From: Catellatospora paridis
GTDB taxonomy: Bacteria; Actinomycetota; Actinomycetes; Mycobacteriales; Micromonosporaceae
Direction: 5' to 3'
Assembly (NCBI RefSeq): GCF_009720365.1
Contig: NZ_WBZD01000016.1
Coordinates: 62,001 to 126,000, forward strand
Length of the DNA: 64,000 nucleotides
This document shows, piece after piece, positions 1 through 64,000 of the stretch. A model generated the notes under the pieces. The model was not told the origin of the DNA and made no database searches. It saw only the letters and a list, made by a program, of their open reading frames with translations. Positions within the stretch are counted from its first letter, which is position 1; each line of letters opens with the position of its first letter. A program made the translations under genes and the position numbers.

Positions 1-83
1 AACTGGGCAAACTGGTGCTGTCACAGATCCAGTTGATACCCAACATCACCCGCACCCTGACGTGCCCCATCATCCACCTATGA
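1..83 (+). CDS. Lrp/AsnC-family regulator, C-terminal fragment
   Basis: The third forward frame is open from the window edge to a TGA at 81-83 and encodes 26 residues ending LTCPIIHL. The pattern of a hydrophobic helix, then I-P-N-I-T-R-T-L-T and a final strand matches the end of the ligand-binding (RAM) domain of Lrp/AsnC proteins. Its TGA overlaps the ATG of the following gene as ATGA, which suggests co-translation. Only the tail is present, so the family call rests on a short match and on the usual gene order Lrp - DUF3515 - ddl in actinobacteria. Confidence 0.55.
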   Translation, partial: LGKLVLSQIQLIPNITRTLTCPIIHL

Positions 84-655
84 GTAACGACCAGACGGCA
101 CGGTCGGGCCGACAGTCCCCCAAGACGATCGCCACCGTGGTGGCGCTGCCCATCGCACTGCTCGCGGGGTTCGGCTTCTTCCAGGCCATGCGGCCGCCGG
201 CGGAGCCCGCCCCGGAGCCCAGCGTCGCTGCCGGCCCGCAGGTGATGCCCACCACGCCGGTGCCGATGGACGCCCCCGCCCTGAACGAGCGGCAGACCAC
301 GGTGTGCCGCGCGCTGCTGTCGCAGCTGCCCGACCAGGTCCGCGACCTGCCGCGCCGTGAGGTCACCGCCGGTCACGAGCAGAACGCGGCGTACGGCGAC
401 CCGGCTCTGGCGCTCGCCTGCGGCGGCCCGTCCCCGAGCTACCCGCCCACCGACGACGTGTTCACCCTGGACGGCGTCTGCTGGCACAAGGGCGACGGCG
501 CGTGGACCACGGTCGACCGCGAGGTGCCCGTGCGGGTCACCGTCCCGGCGGCGTACGACCAGCCCGGCCAGTGGGTCATCAACTTCTCCAAGACGCTGAT
601 CGCCACCGTGCCCCACGCCGAGCGCATCCCGGTGGGCTGCGGCACCCGCGCCTGA
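80..655 (+). CDS. DUF3515 family protein
   Basis: A 191-residue protein with a basic N-terminus (about residues 1-18), one hydrophobic segment (about 19-37) and a Pro/Ala-rich linker before a globular extracytoplasmic domain containing four cysteines that could form disulfides. This is the layout of the actinobacterial DUF3515 family, whose function is unknown. The ATG at 80 is preferred over a GTG at 62 because it gives the ATGA overlap with the upstream Lrp-like gene. It converges on ddlA with only 5 nt between the two stop codons, the conserved neighbourhood for this family, which hints at a cell-envelope role. Confidence 0.8.
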   Translation: MSNDQTARSGRQSPKTIATVVALPIALLAGFGFFQAMRPPAEPAPEPSVAAGPQVMPTTPVPMDAPALNERQTTVCRALLSQLPDQVRDLPRREVTAGHEQNAAYGDPALALACGGPSPSYPPTDDVFTLDGVCWHKGDGAWTTVDREVPVRVTVPAAYDQPGQWVINFSKTLIATVPHAERIPVGCGTRA

Positions 656-660
656 CCTGT

Positions 661-1770
661 CTAGTGCAGGCCGGTGCCGCGCCGCTGAGCGGTGCGGATC
701 AGGCGGGAGACGAGCTTCGGGTAGTCGAGGCCGCTGGCCGCCCACATCCGGGGGAACATGCTGGTCGAGGTGAAGCCCGGCATGGTGTTGATCTCGTTGA
801 GGTAGACCTTCAGGTCGTCGGTGACGAAGAAGTCGACCCGGGCCAGCCCCGCGCAGTCCAGCGCGGTGAACGTGCGCACCGCCAGCTCCTGCACCTCGGC
901 CGCGATCTCGGCGGGCAGGTTCGCGGGCAGGTCGTACTCGCAGTCCTCGCCGAGGTACTTCGCCTCGAAGTCGTAGAACTCGTGCCCGCCGGCCACCACC
1001 CGCACCTCGGCCAGCACGGACGCTTCGGCGCTGCCGCCGGCCTCGGTCTCCAGCACGCCGCACTCGACCTCACGCCCCACGATGCCCGCTTCGACGAGCA
1101 CCTTCGGGTCGATCGCGCGCGCCTTGGCCAGCGCCGCGTCGAGCTGATCCCAGCTGGAGACCTTGGTGATGCCGAACGAGGACCCGGCCCGCGACGGCTT
1201 GACGAACACCGGCAGGCCCAGCCGCTCCTTGTCGGCCTCGCTGAGCTCCTGGCCGTTGCGCAGCACCGCGTACGGCCCGATCGGGATGCCCTCGGCGGCG
1301 GCGAGCTTCTTGGTGAACTCCTTGTCCATGGCGGCCGCGGAGGCGAACACGTTGGCCCCGACGTACGGGATGCCCGCCATCTCCAGCAGCCCCTGGATGG
1401 TGCCGTCCTCGCCGTAGGCCCCGTGCAGTGCCGGGAAGACCACGTCGACCCCGGCCAGCGCGGCGGCGCCCTCGGCGGGCTCCAGCACGACCAGCTCGTG
1501 GCTGGTCGGGTCGGCGGGCAGCACGATGGCCTGGCCGGAGGCGGCGGTGATCTCGGGCAGGCTGCGGCCCTCGATGGCGAGCTGTGCCGGGTCGCCGGAG
1601 GTGAGCACCCAGCGGCCCTCCTTCGTGATGCCGACCGGCACGACCTCGAACTCGGCCGGGTCGAGCGCGGCCAGGATGCTGCCCGCGCTGACGCAGGAGA
1701 TGGCGTGCTCGGTGCTGCGACCGCCGAAGACGACGGCGACACGGGTCTTACGCTGGCTGCTTTCACTCAC
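661..1770 (-). CDS. ddlA: D-alanine--D-alanine ligase
   Basis: ATP-dependent ligase that joins two D-alanines for the peptidoglycan precursor in the cytoplasm. About 369 residues, normal for the family. Near the start are [13 protein letters not shown] (the first D-Ala site), then HGAYGEDG, the ATP-grasp core with [13 protein letters not shown], and a C-terminal metal-binding stretch [17 protein letters not shown]. The GTG at 1770 (VSESSQRKT) is chosen because conserved sequence begins just after it and a weak GGGTC lies upstream; an in-frame start at 1845 would add an unconserved tail. It is transcribed divergently from a membrane-protein gene starting at 1854, so both promoters lie within about 80 bp. 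Confidence 0.95.
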
Positions 1771-1853
1771 GCGGCTGACCCTACCGTGCGTTGTGGCGAT
1801 CCGGTGAAGAGCACGTCGCACGGCACCCCAGGGTGGCACTACCATCCCGGAGC

Positions 1854-2378
1854 GTGACCCCTCAGGCGCGATTGCGGCGCATCCGGTACTGGCTCATCTT
1901 CTTCATCGTCGGCCTCGTGCTCAGCGGCGTGACGGCCTTCCCCCTGGTCACCGAGCTGCGCTGGGTGGACGGCCTGCTCCGGGAGAGCTGGGTGCCCGCC
2001 CCCGACGCGCTGGTCGACTTCATCGGCACGGTCCGCACCGGCGCGGAGACCGCCGACCGGGACTTCCCGTTCCTGGCCTACGGCACCGACTGGCTGGCCT
2101 TCGCCCACCTGGTCATCGCGATGGCCTTCTACGGCCCGCTGCGCGACCCGGTCCGCAACCTCTGGGTGATCCACTGGGGCATGCTGTGCTGCGTCGCGGT
2201 GGTCCCGCTGGCGCTGATCGCCGCCCCGATCCGCGGCCTGCCCTGGTGGTGGATCCCGATCGACATCTCCTTCGGCCTGTTCGGCATCGTCCCGCTGCTG
2301 ATCGTCCGCCGCCACATCCTCGCCCTGGCGGCTGCCGAATCCGCCCCGGCCACACCCGCCGCCGCCGTGGTCGGCTAG
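1854..2378 (+). CDS. Conserved integral membrane protein, four TM segments
   Basis: A 174-residue protein with about four hydrophobic segments: an N-terminal helix ([14 protein letters not shown]), two central helices around [16 protein letters not shown] and [16 protein letters not shown], and a C-terminal one ([14 protein letters not shown]). Between the first two helices is a soluble loop with DWLAF. I recognise it only as a conserved actinobacterial membrane protein of unknown function. The GTG at 1854 is chosen because the earlier in-frame start would run through the divergent promoter region of ddlA. It ends convergently with the transsulfuration gene. Confidence 0.75.
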
Positions 2379-2388
2379 ATCCACCGAG

Positions 2389-2441
2389 TTGCCTGGCAAC
2401 CGGTCGTATCCCAGGTCAAGATATGCACGATTGCCAGGCAA
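2389..2441. terminator. Inverted repeat between convergent genes
   Basis: TTGCCTGGCAA at 2389-2399 is repeated as its reverse complement TTGCCAGGCAA at 2431-2441 with a 31-nt loop, in the gap between the convergent genes ending at 2378 and 2489. No strong T-run follows, so a bidirectional terminator is an inference from position. Confidence 0.4.
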
Positions 2442-2488
2442 GTCCGACGATCAACGCGGGCGGCGTGCGGCGGGCCCGGTAGCCCCCA

Positions 2489-3592
2489 TTAGAGCTTCGC
2501 GGCGGTGTCCAGGGCCTGGGTGAGATCGGCGAGCAGGTCCTCGGTGTCCTCTACGCCGCAGGAGAAGCGCACGAAGCCGGGCGGGACGCTGTCGCCCCAC
2601 TGGTGGCGGCGGTCGGCGCTGGAGTGCAGGCCGCCGAAGCTGGTCGCCGCGGCGACCAGGGCCGAGGCACGCAGGAACGCCGCCACGTGCTCGGCCGAGG
2701 GCAGCTCGAACGAGACCAGTCCGGGAATGATGCGCATCTGGCGGGCAGCCAGATCGCTGTCGCCGGCCCAGCGGACCGCCTCGACCAGCGGGTGCTCGCG
2801 CAGCAGCGCCGCCACCGCGGCCCCGTTGGCGGACTGCTGGCGCAGCCGCAGGGCGAGGGTGCCCATGGACCGCCGCGCCAGCCAGCACTCGAACGGGCTG
2901 GGCACCGCACCGGCCAGGGTGCGGAACTGCCGCATCCCGTCGAGCAGTTCCGCCGAGTTCGTCGCGGCGTACCCCAGCAGCATGTCGGAGTGCCCCGCGA
3001 GGGCCTTGGTGCCGGAGGCGACGACCACGTCGGCGTCGAGTTCCAGGGGCCGCTGGCTGAGCGGGGTGGCGGTGGTGTTGTCGACCGCGACCAGTGCCCC
3101 GGCGGCGTGCGCGGCCCGCGCGACCGCGGCGATGTCGACCAGGTCCAGGCCCGGGTTGGCCGGGGTCTCCAGCAGCACCAGCCGGACGCCCTCGAACGAC
3201 GGGTACGGCCCTGAGGTGGGCACTTCGACGGTGGTCACGCCGAGGCCGGCCAGCGTGGACGCGGCGAAGGAGCGGACGTTGTAGTACCCGTCCGAGGGGA
3301 TCATCAGGGTGTCGCCCGTGCGCAGCACCGACAGCAGCAGGGCGGTGATCGCCGCCTGGCCGCTGGCGAAGGCGAGGCAGTCGCCGCCCTCGAGCTCCCC
3401 GATCGCGCTCTCCAGCAGTCGCCGGGTGGGGTTGTCGCCCCGCCCGTACCCGTCGACGCCGGGCGTGTAGCCCTCCGGGTCGAGGTGGTAGGGCGCGGCG
3501 AACACGGGACCGGGCAGCATCGGTGCTCCCGGGACGGGTTCGGGCATGCCTGCATGGAGGGAACGGGTGCTGTCCCCGTACTGCATTGTCAT
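2489..3592 (-). CDS. Cys/Met metabolism PLP-dependent enzyme (cystathionine gamma-lyase/synthase family)
   Basis: About 367 residues of fold-type I aminotransferase superfamily, transsulfuration subfamily. Visible landmarks are the substrate-loop region YGRGDNPTRRLLE, the PLP-phosphate stretch ASGQAAITALLLS, DNTTATPLSQRP, and the Schiff-base lysine in SGTKALAGHSD. This group performs beta/gamma-elimination or replacement on cystathionine, homoserine esters or methionine; sequence alone does not decide lyase from synthase. The start is ATG 3592 (MTMQYGDST) or ATG 3586; longer reading through gpsA is not credible. It begins 20 nt after the gpsA stop and is probably read from the plsC-gpsA transcript. 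Confidence 0.85.
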   Translation of the reverse strand: MTMQYGDSTRSLHAGMPEPVPGAPMLPGPVFAAPYHLDPEGYTPGVDGYGRGDNPTRRLLESAIGELEGGDCLAFASGQAAITALLLSVLRTGDTLMIPSDGYYNVRSFAASTLAGLGVTTVEVPTSGPYPSFEGVRLVLLETPANPGLDLVDIAAVARAAHAAGALVAVDNTTATPLSQRPLELDADVVVASGTKALAGHSDMLLGYAATNSAELLDGMRQFRTLAGAVPSPFECWLARRSMGTLALRLRQQSANGAAVAALLREHPLVEAVRWAGDSDLAARQMRIIPGLVSFELPSAEHVAAFLRASALVAAATSFGGLHSSADRRHQWGDSVPPGFVRFSCGVEDTEDLLADLTQALDTAAKL

Positions 3593-3612
3593 GCAGAGAA
3601 CGTAGCCCCTGG

Positions 3613-4605
3613 TCACTCCGCCTTGGTCGAGCGGGACATCAGCGCCGCGACGGCGACCTTCGGGTCGACGCCCTCGTGGCAGACCCGCTCCACCTGCTCG
3701 GTGATCGGCATCTCGACGCCGTGCGAGCGGGCCAGATCCCGGATCGCGAGGCAGCTCTTGACACCCTCGGCGGTGTACCGGGTCGCGGCCTGGGCCTGTT
3801 CGAGGCTCTTGCCCCGGCCGAGGTGCTCGCCGAAGGTGCGGTTGCGCGACAGCGGCGACATGCAGGTGCCCACGAGGTCGCCGAGCCCGGCCAGGCCGGA
3901 GAAGGTCAGCGGGTCCGCGCCGAGCGCGACGCCCAGCCGCGCGGTCTCGGCCAGCCCACGTGTGATCAGCATCGCCTTGGTGTTGTCGCCCAGCCCCATG
4001 GCGTGCGCGATGCCGAACGCCAGCGCGATCACGTTCTTGACCGCCCCGCCCAGCTCGCACCCCACCACGTCGTCATTGGTGTACGGCCGGAAGTAGGGCG
4101 TGGTGATCGCATGCTGCACCCGGGTGGCCCGGTCGATGTCGCTGCAGGCGACCACGGTCGCGGCCGGCTGCTCCAGCGCGATCTCGCCGGCCAGGTTCGG
4201 GCCGCTGACCACGGCGACGCGGTCCGGCGCGACCCGCGCCGCCTCGACGATGACCTGGCTCATCCGCTGGGTGGTGCCCAGCTCGATGCCCTTCATCAGC
4301 GACACCAGGGTCGAGTCGTCGGCCAGGTCGGCAGCCCAGTCGCCCAGGTTGACCCGCAGCGTCTGCGACGGCACGGCGAGCACGACCAGCTCGGCGCCCT
4401 TGATCGCCTCGGTCGCCGACGCGGTGGCGGTCACCCGTTCGCCCAGCGGCGTGTTCTCCAGGTACTCCGGATTGCGGCCGGTGTCGCGGATGGCGGCGGC
4501 GATCTCCGGCCGGCGCGCCCACAGCACCACGTCGTTGCCCGCGTCGCCGAGGATCTTCGCGAACGCGCTGCCCCAGGAACCGGCGCCGAGCACGGCCGCC
4601 CTCAT
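3613..4605 (-). CDS. gpsA: Glycerol-3-phosphate dehydrogenase [NAD(P)+]
   Basis: Cytosolic enzyme reducing dihydroxyacetone phosphate to sn-glycerol 3-phosphate for phospholipid synthesis. 330 residues, standard size. The N-terminus has the dinucleotide-binding [10 protein letters not shown]; the C-terminal domain has the catalytic-lysine region [15 protein letters not shown] and [20 protein letters not shown]. Its ATG at 4605-4603 overlaps the TGA of plsC as ATGA, so the two lipid-synthesis genes are translationally coupled, making the backbone and then acylating it. Confidence 0.95.
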
Positions 4606-5474
4606 CGGGCCCCGTCCTTGGTGGCGGCGTCCGGCGCGGCGGGCTTCCCCGCGGCGGCGTCGGAGTTCGCGGCCTGGTCGGCCGTGGCGTCGCTGCCGGT
4701 GGCGCTCCAGATCGGCGGGGCCTGGCCGCCGCGGATCTCGGCGAGCAGGTCGCGCAGGCGGATCATGACCGCGTCCGTCATCTCGTTGAGCACCGTCGCG
4801 CTCGGCTCCGCGCCGGCCCACTTCGACAGGTCGACCGGCGGCCCGGCCCACAGCGACACCGGGATCTTCGGCATGAGCCGGATCTTCTTGGTACGCGGGT
4901 CGAAGATCTTCTCCGGCCCCCAGGTCGCGATCGGGATCACCGGGGCGCCGGTGGCCAGGGCCAGCCGGGCCACGCCGGTCTTGCCCCGCATCGGCCACAG
5001 GTCGGGTTCCTTGGTGGTGGTGCCCTCGGGGTAGATGACGATCGCGCCGCCCGCCCGCACCGCCTCCACCGCGGCGTCGAGCGCCTTGACCGCATCAGCC
5101 GTGCCCCGGTGCACCGGGATCTGGCGGCACCAGTACAGGATCTTCCCGGCGAGCGGGATCCGGAAGACGCTCTCCTTGCCCAGGAACTGCGGCCAGCGGC
5201 CGGAGTCGTAGACGTAGTGCGCGGTGGTGAACGGGTCGGCGTGCGACACGTGGTTGACCGCGAGGATCACGCCGCCCTCGGCCGGGATGTGCTCCCAGCC
5301 ACGCCAGTCCCGCCTGGTCAGCGCGATCATCGGCGGCTTGACCAAGCACACCGCGAATCGTGACCAGAAGCCCAGCCTGCGCCGCGCCAACGAAGCCTCC
5401 CTGTCCTCCACCCGTTCGCATGCCCGCGTCAGGGTGTCTGTAACACCGCCCGCGAGTGAATCCTCACGGATCAT
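4602..5474 (-). CDS. plsC: 1-acyl-sn-glycerol-3-phosphate acyltransferase (PlsC family)
   Basis: Membrane-associated acyltransferase that adds the second acyl chain to lysophosphatidate. The catalytic H-x4-D motif is in NHVSHADPF, the second block is VFRIPLAGK, and the glycerol-phosphate motif is [10 protein letters not shown]; block IV is [11 protein letters not shown]. About 290 residues from the ATG at 5474, including a C-terminal Ala/Asp-rich tail of some 45 residues after the catalytic domain that looks disordered. The first 30 residues are not conserved in the family, so an internal start is possible. Coupled to gpsA by an ATGA overlap. Confidence 0.9.
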
Positions 5475-5655
5475 GGTCCGTCCCCGGGCGTTCCGCCACG
5501 CACCGGGGCGCTCGGCGGACCGGCCCGTCGCTGCCGCGACCCGCCGTCGTGCCGTCCATGTTCAGCGCATCATGCCATGTCCGCACGGGTGACGACCTCA
5601 GCCGCCGGAGGCCGCCGCCCCGCTGACCGACCGGACGGGCTGCCAGAATGGCCGA

Positions 5656-6315
5656 GTGTACGCACCCGGAGTCACCGTGCTGGTGCCGCTGAAGCCGCTC
5701 GCCGAGGCGAAGAGCCGGCTGCGCGGGGCCGCCGCCCGGCACGAGGATCTGGTGCTGGATCTCGCCCGTGCCACCGTCTCCGCCGCGTTGGCCGCCGCGG
5801 GAGTGGCGAGGGTGCTGGTGGTGACCCGGGACTCCCGCGCGGCGGCCGTGCTGCGCGCCTGCGGCGCGGGCGTGCTGTCCGACGAGGGCCGGGATCTGAA
5901 CGATGCGCTCCGGCGGGCGGCGGCCGCGGTGGCCGGAATCGGCGAACCACCCGGCGGAGCTCCCGTCGGCGCCGGGAACCGACGCCGTCGGGCGGCTGCC
6001 GCCGGGCCGGTGGTGGCGCTGCCCGCCGACGTCCCGGCGCTGCGCCCCACGGAGTTGTCCGAAGCGCTGGCCGCGGCGGCCGGGCGCCGGGCGTTCGTGC
6101 CGGACGCGGCGGGTGTGGGCACGGTGCTGCTGGTGGCCGCGCCCGGCGGTGCGCTCGATCCGCGGTTCGGGCCGGGGTCGGCCGGCGCGCACGAGCGCTC
6201 CGGCGCGCTACGCCTGGCCGGGGCGTGGCCGACGCTGCGGCGCGACGTCGACACCGCCGCCGATCTCGCCGTGGTGCGGGGCTGGGGGGTGCTCTGCGAG
6301 GACGTGACCGCGTAG
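5656..6315 (+). CDS. cofC: 2-phospho-L-lactate/phosphoenolpyruvate guanylyltransferase (coenzyme F420 synthesis)
   Basis: Catalyses guanylylation of 2-phospholactate or, in actinobacteria (FbiD), phosphoenolpyruvate, the first committed step of F420 synthesis. 219 residues starting at GTG 5656. The nucleotidyltransferase start VPLKPLAEAKSRL, the central LSDEGRDLNDALRRAAAA and the metal-binding VVALPADVPALRP are all present. A Gly/Arg-rich insertion at about residues 97-115 precedes the ADVP block. It is divergent from plsC and immediately followed by a small cold-shock-like gene. The window also encodes an F420-dependent reductase (npdG). Confidence 0.9.
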   Translation: MYAPGVTVLVPLKPLAEAKSRLRGAAARHEDLVLDLARATVSAALAAAGVARVLVVTRDSRAAAVLRACGAGVLSDEGRDLNDALRRAAAAVAGIGEPPGGAPVGAGNRRRRAAAAGPVVALPADVPALRPTELSEALAAAAGRRAFVPDAAGVGTVLLVAAPGGALDPRFGPGSAGAHERSGALRLAGAWPTLRRDVDTAADLAVVRGWGVLCEDVTA

Positions 6316-6325
6316 CGTGAACGCC

Positions 6326-6523
6326 ATGCAGGGCACCGTCGCGACATTCGACCCCGAGACCCGGAGCGGCTCGCTGCTGCTCGACGACGGCACCCCGGTC
6401 GCCTTCGACCAGGCCGCGTTCGACGCCTCCGGGCTGCGGCTGCTGCGCCTGGGCCAGCGGGTGCGCCTGGAACACGACGCCGACGGCCGGCTGCGCCGGG
6501 TCACCATTCCCACCATGCCCTGA
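6326..6523 (+). CDS. Small cold-shock-domain-like protein
   Basis: A 65-residue protein from ATG 6326 (a GTG at 6317 is also in frame). The sequence MQGTVATFDPETRSGSLLLD followed by DGTPVAFDQAAFDASGL and GQRVRLEHD follows the OB-fold pattern of cold-shock proteins, but the RNP1 aromatic motif KGFGFI is replaced by TRSGSLLL. It starts 10 nt after cofC. Role unknown; nucleic-acid binding is weaker than for true CspA because the key aromatics are missing. Confidence 0.65.
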   Translation: MQGTVATFDPETRSGSLLLDDGTPVAFDQAAFDASGLRLLRLGQRVRLEHDADGRLRRVTIPTMP

Positions 6524-6584
6524 TCTGTGCCGGGTGTGACCCGCGTCCGGTTGCCGAGCGTCGGCCATCGCCGCGCTGAGCCGA

Positions 6585-6606
6585 GTTCATCTCTTGTTCA
6601 CTCCGA
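6585..6606 (+). promoter_or_regulatory. PHO box (PhoP direct repeats) upstream of ppk
   Basis: Two adjacent 11-nt direct repeats, GTTCATCTCTT (6585-6595) and GTTCACTCCGA (6596-6606), match the GTTCA-start repeats of the actinobacterial PHO box bound by PhoP. They lie about 20 nt before the ppk start. Streptomyces ppk is a known PhoP target; the match here is read from the sequence and the regulator itself is not in the window. Confidence 0.65.
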
Positions 6607-6621
6607 TAGGGCAAAAATGAG

Positions 6622-9087
6622 TTGGTGAGCGCAGCCCCGCGACGACCCCGCAAGAAGGCCGGCAACGCCCCGCCGCCGGCCCCGTCCACGCCCGTGGAGG
6701 CCCCTGCGGCTTCCGCGGACACCTCTGTGCCGCCCTCCGCCGACGCTGTCGTCGTGACGGACGTCCCGGCACCGCCCGCCGACACCGTCGTTGCGCAGGC
6801 CTCACCGGAGCAGACCGCCGCGACGGACCGCTCCCCCGGGCCGGTCACCGGCTCCCCTGACCCGGCCGGCTCGACCGAGCCGGCCGCCGACCGGGCCGTG
6901 CTGAGCGGCCCGACCGAGCCGACCACCCGGCCGCATCCGGCCAGCCCGCCGGTCACCGTGGTCGTCCCGGAGTTCGCCAGCACCGCGCTGACCGAGCTGC
7001 CCGAGGACCGCTACTTCAACCGCGAGGTCTCCTGGCTCGACTTCAACGCCCGCGTGCTGGCACTGGCGGAGGATCCGCGGCTGCCGCTGCTGGAGCGGAT
7101 GAAGTTCATGGCGATCTTCGCCAGCAACCTCGACGAGTTCTTCATGGTCCGCATCGCGGGCCTGCGCCGGCGGCTGGAGACCGGGCTGCCCACCCGCGGC
7201 GCCGACCGGCTGCCGCCCCGGGCACAACTGGAGATGGTCTCCGAGCGCACCGCCGAACTGGTCGCCGACCACGCCGCCGAGTTCACCAAGGTGATCCGCC
7301 CCGCCCTGGCCAAGGCCGGCATCCACATTCTGGGCTGGACGGATCTGGAGCACGCCGAGCGCGAGCAGATGCGGGTCTACTTCCGCGAGCACGTCTTCCC
7401 GGTGCTGACCCCGCTGGCGTTCGACCCGTCGCACCCGTTCCCGTACATCTCGGGCCTGTCGCTCAACCTCGCCGCGGTGGTGCGTGAGCCGGAGACCGGC
7501 CAGGAGCTGTTCGCCCGGGTCAAGGTGCCCAACAACGTGCCGCGGTTCGTCCGGATCGAGCAGGCGGGCCGGACCACGGCGGAGGGCCGCAACACCTACC
7601 GCTTCCTGGCGATCGAGGAACTGATCGCCAACGAGCTCGGCCAGCTCTTCTCCGGCATGGAGGTGGTGGAGCGGCACGCGTTCCGGGTGACCCGCAACGC
7701 CGAGGTCGAGATCGACGAGGACCGCGACGAGGACCTGCTGCAGGCCATGGAGCGGGAGCTGATGCGGCGGCGGTTCGGCCCGCCGGTGCGGCTGGAGGTA
7801 GCCGCGGACATCTCCGACCACGTGCTGCAAACCCTGGTCACCGAACTGGAAGTGGACTCACGGGATGTGCTGCGGGTGCCCGGCCCGCTGGACCTGTCCG
7901 GGCTCATGCAGCTCTACGACTGCGACCGCCCGGATCTGAAGGACCCCCCTTTCGTCCCGGCCACTCACGCCCGGCTGCGTGAGGGCGAGTCGACCCGCAG
8001 CATGTTCAACATCCTGCGCGACGGCGACATCCTGGTGCACCACCCGTACCACTCCTTCTCCACCAGCGTGCAGCGCTTCATCGAGCACGCCGCGGCCGAT
8101 CCGCACGTGCTGGCCATCAAGCAGACGCTGTACCGGACCTCGGGCGACTCCCCGATCGTCGACGCCCTGATCGCCGCGGCCGAGGCGGGCAAGCAGGTGG
8201 TGGTGCTGGTCGAGGTCAAGGCGCGCTTCGACGAGAAGGCCAACATCGGCTGGGCGCGGATGCTGGAGCGGGCGGGCTGCCACGTCGTGTACGGCCTGAT
8301 CGGCCTGAAGACGCACTGCAAGACCGCGCTCGTGGTGCGGGAGGAGGGCGGGCAGATCCGCCGGTACTGCCACGTCGGCACGGGCAACTACCACCCCAAG
8401 ACCGCCCGGCTGTACGAGGACTTCGGTCTGCTCACCGCCGATCCGGAGGTCGGCGCGGACCTGACCGACCTGTTCAACACGCTGACCGGCTACAGCCGCC
8501 AGACGGCGTACCGGCGGCTGATGGTGGCTCCGCACGGCATCCGGGCGGGCATCATCGAGCGCATCGAGCGGGAGGCCGGCTTCGCCCGCGAGGGCCGACC
8601 CGCGCTGGTGCAGATCAAGGTGAACTCGCTCGTCGACGAGCAGGTCATCGACGCCCTCTACCGCGCCTCCCAGGCGGGTGTGCACATCGACCTGCTGATC
8701 CGCGGCATGTGCGCGCTGAAGCCCGGGGTGCCGGGGCTGTCGGACAACATCCGGGTGCGCTCGATCCTGGGCCGCTTCCTGGAGCATTCGCGGCTGTTCC
8801 GCTTCGGCAACGGCGACGTGACCGCGGGCAGGGGGCGGGCCGAGTTCTGGATCGGCTCGGCCGACATGATGCACCGCAACCTGGACCGCCGGGTCGAGGC
8901 GCTGATCCAGGTGACCGACCAGCCGTCCCGGACCGAGCTGGCCGAGCTGCTGAACGCGTCGATGTCGGACCGGATCGAGGCGTTCGACCTCAATCCGGAC
9001 GGCACCTGGACCCGGCACATCTCCACTTCGGATCATCCCCGGGTCGATTTGCAGGCGTCGCTGCTGGAGCGGATGCTTAAGCGGTGA
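6622..9087 (+). CDS. ppk1: Polyphosphate kinase 1
   Basis: Reversibly polymerises the ATP gamma-phosphate into polyphosphate. About 821 residues. The first ~125 residues are a Pro/Ala/Thr-rich extension absent from most homologues, then the conserved PPK N domain starts at [20 protein letters not shown]. The catalytic phosphohistidine block [18 protein letters not shown] and the second PLD-like site near the C-terminus ([16 protein letters not shown]) are intact. The start is TTG 6622 or GTG 6625; the extension means a later start cannot be fully excluded. A PHO box precedes it, and its TGA overlaps the GTG of the CYTH-CHAD gene. Confidence 0.95.
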
Positions 9088-10601
9088 CCTTGGAGGAGGA
9101 GCGCAAGTACGACGTATCGCCCTCGTTCACGCTGCCCGAGCTCGCCGTGGCGGATGCCCGCCCGGCGGCTCGGCCGGCCGTGACCCTGACCGCGACCTAC
9201 TTCGACACCGCCGGCCTGCGGCTGGCCCGGGCCGGGGCGTCGCTGCGCCACCGTGTCGGCGACCCGTTGCCGTGGACGGTCAAGCTGCCCACGGCGGTGC
9301 CCGGGGTGCGGCAGGAGATCTCGCTGGCGGGCGACGACCCGGCGGTGCCGCCGGCGGCGCTGACCTGGCTCGTCGCGGCACTGACCAGGGGGTCTCCGCT
9401 GACTCCGGTCGCGGTGCTGCGCACCCGGCGGCAGCGGGTGGACCTGTGCGACGCCGCGGGCTCCCGCCTGGCCGAGGTCGCCGACGACACCGTCGAGGTG
9501 CTCTCCGGCACGGCGGTGCCGCGCACGTTCCGCGAGATCGAGGTCGAGCGCGCGGGCGGGTCGCCCGAACTGCTGTCCGCTGTGGAGGAGCTGCTGCTGG
9601 CGGCGGGCGCCCGGGCGGGCGGGTTCACGCCCAAGCTCGTGCGGGCGCTGGGGGCCGCGGCGGCGTACCCCCCGGATCTGCTGCCCCCGGCCGCCACCCT
9701 GCCCGCGACCGCGCGGGCCGCGGACGTGGTCATCGCCGCGGTGCGCGGCGCGGTGGCACGCATCGTGGCGCACGATCCCCTGGTGCGCCTGGACGAGCCG
9801 CTGCCCGACGGGGACACCGCCGTGCACCAGATGCGGGTCGGCGTCCGGCGGCTGCGCTCGGACCTGCGCACCTTCAAGCCGCTACTGGACCAGCGCTGGG
9901 CCCGGCCGCTGCGGGCAGAGCTGGGCTGGCTGGGTGATCTGCTGGGTGCGGCGCGCGACGCGGAGGTGCTGCGCGATCGGCTGCGCGCCACGGCCGCCGC
10001 CGTGCCCGCGACCGACGAGGGCGAGCTGGCCGCCCTGGACACGATCCTGGCGGCCCGGCGCGAGCGGGCCTACACGGACCTCCTGGACGCCCTGCGTACC
10101 CGCCGGTACCTGGCCCTGATGGAACGGCTCACCGCGGCCACCCGGCGCGTCCCGCTGTCACCCGCGGCCACGGCGCCCGCCGCGCAGGCGCTGCCCGGGC
10201 TGCTCGCCCGTCCCTGGCGTCGCCTGGTCCACGGCGGCAAGGGCGTGCCCGGGGCGGGCTCGCTGAAGCGTTCCGCGCCCGATGTGGACTGGCACCAGGT
10301 GCGCATCCACGTCAAACGCGCCCGGTACGCCGCCGAGGCGGCCGCGGCCGCCGGCGACCAGCCCACCCGTCGCCTGGCCAAGTCCCTGGCCCGCCTCCAG
10401 GACGCCCTCGGCGAGCACACCGACGCCGCCCTGGCCGCCGGCACCTGGCTCACCCTGGCCGAGTCCCACCCCCACCTGGCCGCCACCCTGACCCGCCTGG
10501 CCGCCCACGAACGCGCCCAAGCCAACACCACCCGCGCCGCCTATCCGGCCCGCTGGCACAAGACCGCAAGGAAGGGCACCTTCTTATCGCTGCATGCATA
10601 G
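9084..10601 (+). CDS. CYTH and CHAD domain protein
   Basis: 505 residues starting at GTG 9084, overlapping the ppk stop as GTGA. The N-terminal CYTH domain carries a shortened ExExK signature EEERKYDV, strand pairs and [20 protein letters not shown]; such domains bind triphosphates or polyphosphate with metal. The C-terminal CHAD domain (from about residue 210) has helical repeats with conserved His and Arg/Lys, [20 protein letters not shown] and [17 protein letters not shown], which bind polyphosphate. Coupling to ppk1 supports a polyphosphate-related role. The last residues KGTFLSLHA are encoded by the left arm and loop of a dispersed hairpin repeat, so the natural C-terminus was probably altered by it. 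Confidence 0.9.
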
Positions 10602-10617
10602 GAAGGTGCCCTTTTTA
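10567..10617. terminator. Hairpin repeat family A, copy 1
   Basis: AAGGGCACCTTC (10572-10583) and GAAGGTGCCCTT (10602-10613) form a perfect 12-bp stem with an 18-nt loop, followed by TTTTAA on the forward strand. It lies across the stop codon of the CYTH-CHAD gene and ahead of the convergent DoxX gene, so it probably terminates both. Confidence 0.75.
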
Positions 10618-10641
10618 ACCCTCACCCCGTGAATGCGCTGA

Positions 10642-10998
10642 TCAGAAGCGGCCGAGTGCCACGAACAGCGCCAGCGCGCCGAGCACGACGTTGGTGGCGA
10701 TGCCCGGGTATTCCTTACGACGCGCGTGCACCACGGCCGCCAGCACCATGATGACGACCAGGCCCGACGCGGCCAGCGGGGTGAGGATCGGGGCGATGCC
10801 GGTCGCCCAGGGCAGGATCAGGCCGATGCCCGCCAGCAGCTCGGTGACGCCGACCAGCCGCAGCGTGCCGAGCGAGTAGTCGTTCACCCACGGCATCTTC
10901 GGGGCCAGGTCCTCCTTGCTCTTGGTGGACTTCATCACGCCGGCGCCGAGGAAGGCCACGCCGAGCAGGATCTGCACGACCCAAAGGGCGATGTTCAC
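10642..10998 (-). CDS. DoxX-like membrane protein
   Basis: 118 residues with four predicted TM helices: MNIALWVVQILLGVAFLGAG, LVGVTELLAGIGLILPWATG, LTPLAASGLVVIMVLAAVV and NVVLGALALFVAL. The N-terminal helix followed by GVMKSTKSK and the L-R-L-V-G-V-T-E-L-L-A-G block are typical of the DoxX_2 family. The precise reaction is unknown; relatives sit in quinone or redox membrane complexes. GTG start at 10998 with AAGGAG 8 nt upstream. It is divergent from a TetR gene, which probably represses it. Confidence 0.8.
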   Translation of the reverse strand: MNIALWVVQILLGVAFLGAGVMKSTKSKEDLAPKMPWVNDYSLGTLRLVGVTELLAGIGLILPWATGIAPILTPLAASGLVVIMVLAAVVHARRKEYPGIATNVVLGALALFVALGRF

Positions 10999-11057
10999 GA
11001 GAATCTCCTTGTCGAACGAGAGGCTAAGTGGTGGATCTCCTCCGTTTGTGAGGGGAC

Positions 11058-11096
11058 GGTAGCACTAACCGGAGGCGCTCCTCCAGTCCTGCTACC
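11058..11096. promoter_or_regulatory. Nested inverted repeats, candidate TetR operator
   Basis: GGTAGCA (11058-11064) pairs with TGCTACC (11090-11096), and within it GGAGG (11071-11075) pairs with CCTCC (11080-11084); both repeats share nearly the same centre near 11077. They fill the gap between the doxX-like and tetR starts, the expected site of an autoregulatory operator. Confidence 0.45.
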
Positions 11097-11105
11097 CTGG
11101 TGATC

Positions 11106-11771
11106 ATGGTGGAACCACCGCTGCGCGCCGACGCCGCCCGCAACCGCGAGCGCATCGTCGACGCCGCCTGTGATGCCTTCGCGGAGCGCGGCTTCGACGT
11201 GCCGCTGGAGGAGATCGCCGCCCGGGCCGGGGTCGGCATCGCCACGCTCTACCGGCGCTTCCCCGCCCGCGACGACCTGATGGTCGCGGCCGCGTCCCGC
11301 AAGTTCGACCAGTACGAGCACGCGCTGCACACGGCCGAGCAGGCCCCCGACGGCTGGACCGGCTTCGCCGGTTACGTGCAGGAGGTGTGCCGCATGCAGG
11401 CGGCCGACGGCGGGCTCGCCGACGTGCTCACCATGTCGTTTCCCGGGGCGTCTGAGTTCGAGGCCCGCCGCACCGCGCTCTACCACGGTTTCGTGGGCCT
11501 GGTGGAGCGCGCCAAGGCCGAGGGTTCGCTGCGCGAGGACTACGTTCCGGAGGATCTGCCGCTGATGCTGATGGCCAACGCGGGCGTGCTGCGCGGGACC
11601 GCCCAGGCGGCGCCGAACGCGTGGCGGCGGCTGGTGGGCTACCTGCTGCAGGCGTTCCGGACCGGCGCCGACCCCGAACCACTGCCTCCGCCGCCGACTC
11701 CGCGCCAGACGGTGCGCTCCATGCTGCGCATCTCCGGCTGCCAAGGCCGCTCCCAGCCGCCGCAGCGCTGA
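11106..11771 (+). CDS. TetR/AcrR family transcriptional regulator
   Basis: 221 residues. The N-terminal helix-turn-helix reads RADAARNRERIVDAACDAFAERGFD then VPLEEIAARAGVGIATLYRRFPARDDLM, a textbook TetR DNA-binding domain (about residues 8-55). The C-terminal ligand domain is helical and the last 25 residues are Pro/Arg rich. ATG 11106 is used; a GTG lies 6 nt earlier. Divergent from the DoxX gene with an inverted repeat between, so the DoxX gene is the probable target. Ligand unknown. Confidence 0.9.
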   Translation: MVEPPLRADAARNRERIVDAACDAFAERGFDVPLEEIAARAGVGIATLYRRFPARDDLMVAAASRKFDQYEHALHTAEQAPDGWTGFAGYVQEVCRMQAADGGLADVLTMSFPGASEFEARRTALYHGFVGLVERAKAEGSLREDYVPEDLPLMLMANAGVLRGTAQAAPNAWRRLVGYLLQAFRTGADPEPLPPPPTPRQTVRSMLRISGCQGRSQPPQR

Positions 11772-11787
11772 AAGAGAGCACAGAGCT

Positions 11788-11819
11788 GCGCCCACGCCGT
11801 CTCAGATCGGCGTGGGCGC
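11788..11819. terminator. Bidirectional terminator between tetR and HU genes
   Basis: GCGCCCACGCCG (11788-11799) and CGGCGTGGGCGC (11808-11819) form a 12-bp GC-rich stem with loop TCTCAGAT, followed by GGCTTTGTT. It separates the convergent tetR and HU genes. Confidence 0.75.
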
Positions 11820-11850
11820 GGCTTTGTTCAGGAAGGGATATCGGGACCGG

Positions 11851-12465
11851 TCAGCGTTTGGCGGCCTTCTTGGCGGGGGCCTTCTTGGCCGTGGTCGCCT
11901 TGGCGGTCGTCTTCTTCGCCGCGGTGGTGGCCTTCGCGGTCACGGTCTTCTTGGCCGGGGCCGCCTTCGCCGCCGTGGTCTTCTTGGCGGTGGTGGCCTT
12001 GGCCGCGGTCGCCTTCGCCGTGGTGGCCTTGGCCGCGGTCGCCTTGGCGGTGCTCTTGGTCGCGGTCTTCTTGGCCGGGGCCGTCTTCGACGCGGCGGTG
12101 GCCTTGCTCGCGGCCGGGCGGGTGCTGGCGCCGACGGTCTTCTTGGCGGCGGACTTCGCCGCCTTCTTCGCCGGGGCGGCGACCTTGCCGACGGCCACCG
12201 TGTCCTTGAAGCCCGCGCCGGGCCGGAAGGCCGGCACCGACGTCTTCTTCACCTTGACCGCCTCGCCGGTGCGCGGGTTGCGCGCCATGCGAGCGGCCCG
12301 GGCCCGCTTCTCGAAGACACCGAAGCCGGTCAGCGAAACCTTGTCGCCCTTGGTGACCGCGTTCTGGATCTCGGTGAGCGTGGCCTCCAGCACGGCCGCG
12401 GCGGTCTTCTTGTCAACCACGGTCGAGTGAGCGGCGATCGCGTCGATCAGCTCAGTCTTGTTCAC
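11851..12465 (-). CDS. hupS: HU family DNA-binding protein with Lys/Ala-rich tail (HupS type)
   Basis: 204 residues. Residues 1-91 are a complete HU fold: [37 protein letters not shown] (the DNA-clasping beta arm) and [12 protein letters not shown]. The rest is a tail of KKT, KAT and AKK repeats like histone H1, as in Streptomyces HupS and mycobacterial HU. The GTG at 12465 with GGAGGAATCC just upstream fixes the start. Acts in the nucleoid as an architectural protein. A second, much larger tail-only protein is encoded at 32815-34017. Confidence 0.92.
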
Positions 12466-12583
12466 GGATTCCTCCCGTATGGTGCTACTGGACTCATAAC
12501 AGTCATTCTGTGCGCACAGTAGGCCCAACGTCAGCAATATGCCAACAGGAGGGTTAAAAACCACCTATGTGTCGCAAAGAAAA

Positions 12584-12615
12584 TTGCCCCCATCCTGATA
12601 ACAGGACGGGGGCAA
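12584..12615. terminator. Terminator hairpin after leuD
   Basis: TTGCCCCCATCCTG (12584-12597) and CAGGACGGGGGCAA (12602-12615) pair across an ATAA loop with one mismatch. It lies downstream of leuD on the reverse strand, between leuD and the HU gene, and is rich enough in GC to terminate leuCD transcription; a TTTCTTTG follows on the reverse strand. Confidence 0.7.
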
Positions 12616-12640
12616 TAACGTTGCTGTCGCGGTTCAGCAC

Positions 12641-13228
12641 CTATCCGACAAGTACCCCGAAAGCCGGGCGGTGGCCTTCGAACGCCGTGATCGCCTCTTC
12701 GTGGCGCAGCGTCAAACCGATGTCGTCCAAGCCTTCCATCAGCCGCCAGCGCAGGAAGTCGTCGAGGTCGAAAGCCCAGCTCTGCCCACTCGCGCGGACC
12801 TCCCGAGCGACCAGGTCGACCTCGATCGCGGTGGCCGGGTCGGCCTCCACCAGGTCCCACAACGTCTCCACGGCCGCCTGCGGCAGCTCCACCGTCAGCA
12901 GACCCTGCTTGAGCGAGTTGCCCCGGAAGATGTCGCCGTACCGCGGGGAGATGACCACCCGGAAGCCGTAGTCGTTGAGGGCCCAGACCGCGTGCTCGCG
13001 CGACGATCCGGTGCCGAACTCCGGGCCGGCGACCAGCACGCTGGCCCCGGCGTAGACCGGGTTGTTCAGCACGAACGACGGGTCCTCCCGCCAGGCGCTG
13101 AACAGGCCGTCCTCGAAGCCCGTGCGGGTGACCCGCTTGAGGTACACCGCCGGGATGATCTGGTCGGTGTCCACGTTGGAACGCCGCAGCGGCACCGCGG
13201 TGCCGGTGTGAACGGTGAACTTCTCCAT
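12641..13228 (-). CDS. leuD: 3-isopropylmalate dehydratase small subunit
   Basis: 195 residues, standard length. With LeuC it isomerises 2-isopropylmalate to 3-isopropylmalate in leucine synthesis. Landmarks are [14 protein letters not shown] at the N-terminus and the substrate-binding loop [15 protein letters not shown], followed by [16 protein letters not shown]. The ATG at 13228 has GAGG 8 nt upstream. It starts 16 nt after the leuC stop, so the two are co-transcribed, and a strong hairpin follows. Confidence 0.97.
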
Positions 13229-13244
13229 TTCGATCTACCTCGGT

Positions 13245-14657
13245 TCAGCGGGCGCCGACGGCGTCCAGGTCGGCGGGAGCGGACAGGTGGCCGGTCACGG
13301 CGGTCGCCGCGGCCACCGCCGGGGACACCAGGTGGGTACGGCCGCCCTTGCCCTGCCGCCCCTCGAAGTTGCGGTTGGACGTCGACGCCGAGCGCTGGCC
13401 CGGCTTCAGGGTGTCCGGGTTCATGCCCAGGCACATCGAGCACCCGGCGAACCGCCACTCGGCGCCCGCCTCGGTGAAGACCTCGTGCAGGCCTTCCTCC
13501 TCGGCCTGCGCGCGCACCGCGGCCGAACCCGGCACCACCAGCATCCGCACACCGTCGGCCACCTTGCGGCCACGCAGCACGTCCGCGGCGGTGCGCAGGT
13601 CCTCCAGCCGCCCGTTGGTGCAGGAGCCGACGAAGACCACGTCCACCGCCAGGTCGCGCAGCGGCGTGCCCGGGGTGAGGTCCATGTACTCCACCGCCCG
13701 GCGGGCCGCGGCGCGCTCCGACTCGGACGCGAACGACTCGGGATCGGGGATCACGGCGTCCAGCGAAGCGCCCTGACCCGGGTTGGTGCCCCAGGTGACG
13801 AACGGCGTCAGCGCGCTCGCGTCGAGGAACACCTCCTTGTCGAAGGTCGCGCCGTCATCCGTGGGCAGGCTGCGCCAGTACGCCACGGCGTCGTCCCAGT
13901 CCTGGCCCTTGGGCGCGAAGTTGCGGCCCTTCAACCAGGCGAACGTGGTCTCGTCCGGCGCGATCAGGCCGGCCTTGGCGCCCCACTCGATGGACATGTT
14001 GGAGACGGTCATCCGCCCCTCCATGCTCAGCTTCTCGATGGCGGGGCCGCGGTACTCCACCACGTAGCCCCGGCCACCGCCGGTGCCCTCCTGGGTGATC
14101 AGGGCCAGGATCAGGTCCTTGGCCGAGACGCCCGGGGGCAGCTCGCCGGTGACGGTGACCGCCATCTGCTTGGGCAGCGCCTGCGGCAGCGTCTGCGTGG
14201 CCAGCACGTGCTCCACCTCGGAGGTGCCGATGCCGAAGGCCAGCGCGCCGAAAGCGCCGTGCGTCGAGGTGTGCGAGTCACCGCAGACGATCGTCATGCC
14301 CGGCTGGGTCAGGCCCTGCTGCGGACCCATGACGTGGACGACGCCCTGCTGTGGGTCGCCGAGCGGGTGCAGTTTCACGCCGAATTCGGCGCAGTTGGCG
14401 CGCAGCGTCTCGATCTGCGTACGCGACACCGGGTCGGCGATCGTCAGCAGGTTGTCGGTGGGCGTGTTGTGGTCCTCGGTCGCGATCGTCAGATCGGTCC
14501 GGCGGACCTTGCGCCCGGCCAGCCGGAGGCCGTCGAAGGCCTGCGGGCTGGTCACCTCATGCAGCAGATGAAGATCGATATAGAGGAGGTCCGGTTCACC
14601 GTCAGCGCGGCGTACCACGTGTGCGTCCCAGACCTTCTGGGCAAGGGTCCTGCTCAC
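13245..14657 (-). CDS. leuC: 3-isopropylmalate dehydratase large subunit
   Basis: 470 residues. Aconitase-superfamily [4Fe-4S] enzyme of leucine synthesis. The three cluster cysteines are in [11 protein letters not shown] and the [10 protein letters not shown] pair. Other landmarks: [44 protein letters not shown]. The GTG at 14657 (VSRTLAQK) is preceded by GGGAG; upstream in-frame codons run into the divergent ndgR. First gene of leuCD. Confidence 0.97.
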
Positions 14658-14659
14658 TG

Positions 14660-14724
14660 GGTTGCTCCCACCATCTGGACATCCCGCATCTTGGGAGGTA
14701 TGTTTCGGTCTGTGGGACACAGTA
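14660..14724. promoter_or_regulatory. leuC-ndgR divergent control region with GTGGGA boxes
   Basis: The 66 bp between the two starts hold CTGTG-GGA-CACAG (14710-14722), TCCC-N6-GGGA around 14682-14696, and a reverse-strand CAGATGGTGGGAGC (14664-14677). The GTGGGA core resembles boxes known for LtbR/NdgR-type IclR regulators, which control leuCD and leuB. The assignment is inference from core sequence and position. Confidence 0.45.
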
Positions 14725-15410
14725 TGTCTGGCGTGGGCGTCCTTGACAAGGCGGTAGTGATCCTTGCCGCGTGTGTCGACGGCGCCAGCCTCGCCGAACT
14801 CGTCGATCGCACCAAGCTGCCGAGAGCAACGGCGCACCGGCTGGCGCAGGCGCTGGAGATTCATCGGATGCTGGTACGGGACACGCAGGGACGTTGGCGT
14901 CCCGGTCCCCGCCTTGGAGAACTCGCGAACGCCGCCCCCGACGTCCTGTTGACAGCCGCAGAGCCGCTGCTGTCCGCATTGCGGGACGCCACCGGCGAGA
15001 GCGCACAACTTTACCTGCGCAGGGCCGACGAACGGCTCTGCGTCGCCGCCGCGGAACGGGCCAGCGGCCTGCGCGACACCGTGCCGGTCGGCGCGATCCT
15101 GCCGATGACGGCGGGCTCGGCGGCCCAGATCCTGCTCGCCTGGGAACCCCCCGAGGCGGTCATGCCCCTGCTCCCCCGCTGCAAGTTCACCGGCCGCACG
15201 CTGGCCGAGGTGCGCCGCCGCGGGTGGGCGCAGTCGGTGGCCGAGCGCGAGGCGGGTGTGGCCTCGGTCAGCGCCCCCGTGCGCGACCGCACCGGCCGCG
15301 TCATCGCCGCGATCAGCGTCTCCGGCCCCATCGAGCGCCTCGGCCGCCGCCCCGGCGACCGGCACGCGATGGCCGTCGTACGCGCCGGCCAGCGGCTCTC
15401 CGGACTCTGA
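14724..15410 (+). CDS. ndgR: IclR-family regulator of amino-acid genes (NdgR/LtbR type)
   Basis: 228 residues. The N-terminal winged HTH is [20 protein letters not shown] then [23 protein letters not shown], followed by an IclR effector domain. The opening block and the divergent placement with leuCD match Streptomyces NdgR, Corynebacterium LtbR and their mycobacterial homologue, which control leucine and other amino-acid genes. ATG 14724 fits the conserved N-terminus; an ATG at 14700 is the alternative. Its stop is followed by a family-B inverted repeat. Confidence 0.9.
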
Positions 15411-15445
15411 CCCGCCAACCCCCGCTGAGCGGAACCCGCCCCTCC

Positions 15446-15513
15446 AATAGACAGTGGCCTATCTGGATGACACTCCGGCGATCGGAGTCATCCAGATAGG
15501 CCAACGTCGATAG
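15446..15513. repeat. Inverted repeat family B, copy 1
   Basis: The left arm (15446-15478) and right arm (15484-15513) pair over about 29 bp with a few mismatches around a short loop. The core TGGCCTATCTGGATGA (left, with one substitution) and TCATCCAGATAGGCCA (right) is repeated at 60165-60230 with a different loop. Position is between the convergent ndgR and a small membrane gene, suggesting a shared terminator or mobile hairpin. Confidence 0.8.
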
Positions 15514-15534
15514 GAAGCCGGGTCCGTCGGGTCG

Positions 15535-15717
15535 TCACGGGCTCATGCTGCTCATGCCATCCGCGCTGCCGACCTCGCGCGCGGCGTGGATCATCGCGTT
15601 GCCGCCGTAGTAGTTCTCGGGCGGGTTGATGTGGCCGTGCCGCTTGCCGCGGCGGCCCGCGATGACCGCCAGCACGATGATGAGCGCGAGGACCGCGCCG
15701 CAGAGCAGGAACTTCAT
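15535..15717 (-). CDS. Small single-pass membrane protein
   Basis: 60 residues starting at ATG 15717 (KFLLCGAVLALIIVLAVIAG). One TM helix occupies residues 2-20, followed by a basic RRGKRHGH stretch (positive-inside) and a soluble tail ending SADGMSSMSP. No family recognised. Codon use is typical for the genome; the Shine-Dalgarno is weak, and an upstream in-frame start would add 19 residues. Could be a real small membrane protein or a chance reading frame. Confidence 0.5.
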   Translation of the reverse strand: MKFLLCGAVLALIIVLAVIAGRRGKRHGHINPPENYYGGNAMIHAAREVGSADGMSSMSP

Positions 15718-15777
15718 GCCCGCGGACGGTACTTCACCTGCACCACCGCCGCATGCCCCTGACTGGCAGCTCAACGA

Positions 15778-15810
15778 AAGAAGCCCACGAGCCTGGCTCG
15801 TGAGCTTCTT
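15778..15810 (-). terminator. tRNA terminator hairpin
   Basis: AAGAAGCCCACGAGCC (15778-15793) and GGCTCGTGAGCTTCTT (15795-15810) form a 16-bp stem with one mismatch immediately downstream of tRNA-Glu on the reverse strand, followed by TTTCG. Intrinsic terminator of the tRNA-Gln/tRNA-Glu unit. Confidence 0.8.
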
Positions 15811-15817
15811 GAAAACC

Positions 15818-15893
15818 TGGTAGCCCCGAAGGGATTCGAACCCTCGCTACCGCCTTGAGAGGGCGGCGTCCTAGGCCGCTAGACGACGGGGCC
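15818..15893 (-). tRNA. tRNA-Glu (anticodon CTC)
   Basis: Reverse strand begins GGCCCCGTCGTCTAGC and ends CTTCGGGGCTACCA. Cloverleaf arms are clear: acceptor GGCCCCG with CGGGGCT, anticodon loop CTCTCAA giving CTC, and T-arm GAGGGTTCGAATCCC. CCA is encoded at 15820-15818. Confidence 0.97.
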
Positions 15894-16026
15894 AGGTCGA
15901 TGTTCCGGAGAACACCTTCTTCAGTTTTCGACCGCCTGGCTGACTTCTCAGCTCGGCGGCCCGCTGAACTTTAGCAGGTCCAGCAGCCTCGCGCGAACCA
16001 GGCTCTCGCCCGATCTTGCTTGGTTG

Positions 16027-16098
16027 CTGGGGTACCAGGACTCGAACCTAGACTAACTGAACCAGAATCAGTTGGGCTGCCAATTACCCCATACCCCA
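16027..16098 (-). tRNA. tRNA-Gln (anticodon CTG)
   Basis: Reverse strand begins TGGGGTATGGGGTAATTGGC and ends GGTACCCCAG. Acceptor stem TGGGGTA/TACCCCA, anticodon loop TTCTGGT giving CTG, T-arm with GGTTCGAGTCC. CCA is not encoded (G then CAA). It lies 133 nt upstream of tRNA-Glu on the same strand, probably one transcript. Confidence 0.96.
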
Positions 16099-16165
16099 TT
16101 GGCACCGTTTCCGCTGCCGGGGATGAACTTTACCTGACCTCCCCGGCAGCGCCAAATCGGTATCC

Positions 16166-16954
16166 CTATCGCGCGGCGACCGGGTTGCGCAGCTCCCCCA
16201 GACCCTGGATCCGCACGGCCACCACGTCCTTCGCGACCAGCGGCGACACCCCCGCGGGCGTGCCGGTGAGGATGACGTCGCCGGGCAGCAGCGTCATGAC
16301 GTGGGACACGTACGACACCAGCGTGGGCACGTCGAAGACCATCTGCGAGGTGCGGCCGAGCTGGCGCACCTCCTCGTTGACCTCGCAGCGCACCTCGGCG
16401 TCGGAGACGTCGACGGCGGTGTCGATCCACGGGCCGAGCGGGCAGAACGAGTCGAAACCCTTGGCCCGGGTCCACTGGCCGTCACTCTTCTGCAGGTCGC
16501 GTGCGGTGACGTCGTTGGCGATGGTGTACCCGAAGATCGCCTTCTCGGCCCCGGCCCGGTCCACCCGGCGCGCGCCGGTGGCGCCGATCACCACGGCCAG
16601 CTCGGCCTCGTGCTCGACCTGGTGCGACTGCTCGGGCAGCCGGATGATGTCGTGCGGCCCGATCACCGATGTGGACGGCTTGAGGAACAGCAGCGGCTCC
16701 TTGGGCACCTCCGCCCCGTGCTCGGCGGCGTGGTCGGCGTAGTTGCGCCCGACCCCGATCACCTTGCTGGGCAGGATCGGGGAGAGCAGGCGTACGTCGG
16801 CCAGCGCGTAGCGCTGCTCGGTGAGATCGAGCTCACCGAAGGGGTGGCCGTTGATCGCCCGTACCGTCAGCGCCTGGGCGCCGGCGTCGGGATCGCCCTC
16901 CACCACCCCGAACGACATGCCACCCGGATGAACAAAGCGTGCGATGCGCACCAC
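16166..16954 (-). CDS. Fumarylacetoacetate hydrolase family protein
   Basis: 262 residues. The C-terminal FAH-superfamily domain contains VIGVGRNYADHAAEHGAEVP, the metal ligands in HEAELAVVIG and GYTIANDVTARDLQ, and a C-terminal GDVILTGTPAGVSPL. Members act on C-C bonds of dicarbonyl compounds (hydrolases, decarboxylases, 2-hydroxyhepta-2,4-diene-1,7-dioate isomerase); substrate is not decided by sequence. GTG 16954 or GTG 16951 as start. In many actinobacteria this gene sits near gltX, which is not seen here. Confidence 0.88.
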   Translation of the reverse strand: MVRIARFVHPGGMSFGVVEGDPDAGAQALTVRAINGHPFGELDLTEQRYALADVRLLSPILPSKVIGVGRNYADHAAEHGAEVPKEPLLFLKPSTSVIGPHDIIRLPEQSHQVEHEAELAVVIGATGARRVDRAGAEKAIFGYTIANDVTARDLQKSDGQWTRAKGFDSFCPLGPWIDTAVDVSDAEVRCEVNEEVRQLGRTSQMVFDVPTLVSYVSHVMTLLPGDVILTGTPAGVSPLVAKDVVAVRIQGLGELRNPVAAR

Positions 16955-17055
16955 AGCCCCCAGCTGAAGATCTTTTATCGGATTTCAGCTCCAACTTACG
17001 CCGTGGGCACGGTGTGACCTCGCTCGCTCCACCCGCGACGGATTCGGCGGCCGCC

Positions 17056-17748
17056 TCAGCGCCGCGCCACGAAGCGCAGGTGTGACCGCTGTCGCAGCCG
17101 GTAGCCGGAGGCCACCGCCACCACCGCCAGCAGCGCCGCCAGGCACACCACCGCGTGGATCAGGCCACGGGTCAGGTAACCGCCGTCGGTGTGGTCCACG
17201 GCGTAGGTGCCGATCTCCCGGCTGAACCAGAACGGCAGCAGCCGGGAGGCCGAACCGGCCGGGTCCATCATCATCTGCAGCCCCACCACGATGAGCAGCA
17301 CCAGCATGCCCTCCAGCTCCCGCGGCAGGGCGGCGCTGAGGGCCAGCCCGAACGGCGCGGCGACCGCCACGGTCAGCAGCATGATGAGCGCGATCGCGCC
17401 GTACCGGATGTGCTCCTGGTCGATCCGGATCAGCACGTAGTAGGGCGCCGACAGCAGCAGGCCGACCGTCCACAGCGCGGCCAGCCGGCCCAGGTACAGG
17501 TGGCTGCTGCGGTATCCGGACAGCCGCAGCCGGGGTTCGACGGCGCGCGCCGCGCTGCCCGCGAACAGCGCCGCGGTGCTCATCGCCCAGCCGATCCCCA
17601 GGCACACGAACCGGATCGACTGCCCCGCGTGAGAGTCGCGGCGGCTGAGGTAGAACGCCAGCGGGAAGATCAGCAGGATGGCCAGCACGCCGCGGCGGCG
17701 GGCGATCTCCCGCAGCGCCATCTCGGCGACGACGAACGTCTTGCTCAT
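17056..17748 (-). CDS. ABC transporter permease (ABC-2 type)
   Basis: 230 residues with about six TM segments: ILLIFPLAFYL, GIGWAMSTAALFAGS, LAALWTVGLLLSAPYYV, IALIMLLTVAVAAPFGLALS, MLVLLIVVGLQMMM and AVVCLAALLAVVAVASG. It belongs with the ABC ATPase at 17887-18702; together they form a probable exporter. Start ATG 17748 (MSKTFVV) is linked to the preceding 24-codon ORF by an ATGA overlap. Last gene of the PadR-controlled operon; substrate unknown. Confidence 0.8.
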   Translation of the reverse strand: MSKTFVVAEMALREIARRRGVLAILLIFPLAFYLSRRDSHAGQSIRFVCLGIGWAMSTAALFAGSAARAVEPRLRLSGYRSSHLYLGRLAALWTVGLLLSAPYYVLIRIDQEHIRYGAIALIMLLTVAVAAPFGLALSAALPRELEGMLVLLIVVGLQMMMDPAGSASRLLPFWFSREIGTYAVDHTDGGYLTRGLIHAVVCLAALLAVVAVASGYRLRQRSHLRFVARR

Positions 17749-17884
17749 GCCCGCTCCTCGCTACGCCCGTCACCGGCATGTCCGCCACGCCCCACGATTC
17801 GCTCGACAAGCTCGCTCATGCCAGCTCCTCGCTACGCTCGTCACCGGCATGTCCACCACGCCCCACGATTCGCTCGACAAGCTC
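17743..17884. repeat. 71-bp tandem duplication between ABC ATPase and permease
   Basis: Two 71-bp copies (17743-17813 and 17814-17884) differ at only a few positions, and the start of a third (GCTCATGCC) is at 17885. Each copy carries GCTCATGCC, GTCACCGGCATGTCC and CCACGATTCGCTCGACAAG. The duplication lies in the translated junction of the operon. Confidence 0.9.
17745..17819 (-). CDS. 24-codon ORF, second copy (coupling ORF)
   Basis: Encodes a 24-residue peptide beginning MSELVERIVGRGGHAGD and ending RSEERA. Its ATG (17819-17817) overlaps the stop of the first copy and its TGA (17747-17745) overlaps the permease ATG, both as ATGA. It differs from the first copy by two residues. No family known. 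It may serve only to hand ribosomes from one gene to the next. Confidence 0.45.
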   Translation of the reverse strand: MSELVERIVGRGGHAGDGRSEERA

Positions 17885-17890
17885 GCTCAT
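17816..17890 (-). CDS. 24-codon ORF, first copy (coupling ORF)
   Basis: Encodes MSELVERIVGRGGHAGD then ERSEELA. The ATG (17890-17888) overlaps the TGA of the ABC ATPase gene and its TGA overlaps the next ORF. Because the duplicated unit is 71 bp and the ORF 75 nt, the 4-nt overlap is preserved through both copies. The peptide is charged and has no TM segment. Confidence 0.45.
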   Translation of the reverse strand: MSELVERIVGRGGHAGDERSEELA

Positions 17891-18702
17891 GCCCGCCCCC
17901 GCGGGGTCAGGTCCAGCACCGTGTCGACGCCGTCGCGGGTGTTCAGCAGGTGGGTCACCACCACGATCGCCTTGCCCGCATCGCGCCAGCGCCGCACCTG
18001 CTGCCAGAAGTCCAGATACGAACCCTGGTCGAAGCCCTGGTACGGCTCGTCCAGCAGCAGCACGTCGGGGTCGCCCAGGCCCGCCAGCACCAGGTTGAGC
18101 TTCTGCCGGGTGCCGCCGGACAGGTGCCGGGCCTGCGTGCCGCCCCGCGGATCCCAGTCCAGCGCGGCCGCGCCCGCCCGGCCGGTGTCGCGGGCGTCCG
18201 CCCGTGACATCCCGCGACCCGCGCCCACCAGCAGGAAATGCTCGTCGGGCACGAGGAAGTCGCTGGTGCCGCCGCCCTGCGGGCAGTAGCCGAGACTGCC
18301 GTGCACGCGCACCTCGCCCCGGTCGGGACTGACCAGGCCCGCGCAGATCCCGAGGAACGTGCTCTTGCCGGACCCGTTCGCGCCGACCACCGCGGCGACC
18401 TCGCCCGCGCGCACCGCCAGGCTCACCTCGCGCAGCACGGTGCGGCGGCCGTACCGCTTGGTGATCCCGACGACCTCCAGCAGCACCGGCCCGCCCGGCG
18501 CACGCCGCGGCGGCTCCGGGCGCACGCTCTCGGCGACCGTCGCGGCATACGCCTGCGGCGGCCCGAAGGCCCGCAGCGGGTCGTCCCCGCTCTCCCACAG
18601 GTGGGCCGCGGTCTCGGCGAGCACGTTGCCCGCCGTCTGTTCGGCCACCCCGTGCCGGCGCAGCTCGCCGGCGAGGGCATCGAGCCAGGTGTCGTGTCTC
18701 AC
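17887..18702 (-). CDS. ABC transporter ATP-binding protein with N-terminal HAAS-like domain
   Basis: 271 residues. Residues 1-60 (WLDALAGELRRHGVAEQ, AETAAHLWESGDDPLRAFG) resemble the HAAS domain, which normally occurs in membrane proteins beside PadR genes. Residues 73-265 are an ABC ATPase with Walker A GANGSGKST (107-115), Q-loop YCPQ (to 142), signature LSGGTRQ (194-200), Walker B VLLLDEP (214-220) and H-loop H251. GTG 18702 overlaps the padR stop as GTGA. Energises the permease at 17056-17748, probably for export. Confidence 0.88.
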   Translation of the reverse strand: MRHDTWLDALAGELRRHGVAEQTAGNVLAETAAHLWESGDDPLRAFGPPQAYAATVAESVRPEPPRRAPGGPVLLEVVGITKRYGRRTVLREVSLAVRAGEVAAVVGANGSGKSTFLGICAGLVSPDRGEVRVHGSLGYCPQGGGTSDFLVPDEHFLLVGAGRGMSRADARDTGRAGAAALDWDPRGGTQARHLSGGTRQKLNLVLAGLGDPDVLLLDEPYQGFDQGSYLDFWQQVRRWRDAGKAIVVVTHLLNTRDGVDTVLDLTPRGRA

Positions 18703-19037
18703 CGTGCCGCCACCTCTCGCAGAATCGCGCTCACCCCGCCCGCGAAGGCCTCCCAGTCGGCGGCGGAGCGCCGCAGCGTCTCGGTGCCCGCCGGGGTGAT
18801 CCGGTAGTACTTGCGGGCCGGGCCGGACCCGCCCTCACGCCAGTGCGCGACGACCTGGCCGCCGCGCTGCAGCCGCAGCAGCACCGGGTAGAGGGTGCCG
18901 CCCTGGATGCCGTCCAGCCCCGCGGCGTGCAGCGACTGGATCAGCTCGTAGCCGTAGGACTCGCGGTGCGCGAGCACGCCGAGCACGCACAGGTCGAGCA
19001 CTCCCCGCAGCCATTGACTGCGTCGCTCCAGCTCCAT
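18699..19037 (-). CDS. PadR family transcriptional regulator
   Basis: 112 residues from ATG 19037 (ELERRSQWLRG). PadR winged helix: LDLCVLGVLAHRESYGYELIQSLHAAG, then GTLYPVLLRLQRGGQVVAHW and KYYRITPAG. An in-frame start at 19055 would add MLLSRA, less likely. First gene of a coupled PadR-ATPase-permease operon, the usual arrangement for PadR autoregulation of an efflux system. A near-palindrome lies just upstream. Confidence 0.9.
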   Translation of the reverse strand: MELERRSQWLRGVLDLCVLGVLAHRESYGYELIQSLHAAGLDGIQGGTLYPVLLRLQRGGQVVAHWREGGSGPARKYYRITPAGTETLRRSAADWEAFAGGVSAILREVAAR

Positions 19038-19061
19038 GGCGCGAGACAGTAGCACAGCAAG

Positions 19062-19082
19062 CTAGTTGGTGTCGCTACCTAG
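19062..19082. promoter_or_regulatory. Candidate PadR operator
   Basis: A 21-bp near-palindrome bounded by CTAG on both sides (19062-19065 and 19079-19082) lies between the padR start and the divergent gene at 19108. Thirteen of 21 positions are symmetric. PadR proteins commonly bind palindromes next to their own start; binding here is inferred. Confidence 0.4.
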
Positions 19083-19107
19083 TCCGCGCCGCCGGTACCC
19101 TGGCCTG

Positions 19108-19986
19108 GTGAAAACCGCCGCCATCGAGGTGCTGGACCCCGACGTCTGGCGTGCCCGCAGGCAGGCGCACGAGGAGCTGGTGGACGGCTGGCTGGCGCAC
19201 CACCTGGCGCGCCGCCGCGACGGGGTCAAGCACCCCGTGCACGACTTCCTGTTCACGTACTACTCGCTGCGCCCCGCGCAGCTGCGCCGCTGGCACCCCG
19301 GCCACGGCGTCGTGCTGCGCGACGGCGCACCGGACCGCGACTACACCGCCGTCGACGGCGGGGTCCTGCTCGACCCCGCCCTGCTGGCCAAGCGGGCCGA
19401 CTCGGTGCGCTGGATCCGCGACCTGCTGGCCGCGACCGCGTCCCGCCCCGCCCAGCTGGGCTGCTTCGGCATGCACGAATGGGCCATGGTCTACCGCCAG
19501 AGCCAGGACGAGGTCCGGCACAACTCCTGGCCGCTGCGCCTGTCGCCCGCCGCGACGGCCGAGGTGGTGCAGGACCGGGGCGTACGCTGCACCCACTTCG
19601 ACGCGTTCCGCTTCTTCACCGCGCCCGCGCGCCCGCTCAACGTGCACCAGCCGACCCGTGAGCTGCAGCCCGCCCTGGAGCAGCCCGGTTGCCTGCACGC
19701 GAACATGGACCTCTACAAGTGGTCCTACAAGCTGTCCCCGCTGGTCCCGAGCGAACTGGTCACCGCCTGCTTCGCCCTGTCCCGCGAGATCCGCGAACTC
19801 GACATGCGCGCCAGCCCCTACGACCTCGCCGACCTCGGCTTCCCGCCGGTCCGCATCGAAACCCCCGAGGGCCGCGCCGAGTACGCCGCCGCCCAGCGCT
19901 CCTTCGCCGACCGCGCCGCCCCGCTCCGGGACGCGCTGCGGGTCCGTTGCGAGGCACTGCTCGCCGTGCCGTCGCCAGGGGCATGA
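19108..19986 (+). CDS. Conserved hypothetical protein (often labelled 3-methyladenine DNA glycosylase)
   Basis: 292 residues from GTG 19108. Conserved blocks are VKHPVHDFLFTYYSLRPAQLRRWHPG, GCFGMHEWAMVYRQ, RCTHFDAFRFFTAPARPLN, LEQPGCLHANMDLYKW and ELDMRASPYDLADLG. The set of His, Cys and Glu in GCFGMHEWAM, GCLHAN and the HFDAFRFF block suggests a metal-dependent or hydrolytic site. Homologues in Streptomyces are annotated as 3-methyladenine DNA glycosylase without a clear basis in the sequence, so function is left open. Confidence 0.75.
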   Translation: MKTAAIEVLDPDVWRARRQAHEELVDGWLAHHLARRRDGVKHPVHDFLFTYYSLRPAQLRRWHPGHGVVLRDGAPDRDYTAVDGGVLLDPALLAKRADSVRWIRDLLAATASRPAQLGCFGMHEWAMVYRQSQDEVRHNSWPLRLSPAATAEVVQDRGVRCTHFDAFRFFTAPARPLNVHQPTRELQPALEQPGCLHANMDLYKWSYKLSPLVPSELVTACFALSREIRELDMRASPYDLADLGFPPVRIETPEGRAEYAAAQRSFADRAAPLRDALRVRCEALLAVPSPGA

Positions 19987-20070
19987 TCACTGTTCTGGGC
20001 CGAAAAGTGCGGTGGACCGCAGGTTCTGACCGCAAACAGCGATCTCCGCCGAACCGCCCTGAGGCAGGTG

Positions 20071-20120
20071 TCAGGAAGGGCACCTTCCTCCACCTATGGC
20101 GATGGGAAGGTGCCCTTGCT
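20071..20120. terminator. Hairpin repeat family A, copy 2
   Basis: AAGGGCACCTTC (20076-20087) and GAAGGTGCCCTT (20106-20117) form a 12-bp perfect stem; the loop contains CACCTATGGCGATGG, related to the loops of other copies. It lies between the convergent genes ending at 19986 and 20151. Confidence 0.75.
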
Positions 20121-20150
20121 TCAGCTGGTGGGGCGGGGGTTGTGCTGCGG

Positions 20151-20576
20151 TCAGGCGATGCAGGCGCAGACGATGAGGGCCGCGCCGAAGTGGGTGGCGG
20201 CGGTGACCTTGGCGGCGGGGTGGGGCTCGATCTCGGCGATCATCTCGCCGAGGCGGCCGGGGGTCAGCCAGTCCAGGGCCAGGAAGGCCAGGGCCATCAG
20301 GCCGATGCCGAGGATTCCGAAGATCACCGTCGAGGCCAGGCCCTTGCCGAAGTCCTCGTAGCTGGTGAAGATCGCGGTGAACACGATCAGCGCGATGCCC
20401 AGCTGGTTCGCCGCCAGCAGCAGCGCCGCGTTGCTGCTGCGCTGGTGCCAGATCAGCTCACGCAGGCGGCCCGGCGTCAGCAGGTCCACCACGACGAATC
20501 CGACCGCCATCAGACAGATGCCGGCAATCCCGAACACCACGCTCTGCCACGCACCCGTGACCAGGTCCTGCACCAT
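20151..20576 (-). CDS. DUF350 family membrane protein
   Basis: 141 residues with four TM helices arranged as an internal duplication: FGIAGICLMAVGFVVVDLLTPGRLRELI and FGILGIGLMALAFLALDWLTPGRLGEMI. Each half is about 70 residues, with a loop (NAALLLAANQLGIALIVF) between. This is the two-repeat DUF350 architecture; function unknown. The ATG at 20576 is used. The gene converges on the glycosylase-like gene and lies just downstream of glnA on the same strand. Confidence 0.85.
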   Translation of the reverse strand: MVQDLVTGAWQSVVFGIAGICLMAVGFVVVDLLTPGRLRELIWHQRSSNAALLLAANQLGIALIVFTAIFTSYEDFGKGLASTVIFGILGIGLMALAFLALDWLTPGRLGEMIAEIEPHPAAKVTAATHFGAALIVCACIA

Positions 20577-20665
20577 CTACGCCTCCACTGCATCCGAATG
20601 TCGCTCGGGAGGCTAGCGGACGCCCGCAACACGGGCGTCCGCACGGGGCTGACCAGGTTACCTAC

Positions 20666-20756
20666 AGCGCACCCAGGCTGAGCCACCGATACCTGGGCTG
20701 CTAGAGCGCACCCAGGCTGAGCCACCGATACCTGGGCTGCTAGAGCGCACCCAGGT
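20666..20756. repeat. 39-bp tandem repeat at the 3' end of glnA
   Basis: Two copies (20666-20704 and 20705-20743) and the start of a third that runs into the glnA coding end. Each copy includes the glnA stop context (reverse strand CTGGGTGCGCTCTAG) and a stem CCCAGG/CCTGGG, so the glnA 3' end and terminator-like hairpin have been duplicated in tandem. Confidence 0.85.
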
Positions 20757-22092
20757 ACCTGATCCGCTCGAACGGGGTCACCTCGCGCCGGTACTCCTCC
20801 CACTCCGCGCGCTTGTTGCGCAGGAAGAAGTCGAACACGTGCTCACCGAGCACGTCGGCGACCAGCTCGGAGCCGGCCATGACGTCGATCGCCTCGGACA
20901 GGTTCTCCGGCAGCGCCGAGTAGCCCATCGCGCGGCGCTCGGCGTTCGACAGCGCCCAGACGTCGTCCTCGGCGCCCGGGGGCAGCTCGTAGCCCTCCTC
21001 GATGCCCTTCATGCCGGCGCCCAGCAGCACCGCGAAGGCCAGGTAGGGGTTGCAGGCCGAGTCCATCGAGCGCACCTCGACCCGGGCCGAGTTCGGCTTG
21101 CCGTACGCGGGCACGCGCACCAGGGCCGAGCGGTTCAGGTGGCCCCAGCAGACGTACGCCGGAGCCTCGGAGATCCGGTCCGGGATCATCTGCGGGAACA
21201 GCCGCTTGTACGAGTTGACCCACTGGTTGGTGACCGCGGTGAACTCCCGCGCGTGGGTGAGCACCCCGGCGATGAACGCCTTGGCGGTCTTGCTCAGCTT
21301 GTGCGGGTCGGCCGGATCGTGGAAGGCGTTGCGCTCGCCCTCGAACAGCGACAGGTGCGTGTGCATGCCGCTGCCGGGCTGGTCGGTGAACGGCTTGGGC
21401 ATGAAGGTGGCCCGCACCCCGTGCGACAGCGCCACCTCCCGCATCACGTGCCGGAAGGTCATGATGTTGTCGGCGGTGGTCAGCGCGTCCGCGTACCGCA
21501 GGTCGATCTCCTGCTGGCCGGGGGCGACCTCGTGGTGGCTGAACTCCACGGAGATGCCGATGCGCTCCAGCGCCAGCACCGCCTGGCGGCGGAAGTCGCG
21601 CGCGATGGCGTGCGTGGTGTGGTCGAAGTAGCCGCCCGCGTCGACCGGGGTCGGCACGCCGCCGTCCGCGGGCGCGTCGGCGAGCAGGAAGAACTCGACC
21701 TCGGGGTGGGTGTAGAAGGTGAAGCCCTTGTCGGCCGCCTTCGACAGCGCCCGGCGCAGCACGTGGCGCGGGTCGGCCCAGCTCGGGGTGCCGTCGGGCA
21801 TGAGGATGTCGCAGAACATCCGGGCGCTCTCGCCTGAGCCGCCACCCTCGAACGGGAACACCTGGAACGTGGTCGGGTCCGGCATGGCGATCATGTCGGA
21901 CTCGTACACCCGGGCGAAGCCCTCGATCGCGGAGCCGTCGAAGCCGATGCCCTCCTCGAAGGCCGACTCCAGCTCCGCCGGCGCGACGCTGACCGACTTC
22001 AGGGTGCCGAGCACGTCGGTGAACCAGAGGCGCACGAAGCGGATGTCGCGCTCCTCAAGCGTACGCAGCACGAACTCCTGCTGACGATCCAC
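20740..22092 (-). CDS. glnA: Glutamine synthetase, GlnA2 type
   Basis: 450 residues. Cytoplasmic ATP-dependent synthesis of glutamine from glutamate and ammonia. The N-terminus is close to mycobacterial GlnA2: VLRTLEERDIRFVRLWFTDVLG, then FEEGIGFDGSAIEGFARV. Glutamate/metal sites are in VEFFLLAD, HHEVAPGQQEIDLRYADAL and GSGMHTHLSLF, and the flap/active site in RVEVRSMDSACNPYLAFA. The adenylylation tyrosine of GlnA1 types is replaced: the loop reads DDVWALSNAE, so GlnE control is unlikely. GTG 22092 with AGAGAGG upstream. Confidence 0.93.
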   Translation of the reverse strand: MDRQQEFVLRTLEERDIRFVRLWFTDVLGTLKSVSVAPAELESAFEEGIGFDGSAIEGFARVYESDMIAMPDPTTFQVFPFEGGGSGESARMFCDILMPDGTPSWADPRHVLRRALSKAADKGFTFYTHPEVEFFLLADAPADGGVPTPVDAGGYFDHTTHAIARDFRRQAVLALERIGISVEFSHHEVAPGQQEIDLRYADALTTADNIMTFRHVMREVALSHGVRATFMPKPFTDQPGSGMHTHLSLFEGERNAFHDPADPHKLSKTAKAFIAGVLTHAREFTAVTNQWVNSYKRLFPQMIPDRISEAPAYVCWGHLNRSALVRVPAYGKPNSARVEVRSMDSACNPYLAFAVLLGAGMKGIEEGYELPPGAEDDVWALSNAERRAMGYSALPENLSEAIDVMAGSELVADVLGEHVFDFFLRNKRAEWEEYRREVTPFERIRYLGAL

Positions 22093-22266
22093 GGCATGCC
22101 TCTCTAAGACGAGATCTCCGGGCCAGTCTGGCGCGGCCTCATTACGGGCACGTTACGCCATGCTCCAGCTGTACGCCGGAGCACCGTGATGCCGCAACTT
22201 CGACGCCCTTCACCCCGTTGGACCGGTCAGTGAAACGGAGCTCCCCTCGATGCGCAAGGAGCGCCC

Positions 22267-23085
22267 ATGAACCGCCTGGACACCCTCTTCCCGGTGCGCC
22301 ACCGCACCATCGCGGGCGGTATCGCCCTCGGTGGGCTGCTGATCGGCGCGCTCACCCTGGCCGGGGTGCTCGGCGCGACGCACCGCCAGCAGCAGGCCCA
22401 GGCGACCGAGACCCGTAGGACGCTGCCGATCACGGCGACCCAGCCCGAGCTGCAGGCGGCGCTGCTGGCCGACGTCGACCTGCCGGCCAGTTACGCCGCG
22501 CAGCCGCCCAGCCCGTCGCCCCGCGTGCGCACGCCCCGGCCGGAGCGCTGCGCGGCCCTGCTCGGCGCGCCCGACGAGCTGATCCGCACGGCCGCGGCGA
22601 CCGTGGCCACCCACCCGAAGGCCCGCATCCAGCCCAGCGCCCAGGCGGTCTCCGGGCACCGCGGGCCGACGCTGATCACCCAGGTGCTCAGTACCTTCAC
22701 CGGCGACGGCGCCCTCGGCACCCTGAACGAGCTGCGCCGGATGGGCCAGCGCTGCCGCGACTTCAACGCGGTGCTCGACGACGGCACGGCGGTGCGGGTG
22801 CGCGTCGAGGACGTGCCGCGCGACCGGCTGCCCGCCGACCTGCTGAAGCTGGAGGGCGACGCGTACGCGCTGCGCTTCACGCTCACCGGCAAGGACCGGA
22901 CCATGACCGGCTACCTGGCGCTGGGCCGGGTGGGCGGGGTGCTGTCGATGCTGCGCGAGATGGAATCGGGCGAGCGCCAGGGCACCGTGGCCGACCTCGG
23001 CCGGTTCACCGGGCTGCTGGAGCAGGCGGCGAAGAAGCTGCTGCCCATCACCCTCGGCGGCCCGCGACCGAGCCCGCGCGGCTGA
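22267..23085 (+). CDS. Secreted or membrane-anchored hypothetical protein
   Basis: 272 residues; start ATG 22267 with AAGGAG spaced 8 nt. A basic N-terminus is followed by one TM/signal segment (IAGGIALGGLLIGALTLAGVLGA, about residues 15-37) without a lipobox. The exterior part has LLADVDLPASYAAQ and paired cysteines (RCAALLG and RCRDF) that could form a disulfide, and a C-terminal fold with LLKLEGDAYALRFTLTG. It resembles the PknH-type sensor-like extracellular domains in general layout only. Function unknown. Confidence 0.65.
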   Translation: MNRLDTLFPVRHRTIAGGIALGGLLIGALTLAGVLGATHRQQQAQATETRRTLPITATQPELQAALLADVDLPASYAAQPPSPSPRVRTPRPERCAALLGAPDELIRTAAATVATHPKARIQPSAQAVSGHRGPTLITQVLSTFTGDGALGTLNELRRMGQRCRDFNAVLDDGTAVRVRVEDVPRDRLPADLLKLEGDAYALRFTLTGKDRTMTGYLALGRVGGVLSMLREMESGERQGTVADLGRFTGLLEQAAKKLLPITLGGPRPSPRG

Positions 23086-23127
23086 GCGACATCGAGCACC
23101 GTTGAGCCGTCCGCTTAGGATGGCGCG

Positions 23128-24165
23128 GTGCGCCGCCTCGCCTGGCTAGCCCTGGCCGTCCTGCTCGGCCTCGGCACGGCCGCCGTCACCGATGTCCGGA
23201 TCGCCGACGCCACCGACTCCACCCCCTACCTGCTGGCCACCGCGGCCCTGCTGGCGATCGGCCTGTACGGCAGCACCTACGGCATCGACACCGCAGCCGC
23301 GCGGCAGGACCGGCGGCTCATCGTCACCGCGGTCACCGTCGGCGTGGTCGTCAAGGCCGCAGTCATCGGCGCAGCGCTGGCGCTGGCCTGGCAGGATCCG
23401 CTGTTCCTGCTGCTGGGCATCGTGGTCGCCCAGATCGACCCGCTGTCGGTGGCCGCGCTGCTGGGCGACGACCGGCTCTCCCCCCGGGCGCGCACGGTGC
23501 TGGCCGCGTGGTCCTCGTTCGACGACCCGATCACGGTGGTTCTCACCGTCTACGCGGCCGCCGTCGCGGCCGACACGTTCGGCCTGGGCACCCGCGAGGC
23601 CCAGGGGGTACACGTCGCGGACGGACTGGTGGCGTACGCCGTCGATCTGGGACTGAATCTGGTCTTCGCGGGTGTGGTGTGGCTGGTGTGGCGCTACGGC
23701 GTGCGGAACCGGCCGCGCTGGTCCACCGCTCTGCTCGCGCTCGCGGCGGCCGTGGCGGTGTGGCAGTTCCTGATGCTCGGCCTCGCGCTGGTCGGCCTGT
23801 TCCTGCGGCCCGCTTGGCTGGCGCGGCTGCTGCCCCGGATCACCCAGGGCGCGCTGTACGCCGCGACGGTGCTGCTGGGGCTGCTGCTCATCGGTGGGAT
23901 CGCGCTGCCACAGGGCATCAGCCTGGGCGTGGCCGCGTTCGCCGCGCAGATCCTGGTCGGCTGGCTGCTCGCCCGGAACATGCCCGCGACCGACCGCCTG
24001 CACCTGGCCTTCGCCCAGCAGAACGGCATCACCGCGATCATCCTCGCGCTGCGTCTGGAGGCCCAGTTCGCCGGCGTGGTCGCCGTCGTCGCCCCGGCCA
24101 TCCTGGTCACCAATCTGACCCACTACGCCGCCAACCACCTCCTCGACCGCCGCACCCGCGCCTGA
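23128..24165 (+). CDS. Cation:proton antiporter-like membrane protein
   Basis: 345 residues with about ten TM helices. The block LLLGIVVAQIDPLSVAALLGDD and AAWSSFDDPITVVLTVYAA resemble the Asp-containing TM motifs of Na+/H+ antiporters (the T-D-P and N-D/D-D sites), and HLAFAQQNGITAIILALRLE near the end is the antiporter glutamate/glutamine helix. Shorter than typical NhaP (over 400), so ion and direction are uncertain. GTG 23128, or ATG 23119 nearby. Starts 42 nt after the previous gene. Confidence 0.7.
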   Translation: MRRLAWLALAVLLGLGTAAVTDVRIADATDSTPYLLATAALLAIGLYGSTYGIDTAAARQDRRLIVTAVTVGVVVKAAVIGAALALAWQDPLFLLLGIVVAQIDPLSVAALLGDDRLSPRARTVLAAWSSFDDPITVVLTVYAAAVAADTFGLGTREAQGVHVADGLVAYAVDLGLNLVFAGVVWLVWRYGVRNRPRWSTALLALAAAVAVWQFLMLGLALVGLFLRPAWLARLLPRITQGALYAATVLLGLLLIGGIALPQGISLGVAAFAAQILVGWLLARNMPATDRLHLAFAQQNGITAIILALRLEAQFAGVVAVVAPAILVTNLTHYAANHLLDRRTRA

Positions 24166-24243
24166 CGCCGGCTGGCGGACTGTGGCAGGGCACACGCCTG
24201 GTGGGAAACACGCGGCGGGTGGGGTGTGCGAGAAGATGAGGGC

Positions 24244-25995
24244 ATGACCGCCACGCTGCGTCTCGCCCTCGCCCAGGTCAACCCGACGGTCGGCGACCTC
24301 GCCGGCAACGCCGCCATCGTGCGCGAGTGGTCCGCCCGCGCCGCCGAGGCCGGCGCGCACATCGCCGCCTTCCCGGAGATGATGCTGACCGGGTATCCGG
24401 TCGAGGACCTGGTGTTCCGGCAGTCCTTCGTCGAGGCCTCCCAGCAGGCGCTGGTGCGGCTGGCCGCGGACCTGGCCGCCGACGGGCTGGGCGAGCTGGC
24501 CGTGATCGTCGGTTTCCTCGACGCGGACGGCCCGGCGCGGCTGGGCTCGGACTCGACCTCGCCGGTCGGCCCCCGCGACTCGCTGGCGCTGCTGCACCGC
24601 GGCGTGGTCGCCGCCCACTACCACAAGCACCACCTGCCCAACTACGGCGTCTTCGACGAGGACCGCTACTTCGTGCCCGGCGACACGCTGACCGTGGTGC
24701 GGGCGCAGTGGGCCGACGGCAGCCAGGCCGACGTCGCGCTGACCATCTGCGAGGACATCTGGCAGGCGGGCGGCCCGTTCGCGGTGGCGGCGTCGGCCCG
24801 GGTCGGGCTCGTCATCAACATCAACGGCTCGCCGTACGAGCTGAACAAGGACGACGTGCGGCTGCCGCTGGTGCAGCGCCGGGCGGCCGAGGCCGGGGCG
24901 GCCGTGGCGTACGTCAACATGATCGGCGGTCAGGACGAGCTGACCTTCGACGGCGATTCGATGATCGTGGCGGCGGACGGCACGCTGCTGGCCCGCGGTC
25001 CGCAGTTCCACCAGGCGCTGCTGGTGCACGACCTGCACCTGCCCGAGGCCGATCCGGACGCGCCCGCCGGCCACCTGGGTTCGATGCGCGTCGCCCGGAT
25101 CCCGCTGACCACCTCCTGGGCCACGCCGGAGGGCCCGGCCGCCGACGCCGGCATCGCCGACCGCCTCGGCGACGAGGCCGAGGTGTGGAACGCCCTGGTC
25201 ATGGGCCTGCGCGACTACGTACGCAAGAACGGCGCGAAGTCGGTCCTGCTCGGCCTGTCCGGCGGCATCGACTCCTCGGTGGTCGCCGCGATCGCGGTCG
25301 ACGCGCTCGGGGCCGAGCACGTCGTCGGCGTCTCCATGCCCAGCGGGCACTCCTCGCAGCACTCCCGCGACGACGCCGCCGAGATGGCCCGGCTCACCGG
25401 CCTGGATTACCGGGTCGAGCCGATCCAGCACATGGTGGACGCGTTCCTGTCCAACCTGAACCTGTCCGGCCTGGCGGTGGAGAACCTGCAGGCGCGGGTG
25501 CGCGCGGTGATCCTGATGGCGCTGTCCAACCAGGAGGGGCACCTGGTGCTCACCACCGGCAACAAGAGCGAGCTGGCCGTCGGTTACTCCACCCTGTACG
25601 GCGACTCGGTGGGCGCGTTCAACCCGCTCAAGGACGTGCCGAAGACGCTGGTGTGGAAGCTCGCGCACTGGCGCAACACGGTCGGCGAGGTGATCCCGGA
25701 GAACTCCATCACCAAGCCGCCGAGCGCCGAGCTGCGCCCGGGTCAGCTGGACACCGACTCGCTGCCGCCGTACGACCAGCTGGACGCGATCCTGGCCGGT
25801 TACGTCGACGGCGACCAGGGCCGCGACGAGCTGGTCGCCGAGGGGCACGACCCGGCGCTGGTCGACCGCATCCTGCGGCTGGTCGACGGTGCGGAGTACA
25901 AGCGCCGCCAGTCCGCGCCCGGCACCAAGATCTCGTTCAAGGCGTTCGGCCGCGACCGCCGCCTGCCGATCACGAACCGGTGGCGTGAAAGCTGA
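24244..25995 (+). CDS. nadE: NAD+ synthase, glutamine-dependent
   Basis: 583 residues. The N-terminal nitrilase-fold glutaminase (about 1-270) has the triad: Glu in AAFPEMMLTGYPVEDL, Lys in HYHKHHLPNYGVFDE, Cys in ALTICEDIWQ. The C-terminal NAD synthase domain has the PP-loop SGGIDSSVVAAIA and TTGNKSELAVGYSTLYGD. Ammonia from glutamine is channelled to amidate nicotinate adenine dinucleotide. ATG 24244 with GAGG upstream. Confidence 0.96.
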   Translation: MTATLRLALAQVNPTVGDLAGNAAIVREWSARAAEAGAHIAAFPEMMLTGYPVEDLVFRQSFVEASQQALVRLAADLAADGLGELAVIVGFLDADGPARLGSDSTSPVGPRDSLALLHRGVVAAHYHKHHLPNYGVFDEDRYFVPGDTLTVVRAQWADGSQADVALTICEDIWQAGGPFAVAASARVGLVININGSPYELNKDDVRLPLVQRRAAEAGAAVAYVNMIGGQDELTFDGDSMIVAADGTLLARGPQFHQALLVHDLHLPEADPDAPAGHLGSMRVARIPLTTSWATPEGPAADAGIADRLGDEAEVWNALVMGLRDYVRKNGAKSVLLGLSGGIDSSVVAAIAVDALGAEHVVGVSMPSGHSSQHSRDDAAEMARLTGLDYRVEPIQHMVDAFLSNLNLSGLAVENLQARVRAVILMALSNQEGHLVLTTGNKSELAVGYSTLYGDSVGAFNPLKDVPKTLVWKLAHWRNTVGEVIPENSITKPPSAELRPGQLDTDSLPPYDQLDAILAGYVDGDQGRDELVAEGHDPALVDRILRLVDGAEYKRRQSAPGTKISFKAFGRDRRLPITNRWRES

Positions 25996-26110
25996 CCGAG
26001 TGTCAGTGAATTAGTGCACTCAACCCTGACATCGGGTGTTCAACGGGTGGAAACATTCTCCTGGAGACCCGGGGACCGCGGATGCGGCCTCGAGGCGAAA
26101 GGAGACAGCG

Positions 26111-26950
26111 ATGTCCGACAGTGTGCCCTCCCTCTACGGCGGGCCGGCCGGCTCGCGGGTGCGCACCCGCCACCTGCAGCTGGCCAAGGAGCGCGGCGAG
26201 AAGTGGGCCATGCTCACCTCGTACGACCAGTACACCGCCCAGATCTTCGACGAGGCCGGCATCGCGGTGCTGCTCGTCGGCGACTCGGCCGCGAACAACG
26301 TGTTCGGCTACGAGTCGACCCTGCCGGTGACCGTCGAGGAGCTGCTCCCCCTGGTACGCGCCGTGGTCGGCGCCACCAAGCGCGCCCTGGTCGTCGGCGA
26401 CCTGCCGTTCGGCACGTACGAGGAGTCCCCCGAGGTGGCGCTGCGCACCGCGGTGCGCTTCATGAAGGAAGCACGCTGCCACGCCGTGAAGCTGGAGGGC
26501 TTCCGCCCCGCCCAGATCGAGATGATCACCGGCGCGGGCATCCCCGTCATGGCCCACCTGGGCTTCACCCCCCAGTCCGAGCACCAGCTCGGCGGCTACC
26601 GGGTGCAGGGCCGCGGCGACGACGCGGCCGCCACGCTGCTGCGGCAGGCCCGTGAGGTCGTCGATGCGGGCGCCTTCGCGGTCGTCCTGGAGATGGTCCC
26701 CGGCGACGTGGCCAAGCAGGTCACCGCCGAGATCGGCGTGCCCACCGTCGGCATCGGCGCGGGCCCCGACACCGATGCCCAGGTCCTCGTCTGGCAGGAC
26801 ATGGCCGGCCTGCGCCCCGCCTCCGCCGGCCCCACCCCCCGCTTCGTCAAGAAGTACGCCGACCTCCACAGCGTCCTCGCCCGCGCCGCCGCCGAATTCG
26901 CCGCCGACGTCCACGACGGCGCCTTCCCCACCGCCGACCACACCTTCTGA
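26111..26950 (+). CDS. panB: 3-methyl-2-oxobutanoate hydroxymethyltransferase
   Basis: 279 residues. First step of pantothenate synthesis: adds a hydroxymethyl group from 5,10-methylene-THF to 2-ketoisovalerate. Core motifs are MLTSYDQYTAQIFDEAGI, LLVGDSAANNVFGYESTLPVT, VVGDLPFGTYE, VKLEGF and VMAHLGFTPQSEHQLGGY. The ATG at 26111 follows AAAGGAGACAGCG. Its substrate is the valine-pathway intermediate made by the ilv enzymes in this window. Confidence 0.96.
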   Translation: MSDSVPSLYGGPAGSRVRTRHLQLAKERGEKWAMLTSYDQYTAQIFDEAGIAVLLVGDSAANNVFGYESTLPVTVEELLPLVRAVVGATKRALVVGDLPFGTYEESPEVALRTAVRFMKEARCHAVKLEGFRPAQIEMITGAGIPVMAHLGFTPQSEHQLGGYRVQGRGDDAAATLLRQAREVVDAGAFAVVLEMVPGDVAKQVTAEIGVPTVGIGAGPDTDAQVLVWQDMAGLRPASAGPTPRFVKKYADLHSVLARAAAEFAADVHDGAFPTADHTF

Positions 26951-26983
26951 CCCACCGGGCCCCCGGCCCGCCCCACCTCCTGC

Positions 26984-27046
26984 CGCAACTCTCCAAGAGT
27001 CGCGCCCTCGGACAGACCCGCAGGCCGCGACTCTTTGAGAGTTGCG
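26984..27046. terminator. Hairpin repeat family C between convergent genes
   Basis: Left arm 26984-27004 (CGCAACTCTCCAAGAGTCGC plus G) and right arm 27026-27046 (CGCGACTCTTTGAGAGTTGC plus G) pair over 21 bp with one mismatch and a 21-nt loop. It lies between the convergent panB and npdG genes, suited to bidirectional termination. Each arm also has internal symmetry (CTCTNNAAGAG). Confidence 0.7.
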
Positions 27047-27090
27047 CCGCGGGGTTGGGGCGGCGGGTGGGGTGGGTGGGTGGGGGTGGG

Positions 27091-27777
27091 TCAGACGTCG
27101 GTGATGCGGATGCCGGAGTGGGCTTTGTAGCGCTTGTTCATGGCGATCAGGTTGGCGGTCAGGGCTTCGACCTGGGCGGCGTTGCGGAGGCGGCCCGCGT
27201 GGATGCCGCGCATGCCGGGGATGCGGCCCGCGAGCGCCTGCACCACGGCGACCGCGTCCCGGTCGTCGCCGAGGACCAGGATGTCCAGGTCCATGCGGGT
27301 CACCGCCGGGTCGGCCAGCAGCTCCGCGCTGACGTGGTGGAACGCCGCGGTCACCCGGGCCTCAGGCAGGATCGCCGCGGCCTGCTGCGCGGCGCTGCCC
27401 TCCTCGACCCGCAGCGCGTACGGCCCCTGCTTGTCGAAGCCCAGCGGGTTCACGCAGTCCACCACGATCTTGCCGACCAGCTGCTCGACCAGCCCGGCCA
27501 ACGTGTCGGCGTGCCCGGCATAGGGAACGGCCACGATCAGCACGTCCGAGCGCCTCGCCACGTCCGCGTTGTCACCACCGGCCACGTTCCCCCCGGACAG
27601 CTCCGCCAGCTCGGCCGCCGACGCCGCCGCCCGGTCCGCGCTGCGGGAGCCGATCAGCACCGCCTGCCCCGCCAGGGCCAGCCGGTATGCCAGCCCGCGG
27701 CCCTGATCGCCGGTGCCGCCGAGGATGCCTACCGTCAGCGCGCTGACGTCGGGAAGGGAAGCCAGGTCCAATGCCAT
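27091..27777 (-). CDS. npdG: NADPH-dependent F420 reductase
   Basis: 228 residues. Transfers hydride between NADP(H) and coenzyme F420. Rossmann motif VGILGGTGDQGRGLAYRLALAGQ with the F420-family follow-on LIGSRSADRAAA; DVLIVAVPYAGHA and VVDCVNPLGFDK; and the central SAAQQAAAILPEARVTAAFHHVSAELL. Start ATG 27777 (ALDLASLPD) agrees with the family; longer in-frame starts would overlap the preceding gene's end. Starts 34 nt after the TauE/SafE stop, with a palindrome between. Confidence 0.88.
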   Translation of the reverse strand: MALDLASLPDVSALTVGILGGTGDQGRGLAYRLALAGQAVLIGSRSADRAAASAAELAELSGGNVAGGDNADVARRSDVLIVAVPYAGHADTLAGLVEQLVGKIVVDCVNPLGFDKQGPYALRVEEGSAAQQAAAILPEARVTAAFHHVSAELLADPAVTRMDLDILVLGDDRDAVAVVQALAGRIPGMRGIHAGRLRNAAQVEALTANLIAMNKRYKAHSGIRITDV

Positions 27778-27792
27778 ACCCGATCTTCCCAT

Positions 27793-27806
27793 TGAACGAG
27801 CGTTCA
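27793..27806. promoter_or_regulatory. Palindrome TGAACG-AG-CGTTCA
   Basis: Perfect 6-bp arms with a 2-nt centre, 16 nt upstream of the npdG start, in the short gap after the TauE/SafE gene. The AACG-NN-CGTT core is also found upstream of ilvE and, with one change, before the alpha/beta hydrolase. The pattern is that of a TetR-type operator; the regulator is not identified. Confidence 0.35.
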
Positions 27807-27811
27807 TCGCG

Positions 27812-28564
27812 CTATGACATGGCTCGCACGAACAGCACACCTGCCACGGTCACCCCGAACGCCACGATGACCGCCCGCAGCGTCCGTGCCGGCAGCCGCC
27901 GCCCCAGCCGCGCGCCCGCGAAACCGCCCAGCAGCGTCGCCGGCACCAGGATCGCCACCGCCGGCCAGTACACCGGCCCGAACAGCGAGTACACCGTCGT
28001 GGCGACCACGCCCACCACTAGCTGGAGGATGTTCTTCAGCGCCACGATGCGGTTCATCGACTCGACCACGACCACGCTCAGCACCGCGATCAGGATGACG
28101 CCGAGCACCGAGTTGAAGTAACCGCCGTACACCCCGACGAGAAAGAGCAGCACGAACCGCAACCAGACCGGCTGCGCGTGCGGCTCGCCCACCAGGCGGC
28201 CCACCCGGTCCTGGAAGGCCAGCAGCAGCGACGCGGCCAGCACCAGCAGCGGCATCAGCTTGGCGAACACGCCCGGCGGCGTGTGCAGCAGCAGCGCGCA
28301 GCCCGTGATCGCGCCCAGCAGCACCGTAGGCGCCAGCAGCCGCAGCCGCGCGCCCTGGCCGCGCAGGTCCGGCCGGGTGCCCAGCACACTCGCGGAGTAG
28401 CCGCCGGTCACCGAGACGGAGTTGGTGACCGCGGCCTGGACCGGCGGCACCCCGAACGCCAGCAGCACCGGCAGCATGATCAGCGAACCGCCCCCGGCCA
28501 CGGCGTTCACGCTCCCGGCGGCCACGCCGACAGCACCGAGCAGCAACAGCGCACCGAGATCCAT
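27812..28564 (-). CDS. TauE/SafE family sulfite exporter-like permease
   Basis: 250 residues with about eight TM helices. N-terminal GAVGVAAGSVNAVAGGGSLIMLP is the TauE/SafE signature, repeated as a related half around GVYGGYFNSVLGVILIAVLSV. The family exports sulfite, sulfoacetate or other organic anions; substrate is not decided here. Start ATG 28564 (MDLGALL). Probably co-transcribed with npdG. Confidence 0.82.
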   Translation of the reverse strand: MDLGALLLLGAVGVAAGSVNAVAGGGSLIMLPVLLAFGVPPVQAAVTNSVSVTGGYSASVLGTRPDLRGQGARLRLLAPTVLLGAITGCALLLHTPPGVFAKLMPLLVLAASLLLAFQDRVGRLVGEPHAQPVWLRFVLLFLVGVYGGYFNSVLGVILIAVLSVVVVESMNRIVALKNILQLVVGVVATTVYSLFGPVYWPAVAILVPATLLGGFAGARLGRRLPARTLRAVIVAFGVTVAGVLFVRAMS

Positions 28565-28643
28565 CGCCCCCGAGGCTATCCACCCGACCGCCCGGACGGC
28601 GGGCCGGATGCGGGCGGCGCCAGGGGACGTATCATGGTCAACG

Positions 28644-29070
28644 CGACGGACGAGTCGGCCGGGCGGTCGCGTCATCACGGGCTTCGGCCCGGCGGTGCCG
28701 AGGAACGTCCGGACTCCACAGGGCAGGGTGGTTGTTAACGGCAACCCGGGGCGACCCGCGGGACAGTGCCACAGAGAACAGACCGCCCGCCGCCCCTCGG
28801 GGCAGCGGGTAAGGGTGAAACGGTGAGGTAAGAGCTCACCAGCACCCCGGGTGACCGGGGTGGCTAGGTAAACCCCACCCGGAGCAAGACCAAGAAAGGC
28901 CGCTCGATCCGCTTCGGCGGGCGGGTGGCCGCGCGGACGTTCGAGGGTGGCCCGCCCGATGTCCGCGGGTAGGTTGCTCGAGCCTGCCGGCAACGGCAGG
29001 CCTAGATGGATGGCCGCCGCCGCGCGTGAGCGCGGCACAGAATCCGGCGTACAGGCCGACTCGTCCGTCC
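28644..29070 (+). ncRNA. rnpB: RNase P RNA (type A)
   Basis: About 427 nt. The 5' and 3' ends pair (ACGGACGAGTCGGC at 28646-28659 with GCCGACTCGTCCGT at 29055-29068, helix P1). Conserved regions are GAGGAACGTCCGGACTCC, CACAGGGCAGGGTGG and GGTTGTTAACGGCAACCC near the 5' side, ACAGTGCCACAGAGAACAGA, GGTGAAACGGTGAGGTAAGA, CAAGACCAAGA, and GAATCCGGCGTACAGGCC at the 3' side. This RNA is the catalytic subunit maturing tRNA 5' ends. The ends are set from pairing and may be off by a few nt. Confidence 0.95.
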
Positions 29071-29082
29071 CTGTACCGGCTG

Positions 29083-29439
29083 CTAGAAACGCGGCAGCTC
29101 GCCGCTGGTGACCTGCTCCCACACGTCCGCGAAACGCTCCGGACGGGCCGCGTACACGAACCCGACAGCGGTCAGCGACATCACCAGCACCAGGCCGAAC
29201 GCGGCCACCGCCGTCCACCGGCGGTGCACCGCCGAGAAGGCCACCCCCGCCGCCAGCGCGCCGAGCCATACGGTAAGGCCGACGGCCAGCGCCCACATGT
29301 CGCGCGCCCACCACTCCGGCCAGTCCGACCAGCCACCGAAGATCGCCTGGGTCCGTTCCAGGCCCAGTGCCAGCAGCGGTGCGCCGATGACAAGGGCGAG
29401 CAGCCACATCGCCGTCTGCACGACGCGTACGTATCTCAT
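29083..29439 (-). CDS. Small membrane protein, four TM segments
   Basis: 118 residues starting at ATG 29439 (RYVRVVQTAMWLLALVIG). TM helices lie at about residues 8-24, 46-66, 70-90 and 92-106 with SDWPEWWARDM before the second. The stop lies 13 nt after the RNase P RNA end, facing it. No family recognised. The shortest start consistent with the first TM is used, since upstream in-frame sequence lacks the hydrophobic pattern. Confidence 0.6.
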   Translation of the reverse strand: MRYVRVVQTAMWLLALVIGAPLLALGLERTQAIFGGWSDWPEWWARDMWALAVGLTVWLGALAAGVAFSAVHRRWTAVAAFGLVLVMSLTAVGFVYAARPERFADVWEQVTSGELPRF

Positions 29440-29605
29440 GGGCGGCAACGCTAGGCGGCCCGGTGTTAACGCCGCATGAGCCGTGAACCCCTGCTCAGCG
29501 GCCTGTTGCCCTGGTCCACGATCGGGGCGGGCCGCCGGGTGCCCGCGTAGCGGAACCGCCGGGTGCTGCGCGGGGTCAAACCGCCGACGACATCGACGGA
29601 GGACC

Positions 29606-30055
29606 ATGATGCGCTGGAAGGCCCTGCCCGCTCTGCTGTTACTGCTGTCCGCGGCCGCCTGCACCCCCGACCGGACGACCGCGGGCGCACCGGGAACACC
29701 TGCGGGCAGCCCCACCGGGTCGCCCTCGCCCACTGCTGGCACCATGCCCGCCGACTGCGGAACCCATGACCTGGGCCACCGGAGCGAGCTGCCGGCCGCT
29801 TCGCTGTCCTGCTTGCTCGACGCCGTCAGCGGGCGCCGTCCCGCCGTGCTGCGGGTGACCCGACTGACCATCGAGGGCGACCCGATCCGTTTCACGTACA
29901 CCGTGCAGCAGGACGGGCAGGTCGAGGTGCTCACCGACACCCGTGAGGACGCCTTCGGGCATCGCGGCATCATGCGGGAGCTGTGCACCGGCCCGACCGC
30001 GGGGCCGCCCGCCCTGGCGTTCGCCCAGTGCTCCACCCCGACACCGGTCCGCTGA
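29606..30055 (+). CDS. Putative lipoprotein
   Basis: 149 residues; ATGATG at 29606/29609 with GGAGG 5 nt upstream. The signal peptide RWKALPALLLLLSAAAC ends in a lipobox-like SAAAC. A Pro/Ser/Thr-rich linker (TTAGAPGTPAGSPTG) follows, then a small domain with RVTRLTIEGDPIRFTYTVQQ and paired cysteines. Acts on the outer face of the membrane; function unknown, with a faint likeness to DUF4362-type domains. Confidence 0.7.
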   Translation: MMRWKALPALLLLLSAAACTPDRTTAGAPGTPAGSPTGSPSPTAGTMPADCGTHDLGHRSELPAASLSCLLDAVSGRRPAVLRVTRLTIEGDPIRFTYTVQQDGQVEVLTDTREDAFGHRGIMRELCTGPTAGPPALAFAQCSTPTPVR

Positions 30056-30095
30056 TCCGTGCCGCTCCTGCCCTGCTCGCGATACCTAACGCGTG

Positions 30096-30145
30096 AGGAA
30101 GGTGCCCTTCCGCTACCTATAGCGATAAGAAGGTGCCCTTCCTTC
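30096..30145. repeat. Family A repeat, copy 3 (arms in direct orientation)
   Basis: GAAGGTGCCCTT occurs at 30098-30109 and again in the same orientation at 30129-30140, separated by CCGCTACCTATAGCGATAA, which has its own CGCTA/TAGCG stem. Other copies have the arms inverted. The stop codon and last residues of the minus-strand membrane gene lie inside it. Confidence 0.65.
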
Positions 30146-30883
30146 TTTTGGGGCGGTGGGGCGGCGCGGGGAGGGGCGCGCGGGGGCGGTGGGGGCGGTG
30201 GATGGGGTTTGGAGGTGGAGGGCGGTGGCGTAGACGAAGAGGACCACGCCCAGCATCTCGCACAACTCCTCGGCCGAGGCCGCCAGCACGTAGCGCATGG
30301 AGGCCCAGCCGGGGGTGAAACCGATGTTCTCCCTGCCGGTGTACGCGCCGAGCACCTCGATCCCGGCCGCCCCGCCGAGGAACAGCGCGGCCGCGCCGAG
30401 CATGAGCCACCGCACCCGCGGCGGCAGGGCGAGCAGCAGGCGCAGGTACGACAGGGCCAGCACCAGCACCAGGGGCGCGGCGAGCACCAGCCAGGAGAGG
30501 TACGAGGCCCCGCCCGCGTCCAGCACGTCGGCCTGCGCCCCGAGTTCGTGGAACTGCGAGAACTCGTCCAGCGACAGGCCGGTGAAGACGGCCGCGAGCA
30601 CCCGCCAGTGCCGGTGGAAGCGCCCGCCGGACGCCCGGTCCGCGCCGCCGAGCTGCCACAGCAGCAGCGCCGCGAGGAACAGCAGCCCGCTGGAGAACCA
30701 GGTGGGCAGGTTCTGCTCCTTGTCCACGTAGAAGAACTTGACGATCCGGCCCCAGTACGGGATGAGGTCGTACTCCCCGAACCCGTGGTAGACGATGGTG
30801 AATCCGAGGCTCAGCAGGTGGATCGCCGCCACGGACCACAGCAGCACGCGCAGCAGCCGCGATGCCGGCAGGTCGAGTCTCAT
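30113..30883 (-). CDS. Integral membrane protein, about six TM segments
   Basis: 256 residues, start ATG 30883. TM helices include LLRVLLWSVAAIHLLSLG, SGLLFLAALLLWQLGG, WLVLAAPLVLVLALSYL, WLMLGAAALFLGGAAGIEV and LCEMLGVVLFVYATAL. Intramembrane acidic motifs FTGLSLDEFSQFHELGAQ and AASAEELCEMLG could be a catalytic or metal site. The C-terminal tail is Pro/Arg-rich and its final residues GRAPSYRYR are encoded by the family A repeat. No family recognised. Confidence 0.6.
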   Translation of the reverse strand: MRLDLPASRLLRVLLWSVAAIHLLSLGFTIVYHGFGEYDLIPYWGRIVKFFYVDKEQNLPTWFSSGLLFLAALLLWQLGGADRASGGRFHRHWRVLAAVFTGLSLDEFSQFHELGAQADVLDAGGASYLSWLVLAAPLVLVLALSYLRLLLALPPRVRWLMLGAAALFLGGAAGIEVLGAYTGRENIGFTPGWASMRYVLAASAEELCEMLGVVLFVYATALHLQTPSTAPTAPARPSPRRPTAPKEGRAPSYRYR

Positions 30884-30965
30884 GCCTGACCAACGAGACG
30901 CAGCCGGTCCACAGCACGGTGTACGCAGGTTCCTCCTCCGGCCGGTTATGTGCCATAGTCACCCC

Positions 30966-31490
30966 GTGTCCGATACCCCCGCACGGATGCTCGCGCTCGC
31001 CGGTGTCCTGATCGCCCTGCTGAGCCTGGCCGTGGCGCTGGCCGGCTACCGGCGCACCCGGCCGGCCCCCAGCGTGCGGCTCTACCACATCAACAACTTC
31101 GGGCCCGGTGACGCCAAGGAGTTCCTGATCGCCACGACCGTGACGAACGGGACGCTCGGCGCGGTGCAGGTGGTGACCTGCGAGTTCGAGGTGAAGGGGC
31201 TGCGCGGGCGGCACATGGTGGGCGGGCAGAGCCGCAAGGGGCCGGAGTTGCCGTACAAGGTGGAGGGTCACCACTCGGCCACCTGGACGGTCCCGGTCAC
31301 CGACGTCGCCGAGCTGCTCAAGGTGTACGGCAAGCAGACCGCGAAGATCCGGGCCGTGCTGGCGCTGGGCAGCGGGCGGGACGTGAAGGGCGGCTGGTTC
31401 CGCTTCGACCTGGACAAGTGGGCGGCGGGCAGCGACAAGGCCAAGCCTGCCGGCGCGCGGGCGCAGAGCCCGGCGAAGTCGAAGGCCTGA
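30966..31490 (+). CDS. Membrane-anchored hypothetical protein
   Basis: 174 residues from GTG 30966 (VSDTPARML). One N-terminal TM (MLALAGVLIALLSLAVALAGY), then an immunoglobulin-like or beta-rich domain: VRLYHINNFGPGDAKEFLIATTVTN, VVTCEFEVKGLRG, HHSATWTVPVTDVAELLKVYG. A Lys/Ala-rich tail ends the protein. No family recognised. The next gene starts 3 nt after its stop. Confidence 0.6.
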   Translation: MSDTPARMLALAGVLIALLSLAVALAGYRRTRPAPSVRLYHINNFGPGDAKEFLIATTVTNGTLGAVQVVTCEFEVKGLRGRHMVGGQSRKGPELPYKVEGHHSATWTVPVTDVAELLKVYGKQTAKIRAVLALGSGRDVKGGWFRFDLDKWAAGSDKAKPAGARAQSPAKSKA

Positions 31491-31493
31491 GCC

Positions 31494-32003
31494 GTGACCG
31501 GCGTCGACATGTACTGGCAGCGGGTGCCCGAGTCGGACCTGGCGGGTTCGCCGCGCCGGCTGTGGGACGGCTCGCCGGTGTTCGACGACGCCGCCTACGA
31601 GCGGGCGCTGGCCGACGGCACCGTGCGCGCGGTCCCCGAGCACTACCTGCTGCTGGAGGTGCTCTTCGCGGGCAGCCAGGGGCCCGGCCACCCGGTGGCG
31701 GGCCTGGTCGTGTCCGGCGGGGCGTGGCATCCGGTCGACCTGTCCGGGGCGTCCGACGACGAGATCGGGGTGCTCACCACCGGCGAGGTCCGCTCGGTAT
31801 CGGAGTTCCTGCGTGACGCCGAGCCGTCGTCGTGGATCGCGCAGCGCGAGGGCGAGCTGTCCGCGGTGCTGCGCGGCTACTCCACCCGCCCCTGGGACGA
31901 CCTGCTCGCGCAGCGCCTGGCCTGGCACGCCGAGGGCCTGGCCGCCTTCTACCACCGCGCGGCCGCCGACGGCGAGGCCGTCGTGAAGGTGCTGCTCGGC
32001 TGA
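31494..32003 (+). CDS. Hypothetical protein, DUF1877/YfbM-like
   Basis: 169 residues, GTG 31494. Opens TGVDMYWQRVPESDL, with EIGVLTTGEVRSVSEFLRD in the middle and LAWHAEGLAAFYHRAAADGEAVVKVLL at the end. The ending, LxxFYxxAAxxGxxV, and the mid block resemble the DUF1877 (YfbM) family, whose function is unknown. Starts 3 nt after the previous gene, so the two probably form an operon. Confidence 0.6.
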   Translation: MTGVDMYWQRVPESDLAGSPRRLWDGSPVFDDAAYERALADGTVRAVPEHYLLLEVLFAGSQGPGHPVAGLVVSGGAWHPVDLSGASDDEIGVLTTGEVRSVSEFLRDAEPSSWIAQREGELSAVLRGYSTRPWDDLLAQRLAWHAEGLAAFYHRAAADGEAVVKVLLG

Positions 32004-32072
32004 CCCGGCCGCACCGCCTGCCCGGCGCCGACGGCATCGCCACGACCCGGTCCCGCCCGGCATAATCGCCGC

Positions 32073-32570
32073 ATGCCCAGCACCCCCTTCATCGTCGAGT
32101 GGCCCGCTGCGGGAAGGCTCGCGGTGATGCCCCGTCCGGCGGGCGGGGACTGGCTGGACGACGAGGTCGCGCGCCTGCGGCGGCACGGGGTCGACACGGT
32201 GGTCTCCGCGCTGACCGGCCCGGAATACGACCGGCTCGACCTACGCGGCGAGGAGCAGGCGGTACGTACGGCCGGAATGCGTTTCGTCTCCTTCCCCATC
32301 CCCGATCTCGGCGTGCCGGACTTCACCGCCTACCGGAAACTGACCGGGCAGCTCGCCGACGAGGTGGCTGCGGGCAGGTTCGTGCTGGCGCACTGTTTCG
32401 GCGGTATCGGCCGGGCGACCGTCATCGCAGGCGGGGTCCTGGTCCGGCTCGGGGCGAGCGCCGTGGACGCGATCGCCGCCATCGCCGCCGTACGAGGGCT
32501 TCCGGTGCCGGAGACCGAGCCGCAACGGGCGATCCTGGCGCGGTTGGCCGGGATGACGGGTCCCCGCTAG
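32073..32570 (+). CDS. Protein tyrosine phosphatase-like protein
   Basis: 165 residues. The active-site C-x5-R loop is HCFGGIGRATV with Cys108 and Arg114. A general-acid Asp is probably in FPIPDLGVPD (about 75-83). N-terminal VVSALTGPEYDRL matches dual-specificity or PTP-like phosphatases. Substrate unknown. GC content and codon use match the genome. A terminator hairpin follows. Confidence 0.8.
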   Translation: MPSTPFIVEWPAAGRLAVMPRPAGGDWLDDEVARLRRHGVDTVVSALTGPEYDRLDLRGEEQAVRTAGMRFVSFPIPDLGVPDFTAYRKLTGQLADEVAAGRFVLAHCFGGIGRATVIAGGVLVRLGASAVDAIAAIAAVRGLPVPETEPQRAILARLAGMTGPR

Positions 32571-32576
32571 ACCTGC

Positions 32577-32605
32577 GCCCCGCGTGCCGCAAAGAGCGGC
32601 GGGGC
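32577..32605 (+). terminator. Terminator hairpin after the PTP gene
   Basis: GCCCCGC (32577-32583) pairs with GCGGGGC (32599-32605), with an inner CCGC/GCGG that extends the stem. It lies 7 nt after the stop of the phosphatase gene. No T-run. Confidence 0.5.
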
Positions 32606-32660
32606 AAGGGATGCCGCGATACGTGCACTGTGGAGCGGTCACATCGGCACTCATAGCAAT

Positions 32661-32814
32661 TTGACTTTTTTACGGATTTCACCAGCACATGTGCCTTTTG
32701 CGGCGCACAGTGATGTCTGGAGCAGCAGTGCGCGGAGAAAGCGCCGTGGCCACCGCTGTTTCGCGGTTCCGCCGGAGACATTCCGGCAGGACGTTCCCGT
32801 GAGGAGGACAAGCG
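32661..32814 (+). promoter_or_regulatory. Upstream region of the H1-like gene
   Basis: A TTGACT at 32661-32666 inside an AT-rich stretch (TTGACTTTTTTACGGATTTC) is a good -35 candidate; a matching -10 is weak (GCACAT at 18 nt). The ribosome binding site GAGGAGGAC lies 5 nt before the ATG at 32815. The AT-rich island stands out in this GC-rich window. Confidence 0.4.
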
Positions 32815-34017
32815 ATGGCCGTAGCCAAGGCCGCAGCGAAGAAGGCCCCAGCGAAGAAGGCCGCTGCCAAGAAGGCGGTAGCCAAGAAGGCGCCGAGCCG
32901 GCCGGCCGCGGCGAAGAAGGCCGCGCCTGCCAGGAAGACCTCGCCCGCCAAGAAGACCACCACAGCGCGGAAGACGACCACGGCGAAGAAGACCACCGCC
33001 AAGAAGACGTCCCCGGCCAAGAAGGCCACCGCCAAGAAGACCACCGCGGTCAAGAAGACCACGGCCGCGAAGAAGACCACCGCCGCCAAGACGACGACCG
33101 CCCGCAAGAGCACGGCGGCGGCGCGCAGCACCGGCGTCAAGAAGCTCACCGCCGCGGTGAAGAAGACGGCGGCGAAGAAGGCCGTGACGGCGAAGAAGAC
33201 CACCGCCGCCAAGAAGACGACGCCACTGAAGAAGGCCGCACCGGCGCGGAAGACGACCACGGCGAAGAAGACCACCGCCAAGAAGACGTCCCCGGCCAAG
33301 AAGGCCACCGCCAAGAAGGCCACCGCCAAGAAGACCACCGCGGTCAAGAAGACCACGGCCGCGAAGAAGACCACCGCCGCCAAGAAGACGACCGCCGCCA
33401 GGAAGACGACGGCCAAGAAGGCGACCGCCAAGAAGACCACGGCGGCTGCCCGCAGCACGGGTGCCCGGACGATCACCGCCGCGGTCAGGAAGACCGCCGC
33501 CGCCAAGAAGACGACCGCCCGGAAGACGACCGCGCGCAAGACGACCGCCAAGAAGGCGTCGCCTGCCAGAAAGACCACCGCGGCCAAGAAGGCGACAGCG
33601 GTCAAGAAGGCAGCGGTCGCGAAGAAGACCGCACCCGCGCGCAAGGCGACGGCCCGCAAGACCACCGCGGTCCGCAAGACCACGGCCGCCAGGAAGACCG
33701 CGCCCGCGCGCAAGAGCGTCACCGCGGTCCGCAAGACGACCACCGCCCGCAAGTCCACCACGGTGGCGAAGAAGACGTCCCCCGCCCGCAGGGCGACCGG
33801 GGCGAAGAAGATCACTGCGGCTGTACGCAGGACCGCCACCGGCCGCAGTACGACGAAGAAGGCCATGGCCGCCAAGAAGGTGACCCCGCTCAAGAAGGCG
33901 ACCACCGCCCGCAAGAGCGCACCGGCCCGCAAGGCGATGGCGAAGACCGCCCCGGCCCGCAAGACGACCATGCGCAAGACGGCGATGAAGAAGATGGCCC
34001 GCAAAGCCATGCGTTAG
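32815..34017 (+). CDS. Histone H1-like Lys/Ala/Thr-repeat protein
   Basis: 400 residues composed almost entirely of KKT, KKA and AKK repeats (AKKTTAKKTSPAKKATAKKT), like the tails of HupS and eukaryotic H1. No globular domain. A block at 32964-33100 is repeated at about 33243-33395 with a 15-bp insertion, so the gene has grown by internal duplication. Start fixed by GAGGAGGAC and the ATG at 32815. Very likely binds DNA non-specifically in the nucleoid. Several other frames here are also open only because of the repeat composition. Confidence 0.85.
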   Translation: MAVAKAAAKKAPAKKAAAKKAVAKKAPSRPAAAKKAAPARKTSPAKKTTTARKTTTAKKTTAKKTSPAKKATAKKTTAVKKTTAAKKTTAAKTTTARKSTAAARSTGVKKLTAAVKKTAAKKAVTAKKTTAAKKTTPLKKAAPARKTTTAKKTTAKKTSPAKKATAKKATAKKTTAVKKTTAAKKTTAAKKTTAARKTTAKKATAKKTTAAARSTGARTITAAVRKTAAAKKTTARKTTARKTTAKKASPARKTTAAKKATAVKKAAVAKKTAPARKATARKTTAVRKTTAARKTAPARKSVTAVRKTTTARKSTTVAKKTSPARRATGAKKITAAVRRTATGRSTTKKAMAAKKVTPLKKATTARKSAPARKAMAKTAPARKTTMRKTAMKKMARKAMR

Positions 34018-34148
34018 CGGGGCAGCGCCGCCCTGATCGGTGTCATCCACGGCGTGACCTGCGGATGGCACCGAATCGCCGTCCCCGGAACGCGAAGCCG
34101 CCCGTACGGGCGGGGCCGCGGCCCGCGGGCACCTGGTAAGAATGACCA

Positions 34149-35552
34149 ATGGCATACCGCCGCCTGCACGCCGAGGCCATCGACTTCACCGCGCTGCGTC
34201 GCGAGCTGCAACTGCCCGACGGCTTCCCGCCCGCCGCGCAGGCGCAGGCGCAGGCGGCCGCCACCGAGGTGAAACTGCCCGACGCCGACCGCACCGACCT
34301 GCCCTTCGTCACCGTAGACCCGCCCGGCTCCCGCGACCTCGACCAGGCGGTGTGCCTGTTCCGCCGCGACGGCGGCTACCGGGTGCACTACGCCATCGCC
34401 GACGTCGCGGCATACGTGGCGCCGGACAGCCCGCTGGAGGCCGAGACCTGGCGGCGCGGGCAGACGATCTACCTGCCCGACGGCAAGGTGCCGCTGCACC
34501 CGCCGGTGCTCAGCGAGGGCGCGGTCAGCCTGCTGCCCGGCGTGGACCGGGCCGCGGTGGTGTGGACGATCGACGTCTCCGCCGACGGCGACACCGTCGG
34601 CGTGCAGCTGCAGCGGGCGCGGGTGCGCAGCCGCGCCAAGCTCGCCTATGAGGGTGTGCAGGCCGATGTGGACAAAGGTGTGCTCGCCGAGCCGATCGCG
34701 CTGCTGCCGGAACTGGGCCGGCTGCTCGTCGCGCGGGGCCTGGAGCGCGGCGCGATCAACCTGCCCATGCCCGAGCAGGAGATCGAGCCGCACGGCGACG
34801 GCTGGCAGCTGCGCCTGCGCGCCCCGCTGCCCGCCGAGGAGTGGAACGCCCAGATCTCGCTGCTGACCGGCCGCGCGGCCGCGGACATCATGCTGGCGGG
34901 CCGGATCGGCCTGCTGCGCACCATGCCCGGCCCCGACCCGGAGGCGGTGGCCCGGCTGCGGATCGCGGCGAAGGGCCTGGGCGTGGACTGGCCCGACGGC
35001 ATGACCGTGGGCCAGGTGCTCGCCGGGCTGGACCCGGCCCGGCCCAAGCATGCGGCGTTCGTCGACGAGGCCGCCGAGCTGCTGCGCGGCGCCGGGTACA
35101 CGCCGTTCGCCGGGCAGGTGCCGGAGCAGCCCGAGCACAGCGCCGTCGCGGCGGCGTACGCCCATGTCACGGCCCCGCTGCGCCGCCTGGCCGACCGGTA
35201 CGTCACCGAGGTGTGCCTGGCCCTGCACGACGGCCGCGAGGTGCCCACCTGGGCTGCCGCGGCCCTGCCCGAGCTGCCCGCCGTCATGTCGGGCACCGAC
35301 CGGGTCTCGTCGGCCGCCGAACGCGGCGCGATCGACCTGGTCGAGTCGACCATCCTGGCGGACCGTATCGGCGAGACCTTCCCCGCCACGGTGCTGGACA
35401 CCAACCACGGCAAGCCCGGCGGCACGGTGGCCCTGACCGAGCCCGCCGTCCGCGCCCGCTGCGACGGCCAACTCACCGCAGGCGACCAGATCACCGTCCG
35501 CCTCACCCAGGCCGACCCCGTCAAACGCGTCGTCCGCTTCACCCTCGCCTAG
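34149..35552 (+). CDS. RNase II/R family exoribonuclease (RNB domain)
   Basis: 467 residues, a single RNB domain with short flanks. Active-site aspartates are in VTVDPPGSRDLDQAVCLFRRDG, the classic RNB motif; VHYAIADVAAYV and ISLLTGRAAADIML follow, and the C-terminal HVTAPLRRLADRYVTEV is the RNB end block. 3'-5' single-stranded RNA degradation. Shorter than E. coli RNase II/R because cold-shock and S1 domains are reduced or absent, a form common in actinobacteria. Start ATG 34149. Confidence 0.88.
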   Translation: MAYRRLHAEAIDFTALRRELQLPDGFPPAAQAQAQAAATEVKLPDADRTDLPFVTVDPPGSRDLDQAVCLFRRDGGYRVHYAIADVAAYVAPDSPLEAETWRRGQTIYLPDGKVPLHPPVLSEGAVSLLPGVDRAAVVWTIDVSADGDTVGVQLQRARVRSRAKLAYEGVQADVDKGVLAEPIALLPELGRLLVARGLERGAINLPMPEQEIEPHGDGWQLRLRAPLPAEEWNAQISLLTGRAAADIMLAGRIGLLRTMPGPDPEAVARLRIAAKGLGVDWPDGMTVGQVLAGLDPARPKHAAFVDEAAELLRGAGYTPFAGQVPEQPEHSAVAAAYAHVTAPLRRLADRYVTEVCLALHDGREVPTWAAAALPELPAVMSGTDRVSSAAERGAIDLVESTILADRIGETFPATVLDTNHGKPGGTVALTEPAVRARCDGQLTAGDQITVRLTQADPVKRVVRFTLA

Positions 35553-35560
35553 AGCGAAGG

Positions 35561-35602
35561 AAGGGCACCTGCACATCGCTCTGCGTTGTAAAAGGTGCCC
35601 TT
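35561..35602. terminator. Hairpin repeat family A, copy 4
   Basis: AAGGGCACCT (35561-35570) pairs with AGGTGCCCTT (35593-35602), loop with CGCTCTGCGTTGT. It lies between the convergent RNB nuclease and RNase H genes and begins 8 nt after the nuclease stop. Confidence 0.7.
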
Positions 35603-35630
35603 GTCAACGCCTGGCGTGACGCTGTGCAGG

Positions 35631-36923
35631 TCAGGGGGTGGGCGGGAGGAGGTGGGCGGTGTCGTTGACGGAGCGCACCGAGACACCGCCGTCGGGCCAC
35701 ACGTCCACGATCGAGACGCCGGCCGGGTCCAGCAGCAGCCGGTACAGGAACGCGTCGCCCGCCGCGAGCGCGTCCCGCAGGATCAGTTTGATCGGCGAGA
35801 CGTGCGACACGATGACGACGGTCTGCCCCTCGTACGCCTTCTGCAGCTTGCCCATCGCCCCGCGCACCCGCTTGGCGACCTGCTGGAACGACTCGCCCTC
35901 GGGCGGCGCCACCGAGGTCGAGGCCAGCCAGGCGTCCAGCTCGGCGGGGTACTGCTCGCGCACGTCGCCGAAGGTCAGGCCCTCCCACACGCCGAAGTCG
36001 CACTCGATGAGGTCGTTCTCCACGCTGACCGGGATGCCGCCCGCGGCCGCCGCGATCGCCGCCGCGGTGGCCTTGCACCGGCTCAGCGGCGAGCTGACCA
36101 CCCGGTCGGGGCGCAGCCCCGCGACCCGCCGTCCGGCGGCTGCCGCCTGTTCCTCCCCGATGGCCGACAGCGGCACGTCACCGCGGCCGGAGTAGCGCTT
36201 CTGCGCGGTCAGCTCCGTCTCGCCGTGCCGAACCAGCACCAGCCGGGTCGCCGGGGACGTGCGGGGAGCCCAGTCCTCGCGCGGCCGCCCTGTCGCGGCA
36301 GTCTCGGCTCCGCGCCCGGAGCCGCCCTTTCCGGAGCCCGTCGAGGTGCTCGACCCGGCGGCCCGGCCCGACCCTTCGCCGGAGCCCGCCGCCGCGCCGG
36401 ACGCCGTCTCACCGGCATCGGCGACGATCGGGAAGGCGTCGGCGTCCCACGCCGTGACGATGCCGAACGCCGTCTCGCCGTCCAGGCTCCCGGCGGCCGA
36501 TCCGCCCTTTCCGGCCGCGGCGTCCATAGCCGCGTTGGCCAGCGCGTCGGCGGCCCGGTTCCGCTCGCGCGGGATCCACGTGTACGTGACCTGGTCGAAC
36601 TTGCGCACCAGCGTGGCGACCTCGGCCGCCAGCGGGCGCAGGCCCGGGTGCTTGATCTGCCAGCGGCCGGACATCTGCTCGACCACCAGCTTGGAGTCCA
36701 TCCGGGCCTCGACCTGCGACGCGCCCAGCTCGGCGGCCGCTTGCAGCCCGGCGATGAGCCCGCGGTACTCGGCGACGTTGTTCGTGGTCACCCCGAGCGC
36801 GGCGGCGCGCTCGGCGAGCACCTCACCGCTGGCCGGGTCCCGCACGACCGCGCCGTACCCGGCCGGGCCGGGGTTGCCGCGCGCCCCGCCGTCGGCCTCG
36901 ATGATGACCTTTCCGATGGTCAC
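35631..36923 (-). CDS. Bifunctional RNase HI / acid phosphatase
   Basis: 430 residues, GTG 36923 (VTIGKVIIEADGGARG). N-terminal RNase HI domain (1-130) with catalytic acids in EADGGARGNPGPAGYGA, TNNVAEYRGLIAGL and RMDSKLVVEQMSGRW, plus ERNRAADALANAA. An Ala/Gly/Ser-rich linker of about 70 residues joins it to a histidine-phosphatase domain: LVLVRHGETELTAQKRYSGRGDVPLS and VVSHVSPIKLILRD. This is the Rv2228c fusion, whose phosphatase half is related to CobC alpha-ribazole phosphatase. GTGA overlap with the zinc-ribbon gene. Confidence 0.93.
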   Translation of the reverse strand: MTIGKVIIEADGGARGNPGPAGYGAVVRDPASGEVLAERAAALGVTTNNVAEYRGLIAGLQAAAELGASQVEARMDSKLVVEQMSGRWQIKHPGLRPLAAEVATLVRKFDQVTYTWIPRERNRAADALANAAMDAAAGKGGSAAGSLDGETAFGIVTAWDADAFPIVADAGETASGAAAGSGEGSGRAAGSSTSTGSGKGGSGRGAETAATGRPREDWAPRTSPATRLVLVRHGETELTAQKRYSGRGDVPLSAIGEEQAAAAGRRVAGLRPDRVVSSPLSRCKATAAAIAAAAGGIPVSVENDLIECDFGVWEGLTFGDVREQYPAELDAWLASTSVAPPEGESFQQVAKRVRGAMGKLQKAYEGQTVVIVSHVSPIKLILRDALAAGDAFLYRLLLDPAGVSIVDVWPDGGVSVRSVNDTAHLLPPTP

Positions 36924-37660
36924 AGGCCGGACTCCGCGGTGCGGACCATGATGCGCCGGCACTCCTCGCAGCGCACGACCTCGTCCGGCGGGGCGGCCTT
37001 GACCCGGTTGCGGTCCGCGCCGAACAGCTCCAGGCGGCAGCCGCCGCAGCGGCCGTGCTGGACCAGGGCCGCGCCGAGCCCGCCCGACGTCTCACGGATC
37101 TTGTCGTACAGCTGGACCAGCTCGCCGGGCAGATCGGCGGCCAGCGGGCGGCGGGCGTTCTGCTTCCACTCCGCCTCCTTGGTGATCTCGGAGATCGCCT
37201 CGTCCCGGCGGTTCTCGGCGGCGATGCGCTTCTCCCGGGCGACGGAGATCTTCTCGTCGACCGCGTCGAGCGCGCCCTGCGACGTCTCGCGCTTCTCCAT
37301 CAGCTCCAGCTCGGCGTCCTCCAGCTCCCCCTGCCGCCGCTTGAGCGAGCCGATCTCGTGCTCCAGCGCGGTCAGCTCACGCGCGGGCAGCCGGCCGTCG
37401 ACGAGGCGCTGCTGGTCCTTGGCCTGGCGCTGGCGCACGGTGTCGACTTCGCGTTCCAGCCGGGCGATGTCGCGGTCCAGGTCGTCGACGTCGACCTCGG
37501 CGCGAGCCCGCTCGTCCTCCAGCCGGCCGATCGCCTTGCCGAGCACGTCCAGCTCGGCGATCTCCGGCAGGTTCTTGCGCCGGTGCGCCAGCTGCTGCAG
37601 CGTGGTGTCGATCGCCTGCAGGTCGAGCAACCGCTGCTGATCCTTCGGGTCGGCCTTCAC
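36920..37660 (-). CDS. C4-type zinc-ribbon protein with coiled coil
   Basis: 246 residues. About 40-180 are long charged helices (coiled coil) with heptad-like Leu and Glu; the C-terminus has four Cys, CGGC in HGRCGGCRLELFG and CEEC in VVRCEECRRIM, forming a zinc ribbon. Homologue of Rv2229c. Sits between the Nif3-like gene and RNase H/phosphatase and overlaps the latter by 4 nt. Function unknown; nucleic-acid binding is suspected from the ribbon. Confidence 0.88.
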   Translation of the reverse strand: MKADPKDQQRLLDLQAIDTTLQQLAHRRKNLPEIAELDVLGKAIGRLEDERARAEVDVDDLDRDIARLEREVDTVRQRQAKDQQRLVDGRLPARELTALEHEIGSLKRRQGELEDAELELMEKRETSQGALDAVDEKISVAREKRIAAENRRDEAISEITKEAEWKQNARRPLAADLPGELVQLYDKIRETSGGLGAALVQHGRCGGCRLELFGADRNRVKAAPPDEVVRCEECRRIMVRTAESGL

Positions 37661-37706
37661 GTCGGCACTCCTTCTCTCGCGGTTGTCCAGTTGTCAAAGG
37701 CCACGA

Positions 37707-38525
37707 TCAGGCGACCGGGTCAAGTGTCGCGCACGCGTGGAAACCGAACGGATCGGTCGTGGTGTCGGAGACGATGGTCTCAAGTCCGCTCGCCGCACGC
37801 AGCCAGGCGGCCAGGGGCGTCAGCCAGGGCCGTTCGGTGGCGTAGTGGCCCGCGTCGACCAGCGCCGGGCCTGCCGCGGCCAGCAGGTCCGCGACGCGGT
37901 GGTGCTTGAGGTCCCCGGTCAGGTAGACGTCGGCGCCCGCGGCGACCGCGTCAGGGATGAATTCGTCGCCCGAGCCGCCGCAGACCGCCACGGTCGACAC
38001 CGGCCGTGCCGGGTCGCCCGCGACGCGTACCCCCCAGCTCGCGACCGGCAGCGCGGCGGCCGCGAGGTGCGCGAACTCGCCCAGGGTGCACGGCGCGGGC
38101 AGGCGGCCGATCCGGCCGAAACCGCGGCCGTCCTCGGTGGCCCGCAGCGGCCGCGTGTCGGTCAGGCCGAGCAGGTCGGCGAGCGCGTCGCTGACGCCGG
38201 GCCTGGCCACGTCGGCGTTGGTGTGCGCGACGTACAGCGCCACCCTGTTGCCGATCAGGTCGTGCACGATCCGGCCCTGGTAGGTCGTGGCCGCGACCGA
38301 GGAGACGCCGCTCAGCAGCAGCGGATGGTGGGCGATGATCATGTCGGCGCCGGTGTCCAGCGCCTCGGCGACGGTGGTCGGCAGCACGTCCACCACCGCC
38401 AGCACCCGCGTCACCGGCTGCTCGGGACGCCCGGTCACCAGCCCGACGCGGTCCCACGGCTCCGCCCACCGCGGCGGGAACTCGCTGTCCAGCAACTCGG
38501 TGAAAGACGCGACAGTCCAGGTCAC
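37707..38525 (-). CDS. Nif3-like dinuclear metal-centre hexameric protein
   Basis: 272 residues. Metal ligands are in IAHHPLLLSG (two His), YVAHTNADVARPG and DAGHYATE, with Asp/Glu nearby and a central GGSGDEFIPDAVAAGADVYLTGDLKHH. Member of the DUF34/Nif3 family (homologue of Rv2230c). Function not settled; GTP cyclohydrolase-like and metal-insertion roles have been proposed. First gene of the three-gene Rv2230c-Rv2228c-type operon, 46 nt before the zinc-ribbon start. Confidence 0.9.
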   Translation of the reverse strand: MTWTVASFTELLDSEFPPRWAEPWDRVGLVTGRPEQPVTRVLAVVDVLPTTVAEALDTGADMIIAHHPLLLSGVSSVAATTYQGRIVHDLIGNRVALYVAHTNADVARPGVSDALADLLGLTDTRPLRATEDGRGFGRIGRLPAPCTLGEFAHLAAAALPVASWGVRVAGDPARPVSTVAVCGGSGDEFIPDAVAAGADVYLTGDLKHHRVADLLAAAGPALVDAGHYATERPWLTPLAAWLRAASGLETIVSDTTTDPFGFHACATLDPVA

Positions 38526-38574
38526 CCGGACAGACTACTGCGCAACGGGCGGCGGGCCTCGTGGCGCGGGCGGC

Positions 38575-39144
38575 TCACGCGCCGGGCGGGCAGAGCTTCT
38601 CCACGGCGTCCAGGGCCAGCGACCACGGGAACTCGTGACGGTACGCGTCGCCCTCGCCGGGGGCGGGCAGTTTCAGCACGTCGTCGCCGTACAGCACGGT
38701 GATGCCCCAACCGCGCAGCCGCACGATGTTCTCCTGGAACGCCGGGTGCCGGGCCATCGCCGCGTTCGTGAACGGCAGCGCCACGATCGGCAGGCCCTTG
38801 CCCTGGCTCTCCACGATCAGCCCCAGCGCGAGCGTGTCCGCGATGCCCGCGCCCCACTTGTTCACGGTGTTCACCGTCGCGGGCGCCACGATCAGCGCGT
38901 CCGGCGACGGGAGCACGTCGGGATCGCCGGGGTTCTTGTAGGTGCTGCGCACGGGGTGGCCGGTCGACGCCGCGAGCGCCGGGACGTCGACGAACTTGCG
39001 ACCGTCCGGCGTGACCACGACGCAGACGTCGTAGCCCCGCTCCTGCGCGAGCCCGACCAGCAGCCCCACGTCACGCGTCACCGGTGAGCCGCACGCGATG
39101 ACGTACAGCACCGGCCTGCCCGCCGGCCGCGCCGCGTCGCTCAC
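38575..39144 (-). CDS. HFCD-type flavoprotein (PPC decarboxylase-like)
   Basis: 189 residues, GTG 39144 with GAGGAGG 8 nt upstream. Flavin-binding fold of homo-oligomeric flavin-containing Cys decarboxylases: VLYVIACGSPVTRDVG, DALIVAPATVNTVNKWGAGIADTL (the PASANT-type loop) and LPFTNAAMARHPAFQENIVRLRGWG (substrate loop). Members include phosphopantothenoylcysteine decarboxylase and EpiD. This is an actinobacterial subfamily of unknown substrate. It follows the XRE regulator by 46 nt. Confidence 0.8.
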   Translation of the reverse strand: MSDAARPAGRPVLYVIACGSPVTRDVGLLVGLAQERGYDVCVVVTPDGRKFVDVPALAASTGHPVRSTYKNPGDPDVLPSPDALIVAPATVNTVNKWGAGIADTLALGLIVESQGKGLPIVALPFTNAAMARHPAFQENIVRLRGWGITVLYGDDVLKLPAPGEGDAYRHEFPWSLALDAVEKLCPPGA

Positions 39145-39190
39145 ACCGCCACCTCCTCGCCCGTGGTGGCGGGCGGCGTCGGGAAGCCGC

Positions 39191-40417
39191 TCACACGCCC
39201 ACCCCCATCTGCTCCGCCAGCTCCGCCAGCGCCGCGGTGGGCGTGCCGCGGGTGCGCCGCAGCACGTCGCTGAGCACCTCGTGCGCGATCGGCCGGCAGC
39301 GGATCTCGGCGGGCGCCAGCAGGTCGCCCTCCAGCAGCATCTCGCCCGCCCGCTCGACGTCGCCCACCTGGGCGAAGCCGCGGGCCATGTCGAGGTAGTG
39401 GTGGGCCCGCCGCTCCGGCAGCAGCGCGTTGAACGCGGTCTGGTCCAGCCCGTCGTGGATGGAGATGGCCAGGCCGCCCTCACCCAGCTCGACCGCGGCG
39501 GCGGCCCGGTGCACCAGCACGTTGGTCGGGCCGAAGCTGGTCCAGTAGTGATTCTTGTCGCCGCCGAGCCCCGCCGCCGCCTCCTGGGCCGCGGACAGCA
39601 GGTCGCGCATGGTCGCGCTGTCGCCGATGCAGGAGGCGGCCATCGCGCCCTGCAGCAGCAGGAAGCCGTACACCGACAGCTGGTCGTCGGCGGTCTGGCC
39701 CGGCGTCGGGCAGAGCCGATTGGCGATGTTGACGTTGACCTCGAGCGCCGCGCGGTGCCGGCCCAGGGCGCGCAGCGCGTTCGCCACGCGGGTGGTGGCC
39801 ACCCCGGCGAGCAGCTGGTCGCCCGCGCGCTGGGACACCGCGATGGAGCGGTCCGCGGCCAGCCAGCTCAGGTCCAGCTCGCCGAGCTTGCGCAGCACCG
39901 AGGAGGCCAGCTGGTACACCTGGCCGAGCAGGTGCGCGGCCTCGCGGGAGTCGTCGGAGTGGACGTATGCCGTGTCGGCGGCCTGCGCGTCGCGCAGCAG
40001 CTTGGGCAGCGCGCGGGCCAGCACGCCGTAGCGGCCGTGCTCCCAGGTCTGCCAGGCGTGCAGGGCGGCCTTGCGCATCTCCGCGATCGGCGGCGGCTCG
40101 GCGGCCGCGTAGAAGAACGCGCTGATCTGGTCGTAGCGCTCCAGCGCGGAGCGGATCTCGGCGACCTCGATCTGGTCGATGCAGTTCATGCTGTCGGGGC
40201 GGCGCTCCGGGTCCTTGCCCAGCAGCAGCTGCACGTCGAGCTGGAGCACGTCGGCGATCTCGTACACGACGGAGAACTTGTCGAGCCGGCGCACGCCGCG
40301 CTCGACCTTGTCCACCCAGCTCTTCGACTTGCCCAGGCGGTCGGCGAAGACCTGCTGCGACATCTTCCGGCGGTTGCGCCAGTACGACACCCGGCGCCCT
40401 ATCGGCAGCTCGTCCAT
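39191..40417 (-). CDS. XRE-family HTH regulator with TPR-like C-terminus
   Basis: 408 residues, ATG 40417. N-terminal HTH (about 7-61): RVSYWRNRRKMSQQVFADRLGKSKSWVDKVERGVRRLD. The remaining ~330 residues are helical repeats, ELDLSWLAADRSIAVSQRAG and HYLDMARGFAQVGDVERAGEMLLEGDL, of TPR type, as in peptide-sensing or XRE-TPR regulators of actinobacteria. Divergent from the prim-pol-like gene; probably autoregulatory. Co-transcribed with the flavoprotein. Confidence 0.85.
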   Translation of the reverse strand: MDELPIGRRVSYWRNRRKMSQQVFADRLGKSKSWVDKVERGVRRLDKFSVVYEIADVLQLDVQLLLGKDPERRPDSMNCIDQIEVAEIRSALERYDQISAFFYAAAEPPPIAEMRKAALHAWQTWEHGRYGVLARALPKLLRDAQAADTAYVHSDDSREAAHLLGQVYQLASSVLRKLGELDLSWLAADRSIAVSQRAGDQLLAGVATTRVANALRALGRHRAALEVNVNIANRLCPTPGQTADDQLSVYGFLLLQGAMAASCIGDSATMRDLLSAAQEAAAGLGGDKNHYWTSFGPTNVLVHRAAAAVELGEGGLAISIHDGLDQTAFNALLPERRAHHYLDMARGFAQVGDVERAGEMLLEGDLLAPAEIRCRPIAHEVLSDVLRRTRGTPTAALAELAEQMGVGV

Positions 40418-40645
40418 CCTCCAGCCCTCCCCTCATCGGGTCGGTCTGACCGAGTCGCACAGTCTGTGCGCCCACATCCGGTCTGACACTCGTATCTTCA
40501 GATGCAAGTTGCAGTTGGACAATGCATTCAGACGTTTGCTCTGGACTGTTGTCGATGTAACGACGACTCGACGCGTCGGTGACGGCTTTTGCGGATGTCG
40601 ATCTCTAGGATCGACTCCCTTAACCCGGAAGAGGGGGTCGGACTC
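40418..40645. promoter_or_regulatory. Divergent control region of XRE and prim-pol genes
   Basis: 228 bp, lower in GC than its surroundings. ATGCA (40502-40506) and TGCAT (40523-40527) form an inverted repeat with a 16-nt spacer, and ACGACGACTCGACGCG is nearby. This is the likely site of the XRE regulator. Confidence 0.35.
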
Positions 40646-41368
40646 ATGCGGTGGCCACAGGCGCCGTTCGGCAGAGGCCTGTTACGGCGGCGGCTGCGCC
40701 TGGCGGCGCAGCGTTTCGCGGACCACGGCTGGGCGGTGACGCCGGGCGGATACTTCAACGGCCGGCGCATGGCCTGCGACCGCACGAACTGCTTCGCCAC
40801 CAGCAGCCACCCGCTGTACGACGACTGGGAGAGCCGGTCGAGCACCAGGTCCGGCCAGCTCGACGAGTGGTGGAGCGAGCGCCCGCACGCGCTGCTGCTG
40901 CCCACCGGCCACGCCTTCGACGTGCTGGAGGTGCCCGCGCTGCTCGGCTCGCGCGCCGTCTGCGGGCCGCCGACCGGGCCGGGCCGGGCGACGTCCGCGG
41001 GCCGCGTACGCGGACCCGTCGCGGTCACCGCCGGGGGCAGCTGGATGTTCCTGATGCGTTCGGGCGGCACGCTCGCCCCGGAACTGGACCACCGGATCGA
41101 CGTGGTGCGCCACTCGCTCGGCTCGTGGATCCCCGTCCCGCCCACGGTGCTGCCCGACGGCCCGATCCGCTGGCGCGTGTCGCCGCAGAGCATCGGCTGG
41201 CAGCTGCCCGACCCCGACGAGTTCCAGCAGTCCCTCGTCCAGGCTCTGGTGGCGCTCGACGCCTCATTCCTGGACCTGCCCGTCACCGCCCGCCGCCGGC
41301 TGGCCCCGCCGGCTCTGCCCCGGCCCGCCGCGCTCAAGCCGACCCCGACCCTGCGCCGAGCCGTCTGA
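40646..41368 (+). CDS. Bifunctional DNA primase/polymerase N-terminal domain-like protein
   Basis: 240 residues, ATG 40646 after [61 protein letters not shown] and GGSWMFLMRSGGTLAPEL follow the prim-pol N-terminal fold of actinobacterial small primase-like proteins. The DxD catalytic motif is not clear, so enzymatic activity is doubtful. Divergent from the XRE-flavoprotein pair. Confidence 0.7.
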   Translation: MRWPQAPFGRGLLRRRLRLAAQRFADHGWAVTPGGYFNGRRMACDRTNCFATSSHPLYDDWESRSSTRSGQLDEWWSERPHALLLPTGHAFDVLEVPALLGSRAVCGPPTGPGRATSAGRVRGPVAVTAGGSWMFLMRSGGTLAPELDHRIDVVRHSLGSWIPVPPTVLPDGPIRWRVSPQSIGWQLPDPDEFQQSLVQALVALDASFLDLPVTARRRLAPPALPRPAALKPTPTLRRAV

Positions 41369-41467
41369 ACAGCAGTCCTGCCACCCCTCGAACCCGCCCG
41401 GTGACGCACACCGGGCAGCGACCGCCCGGCAGCGCGGTCGTTAGGTGAGGTATCGAGGAGGTCCGAC

Positions 41468-41635
41468 ATGGCACCTGACAACGTAGAACGGCACCTGGCG
41501 CACGTCGAGTCCCAATTTGGGGTCATACGATCGTCCGTAGCACGCTGGGCAGGCACCCGACCCGCAGGCACCCGTCCGCACGGTTCCCGCCCTTCGGGAT
41601 CACGCCCCACCAGCACCCACCGCCCCACCCGCTGA
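41468..41635 (+). CDS. Small 55-residue Arg/Pro-rich peptide
   Basis: ATG 41468 has an excellent Shine-Dalgarno GAGGAGG 6 nt before it. The peptide begins MAPDNVERHLAHVESQFG and ends with a Thr/Arg/Pro/Ser repeat (TRPAGTRPHGSRPSGSRPT) and a TGA at 41633. The strong ribosome site and lack of a competing ORF in that frame support a real gene; no family recognised. It lies 99 nt after the prim-pol gene. No leader cleavage motif or cysteine is present, so a lanthipeptide is unlikely. Confidence 0.55.
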   Translation: MAPDNVERHLAHVESQFGVIRSSVARWAGTRPAGTRPHGSRPSGSRPTSTHRPTR

Positions 41636-41640
41636 AGGCG

Positions 41641-41716
41641 AAGGAAGGGCATCGTCGGCTCGCGTCAGCGAGACGAGCAGCAGCTCTGCTCATCGCCATC
41701 AGCGGAAGGGCGCCTT
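41641..41716. repeat. Degenerate family A repeat, copy 5
   Basis: AAGGAAGGGC at 41641-41650 and GAAGGGCGCCTT at 41705-41716 resemble family A arms, with an inner GCTCGCGTC/GACGAGC-like structure. The stop codon of the minus-strand gene lies within it. The match is imperfect. Confidence 0.4.
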
Positions 41717-42524
41717 ATTGACTCCGCACCACGCGCACGCTGGTGCGGAACCCTCTTCTCAGGGTCGCGGCCTCGGCGACGATCCGGCGTACCTCGTCCG
41801 GCTGACCTGCCACGAACGAGGGCGTGAAGTGCAGCACCTGGACACCGTGCCGGCCGAGCACGTTGTGCCGTTCCAGGGAACGCGCCCAGTCCTCCTGCGC
41901 CTGCGGAGCCGAACGCGCGCCACCGGCGATTTCGGCCAGGACCTTGCGCGCCACCGCGGTACGGCTGCGGGCGGCCCGCCGGATCTCGTCGTCGAGCCGT
42001 TTCGGCGGGACCCGGAAGCGCTGCACCGCCTCGGCCATGACCGCTCGGACGGTGCGCAGTTCGCGCAGTTCCCGGCAGGTGTCGATGACCGCCCGTGCCG
42101 GGCTGACCACCCGGTAGAGGTCGGTGTGGCGGGCGCGGTGGTCCAGGGTCAGCGCCCGCTTCACCACGGCGAAGCCGTTGGAGCGGCAGCGGGTCGCGTG
42201 CGGGACGAGCAGGTTCACCTCGGGCGCGGGCGGCAGTGCCCGGAAGCCGTACCAGGTAAGCGCGCTGGGGCCGGTGATCTGTGCGTCGGGGCCGGCATAC
42301 AGGGCGGCGGCGACGCGGCGCTGCTCGTCGGTGAGGGTGCCGCCGTGCACGCAGTAGACCCCGGCCAGCACGCGCTGCCAGCGGCCGGTCTGGATCCGGC
42401 GGTAGATCATCATGTCGGTGTGCCCGGCAGCCAGCACCTGCGCACGGGTGAGCAGTTGCTGCTGGCGGTGCGCCAGCTCGTCCAGCACGGCAGCGGGGTC
42501 GGAAGTCATGCACGGCAGGGTCAT
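41715..42524 (-). CDS. AbiEi antitoxin domain-containing protein
   Basis: About 269 residues from ATG 42524 (42509 is an alternative start). N-terminal winged-helix block QLLTRAQVLAAGHTDMMIYRRIQTGRWQRVLAGVYCVHG matches the AbiEi antitoxin N-terminal domain. ITGPSALTWYGFRALP and VIDTCRELRELRTVRAVMAEA follow. In actinobacteria this domain is commonly carried by stand-alone proteins, some with a nuclease-like C-terminus; here the C-terminal portion has an EDW...RH arrangement but no clear nuclease signature. No AbiEii toxin is adjacent. Confidence 0.7.
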   Translation of the reverse strand: MTLPCMTSDPAAVLDELAHRQQQLLTRAQVLAAGHTDMMIYRRIQTGRWQRVLAGVYCVHGGTLTDEQRRVAAALYAGPDAQITGPSALTWYGFRALPPAPEVNLLVPHATRCRSNGFAVVKRALTLDHRARHTDLYRVVSPARAVIDTCRELRELRTVRAVMAEAVQRFRVPPKRLDDEIRRAARSRTAVARKVLAEIAGGARSAPQAQEDWARSLERHNVLGRHGVQVLHFTPSFVAGQPDEVRRIVAEAATLRRGFRTSVRVVRSQ

Positions 42525-42639
42525 CGCAGGTCCGTCGCCGGACAAGCGGTCGTGCCGTGCCGCCTGTGGACAGAGCCGTGCTTGTGGATAACCGCCACAC
42601 CCGGCGGCGATCTGCTATGTGACGCCACCCCAGGCGCTA

Positions 42640-42685
42640 AGAAGGGCACCTTCTACAACGCGGAGCGTTAAGAAGGTGCCCTTCC
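42640..42685. terminator. Hairpin repeat family A, copy 6
   Basis: AAGGGCACCTTC (42642-42653) and GAAGGTGCCCTT (42672-42683) form a perfect 12-bp stem, with an inner AACGC/GCGTT stem. It lies just downstream of ilvE on the reverse strand and is the ilvE terminator candidate. Confidence 0.75.
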
Positions 42686-42694
42686 TTTGACCAG

Positions 42695-43789
<1,095 letters not shown>

Positions 43790-43835
43790 GCGCGCTGCCC
43801 TCCATCGTTGCGGGATCTGGGGGAAAACTTACCTC

Positions 43836-43848
43836 TAACGGTCGTTCA
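43836..43848. promoter_or_regulatory. AACG-GT-CGTT element upstream of ilvE
   Basis: TAACGGTCGTTCA, 47 nt upstream of the ilvE start, has the AACG-NN-CGTT core also seen near npdG (27793-27806). Possible TetR-type site; regulator unknown. Confidence 0.3.
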
Positions 43849-43922
43849 ACCCCAGCCCGGCCGATGACCTGGGCAGTTTGTACTCATCCACCCCGGTCAC
43901 CGCACGGACCGGAGCCCTGCGG

Positions 43923-44945
43923 TCATGCTACGAGTACGGATACCCGGTCGCCGACCTCGGCGGTGCGGATCGGCTCGCCGGTGCGTCCGGAGAGCTCGGT
44001 CGCGACGGCCTCTTCGATCTTGCGGGCCTCATCGGGGTGGCCCAGGTGCTCCAGGCACAGCGCCACGGACAGGATCGCCGCCACGGGGTCGGCCTTGCCC
44101 TGGCCCGCGATGTCCGGCGCGGAACCGTGCACCGGCTCGAACATCGACGGATAGGCCCGGGTCGGGTTGATGCAGCCGCTCGCGGCCAGGCCGATGCCAC
44201 CGGTGACGGCGGCCGCGATGTCGGTGAGGATGTCGCCGAACAGGTTGTCGGTGACGATCACGTCGTAGCGCTGGGGGTTGGTCACCATGAACATGGCCGC
44301 CGCGTCGACGTGCTGGTACTCCGTCGCGATGTCCGGGAACTCCTTCGCCACCTCGGCGAAGGTGCGCGCCCACAGGCCGCCCGCGTGGGTCAGCACGTTG
44401 GTCTTGTGCACCATGGTGACCTTGCGGCGGGCCCGGTTGCCGGCCCGCGCGAACGCGTCACGGATCACGCGCTCCACGCCGTGGCGGGTGTTCAGGCTCT
44501 CCTCGGTGGCGATCTCCGCCGGGGTGCCCCGGTGCAGGCCGCCACCGGCGCCCGCGTACAGGCCCTCGGTGCCCTCGCGCACCACCACGAAGTCGATCTC
44601 GCCCGGCTTGACCCCGGCCAGCGGGCCGGTGGTGCCCGGCCACAGCCGCGACGGGCGCAGGTTGACGTACTGGTCGAAGTCGAAGCGGAGCTTCAGCAGC
44701 AGGCCGCGCTCCAGCACGCCCGGCGGCACGGTGGGGTCGCCGACCGCGCCGAGCAGGATCGCGTCGTGCTGGGCCAGCTCGTCGCGCACCGAGTCCGGGA
44801 ACACCTCACCGGTCCGGTGGTAGCGCGCCGCGCCGAGGTCGTACGGCGTCGTCTCCACGCCCGGCAGCACCGCGTCGAGGACCTTGAGCCCCTCCGCCAC
44901 CACCTCGGCGCCGATCCCGTCACCCGCCACGACCGCGATGCGCAT
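43923..44945 (-). CDS. leuB: 3-isopropylmalate dehydrogenase
   Basis: 340 residues, ATG 44945. NAD-dependent oxidation and decarboxylation of 3-isopropylmalate in leucine synthesis. Landmarks: [20 protein letters not shown], the substrate stretch [18 protein letters not shown], and the metal/cofactor site [35 protein letters not shown], then [19 protein letters not shown]. An ATG at 44975 is also in frame; the chosen start matches the family. Confidence 0.97.
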
Positions 44946-45026
44946 GCCAGCCCGCTCCCTACCGCTTCCGCTCATCCCACATGTCTACCGAACGTTAAGC
45001 CCCGCTCCCACCCAACGGTACATCCG

Positions 45027-45041
45027 TTCCAGAATGTGGAA
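45027..45041. promoter_or_regulatory. TTCCA-N5-TGGAA palindrome upstream of leuB
   Basis: TTCCA (45027-45031), GAATG, TGGAA (45037-45041), 82 nt upstream of leuB and just downstream of the GNAT gene. ATGTGGAAT resembles the GTGGGA core near leuC/ndgR, so a joint NdgR-type control is possible but not shown. Confidence 0.35.
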
Positions 45042-45047
45042 TATGCG

Positions 45048-45596
45048 TCACGGGTTGCGGTGGTCGCCGAGCAGGCGGCCGCTACGGATCAGGGGACGCT
45101 TGGACACGCCGCGTACGGCCCGGCCGGGCTCCTCGCCGGGCTGGCTGCTGCGCACGAACAGGGTCACCGTCACCGCCGGCGCGAAGCCGTTGCGCGACAT
45201 CAGCGTGGCCGAGGCGCTGTTGGACGACTCGACGTCGGTCACCACCCGGCTCGCCCCGCCCGCGAACAGCGCCTCGCAGCACGCGTCGACCAGCCGCCCG
45301 GCGATGCCCCGGCCCTGGTATGCCGGATCCACCGCGATCCACTCCAGATAGCCCCAGTCGTCGCGCAGCTCGAACGTCTGCGAGCCGAGCACGAAGCCGA
45401 CCACAATGGTCCCGTCCAGGGCCACCCAGCACGCGCTGTCGCCGCTGTCCAGGTGCTCCGCGACGGCGGTCAGGGACCAGGAGGTGTACGGCTTCACCGT
45501 CGTGTCGAAGACCCGGTAGCCGAGGTCCAGGATCTGTCGCAGGTGCTCCAGGCCGACCGGTGCGATGACTATCTCCGTCTGGGACGACTCACTCAT
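45048..45596 (-). CDS. GNAT family N-acetyltransferase
   Basis: 182 residues, ATG 45596. Acetyl-CoA binding motif A is YLEWIAVDPAYQGRGIAGRLVDACCEALFAGG with the R/Q-x-x-G-x-G/A signature QGRGIAG; motif B is SASATLMSRNGF. Acceptor substrate unknown. Upstream of leuB on the same strand. Confidence 0.85.
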   Translation of the reverse strand: MSESSQTEIVIAPVGLEHLRQILDLGYRVFDTTVKPYTSWSLTAVAEHLDSGDSACWVALDGTIVVGFVLGSQTFELRDDWGYLEWIAVDPAYQGRGIAGRLVDACCEALFAGGASRVVTDVESSNSASATLMSRNGFAPAVTVTLFVRSSQPGEEPGRAVRGVSKRPLIRSGRLLGDHRNP

Positions 45597-45727
45597 GCCG
45601 GAATGCTGCCACGGCCCGGCCCTTCGCAGCCGGATTACGGCCGCCACCAGGCGCGCGACGGCAGTGTGTCCAGCGCTGTGAGATAACTAACCGACCGATC
45701 GTTCTTATTCATTGCTAGCCTGCCGTC
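45597..45727. promoter_or_regulatory. Divergent region with ACCGATCGTT element
   Basis: 131 bp between the GNAT and alpha/beta hydrolase genes. Near the hydrolase start is TAACTAACCGACCGATCGTT, with ACCGATCGTT at 45694-45703 (one change from AACG-NN-CGTT), and TTATTCATT that could serve as -10. Likely TetR-type operator; regulator unknown. Confidence 0.3.
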
Positions 45728-46585
45728 ATGAAGGCAGCGATCCTCGTGACCGGCCGGCTCCTCAACGCCGCAGCCGTCGTCGCCCCGCCACTCGCCCGCC
45801 GCGTCGCGTACGAGCTCTTCTTCCGCCCGGCTGGCCGCGCCGCGGTCCACCACCGCGAGCAGGACGTGCACGCGGCCGCCACGGTCGGACAGGTCGATCT
45901 CGACGGTGTTCAGGTCGCCACCTACCGCTGGGGCGACGGCAGCCGGCCGGTGCTGCTCGTGCACGGCTGGAGTTCGCGCGGCTCCCGCTTCGCGGGCATT
46001 GTCGCCGACCTGCTCGACCGGGGATACAGCCCGGTCACCTTCGACGCGCCCGGCCACGGCGACTCCGGCGGCAGCTCCACGAACCTGCTCCAGTACGAGC
46101 GCATCATGCGCCTGCTGCAGGAACGCCACGGCGACTTCGCGGCGATCGTCGCCCACTCCTTCGGGGTCCCCTGCGCCTTCCACGCGCTGCGCACCGGGCT
46201 GCGCGCCGGTCGCCTGGTCGCGGTCGGTGGTCCGGCCGAGTTCGAGCACCTCATCACCGAGTTCACTCGCCAGCTGCGCCTGCGCCCCGCGCTGGCCGAG
46301 CACCTGCGCGTGCAGTCGGTGCGCGACATCGGCGTCGCCGACCTGTGGCAGCGCTTCTCCAGCACGTTCCAGCCCGAGGCGCTGACGATCCCGCTGCTGA
46401 TCGTGCACGACACCGATGACGACGTCGTCGGCGTCGACCACGCCCGGCGGATGCACGAGGCCTATCCGGGATCGCAGCTGATGATCACGAGCGGCCTGGG
46501 GCACCGCCGGGTCCTCCGCGACCCGCGCATCGTCGGCCCGGTCGGCGCCTTCCTCGACGCCCAGGCACCTGCTTCCACACACTGA
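45728..46585 (+). CDS. Alpha/beta hydrolase
   Basis: 285 residues, ATG 45728. Oxyanion HGW at VLLVHGWSSRG, nucleophile Ser in IVAHSFGVPCAFHAL (G-x-S-x-G as A-H-S-F-G), acid Asp in VHDTDDDVV and His in GLGHRRVL, a complete triad. No lid domain. Substrate unknown. The N-terminal stretch (1-40) is hydrophobic/basic and could associate with the membrane. Confidence 0.82.
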   Translation: MKAAILVTGRLLNAAAVVAPPLARRVAYELFFRPAGRAAVHHREQDVHAAATVGQVDLDGVQVATYRWGDGSRPVLLVHGWSSRGSRFAGIVADLLDRGYSPVTFDAPGHGDSGGSSTNLLQYERIMRLLQERHGDFAAIVAHSFGVPCAFHALRTGLRAGRLVAVGGPAEFEHLITEFTRQLRLRPALAEHLRVQSVRDIGVADLWQRFSSTFQPEALTIPLLIVHDTDDDVVGVDHARRMHEAYPGSQLMITSGLGHRRVLRDPRIVGPVGAFLDAQAPASTH

Positions 46586-46683
46586 GGAACCGGCCGCACG
46601 ACCAGGCACGTTCAGTCCTGAACCGGGACCGCATGGCGATCATCGTGACGGGTCACCGCAAGCTACCGGCATCCGTCATGCAG

Positions 46684-46721
46684 TCGGCCCGGTGAGCTGC
46701 GGCAACAGCTCACCGGGCCGA
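46684..46721. terminator. Perfect 16-bp hairpin between hydrolase and serA
   Basis: TCGGCCCGGTGAGCTG (46684-46699) and CAGCTCACCGGGCCGA (46706-46721) pair perfectly with loop CGGCAA, between convergent genes ending 46585 and 46857. No U-tract; probably a bidirectional terminator. A shorter GTGTCC/GGACAC repeat (46796-46812) is nearer serA. Confidence 0.6.
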
Positions 46722-46856
46722 TCGTGCTCGTCTGGCTGCTCGTCACCCGCTTCGGCAGGGGTCACCCGAAGACCCGTCCCGGACGTGCGACGAACGTGTC
46801 CGCAGTGGACACCTGTGCAGGTTACCCAGCGAACAACACGCTATGCAAGCGCGTGC

Positions 46857-48458
46857 TCACTCTTCGGTGAGATCCACCGCGCTGACCGACACCGCACCGA
46901 TGTTCTCGGCGGCCCGCTGCAGCAGGTCCGCCGCGACCGGCGAATCGACGGTCAGCGTCATCAGCGCCTCGCCACCGGCCTCGCGCCGGGCCACCTGCAT
47001 CGCCGCGATGTTCACGCCCACCGCGCCGAGCACGGTGCCGACCGCGCCGACCACACCCGGCCGGTCCTGGTAGCGGAAGAACAGCAGGTTGCCGTCGGCG
47101 TCCAGCTCCAGGTCGAAACCGTCCAGTTCGGTCAGCTTGATCTGCTCGCGCAGGCCGTGCGTGACGACAGCCCCGGCGACCGAGACGGTGCGCCCGTCCG
47201 GCAGCGCGCCGCGTACCGTCACCAGGTTCTTGTGCTCGTTGGCCTCGGGGTTGGTGGTCAGGTCGATCTCGACCCCGCGGTCGGCCGCGATCAGCGGCGC
47301 GTTGACATAGGTGACCTGCTCCTCGACGATCGCGCTGAACAGGCCCTTGCTGGCAGCCAGCTTCAGCACCGACACGTCGTGCTGGTTCACGATCTCGCCG
47401 CGCACCTCGACGGTGACCCCGGCGGCCACGCCGCCCGCGACGGCCGTGAAGACCTTGCCCAGCTTCTCCGCCAGCGGCAGCAGCGGCCGCACCTCCTCGG
47501 CGACCACGCCACCGGCCTGCACGTTGACCGCGTCCGGCACGAACTCGCCCTGCAGGGCCAGCTTCACGCTCTTGGCCACGGCCAGACCGGCCTTGTCCTG
47601 CGCCTCGTTCGTGGACGCGCCCAGGTGCGGCGTGGCGACCACGTTGTCGAACGCGAACAGCGGCGAGGTGGTGCACGGCTCCTTGAGGTACACGTCGATG
47701 CCGGCGCCGGCGACCCGGCCCTCGGCCAGCGCCTCGGCCAGCGCGTCCTCGTCGATCAGCCCACCGCGCGCGGCGTTGATGATCCGCACGTCGGGCTTGA
47801 CGAGCTGGAGCTCCTTCGCGCCGATCAGGCCGACGGTCTCCGGGGTCTTCGGCAGGTGGATCGAGATGAAGTCGCTCTCGCGCAGCAGCTCCTCCAGGCC
47901 GACCAGGCGTACGCCCAGCTGGGCCGCACGGGCCGGCTGCACGTAGGGGTCGTACGCGATCAGGCGGGTGCCGAACGCGGCGATGCGCTGCGCGAACAGC
48001 ACGCCGATGCGGCCCAGGCCGACCACGCCGACGGTCTTGCCCTGCAGCTCGACGCCGGTGTACTTCGAGCGCTTCCACTCGCCGTTCTTCAGCGCCGAAG
48101 ACGCCGAGGCGGTGTTGCGGGCGACGGCCAGCAGCAGTGCGATGGCCTGCTCGGCGGCCGAGACGATGTTGGACGTCGGCGCGTTGACCACCATCACGCC
48201 ACGGGCGGTGGCAGCGGGCACCTCGACGTTGTCCAGGCCCACGCCCGCGCGGGCGACGACCTTCAGACGCGGCGCGGCGGCGATGGCCTCGGCGTTGATC
48301 TGGGTGGCACTGCGCACGATCACGGCGTCGGCATCGGCCAGCGCGGCAAGCAGTGCCGCCCGGTCCGTGCCGTCGACGTGACGTACGTCGAAGTCGTGCG
48401 CCAGCACGTCGAGCGCGGCGGGAGCGAGTTCTTCGGCAATGAGAACGACGGGAGTCAC
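46857..48458 (-). CDS. serA: D-3-phosphoglycerate dehydrogenase
   Basis: 533 residues, GTG 48458 (VTPVVLIAEEL) with GAGG 8 nt upstream; GTG 48470 is the alternative. First step of serine synthesis. NAD-binding VGVVGLGRIGVLFAQRIAAFG; catalytic TPHLGASTNEAQD; RHV region VRSATQINAEAI. C-terminal ASB and ACT domains are present (RYQDRPGVVGAVGTVLGAVGVN), the long actinobacterial type. ACT implies serine feedback. Confidence 0.96.
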   Translation of the reverse strand: MTPVVLIAEELAPAALDVLAHDFDVRHVDGTDRAALLAALADADAVIVRSATQINAEAIAAAPRLKVVARAGVGLDNVEVPAATARGVMVVNAPTSNIVSAAEQAIALLLAVARNTASASSALKNGEWKRSKYTGVELQGKTVGVVGLGRIGVLFAQRIAAFGTRLIAYDPYVQPARAAQLGVRLVGLEELLRESDFISIHLPKTPETVGLIGAKELQLVKPDVRIINAARGGLIDEDALAEALAEGRVAGAGIDVYLKEPCTTSPLFAFDNVVATPHLGASTNEAQDKAGLAVAKSVKLALQGEFVPDAVNVQAGGVVAEEVRPLLPLAEKLGKVFTAVAGGVAAGVTVEVRGEIVNQHDVSVLKLAASKGLFSAIVEEQVTYVNAPLIAADRGVEIDLTTNPEANEHKNLVTVRGALPDGRTVSVAGAVVTHGLREQIKLTELDGFDLELDADGNLLFFRYQDRPGVVGAVGTVLGAVGVNIAAMQVARREAGGEALMTLTVDSPVAADLLQRAAENIGAVSVSAVDLTEE

Positions 48459-48780
48459 AGCTTGCCTCACGGAGAGAGTTGGATGACTTCAGCCCGGATC
48501 GCCGCACTGCGTGTCGGGCCCTACCCCCGCGATGCTACGGGCTGACGGGGGCTTCGCATGTCGAAGCCACCGCGTGACGGTACTCACGTTCGTGCTGCTC
48601 AGTCCGTTTCCGGCCGTCTCTGGAACCGGTCAAGAACACAGCGCGCGGGCCGGAGAGCGCTGACCGGGCGAAACGACATGATCAGAAAAAACCGGGCCGT
48701 GCCCAGGGATCGCCTGGGCACGGCCCGGTAAGCCCGGCCGCATGGTTGCGCGGCCGGACACCTATGGGAGAGGAAAGTCT
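48459..48780. other. 322-bp intergenic region serA-ilvC
   Basis: No credible gene. It holds the serA upstream region and, at 48691-48729, the ilvC terminator. GC is similar to the flanks. Short reading frames here have no ribosome site. Confidence 0.6.
48691..48729 (-). terminator. ilvC terminator
   Basis: ACCGGGCCGTGCCCAGG (48691-48707) pairs with CCTGGGCACGGCCCGGT (48713-48729), loop GATCG, followed on the reverse strand by TTTTTCTGAT. A classic intrinsic terminator 50 nt after the ilvC stop. Confidence 0.85.
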
Positions 48781-49932
<1,152 letters not shown>

Positions 49933-50451
49933 TCAGGCGGCCAGGCGCAGGGCCGGGTTGGCGGTGATGCTGCGGGAGCCGCGCCCGATGGCGACCAGGC
50001 CCGACTGCACCATCTCCTTGATGCCGTACGGCTCCAGGTCGCGCAGCAGCGCGTCGAGCTTCTCCGCGGTGCCGGTCGCCTCGATGGTGAGCGCGTCGGG
50101 GGCCACGTCCACGACCTTGGCCCGGAACAGCTCCACGGTCTCCAGCACCTGCGAGCGCACCGGACGGTCGGCCCGGACCTTCACCAGCAGGAGTTCGCGC
50201 TGCACCGCGGTGCTGGGCTCCAGCTCCACGATCTTCAGCACGTTGACCAGCTTGTTGAGCTGCTTGGTGACCTGCTCCAGCGGCTGCTCGTCGGCGTTGA
50301 CGACGACCGTGATGCGGGAGACCTCGGGGTGTTCGGTCTCCCCCACCGCCAGCGAGTCGATGTTGAACCCGCGCCGCGAGAACAGCCCCGCCACGCGCGC
50401 CAGCACACCGGGCTTGTTCTCCACGAGCACAGACAATGTGTGCTTACTCAT
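49933..50451 (-). CDS. ilvN: Acetolactate synthase small (regulatory) subunit
   Basis: 172 residues, ATG 50451. N-terminal ACT domain TLSVLVENKPGVLARVAGLFSRRGFNIDSL, then RITVVVNADEQPLEQV and a C-terminal ALS_ss_C domain ALTIEATGTAEKLDALLRDLEPYG. Confers valine feedback on IlvB. Lies between ilvB and ilvC on the same strand. Confidence 0.97.
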   Translation of the reverse strand: MSKHTLSVLVENKPGVLARVAGLFSRRGFNIDSLAVGETEHPEVSRITVVVNADEQPLEQVTKQLNKLVNVLKIVELEPSTAVQRELLLVKVRADRPVRSQVLETVELFRAKVVDVAPDALTIEATGTAEKLDALLRDLEPYGIKEMVQSGLVAIGRGSRSITANPALRLAA

Positions 50452-50526
50452 GCGTCCGCTCCACTTCGCTCCGCGGCCACCTGAGTCGAACTGAGCTTCA
50501 TGATTCCCTCGCTGCGCTCGGTCATG

Positions 50527-52347
50527 TCAGAGGTCATCCTCGTCGAAGGTCGGGCGGACGCCCCGGGCGAACTGGATCTCGTCGTTGCTGGTGCCGGCGG
50601 CGACCATCGGCCACACCATGGCGTCCTTGCCCACCACGAAGTCGATGACCACGGGCGCGTCGTTGATCGCCATGGCGGCCTCGATGGTCTTGTCGACGTC
50701 CTCGGCCGACTCACAGCGCATGCCGATGCAGCCCAGGGCCTCCGCGAGCTTCACGAAGTCGGGGATGCGGTGCTTGTGCGTGCCCAGGTCGGTGTTGGAG
50801 TAACGCGAGTCGTAGAACAGCGTCTGCCACTGCCGGACCATGCCCAGGTTGCCGTTGTTGATGACGGCCACCTTGATCGGGATACCCTCCAGGGCGCAGG
50901 TGGCCAGCTCCTGATTGGTCATCTGGAAGCAGCCGTCGCCGTCGATCGCCCACACCACCGCGTCGGGCCGGGCCACCTTGGCGCCCATCGCGGCCGGGAC
51001 CGCGTAGCCCATGGTGCCCAGGCCGCCGGAGTTGAGCCAGGTGGCCGGCTTCTCGTACGAGATGAACTGGCTGGCCCACATCTGGTGCTGGCCCACACCC
51101 GCCACGTAGACCGCGTCCGGACCGGCGATCTCGCCCAGCCGCTTGATCACGTACTGCGGGGCGAGCGTGCCGTCCTCCGGCTCCTCCCAGCCCAGCGGGT
51201 AACGGGTGCGCAGGTCGTTGAGCTGGGCCCACCACTCCTCGCGGGCCGGGTGGGTCTCGGCCTTCAGCGCCGCGATCAGCTCCTCGAGCACGTGCTTGAC
51301 GTCGCCCACGATCGGCACGTCCGCGTGGCGGTTCTTGCCGATCTCGGCCGGGTCGATGTCGGCGTGGATGACCTGGGCATCGGGTGCGAAGCTGTCCAGT
51401 TTGCCGGTCACCCGGTCGTCGAAGCGCGCGCCCAGGGTGATCAGCAGATCGCTGCGCTGCAACGCGTACACCGCCGACACCGTGCCGTGCATGCCGGGCA
51501 TGCCGACGTGCTGGGTGTGTGAGTCGGGGAACGCACCCCGGGCCATCAGCGTGGTCACCACGGGGATGCCGGTCAGCTCGGCCAGCTCCCGTAGCGCCTC
51601 GGTGGCCTGCGCCTTGAGCACGCCGCCGCCGACGTACAGCACCGGGCGCCTTGCCGCCATGATCAGGCGGGCCGCCTCCCGGATCTGCTTGCCGTGCGGG
51701 TGCAGGGTCGGCCGGTAGCCCGGCAGGTCCAGCGCCGGCGGCCAGCTGAACGTGGTCTGCGCCTGCAGCACGTCCTTGGGGATGTCGACCAGGACCGGGC
51801 CGGGCCGGCCGGTGGCGGCCAGGTGGAACGCCTCGGCCAGCACCCGGGGCAGGTCGTCGGGGGACTGCACCAGGAAGTTGTGCTTGGTGATGGGCAGCGT
51901 GATGCCCTGGATGTCCGCCTCCTGGAAGGCGTCGGTGCCGATGGCCGGGCGGGCCACCTGACCGGTGATCGCCACCAGCGGCACCGAGTCCATGTAGGCG
52001 TCCGCGATGGGCGTGACCAGGTTCGTCGCGCCAGGGCCCGACGTCGCCATGCACACGCCGACCTTGCCGGTGGCCTGGGCGTATCCGGTCGCGGCGTGCC
52101 CGCCGCCCTGCTCGTGGCGGACCAGGATGTGGCGCAGCTTCGAGTCGAACAGCGGATCGTACGCGGGCAGGATGGCGCCGCCGGGAATGCCGAAGACCAC
52201 CTCTACCCCGAGCGCCTCCAGCGACTTGACGAGGCTCTGCGCACCGGTGGCCGCAACGGGGGCGGTCTGGGCGCTGGTGGCGGCGGGGGGCGCTGATCGT
52301 TGCGCCGCGGCCCGCTGGGCCAGTGACTCCGGGCTGGGTCTAGTCAT
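50527..52347 (-). CDS. ilvB: Acetolactate synthase large (catalytic) subunit
   Basis: 606 residues, ATG 52347. Condenses pyruvate with pyruvate or 2-ketobutyrate. TPP glutamate in [23 protein letters not shown]/Mg motif [22 protein letters not shown] region in [31 protein letters not shown]. An N-terminal Ala/Thr-rich segment (residues 10-35) precedes the fold. Attenuator hairpins lie upstream. Confidence 0.97.
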
Positions 52348-52394
52348 TTTCCGATCACCTTTGGCATCTGGAAGGTCTCAGGGCGTCCGGCCAA

Positions 52395-52428
52395 CAAAAA
52401 AGCCCTCGTGCAAAGTTCGCACGGGGGC
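52395..52428 (-). terminator. ilvB attenuator terminator hairpin
   Basis: GCCCTCGTGC (52402-52411) pairs with GCACGGGGGC (52419-52428), and on the reverse strand TTTTTT follows (52401-52396). It sits 48 nt upstream of ilvB in the leader; intrinsic terminator within the mRNA leader. Confidence 0.75.
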
Positions 52429-52429
52429 C

Positions 52430-52459
52430 AGCGCACTCTCGCTCAGTGGAGAGTGCGCT
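52430..52459 (-). promoter_or_regulatory. ilvB leader pause/antitermination hairpin
   Basis: AGCGCACTCTC (52430-52440) and GAGAGTGCGCT (52449-52459) form an 11-bp perfect stem, beginning at the stop codon of the leader peptide on the reverse strand, as expected for ribosome-dependent attenuation. Confidence 0.65.
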
Positions 52460-52497
52460 CAGGTAAGTACTCGGGCGGACGGCCGAGAGGTCGACAT
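52459..52497 (-). CDS. ilvB leader peptide
   Basis: A 12-residue peptide, MSTSRPSARVLT, with Val-Leu-Thr codons (GTA CTT ACC) just before the stop. The following RNA folds into two hairpins, the second an intrinsic terminator before ilvB. Actinobacterial ilvB leaders of this kind are known; the Shine-Dalgarno here is weak. Confidence 0.55.
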   Translation of the reverse strand: MSTSRPSARVLT

Positions 52498-52528
52498 GGG
52501 CTCAGCTTGACGCATCTCAGCCGCTGAG

Positions 52529-54973
52529 TCAACTGCTCCCGGATGTTGGGACGACCGTGTCGTGGCGCGCCGCTGAGCTGCCGCTCGTCTCGCCGGCGCG
52601 AACCGGTGAGAGCCCGTTGAGCGGTTGCCCCAGCGGCAACGACTTAGCTGGTGAGACGCCGTTTCCGGGAGCCGTTTGGGTGCTCGGGAGCATCTTGGTC
52701 GGTGGCGCGCCGTTGCCCGCGGACGTCGTGCTCGGCAGCGGGCGGGTCGGTGCGGCCGGGAGGGCTTTGGGGCCGCCGTTGGACGACGCCAGCCTCGCCT
52801 CCAGATGCTCGGCGGGCACGCCCATGCCGAACAACTGCCCCTGCCCGTACGGACACCCGGTCGCCTCGACCAGGCGGCGGTGGTGCGGCTCGCTGATGCC
52901 CTCGGCGATCACCTGCAGGCCGAGGCGCTGCCCGAGGCGCACCGCCACGTCCACCATCGGCGCACCCGGCCCGTGGTCGGACGGCGCGTCGATGACCAGG
53001 TCACGGTCGATCTTGAGGATGTCCACCGGCATCTGGCGCAGCTGTCCCAGCGAGGAGTAGCCCGCGCCGAAGTCGTCCAGGGCGATGCGCAGGCCCAGCG
53101 CGCGGAGCGCGGCCAGAGTGCGCCGGAACTCGTCCAGGTCGGTGGCCACGGCGTGCTCGGTCACCTCCAGCACCAGCCGCGACGGCGGCACCCGGTGCTT
53201 GCGCAGCACCTCCTTGACTCCGGTGACGTACTTGGTGGAGTGCAGCTCCCGCGGGGAGATGTTCACCGACACCCAGACGTCGTAGCCCTCCTGCACCCAG
53301 CGCGACAGCTGTCGGCAGGCCTGGTCCAGCACCCACGCCCCCAGCACCTCGATCTGGCCGGTCTCCTCGGCGATCGGGATGAACTCCAGCGGGCCGACCG
53401 CGCCCAGCTCCGGGTGATTCCAGCGGATCAGGGCCTCCGCGCCGACCGGGCGGGTCGACGGCAGGGCCACCACCGGCTGGTAGGCCAGCGACAGCTCCTG
53501 GCGCTCGATGGCACCGCGCAGCTCGTGCTCGATCGCGGTGCGGCGGCGCAGCTGCTTGTCGTACACCTCGTCGTAGAGCTCGACCCGGTTCTTGCCGCGC
53601 TGCTTGGCGGCGCGCAGTGCCAGGTCGGCGTTGCGCAGCAGGGTGGGGATGTCGTCGGCGGCCCCGCATCCGGCCAGGCCGATGCTGGCGGACAGGAAGA
53701 TGTCGGCGGCACCGTGGTGGTAGGGCCGGGACAGCACGGACAGCAGGCGCGTGGCGACCTTGCCCGCCTCGCCGGGCCGGCTCCACATCAGCACCGCGAA
53801 CTCGTCGCCGCCCAGCCGCGCCGCGAGATCGCCGGGGCGCAGGTTGAGCCGCAGCCGCTGGCCGACCTCGATCAGCACCGCGTCGCCCGCGTCGTGGCCG
53901 CGCATGTCGTTGACGTTCTTGAAGCCGTCCAGGTCCAGCGTGAGCAGCACGCAGGGCGGGCCGCCCGCCGCGTCGAGATACATGGTGCGCAGCAGCCCGC
54001 GCCGGTTGGCCAGGCCGGTCAGCGGGTCGGTGTGGGCCAGCTCCCGGAAGTGCGACTCGCTGTCGGCCAGCCGGTTGTTGGCCCGCCGCACGTCGACCAC
54101 GGCCAGGTACTGCCGGCCGACCATGAACAGGCCGTTGACGATGCCGACCAGGGCGGTGACCGGCTCGATCCCCATGCCCCGGCTGTAGCCGAGCACGACC
54201 ACCAGGGAGATCGTCACCACCGGCGCCAGGCCTGCGGCCAGGCCCGAACTCGGCGACACCGACTCGGAGTCGCTGGCCCGCGGCGGTGGCGGCGGCCCGA
54301 TGAACCACAGGGCCGCGCCGGTCGGCACGGCGGCCGCTCCCACCAGCACCACCAGCGGTGCGCCGTAGCAGGCGCCCCCGGCGATGGTGGTCATGCCGAC
54401 GGCCATCAGCCCGGCACCGATGCAGTGCCGCAGCAGCGGCCCCCGCCGCAGCTGGGCGCGCACCACCAGCACCGCGCTCAACCCCAGCACCGCGCAGCAC
54501 AGCACCGTGGCCACCAGCACCGGCACGCAGGCACCCGGCAGCGCGTGATGCCCGCCGGGCTTCTCCGGCGCCAGCACGAAGGTCCAGGCCACGATGAACA
54601 GGCCCGACGCCACCATCAGCGACTCGAGCATCAGCCGCAGCCGGGCGCCGTCGCCCACCACCTGATCGGTGATCTCCAGGAGCGCGGCCACCAGCAGCAG
54701 CGCCGCGATCGAGGCGGGCAGGCCGAGCAGGCCGCCGAGCACCATCCGGCTGCTCATCCGGTCCACCCAGCCGTCCGGCCAGCCGGCCGTGTGCACCCAG
54801 GCGATCGGGGCGGCGAGGGCGAACACCATCAGCGCACCGGCGCTGAGCCGGTTCGCGCGGACGACCAGGCCGTGCTGGTCGACCAGCCGATTCGTCGCCA
54901 GTGCCCAGACCACAGGCACAGCGGTCAACACGCTCGCCAGTACGGCTATCGCGAGCCCCGGGGGGAGGTCCAC
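52529..54973 (-). CDS. Membrane GGDEF-EAL protein (cyclic di-GMP turnover)
   Basis: 814 residues, GTG 54973 (VDLPPGLAIAVLASV). About eight or nine TM helices fill the first ~300 residues. Then a GGDEF domain with HTDPLTGLANRRGLL and intact RLGGDEFAVL, and an EAL domain with AEALIRWNHPELGAVGP, SVNISPRELHS and DDFGAGYSSLGQL. Both catalytic motifs look active, so cyclase, phosphodiesterase or both are possible. A C-terminal Pro/Ser-rich tail (about 65 residues) ends the protein. Divergent from ilvD. Confidence 0.9.
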   Translation of the reverse strand: MDLPPGLAIAVLASVLTAVPVVWALATNRLVDQHGLVVRANRLSAGALMVFALAAPIAWVHTAGWPDGWVDRMSSRMVLGGLLGLPASIAALLLVAALLEITDQVVGDGARLRLMLESLMVASGLFIVAWTFVLAPEKPGGHHALPGACVPVLVATVLCCAVLGLSAVLVVRAQLRRGPLLRHCIGAGLMAVGMTTIAGGACYGAPLVVLVGAAAVPTGAALWFIGPPPPPRASDSESVSPSSGLAAGLAPVVTISLVVVLGYSRGMGIEPVTALVGIVNGLFMVGRQYLAVVDVRRANNRLADSESHFRELAHTDPLTGLANRRGLLRTMYLDAAGGPPCVLLTLDLDGFKNVNDMRGHDAGDAVLIEVGQRLRLNLRPGDLAARLGGDEFAVLMWSRPGEAGKVATRLLSVLSRPYHHGAADIFLSASIGLAGCGAADDIPTLLRNADLALRAAKQRGKNRVELYDEVYDKQLRRRTAIEHELRGAIERQELSLAYQPVVALPSTRPVGAEALIRWNHPELGAVGPLEFIPIAEETGQIEVLGAWVLDQACRQLSRWVQEGYDVWVSVNISPRELHSTKYVTGVKEVLRKHRVPPSRLVLEVTEHAVATDLDEFRRTLAALRALGLRIALDDFGAGYSSLGQLRQMPVDILKIDRDLVIDAPSDHGPGAPMVDVAVRLGQRLGLQVIAEGISEPHHRRLVEATGCPYGQGQLFGMGVPAEHLEARLASSNGGPKALPAAPTRPLPSTTSAGNGAPPTKMLPSTQTAPGNGVSPAKSLPLGQPLNGLSPVRAGETSGSSAARHDTVVPTSGSS

Positions 54974-55106
54974 GTCACCACTCTGCCGCAGCTCTGAGCA
55001 CAAAGCGAGACACGTTGTGCGACATTCCCTCTCCATCGCCGTCCCGCGGTATGGACACAGTAGTGCTGAGCTGGGCGCGCGCTCAGACGAGTGACACACT
55101 TACGAC

Positions 55107-56951
55107 ATGCCCGAGCTGCGTTCCCGCACCTCCACTCACGGTCGCACCATGGCCGGCGCCCGCGCGCTGTGGCGTGCCACCGGTATGACCGACAGCGACT
55201 TCGGCAAGCCGATCATCGCCGTCGCGAACAGCTACACCCAGTTCGTGCCTGGGCACGTACACCTCAAGGACCTAGGCGGCCTGGTCTCCGACGCGATCGC
55301 CGAGGCCGGCGGGGTCGGCCGCGAGTTCAACACGATCGCCGTCGACGACGGCATCGCCATGGGCCACGGCGGCATGCTCTACTCGCTGCCCAGCCGCGAG
55401 CTGATCGCCGACGCGGTCGAGTACATGGTGAACGCGCACTGCGCCGACGCGCTGGTGTGCATCTCCAATTGCGACAAGATCACGCCCGGCATGCTGCTGG
55501 CGGCACTGCGCCTGAACATCCCGACGGTGTTCGTCTCCGGCGGCCCGATGGAGGCCGGCAAGACGGTCGCGGTCGAGGGTGTCGTGCACACCAAGCTCGA
55601 CCTGATCGACGCGATGATCGCGGCGTCCAACGACGCGGTCAGCGACGAGCAGCTCGGCCAGATCGAACGGTCCGCCTGCCCGACCTGCGGCTCCTGCTCC
55701 GGCATGTTCACCGCGAACTCGATGAACTGCCTCACCGAGGCGATCGGCCTGGCGCTGCCCGGCAACGGCTCCACGCTGGCCACCCACGCCGCCCGCAAGG
55801 CGCTGTTCGAGAAGGCCGGCTCGCTGATCGTCGACCTGTGCAAGCGCTACTACGACGGCGACGACGCCTCCGTGCTGCCGCGCGCCGTCGCCAGCCGCGA
55901 GGCGTTCGAGAACGCGGTCGCGCTCGACGTCGCCATGGGCGGCTCGACCAACACGGTGCTGCACCTGCTGGCCGCAGCCCGCGAAGCGGAGATGGATTTC
56001 GGCGTGGCCGACATCGACGCCATCTCGCGGCGGGTGCCGTGCCTGGCCAAGGTCGCGCCGAACAGCCAGCAGTACCACATGGAGGACGTGCACCGGGCCG
56101 GCGGCATTCCCGCCCTGCTGGGCGAGCTGAACCGGGCCGGGCTGCTGCACACCGGCGTGCACGCGGTGCACTCGCCGGACCTGGCGGGCTGGCTGTCCGA
56201 TTGGGACATCCGCAGCGGCGCGACGCTGCCCGAGGCCGAGCTGCTGTTCCACGCCGCGCCGGGCGGGGTGCGCACCACGCAGCCGTTCAGCACCGAGAAC
56301 GTGTGGTCCACGCTGGACACCGACGCGGCCAACGGCTGCATCCGGGACCTGGCGCACGCGTACTCCGCCGACGGCGGCCTGGCCATCCTCTTCGGCAACC
56401 TGGCCCCGGACGGCGCGGTCGTGAAGACCGCCGGCGTGTCCGAGGAGAACCTGCGCTTCACCGGCCCGGCGAAGGTGTTCGAGTCGCAGGATGACGCGGT
56501 CACCGCCATCCTGGGCGGCGAGATCGTGGCCGGCGACGTGGTCGTCATCCGCTACGAGGGCCCGCGCGGCGGTCCCGGCATGCAGGAGATGCTCTACCCG
56601 ACCTCGTTCCTCAAGGGCCGGGGCCTGGGCAAGGCCTGCGCGCTGATCACCGACGGGCGCTTCTCCGGCGGCACCAGCGGCCTGTCCATCGGGCACGTGT
56701 CGCCCGAGGCGGCCGGCGGCGGCCTGATCGCGCTGGTCGAGAACGGCGACACCATCGCCATCGACATCCCCGCGCGATCGATGGTCCTGGAGGTCCCCGA
56801 GCAGGTGCTCGCCGAGAGGCGTATCGTTCAGGACAAGCGGGAAAAACCGTACACCCCGGTCGACCGGCAGCGCCCGGTGAGCGCGGCCCTGCGGGCGTAC
56901 GCGTCGATGGCCACGAGCGCCAGCGACGGCGCATACCGCCTCGTCCCGTAA
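55107..56951 (+). CDS. ilvD: Dihydroxy-acid dehydratase
   Basis: 614 residues, ATG 55107. Fe-S dehydratase converting dihydroxy acids to 2-keto acids in Val/Ile synthesis. Cluster cysteines in [13 protein letters not shown] and [49 protein letters not shown] near the C-terminus. Divergent from the GGDEF-EAL gene. Two hairpins follow it. Confidence 0.97.
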
Positions 56952-56994
56952 GACCCCGGTCCCCCGCAGGCTCGCCCCCGCGGGAGGACTCCCT

Positions 56995-57038
56995 CACGCT
57001 GGTTGACCATGAACTTCGGTTCATGGTCAACCAGCGTG
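56995..57038. terminator. Perfect 20-bp hairpin with TTCG loop after ilvD
   Basis: CACGCTGGTTGACCATGAAC (56995-57014), loop TTCG, GTTCATGGTCAACCAGCGTG (57019-57038): an uninterrupted 20-bp stem and a very stable UUCG-type loop. 43 nt after the ilvD stop. Terminator or mobile repeat of family D. Confidence 0.8.
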
Positions 57039-57054
57039 TCCCGTTCCACCCCCC

Positions 57055-57123
57055 CCGCGTTGATCATGAACTTATGGCACGGTTCGACGGCGTGTCATGA
57101 CCACAACTTCATGATCAACGCGG
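57055..57123. repeat. Inverted repeat family D, second copy
   Basis: CCGCGTTGATCATGAA (57055-57070) and TTCATGATCAACGCGG (57108-57123) form a 16-bp perfect stem around a 37-nt centre with further partial pairing (TTATGG/CCACAA). The core GTTGATCATGAAC is related to GGTTGACCATGAAC of the first hairpin. Confidence 0.7.
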
Positions 57124-57195
57124 AAAGGGGCGGGGGTGGGGGGTGATCGTGACCGGAATAGGATGCGGGTGGCACCGGACGCGAGGAGTTCCACG

Positions 57196-58461
57196 ATGCA
57201 CGAGCCCAAACTGCCGCACCTGGCGGCCGCCGACCCCACCCTGGCCGCGCTGATCGAGGGCGAGGCGAAGCGGCAGCACGACAAGCTGCGGATGATCGCC
57301 TCGGAGAACTACGTCTCCACCGCGGTGCTCGAAGCCTGCGGGACGGTGCTGAACAACAAGTACTCCGAGGGCTACCCGGGCAAGCGCTACTACGAGGGCC
57401 AGCAGTTCTGCGACCAGGTCGAGACGCTGGCGATCGAGCGGGCCAAGGCGCTGTTCGGCACCGAGCACGCCAACGTGCAGACGTACTCCGGCTCCCCCGC
57501 CAACCTCGCCGTCTACCTGGCCTTCATGACGCCTGGCGACACCTTCCTGTCGCTGGAGCTGGCTCAGGGCGGCCACCTCACGCACGGCTCGCCGGTGTCG
57601 GCGACCGGCAAGTGGTTCCGGCCGGTGCACTACACCGTCGGGCGCGACAGCGGCCGCATCGACATGGACCTGGTCCGCGACCTGGCACTGGCCGAGCGCC
57701 CAAAGATGATCTTCTGTGGCGGCACGGCGATCCCGCGCACCATCGACTTCCCCGCCTTCGCGGCGATCGCGCGCGAGGCCGGCGCGATCCTGGTCGCCGA
57801 CATCGCGCACATCGCGGGCCTGATCGCGGGCGGCGCGCACCCGTCGCCGGTCGGCCACGCCGACGTGATCACCACGACCACGCACAAGACCCTGCGCGGC
57901 CCGCGCGGTGCCATGATCATGGCTTCCGCCGAGCACGCCACCGCCATCGACAAGGCCGTCTTTCCCGGCCTGCAGGGCGGCCCGCACAACCACACCACCG
58001 CCGGCATCGCCGTCGCGCTGCACGAGGCGGCGCAGCCGACCTTCACCGCGTACGCCCACCAGGTCGTCGCGAACGCCAAGGCGCTCGCGGCCGCGCTCAA
58101 CGACCGGGGCTTCGACCTGGTCTCCGGTGGCACCGACAACCACCTGCTGCTCATCGACCTGACCGGCAAGGGCGTCGAGGGCAAGCCCGCGGCCAAGGTG
58201 CTCGACGCGGCCGGCATCGAGCTGAACTTCAACACGGTGCCCTACGACCCGCGCAAGCCGTGGAGCCCGTCCGGCATCCGCCTGGGCACCGCCGCGCTCA
58301 CCACGCGGGGCCTGTCCGAGCAGCACATGCCGCAGGTCGCGGCGTGGATGGACGACGCCGTCACCGCCGCGGTCAAGGACGACACGGCCGCCGTCGAGCG
58401 CATCGCCGGTGAGGTGCGCGACCTGCTCCAGGGTTTCCCCATGCCGGGGTACACCGACTGA
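57196..58461 (+). CDS. glyA: Serine hydroxymethyltransferase
   Basis: 421 residues, ATG 57196 after GAGGAG. Interconverts serine and glycine with tetrahydrofolate. RMIASENYVSTAVLEACGTVL, YSEGYPGKRYYEGQQ, and the PLP lysine in VITTTTHKTLRGPRGAMI. Followed by a hairpin and LacI regulator. Confidence 0.96.
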   Translation: MHEPKLPHLAAADPTLAALIEGEAKRQHDKLRMIASENYVSTAVLEACGTVLNNKYSEGYPGKRYYEGQQFCDQVETLAIERAKALFGTEHANVQTYSGSPANLAVYLAFMTPGDTFLSLELAQGGHLTHGSPVSATGKWFRPVHYTVGRDSGRIDMDLVRDLALAERPKMIFCGGTAIPRTIDFPAFAAIAREAGAILVADIAHIAGLIAGGAHPSPVGHADVITTTTHKTLRGPRGAMIMASAEHATAIDKAVFPGLQGGPHNHTTAGIAVALHEAAQPTFTAYAHQVVANAKALAAALNDRGFDLVSGGTDNHLLLIDLTGKGVEGKPAAKVLDAAGIELNFNTVPYDPRKPWSPSGIRLGTAALTTRGLSEQHMPQVAAWMDDAVTAAVKDDTAAVERIAGEVRDLLQGFPMPGYTD

Positions 58462-58469
58462 GCCACTGT

Positions 58470-58520
58470 GATCGGAGCTCCTTTCGTGCTGAACTGTTCA
58501 GCACGAAGGGGGCTTCGATC
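58470..58520. promoter_or_regulatory. Palindrome between glyA and lacI (terminator or operator)
   Basis: CTTTCGTGCTGAAC (58481-58494) and GTTCAGCACGAAGG (58496-58509) pair around a single T, extended by GATCGGAG/CTTCGATC. It is too tight a loop for a perfect hairpin tip but a good operator-like palindrome (TGCTGAAC-T-GTTCAGCA). It lies 36 nt before the LacI gene and just after glyA. Confidence 0.5.
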
Positions 58521-58544
58521 ATTGACAAAGCAGCTGGAGCTCAT

Positions 58545-59561
58545 ATGAAGCGCGTAACCATCGCCGACATCGCCCGCGCCGCGGGGGTGTCCAAGGGTGC
58601 GGTGTCGTATGCGCTCAACGGCCGCCCCGGCGTCTCCGAGGAGACCCGCCGCCGCATCCTCGCCGTAGCCGAGCAGTTCGGCTGGCACCCCAGCAGCGCC
58701 GCGCGGGCGCTGTCGGACGGCCGCACCGGCGTGCTGGGCCTGATCGTCGACCGACCGGCCCGCACACTGGGCATCGAGTCCTTCTTCATGCAGCTCATCT
58801 CGGGCATCGAGGCGACCCTGTCGGCCCGCGACGTCAGCCTGCTGATGCAGGTCACCGAGGACCGCGAGCGCGAGATGGCGACCTACCGCCGCTGGTGGGC
58901 GCAGCGCCGGGTCGACGGAGTGATCATCGTGGACCTGCGCCGCGACGACCCGCGCATCCCGTTGCTCGAAGAGCTGAACATGCCCTGCGTGGTCATCGGC
59001 GGCCCGCACGGCCTGGGCACCCTGCCCGGCGTATGGAGCGACGAGGTCGCGGTGACCACGTCCGTCGTCGAATACCTGGCCGCGCTCGGGCACCGCCGGG
59101 TCGCCCGGGTCGCCGGGCTGGCCGACCTGTGGCACACCTCGCTGCGCGGGCAGGCCGTCGCCGACTCCGCCGACCGGGTCGGCCTCACCGACGTGACCAC
59201 GGTCTACACCGACTACACCGGCGAGGAGGGTGCCCGCGCCACCCGGGCGCTGCTGTCCCGCCGCCCCTCCCCGACCGCGATCGTCTACGACAACGACACC
59301 ATGGCGGTGGCTGGGCTGGGCGTCGCGCACGAGATGGGCATCTCCGTGCCGCACCAGCTGTCCATCGTGGCCTGGGACGACTCGCCGCTGTGCCAGCTGC
59401 TGCACCCGCAGCTGTCCGCGGTCAGCCGCGACATCGCCGCGTACGGCGCGCACGCCGCCGACCAGTTGCTGAAGATCCTCGACGGGGCCGAGATCCGCGG
59501 CTTCCAGGACACGACACCGCAGCTCGTGCCCCGGGGAAGCACCGCTCCGCCGGTCGGCTGA
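58545..59561 (+). CDS. LacI family transcriptional regulator
   Basis: 338 residues, ATG 58545 with CTGGAG. HTH and hinge: VTIADIARAAGVSKGAVSYALNGRPGVSEETRRRILAVAEQFGWHPSSAARALS. Periplasmic-binding-like effector domain follows with GLIVDRPARTLG and VYDNDTMAVAGLGVAHEMG. Sugar or other effector unknown; no transport genes adjoin. Possible autoregulation through the palindrome. Confidence 0.9.
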   Translation: MKRVTIADIARAAGVSKGAVSYALNGRPGVSEETRRRILAVAEQFGWHPSSAARALSDGRTGVLGLIVDRPARTLGIESFFMQLISGIEATLSARDVSLLMQVTEDREREMATYRRWWAQRRVDGVIIVDLRRDDPRIPLLEELNMPCVVIGGPHGLGTLPGVWSDEVAVTTSVVEYLAALGHRRVARVAGLADLWHTSLRGQAVADSADRVGLTDVTTVYTDYTGEEGARATRALLSRRPSPTAIVYDNDTMAVAGLGVAHEMGISVPHQLSIVAWDDSPLCQLLHPQLSAVSRDIAAYGAHAADQLLKILDGAEIRGFQDTTPQLVPRGSTAPPVG

Positions 59562-59577
59562 GGCCTAAACTCGCCCC

Positions 59578-60129
59578 ATGACCCTGTCCGCGGCGTACGC
59601 CCGCGAACTGCTGGCGGCGCTGCCGGCCCAGGTCGCCGACCCGCTGTCCGCGGCCGAGTTCGCGGGCCTGCAGCAGCGCTACGGGTTCACCTTCAACCCC
59701 GACCACCGGGCCCTGCTCGCCGCCGGGCTCCCGGTCGGCGGGCGCTGGCCCGACTGGCGCGACGGCGACCCCGACCAGCTCCGCGACCAGCTCGCGGCAC
59801 CGGTCGACGGGGTGCTGTTCGACGTGCAGGAGAACGGATTCTGGCTGCCCGCGTGGGGCGACCGGCCGTCGCGCACCGCGTTCGCGCTGGCGGTCGCCCG
59901 CCGCTTGCTCGAACAGACCCCGCGGCTGGTTCCCGTGTACGGCCACCGCTACGCCCCCGCCCTGCCAGAGACCGACCTGCCCGTGTTCTCCGTCATGCAG
60001 ACCGACGTCATCGTCTACGGCGACACCCTGCCCGCCTATCTGCACCACGAGTTCGACCTCCCACCCGGCGACCAGCCCCTCGGCGCCACCACGCCGAAAC
60101 AGATCCCCTTCTGGTCCGACCTCACCTGA
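59578..60129 (+). CDS. Conserved hypothetical protein (SMI1/KNR4-like)
   Basis: 183 residues, ATG 59578. LSAAEFAGLQQRYGFTFNPDHRALLAAGLPVG at the N-terminus and the later VYGHRYAPALPETDLPVFSVMQTDVIVYG. The order resembles SMI1/KNR4-type immunity-like folds, but the match is weak. Its stop is followed directly by seven CCCCG repeats and a family B inverted repeat. Confidence 0.5.
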   Translation: MTLSAAYARELLAALPAQVADPLSAAEFAGLQQRYGFTFNPDHRALLAAGLPVGGRWPDWRDGDPDQLRDQLAAPVDGVLFDVQENGFWLPAWGDRPSRTAFALAVARRLLEQTPRLVPVYGHRYAPALPETDLPVFSVMQTDVIVYGDTLPAYLHHEFDLPPGDQPLGATTPKQIPFWSDLT

Positions 60130-60164
60130 CCCCGCCCCGCCCCGCCCCGCCCCGCCCCGCCCCG
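60130..60164. repeat. (CCCCG)7 simple repeat
   Basis: Seven exact CCCCG units directly after the stop codon at 60127-60129. The reverse strand is GGGGC-rich and could form G-quadruplex structure. Confidence 0.9.
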
Positions 60165-60230
60165 AATAGACGTTGGCCTATCTGGATGAGAATTTGTAGA
60201 TCAAACTCATCCAGATAGGCCAATGTCTAT
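60165..60230. repeat. Inverted repeat family B, copy 2
   Basis: Left arm 60165-60190 and right arm 60206-60230 pair over about 25 bp, core TGGCCTATCTGGATGAG with loop AATTTGTAGATCAAA. The arms are nearly identical to 15446-15513, but the loops differ. Between convergent genes. Confidence 0.85.
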
Positions 60231-60271
60231 GGAAAACCGGGGTTCGGGCCCGCGCCCGGCACGGCGCAGGG

Positions 60272-60958
60272 TCAGAGCAGGGCGTACACCGCGGTCGCGT
60301 GGGCGACGAGCGCGCCCTTGGCGGTCATCGTGATGTCGGCGAACGCCATCGTCCGACCCAGCTTGGTCAGCCGGGCCGTGACCAGCACGTCGCTACCGAG
60401 CACCGGTCGCTGGAACGTCGTCGCCAGCTGCACCGTGGTCATCGGCACGAACCCGCCCCGGGCCGCGCTCACCGCGATCACCGTCGCCGTGTCCGCGGCC
60501 GCCATCAGTGCCTGCCCGCTCAGCGCGCCACCCTCCCGGGCCAGCCGGTCCGACCAGGGCAGCCGCAGGGTGGCCCAGTCGGGGCCGGTCTCCTGCACGG
60601 TCAGGCCCAGCTCCCGCACCCACGGGGCGAAGTTGTCGGCAAGGATGCGGTCCCCGTCGAGCGCCGGCGCCTCCTGCTCCACGCTGCCGCCCGCGACGCT
60701 GGGCAGCACCTGCACCTCGCCACCGCCGGCGATCGGCGTCTCCTGGCCCGACAGCACCCGGCAGTCCTCCCCGTCCACGTACACGTTGACGTAGCGGCGC
60801 AGCTCGCCCCGCTCGTCCCGGATGCGCCGGCCCAGCCGGGGCCAGCGCTGGTCGACCTCGTCCAGCACCGCGCGCAGCGTGCCGTCCGCCTGCACCTCGA
60901 GTTTGGACGCGCCGCCGACCTCGGTCCGCAGCGCGCCCGGCACCAGCACCGTGACCAT
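60272..60958 (-). CDS. MoaD/ThiS domain fused to PaaI-type hotdog thioesterase
   Basis: 228 residues, ATG 60958. Residues 1-91 are a MoaD/ThiS ubiquitin-like domain (TVLVPGALRTEVGGASKLEV, then YVNVYVDGEDCRVL, ending VQVLPSVAGG). Residues 92-228 are a hotdog domain of the PaaI type (EGGALSGQALMAAADTATVI, VQLATTFQRPVLGSDV). The Gly90-Gly91, normally C-terminal, is internal. ATG overlaps the TGA of the BNR gene (TGATG). No stop separates the domains. Confidence 0.82.
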   Translation of the reverse strand: MVTVLVPGALRTEVGGASKLEVQADGTLRAVLDEVDQRWPRLGRRIRDERGELRRYVNVYVDGEDCRVLSGQETPIAGGGEVQVLPSVAGGSVEQEAPALDGDRILADNFAPWVRELGLTVQETGPDWATLRLPWSDRLAREGGALSGQALMAAADTATVIAVSAARGGFVPMTTVQLATTFQRPVLGSDVLVTARLTKLGRTMAFADITMTAKGALVAHATAVYALL

Positions 60959-62043
60959 CAGATCCGGACCGCCCGCACGCTCAGCACGTCGGGCAGGTGC
61001 GCCGCGACGAGCGCCCAACTGTCGCCCTCGTCGGCGCTGGCGAACACCTCGCCGGTGCGGCTGCCGAAGTAGACGCCGACCGGGTCGCTGTCGTCGGCGC
61101 ACATGGCGTCGCGCAGCACGGAGGGGTAGAACGGGGCGGTGGGCAGCCCGTACGCCTGCGGGGTCCAGGTCTTGCCCGCGTCGGTGGTGCGGAAGACCCG
61201 GCACTTCGCGTCGACCGGGAAGCGCAGCGCGTCGGCGGTGATCGGGAAGTTCCAGGCGGTGCCGCCCCGGCGCGGGTGCGCCACCATCGCGAAGCCGAAG
61301 TCGCTGGGCAGGCTGTCCGCGATCGAGGACCAGGTCTGGCCGTCGTCGTCGGAGCGATACACCCCATGGTGGTTCTGCAGGTAGAGCCGCTCGGGGTCCT
61401 CGCCGTCGCGGGCCACCTTGTGCACGCACTGGCCGAACTCCGGGAACGGGTCGGGCAGGAAGCTCACCCGGATGCCGCTGTTGGACGGGTGCCAGGTCTC
61501 GCCGCCGTCGGTGGTGCGGTAGACGCCGCCGGTGGACATCGCCACCAGCACCCGCTGCGGGTCGGTCGGGTGCGGCAGGATCGTGTGGATGGCCTGGCCG
61601 CCGAATCCCTCGCCCCACTCGGTGCGGTGCGGGTGGTCCCAGAGGCTGCGGACGAGTTCGTAGGTCAGGCCGCCGTTGGTCGAGCGGAACAGGGCGGACG
61701 GCTGCGTGCCCGCCCAGACCACGTCCGGCTCGGCGGCCGAGCCCGGCTGCAGTGCCCACACCCGGCTCAGCGCCGTGTCGGTGTCCTGCGGGAACGCCAG
61801 CGGGGCCTGGTCCGGCTCGCGCCAGCAGACGCCCAGGTCGTCACTGGTCGCCACGCTCGGGCCGAAGTGCGAGCTGTCGACCGCCGCCAGCAGGCGGGGC
61901 GTGGCGCGGCGGGTGTCGACGCCGACCGCGTACACCCCCGTCATCGGGAACTGCGGCACGGACAGCTGCCAGGCGTCCCCGACCCGGTCCCGGCGGGCGA
62001 GGAACAGCCCCTTCGCCGTGCCTATGAGTAGCAGAACGGTCAT
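60958..62043 (-). CDS. BNR-repeat beta-propeller protein (sialidase-like)
   Basis: 361 residues, ATG 62043 with GAGG 7 nt upstream. Asp-box (BNR) repeats S-x-D-x-G-x-x-W occur as SDDLGVCW, TTDGGETW, SDDDGQTW, TTDAGKTW and SADEGDSW, plus STNGGLTY, about six or seven blades. No signal peptide. Catalytic residues of true sialidases are not evident, so enzymatic activity is unlikely or different. In actinobacteria this gene commonly lies beside a MoaD gene; here it is coupled to one fused to a thioesterase. Confidence 0.8.
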   Translation of the reverse strand: MTVLLLIGTAKGLFLARRDRVGDAWQLSVPQFPMTGVYAVGVDTRRATPRLLAAVDSSHFGPSVATSDDLGVCWREPDQAPLAFPQDTDTALSRVWALQPGSAAEPDVVWAGTQPSALFRSTNGGLTYELVRSLWDHPHRTEWGEGFGGQAIHTILPHPTDPQRVLVAMSTGGVYRTTDGGETWHPSNSGIRVSFLPDPFPEFGQCVHKVARDGEDPERLYLQNHHGVYRSDDDGQTWSSIADSLPSDFGFAMVAHPRRGGTAWNFPITADALRFPVDAKCRVFRTTDAGKTWTPQAYGLPTAPFYPSVLRDAMCADDSDPVGVYFGSRTGEVFASADEGDSWALVAAHLPDVLSVRAVRI

Positions 62044-62188
62044 CGTCGACCTCACTTCTTCCCAGTTTCACCGCGTCTTCAGTTTTCGCGCCCCTCGGGT
62101 CTCACTGCGACGCACCAGGAGCGCGCGGGCCCGTCGGTCAGTATGCCCGTGACGTCCGACACAACACACTACGTGGAACAATCGTGGC

Positions 62189-62545
62189 GTGACCCGCTTC
62201 CGCCTCCCCGCTTCCATCAGCGTCGCCGCCCTGCTCACCGCGCTCGGCGGGGTGCCGCTCGCCGCACAGGGCGGGTTCTGGTGGCTGGTCCCGGCCGTGC
62301 CCGTCGTGATCATGATCTGGGCCTGGCGGGCCGGCACCGACGCCAATGAGCGCGGGATGCGCGTGCGCGCGCTGCTGGGCAACCGGGTGGTGCTGTGGCC
62401 GCAGGTCGCCGAGCTGCGCGCGGACGGCCCGAAGCGGGTCGTCGCGGTGCTCACCGACGGCACCGCGCTCCCGCTGACGGCGGTGCGCCCGGCTGACCTT
62501 CCCGCGCTGGTCAAGGCCGCCGGCCAGTCCCTCGCCACGGCCTGA
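62189..62545 (+). CDS. PH-domain membrane protein (CFP-6-like)
   Basis: 118 residues, GTG 62189. Two TM helices (SVAALLTALGGVPLAAQ and WWLVPAVPVVIMIWAW), then a bacterial PH domain with ANERGMRVRALLGNRVVLWPQVAELRAD and AVLTDGTALPLTAV. Family of Mtb CFP-6, a low-molecular-weight antigen; function unknown. Often near ilv genes in actinobacteria. Followed by a hairpin that covers its stop codon. Confidence 0.75.
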   Translation: MTRFRLPASISVAALLTALGGVPLAAQGGFWWLVPAVPVVIMIWAWRAGTDANERGMRVRALLGNRVVLWPQVAELRADGPKRVVAVLTDGTALPLTAVRPADLPALVKAAGQSLATA

Positions 62546-62576
62546 CGGCTCCTGTCCGCCGCGGCGAAGCCGTCAG
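62542..62576. terminator. Convergent hairpin spanning both stop codons
   Basis: CTGACGGCT (62542-62550) pairs with AGCCGTCAG (62568-62576). The left arm contains the TGA of the PH gene and the right arm the TGA (as TCA) of the opposite gene. Stem 9 bp, loop 17 nt. Confidence 0.55.
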
Positions 62577-63496
62577 TAGCCGTCGCGGACCTGGTTGTCG
62601 AGGGGATCGCCGGCGGCATACCGGCGCAGCTGCCGGCCCACCAGGCGGTACGCCCGCGGCAGCAGTCCCCGCACCGAACCGGCCACGTGCGGCGTGATCA
62701 GGACGTTCGGCATGTCCCACAGCGGGTGCCCGGCGGGCAGCGGCTCGGGGTCGGTGACGTCGAGCGCCGCGCCGATCCGGCCGGAGGCCAGCTCCTTGGT
62801 CAGCGCCGCGGTGTCGGCGACCGGCCCCCGGGCGGCGTTGACCAGCAGCGCCCCGTCGGCCATCGCGGACAGGAACGACGCGTCGACCAGGCCCCGGGTC
62901 TGCGGGGTCAGCGGCACCAGCAGCACCACCACGTCGGCCTGCGGGAGCAGCCGGGGCAGCTCGTCGACGCCGTGCACGCCGTCACGGGCGGTGCGGGCCA
63001 CGTACGCCAGATCCACCTCGAACGGGGCCAGCCGCGCCGCGACCGCCGCGCCGATGGAGCCCGCGCCCACGATCAGCACCCGCTTGCCACCCAGCTCGTC
63101 GGTGGGCGTGACCTCGGCGTACGCCCAGCGGTGCGCCGCCTGCGCCCGCGCGAAGTGGTCGAACCGGCGCAGCGAGGCCAGGATCGCCGTGACCACCCAC
63201 TCGGCGGTGTGCGAGTCGTGCACGCCGCGCGCGTCGCACAGCGTCACACCCTCGCGCAGCCGGCCGACCCAGGCGTCGGCCCCGGCGGTGATCAGCTGCA
63301 CGACCTTCAGGTTGCTCATCCGGGCGGCCACGCCGACCATGTCGCCACTACTCAGGAACGGGGGCACCCAGAACTCGACCTCGGCCGGGTCGCCCGGCAG
63401 CGGCGCGTCCGGGCGGGGCAGCACCGCCACCTCGACGCCCGCCGGCAGCGGGCCCATCAGTTCACGTCCGGCCTCATGGGCGATCCACATCCGCAC
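62573..63496 (-). CDS. D-isomer-specific 2-hydroxyacid dehydrogenase
   Basis: 307 residues, GTG 63496 (ATG 63490 alternative). NAD-binding motif KRVLIVGAGSIGAAVAARLAPFEV; signature DVVVLLVPLTPQTRGLVDASFLSAMADGALLVNAARGPV; catalytic ALDVTDPEPLPAGHPLWDMPNVLITPHVAG. Related to SerA-like and glyoxylate/hydroxypyruvate reductases; substrate unclear. Confidence 0.88.
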   Translation of the reverse strand: MRMWIAHEAGRELMGPLPAGVEVAVLPRPDAPLPGDPAEVEFWVPPFLSSGDMVGVAARMSNLKVVQLITAGADAWVGRLREGVTLCDARGVHDSHTAEWVVTAILASLRRFDHFARAQAAHRWAYAEVTPTDELGGKRVLIVGAGSIGAAVAARLAPFEVDLAYVARTARDGVHGVDELPRLLPQADVVVLLVPLTPQTRGLVDASFLSAMADGALLVNAARGPVADTAALTKELASGRIGAALDVTDPEPLPAGHPLWDMPNVLITPHVAGSVRGLLPRAYRLVGRQLRRYAAGDPLDNQVRDGY

Positions 63497-63618
63497 GGCC
63501 CCACGCTATCGACCGGCCTGCCCGCCCCGCGCGCGGGACCGCCGCCCCACGGGCGGGACGATCGTCCGCCCGGTGTCCCACCCGGGACCAGGCGCGGCAC
63601 GGAGCATCCAGGGGCGCG

Positions 63619-63665
63619 GGTGTCTCGTGGCGGGCACGATGCTGCCGTGCCCGCCACGCGACACC
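63619..63665 (-). terminator. Terminator hairpin at the window end
   Basis: GGTGTCTCGTGGCGGGCACG (63619-63638) and CGTGCCCGCCACGCGACACC (63646-63665) pair over 20 bp with one mismatch. Just downstream of the partial minus-strand gene. Confidence 0.7.
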
Positions 63666-63671
63666 GGCGGA

Positions 63672-64000
63672 TCAGGACCAGGCGTCGATCGGCTCGACGC
63701 TCAGCAGGTGCATCGGCTTCGGCTGCGGCAACGTCGTGTTGCCGGTGCCGACCTGGGTACCGGCGGCGTCCAGCGCCCGCAGCCGGGCGGGACGGGTCAG
63801 CAGCAGCGTGCCCACCCCGTCGGTCAGGCTCGCCGAGGTCACCACCGCGCCGTCGTCGTCGAGCGCCTCCACGGTGACCGCGCCGCGCGGAGCCAGCACC
63901 AGGAACGGCACCGGGGACGCCGGCGGTGTCGCGCTCGGGCGCATCCGGTCCGTCTGCTCGTCGATGAGCCAGCCCGCCTCGATGCCGAGCACCGTCTCGC
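63672..64000 (-). CDS. Hypothetical protein, C-terminal part (cut by window edge)
   Basis: The reading frame continues past 64000 (codons GAG ACG before a possible GTG at 63992), so the real start lies outside. About 109 residues visible, with VPFLVLAPRGAVTVEALDDDG and LRALDAAGTQVGTG, beta-rich. No family recognised. Confidence 0.55.
   Translation of the reverse strand, partial: ETVLGIEAGWLIDEQTDRMRPSATPPASPVPFLVLAPRGAVTVEALDDDGAVVTSASLTDGVGTLLLTRPARLRALDAAGTQVGTGNTTLPQPKPMHLLSVEPIDAWS

Follow-up and report, generated by a model that had tools for sequence, protein, structure and literature searches.

The protein encoded by the fusion gene described here joins a CysO-like sulfur carrier, through an internal Gly-Gly, to a complete hotdog thioesterase domain, and probably represents a pro-sulfur-carrier with a passenger thioesterase that would be cut after Gly91, most likely by the metalloprotease Mec. 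ThiS/MoaD-type sulfur carriers normally serve only when their Gly-Gly forms a free end. The gene lies in a 64,000-nucleotide stretch of the Catellatospora paridis genome (the window) and overlaps a BNR propeller gene whose relatives are repeatedly linked to similar carriers.

Results

The frame of the fusion gene runs uninterrupted from the ATG at 60958 to the TGA at 60272-60274 on the minus strand (Table 1). The first-pass annotation of the window had described a MoaD-like domain with Gly-Gly at residues 90-91 and read-through into a second domain, and this is borne out by the open 228-residue frame and by a Pfam ThiS match over residues 4-91 (45.5 bits, cut-off 22.5), which makes the first half a beta-grasp sulfur carrier by profile. 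The protein extends 137 residues beyond the Gly-Gly, which would be the C-terminus of a product only if the protein is cleaved. Residues 144-215 match 4HBT (40.0 bits, cut-off 20.6), and the profile search of both halves proposed in the first-pass annotation thus gave ThiS and 4HBT, each over its cut-off. The second half had been described there as a PaaI-type hotdog: the protein passes the NCBIfam hotdog family TIGR00369 (39.6 bits, curated cut-off 36.6) and the predicted structure of this half matches hotdog thioesterases (Foldseek), while the PaaI equivalog TIGR02286 reaches only 18.3 bits against a cut-off of 118.9. The SAMP1 equivalog NF041918 scores 52.1 bits on the fusion protein, below its curated cut-off of 60. 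By sequence, the carrier half is CysO-like, the nearest solved structure being M. tuberculosis CysO (PDB 3dwg, 2.1e-13), and its predicted structure matches 3dwg with a Foldseek TMt of 0.86. At the junction, residues 91-98 have a pLDDT below 50 in the model, and the linker is predicted to be disordered and the junction flexible.

Table 1. Positions of the fusion gene, its parts and the coupled propeller gene in the window
Feature	Position	Strand	Basis
Fusion gene, ThiS/MoaD (CysO-like) + hotdog thioesterase, 228 aa	60272..60958	-	Profile matches; kept in 16 genomes
Sulfur-carrier (ThiS/MoaD) domain, residues 1-91	60686..60958	-	Pfam ThiS; PDB 3dwg; Foldseek
Gly90-Gly91 codons, expected activation end, proposed cleavage site Gly91-Ser92	60686..60691	-	Invariant in 16 fusions
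Linker, residues 92-101, variable in length and sequence	60656..60685	-	pN/pS, pLDDT, start-codon scan
Hotdog (4HBT, TIGR00369) thioesterase domain, residues 102-228	60275..60655	-	Profiles, model
Propeller stop/fusion start overlap TGATG	60956..60960	-	Sequence
BNR/Asp-box propeller gene, 361 aa, PDB 3b7f relative	60958..62043	-	BNR profile, PDB match

The survey of related genomes, which had likewise been proposed, recovered the fusion in 16 of 301 Micromonosporaceae genomes, source genome included: 11 Catellatospora (every one sampled of the genus, counting the source), 1 Catelliglobosispora and 4 Hamadaea. Viral relatives were searched for and none were found. The 15 fused genomes besides the source come from independent assemblies and carry the identical frame. 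The suspicion that a sequencing error at the junction hides a stop codon present in other strains is thereby ruled out, since the frame is intact in 16 species. Purifying selection on both halves also speaks against a recent, functionless decay product; no support for either explanation was found, and we regard them as negligible.

Across the 16 fusions, the linker has a pN/pS of 0.72-0.94 and evolves close to neutrality, whereas values of 0.25-0.34 in the carrier and 0.11-0.24 in the hotdog indicate purifying selection on each domain. Both halves are therefore in use. The stretch PSVA and the Gly90-Gly91 that follows it do not vary among the 16 fused species, and the Gly-Gly codons carry several silent changes and zero amino-acid changes. 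A carrier tail fixed up to Gly91 fits the expectation for a tail that ends as a free C-terminus. Translation could also start inside the fused frame and yield the two halves separately, and an in-frame GTG does occur within the linkers of some Catellatospora. No internal start codon is conserved in the linkers of the fused genes, however, and Catelliglobosispora and two Hamadaea species have no start codon at all between the Gly-Gly and the hotdog; internal initiation was rejected as a general mechanism for producing the hotdog and is, in our estimate, very improbable.

Just downstream of the fusion gene, at 60166-60230, lies a long, nearly perfect palindrome (ATAGACGTTGGCCTATCTGGATGAG...) with an RNA fold z-score of -10, and a diverged second copy is found at 15447-15511. 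In certain Catellatospora species, though not in others, the fusion gene is followed by a similar palindrome whose inner stem differs, and this patchy presence suggests a dispersed or mobile palindromic repeat.

Related genomes hold the same parts unfused. In Allorhizocola the propeller, carrier and hotdog genes are adjacent yet separate and the carrier terminates in VIPSVAGG followed by a stop, an arrangement that looks like the state before fusion. At two Asanoa loci, the unfused carrier stops exactly at the Gly-Gly and the hotdog gene lies ca. 6-7 kb away from the propeller-carrier pair. Outside the fused, Allorhizocola and Asanoa genomes the hotdog, ca. 70-80% identical, stands alone. No constant neighbor was seen among 69 loci with a free-standing hotdog gene, so its surroundings give no clue to function, and the Allorhizocola locus and the two Asanoa loci were the only ones of the 69 with propeller-MoaD within the fetched stretch.

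These observations bear on two further explanations, both involving the hotdog half. In the first, the fusion would be permanent, and the attached ubiquitin-like domain would dock or regulate without cleavage, bringing the thioesterase to the propeller or the E1. Such a role would agree with the constraint on both domains, the retention of the fusion in 16 species, the coupling to the propeller gene, and the absence of a free copy of this hotdog among the matches listed in the fused genomes. Yet the exposed PSVAGG tail would be expected to drift if docking alone mattered, whereas it is invariant and the residues that follow it are near neutral, and the hotdog is unlinked to the propeller elsewhere, with the exceptions just named. 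We consider a permanent fusion unlikely, though it is the most serious competitor. In the second, the thioesterase would act on the carrier: partial cleavage would yield a second, free carrier, and the enzyme would hydrolyze, for example, an acyl or aminoacyl thioester formed at its Gly91. This is chemically plausible and the presumed catalytic Asp156 is conserved, but in most actinobacteria the hotdog has a gene of its own, remote from carrier genes, and a match to it is often missing in Micromonosporaceae whose carrier is free. Such an activity therefore seems improbable.

The first-pass annotation had also identified the upstream gene as a BNR propeller of at least six blades overlapping the fusion gene as TGATG, and both points were confirmed. 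The BNR repeats score 49.1 bits (cut-off 27), and the protein is a full-length relative (E 1.2e-73) of PDB 3b7f, a Ralstonia eutropha BNR propeller with seven blades and no assigned function (PMC2716378). Proteobacterial relatives adjoin MoaD/ThiS genes as well. Exo-alpha-sialidase, the name carried by propeller relatives, is an annotation only. The overlap is retained throughout the fused clade as TGATG, TAGTG, ATGA or GTGA, from which propeller and fusion protein would be expected to be made in a fixed ratio.

In a sample across the phylum, 57 of 198 genomes contain the propeller. A carrier is located beside or fused to it in 40 of the 51 actinobacterial propeller loci examined, in accordance with the earlier statement that the propeller-MoaD pair recurs in actinobacteria. 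The remaining 11 loci lack a carrier: seven come from genomes of a single genus (probably Streptomyces) and four from other genomes. Propeller genes of this genus without an adjoining carrier gene are L119-L125 and L149, the last of these on a named Streptomyces plasmid. Burkholderiales and Pseudomonas plasmid records contain the propeller-carrier pair too, and in the two Rhodobacterales records that we read the propeller has no carrier annotated next to it. In eight genomes from three actinobacterial families (L133, L135, L136, L137, L142, L143, L144 and L146), a single gene joins the two proteins, the carrier coming first and its Gly-Gly forming the link to the propeller N-terminus. Because such independent MoaD-propeller gene fusions exist, there is strong evidence that the carrier and propeller proteins work together. 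Every one of the 127 propeller-linked carriers examined has the Gly-Gly. Two of these carriers (L174 and L200) bear tails of 22 and 25 residues after it, with no evident homology. No constant third gene near the pair was noticed by eye with a crude gene caller, and nothing on the pair was found in the literature library searched.

Four ThiS-family carriers score over the cut-off in the source genome: ThiS, MoaD, CysO and the fusion. The separate ThiS ends in Gly-Gly and adjoins a gene that reads as ThiG; the separate MoaD also ends in Gly-Gly and overlaps a MoaA-like gene; CysO sits between Mec and CysM (contig C10), neither of which lies beside the fusion gene. The propeller-linked carrier is thus a fourth sulfur carrier. 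The remark that no other molybdopterin gene is present holds for the window, but the genome does hold molybdopterin genes elsewhere, and since a MoaD-like gene already overlaps a MoaA-like gene there, a role of the fused carrier in molybdopterin synthesis is unlikely. The first-pass annotation had thus missed the dedicated ThiS, MoaD and CysO elsewhere in the genome, the CysO-like nature of the carrier and the second kind of MoaD fusion.

The CysO of the source genome continues for 13 residues past its Gly-Gly (AFGLAAAAAVLGR), and a fairly conserved tail of this kind was present on CysO at all 15 Micromonosporaceae Mec-CysO-CysM loci read (L264, L269-L276, L278-L280 and L283-L285). With a tailed CysO beside Mec in addition to the fusion, this lineage appears to make pro-carriers routinely. 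Mec is the single JAMM protease of the source genome (103.8 bits), and a JAMM protease is present in every fused genome. A ThiF/MoeB-type E1 was found on contig C24 (ThiF family, 284.8 bits), and an E1 is present in 42 of 42 genomes tested. Two points count against Mec as the protease: its gene is away from the fusion gene (contig C10 versus C7), and the protease in the study of MoaX, a related fusion discussed below, is unnamed.

If JAMM removes the residues after the Gly-Gly, JAMM-negative genomes should show an exact Gly-Gly end. Loci with residues after the Gly-Gly occur in 43 of 77 JAMM-positive genomes, a sample chosen in part because tails were suspected, and in 0 of 50 JAMM-negative genomes (Fisher p 7e-13). 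The propeller tree shows a single main loss of JAMM, parsimony places four gains of a tail on it, and 42% of the tail-less branch length falls in JAMM-negative clades; the tree-corrected chance of zero tail gains in the JAMM-negative part is p = 0.11. After this correction we rejected the correlation, which rests on essentially one JAMM-loss clade, as proof of processing. The pattern agrees with the cleavage model.

Discussion

Between the cleavage and the new role that the first-pass annotation had left side by side, we weighed both and favor cleavage after Gly91, based on the invariant PSVAGG, the near-neutral linker, the JAMM protease in all fused genomes, a CysO that is likewise capped there, and the independent MoaD-GG-propeller fusions. 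In the proposed mechanism, the gene would encode a pro-sulfur-carrier in which an entire thioesterase domain caps a CysO-like protein with the ubiquitin fold. Cleavage between Gly91 and Ser92 would most likely fall to Mec, the only JAMM metalloprotease that the genome encodes, and the freed carrier would be adenylated and then thiocarboxylated at Gly91 by the ThiF/MoeZR-type E1. We infer that this carrier would work with the co-translated propeller, and the released hotdog would be an ordinary free thioesterase. More tentatively, and with somewhat more doubt than confidence, the propeller-linked CysO-like carriers of Actinobacteria and Proteobacteria may constitute an as yet unassigned fourth bacterial ubiquitin-like/sulfur-carrier pathway with a dedicated propeller, in which recurrent linear pro-fusions to a thioesterase or a propeller would be freed by a deubiquitinase-like JAMM protease.

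The closest known relatives in layout are MoaX of M. tuberculosis and the Deinococcus MoaD-MoaE fusion DR2607, in which a MoaD-type carrier with an internal Gly-Gly is likewise N-terminal. The cleavage site of MoaX falls between Gly82 and Ser83, a Gly-Ser junction as in the present fusion, and activity depends on this cut (PMC4326299), while the Deinococcus fusion is cut by DRJAMM (PMC8832034). Replacing the MoaX residue equivalent to Gly90 abolishes cutting. In both, the second domain is the natural partner MoaE, whereas here it is a 4HBT hotdog and not MoaE, and the carrier is CysO-like and propeller-linked. The capped carriers of the QbsE/QbsD and PtmS2/PtmS1 systems also have residues after the Gly-Gly and a JAMM protease and ThiF/MoeZ-type E1 in the genome; in thioplatensimycin-producing Streptomyces, where capped carriers are present, loss of the JAMM gene stops production (PMC6006322). 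The fusion differs from these in having a full domain as its cap and in the position of the JAMM gene, which is at another locus, next to CysO. For the carrier half, the closest solved structure comes from the CysO-CysM-Mec cysteine pathway, but in the source genome a separate CysO accompanies Mec and CysM, and the fusion sits with the propeller. The fusion takes these precedents beyond short caps and natural partners, to an enzyme domain unrelated to the carrier, and it points to a widespread carrier-propeller pair without assigned function.

Eukaryotic ubiquitin is made as an N-terminal fusion to unrelated ribosomal proteins with Gly-Gly at the joint. The layout is alike, although the present carrier belongs to a bacterial sulfur-carrier lineage and its cleavage is proposed only. 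The fusion offers a clean natural substrate for testing whether bacterial JAMM proteases generally process linear ubiquitin-like fusions, a role that would parallel that of deubiquitinases in eukaryotes.
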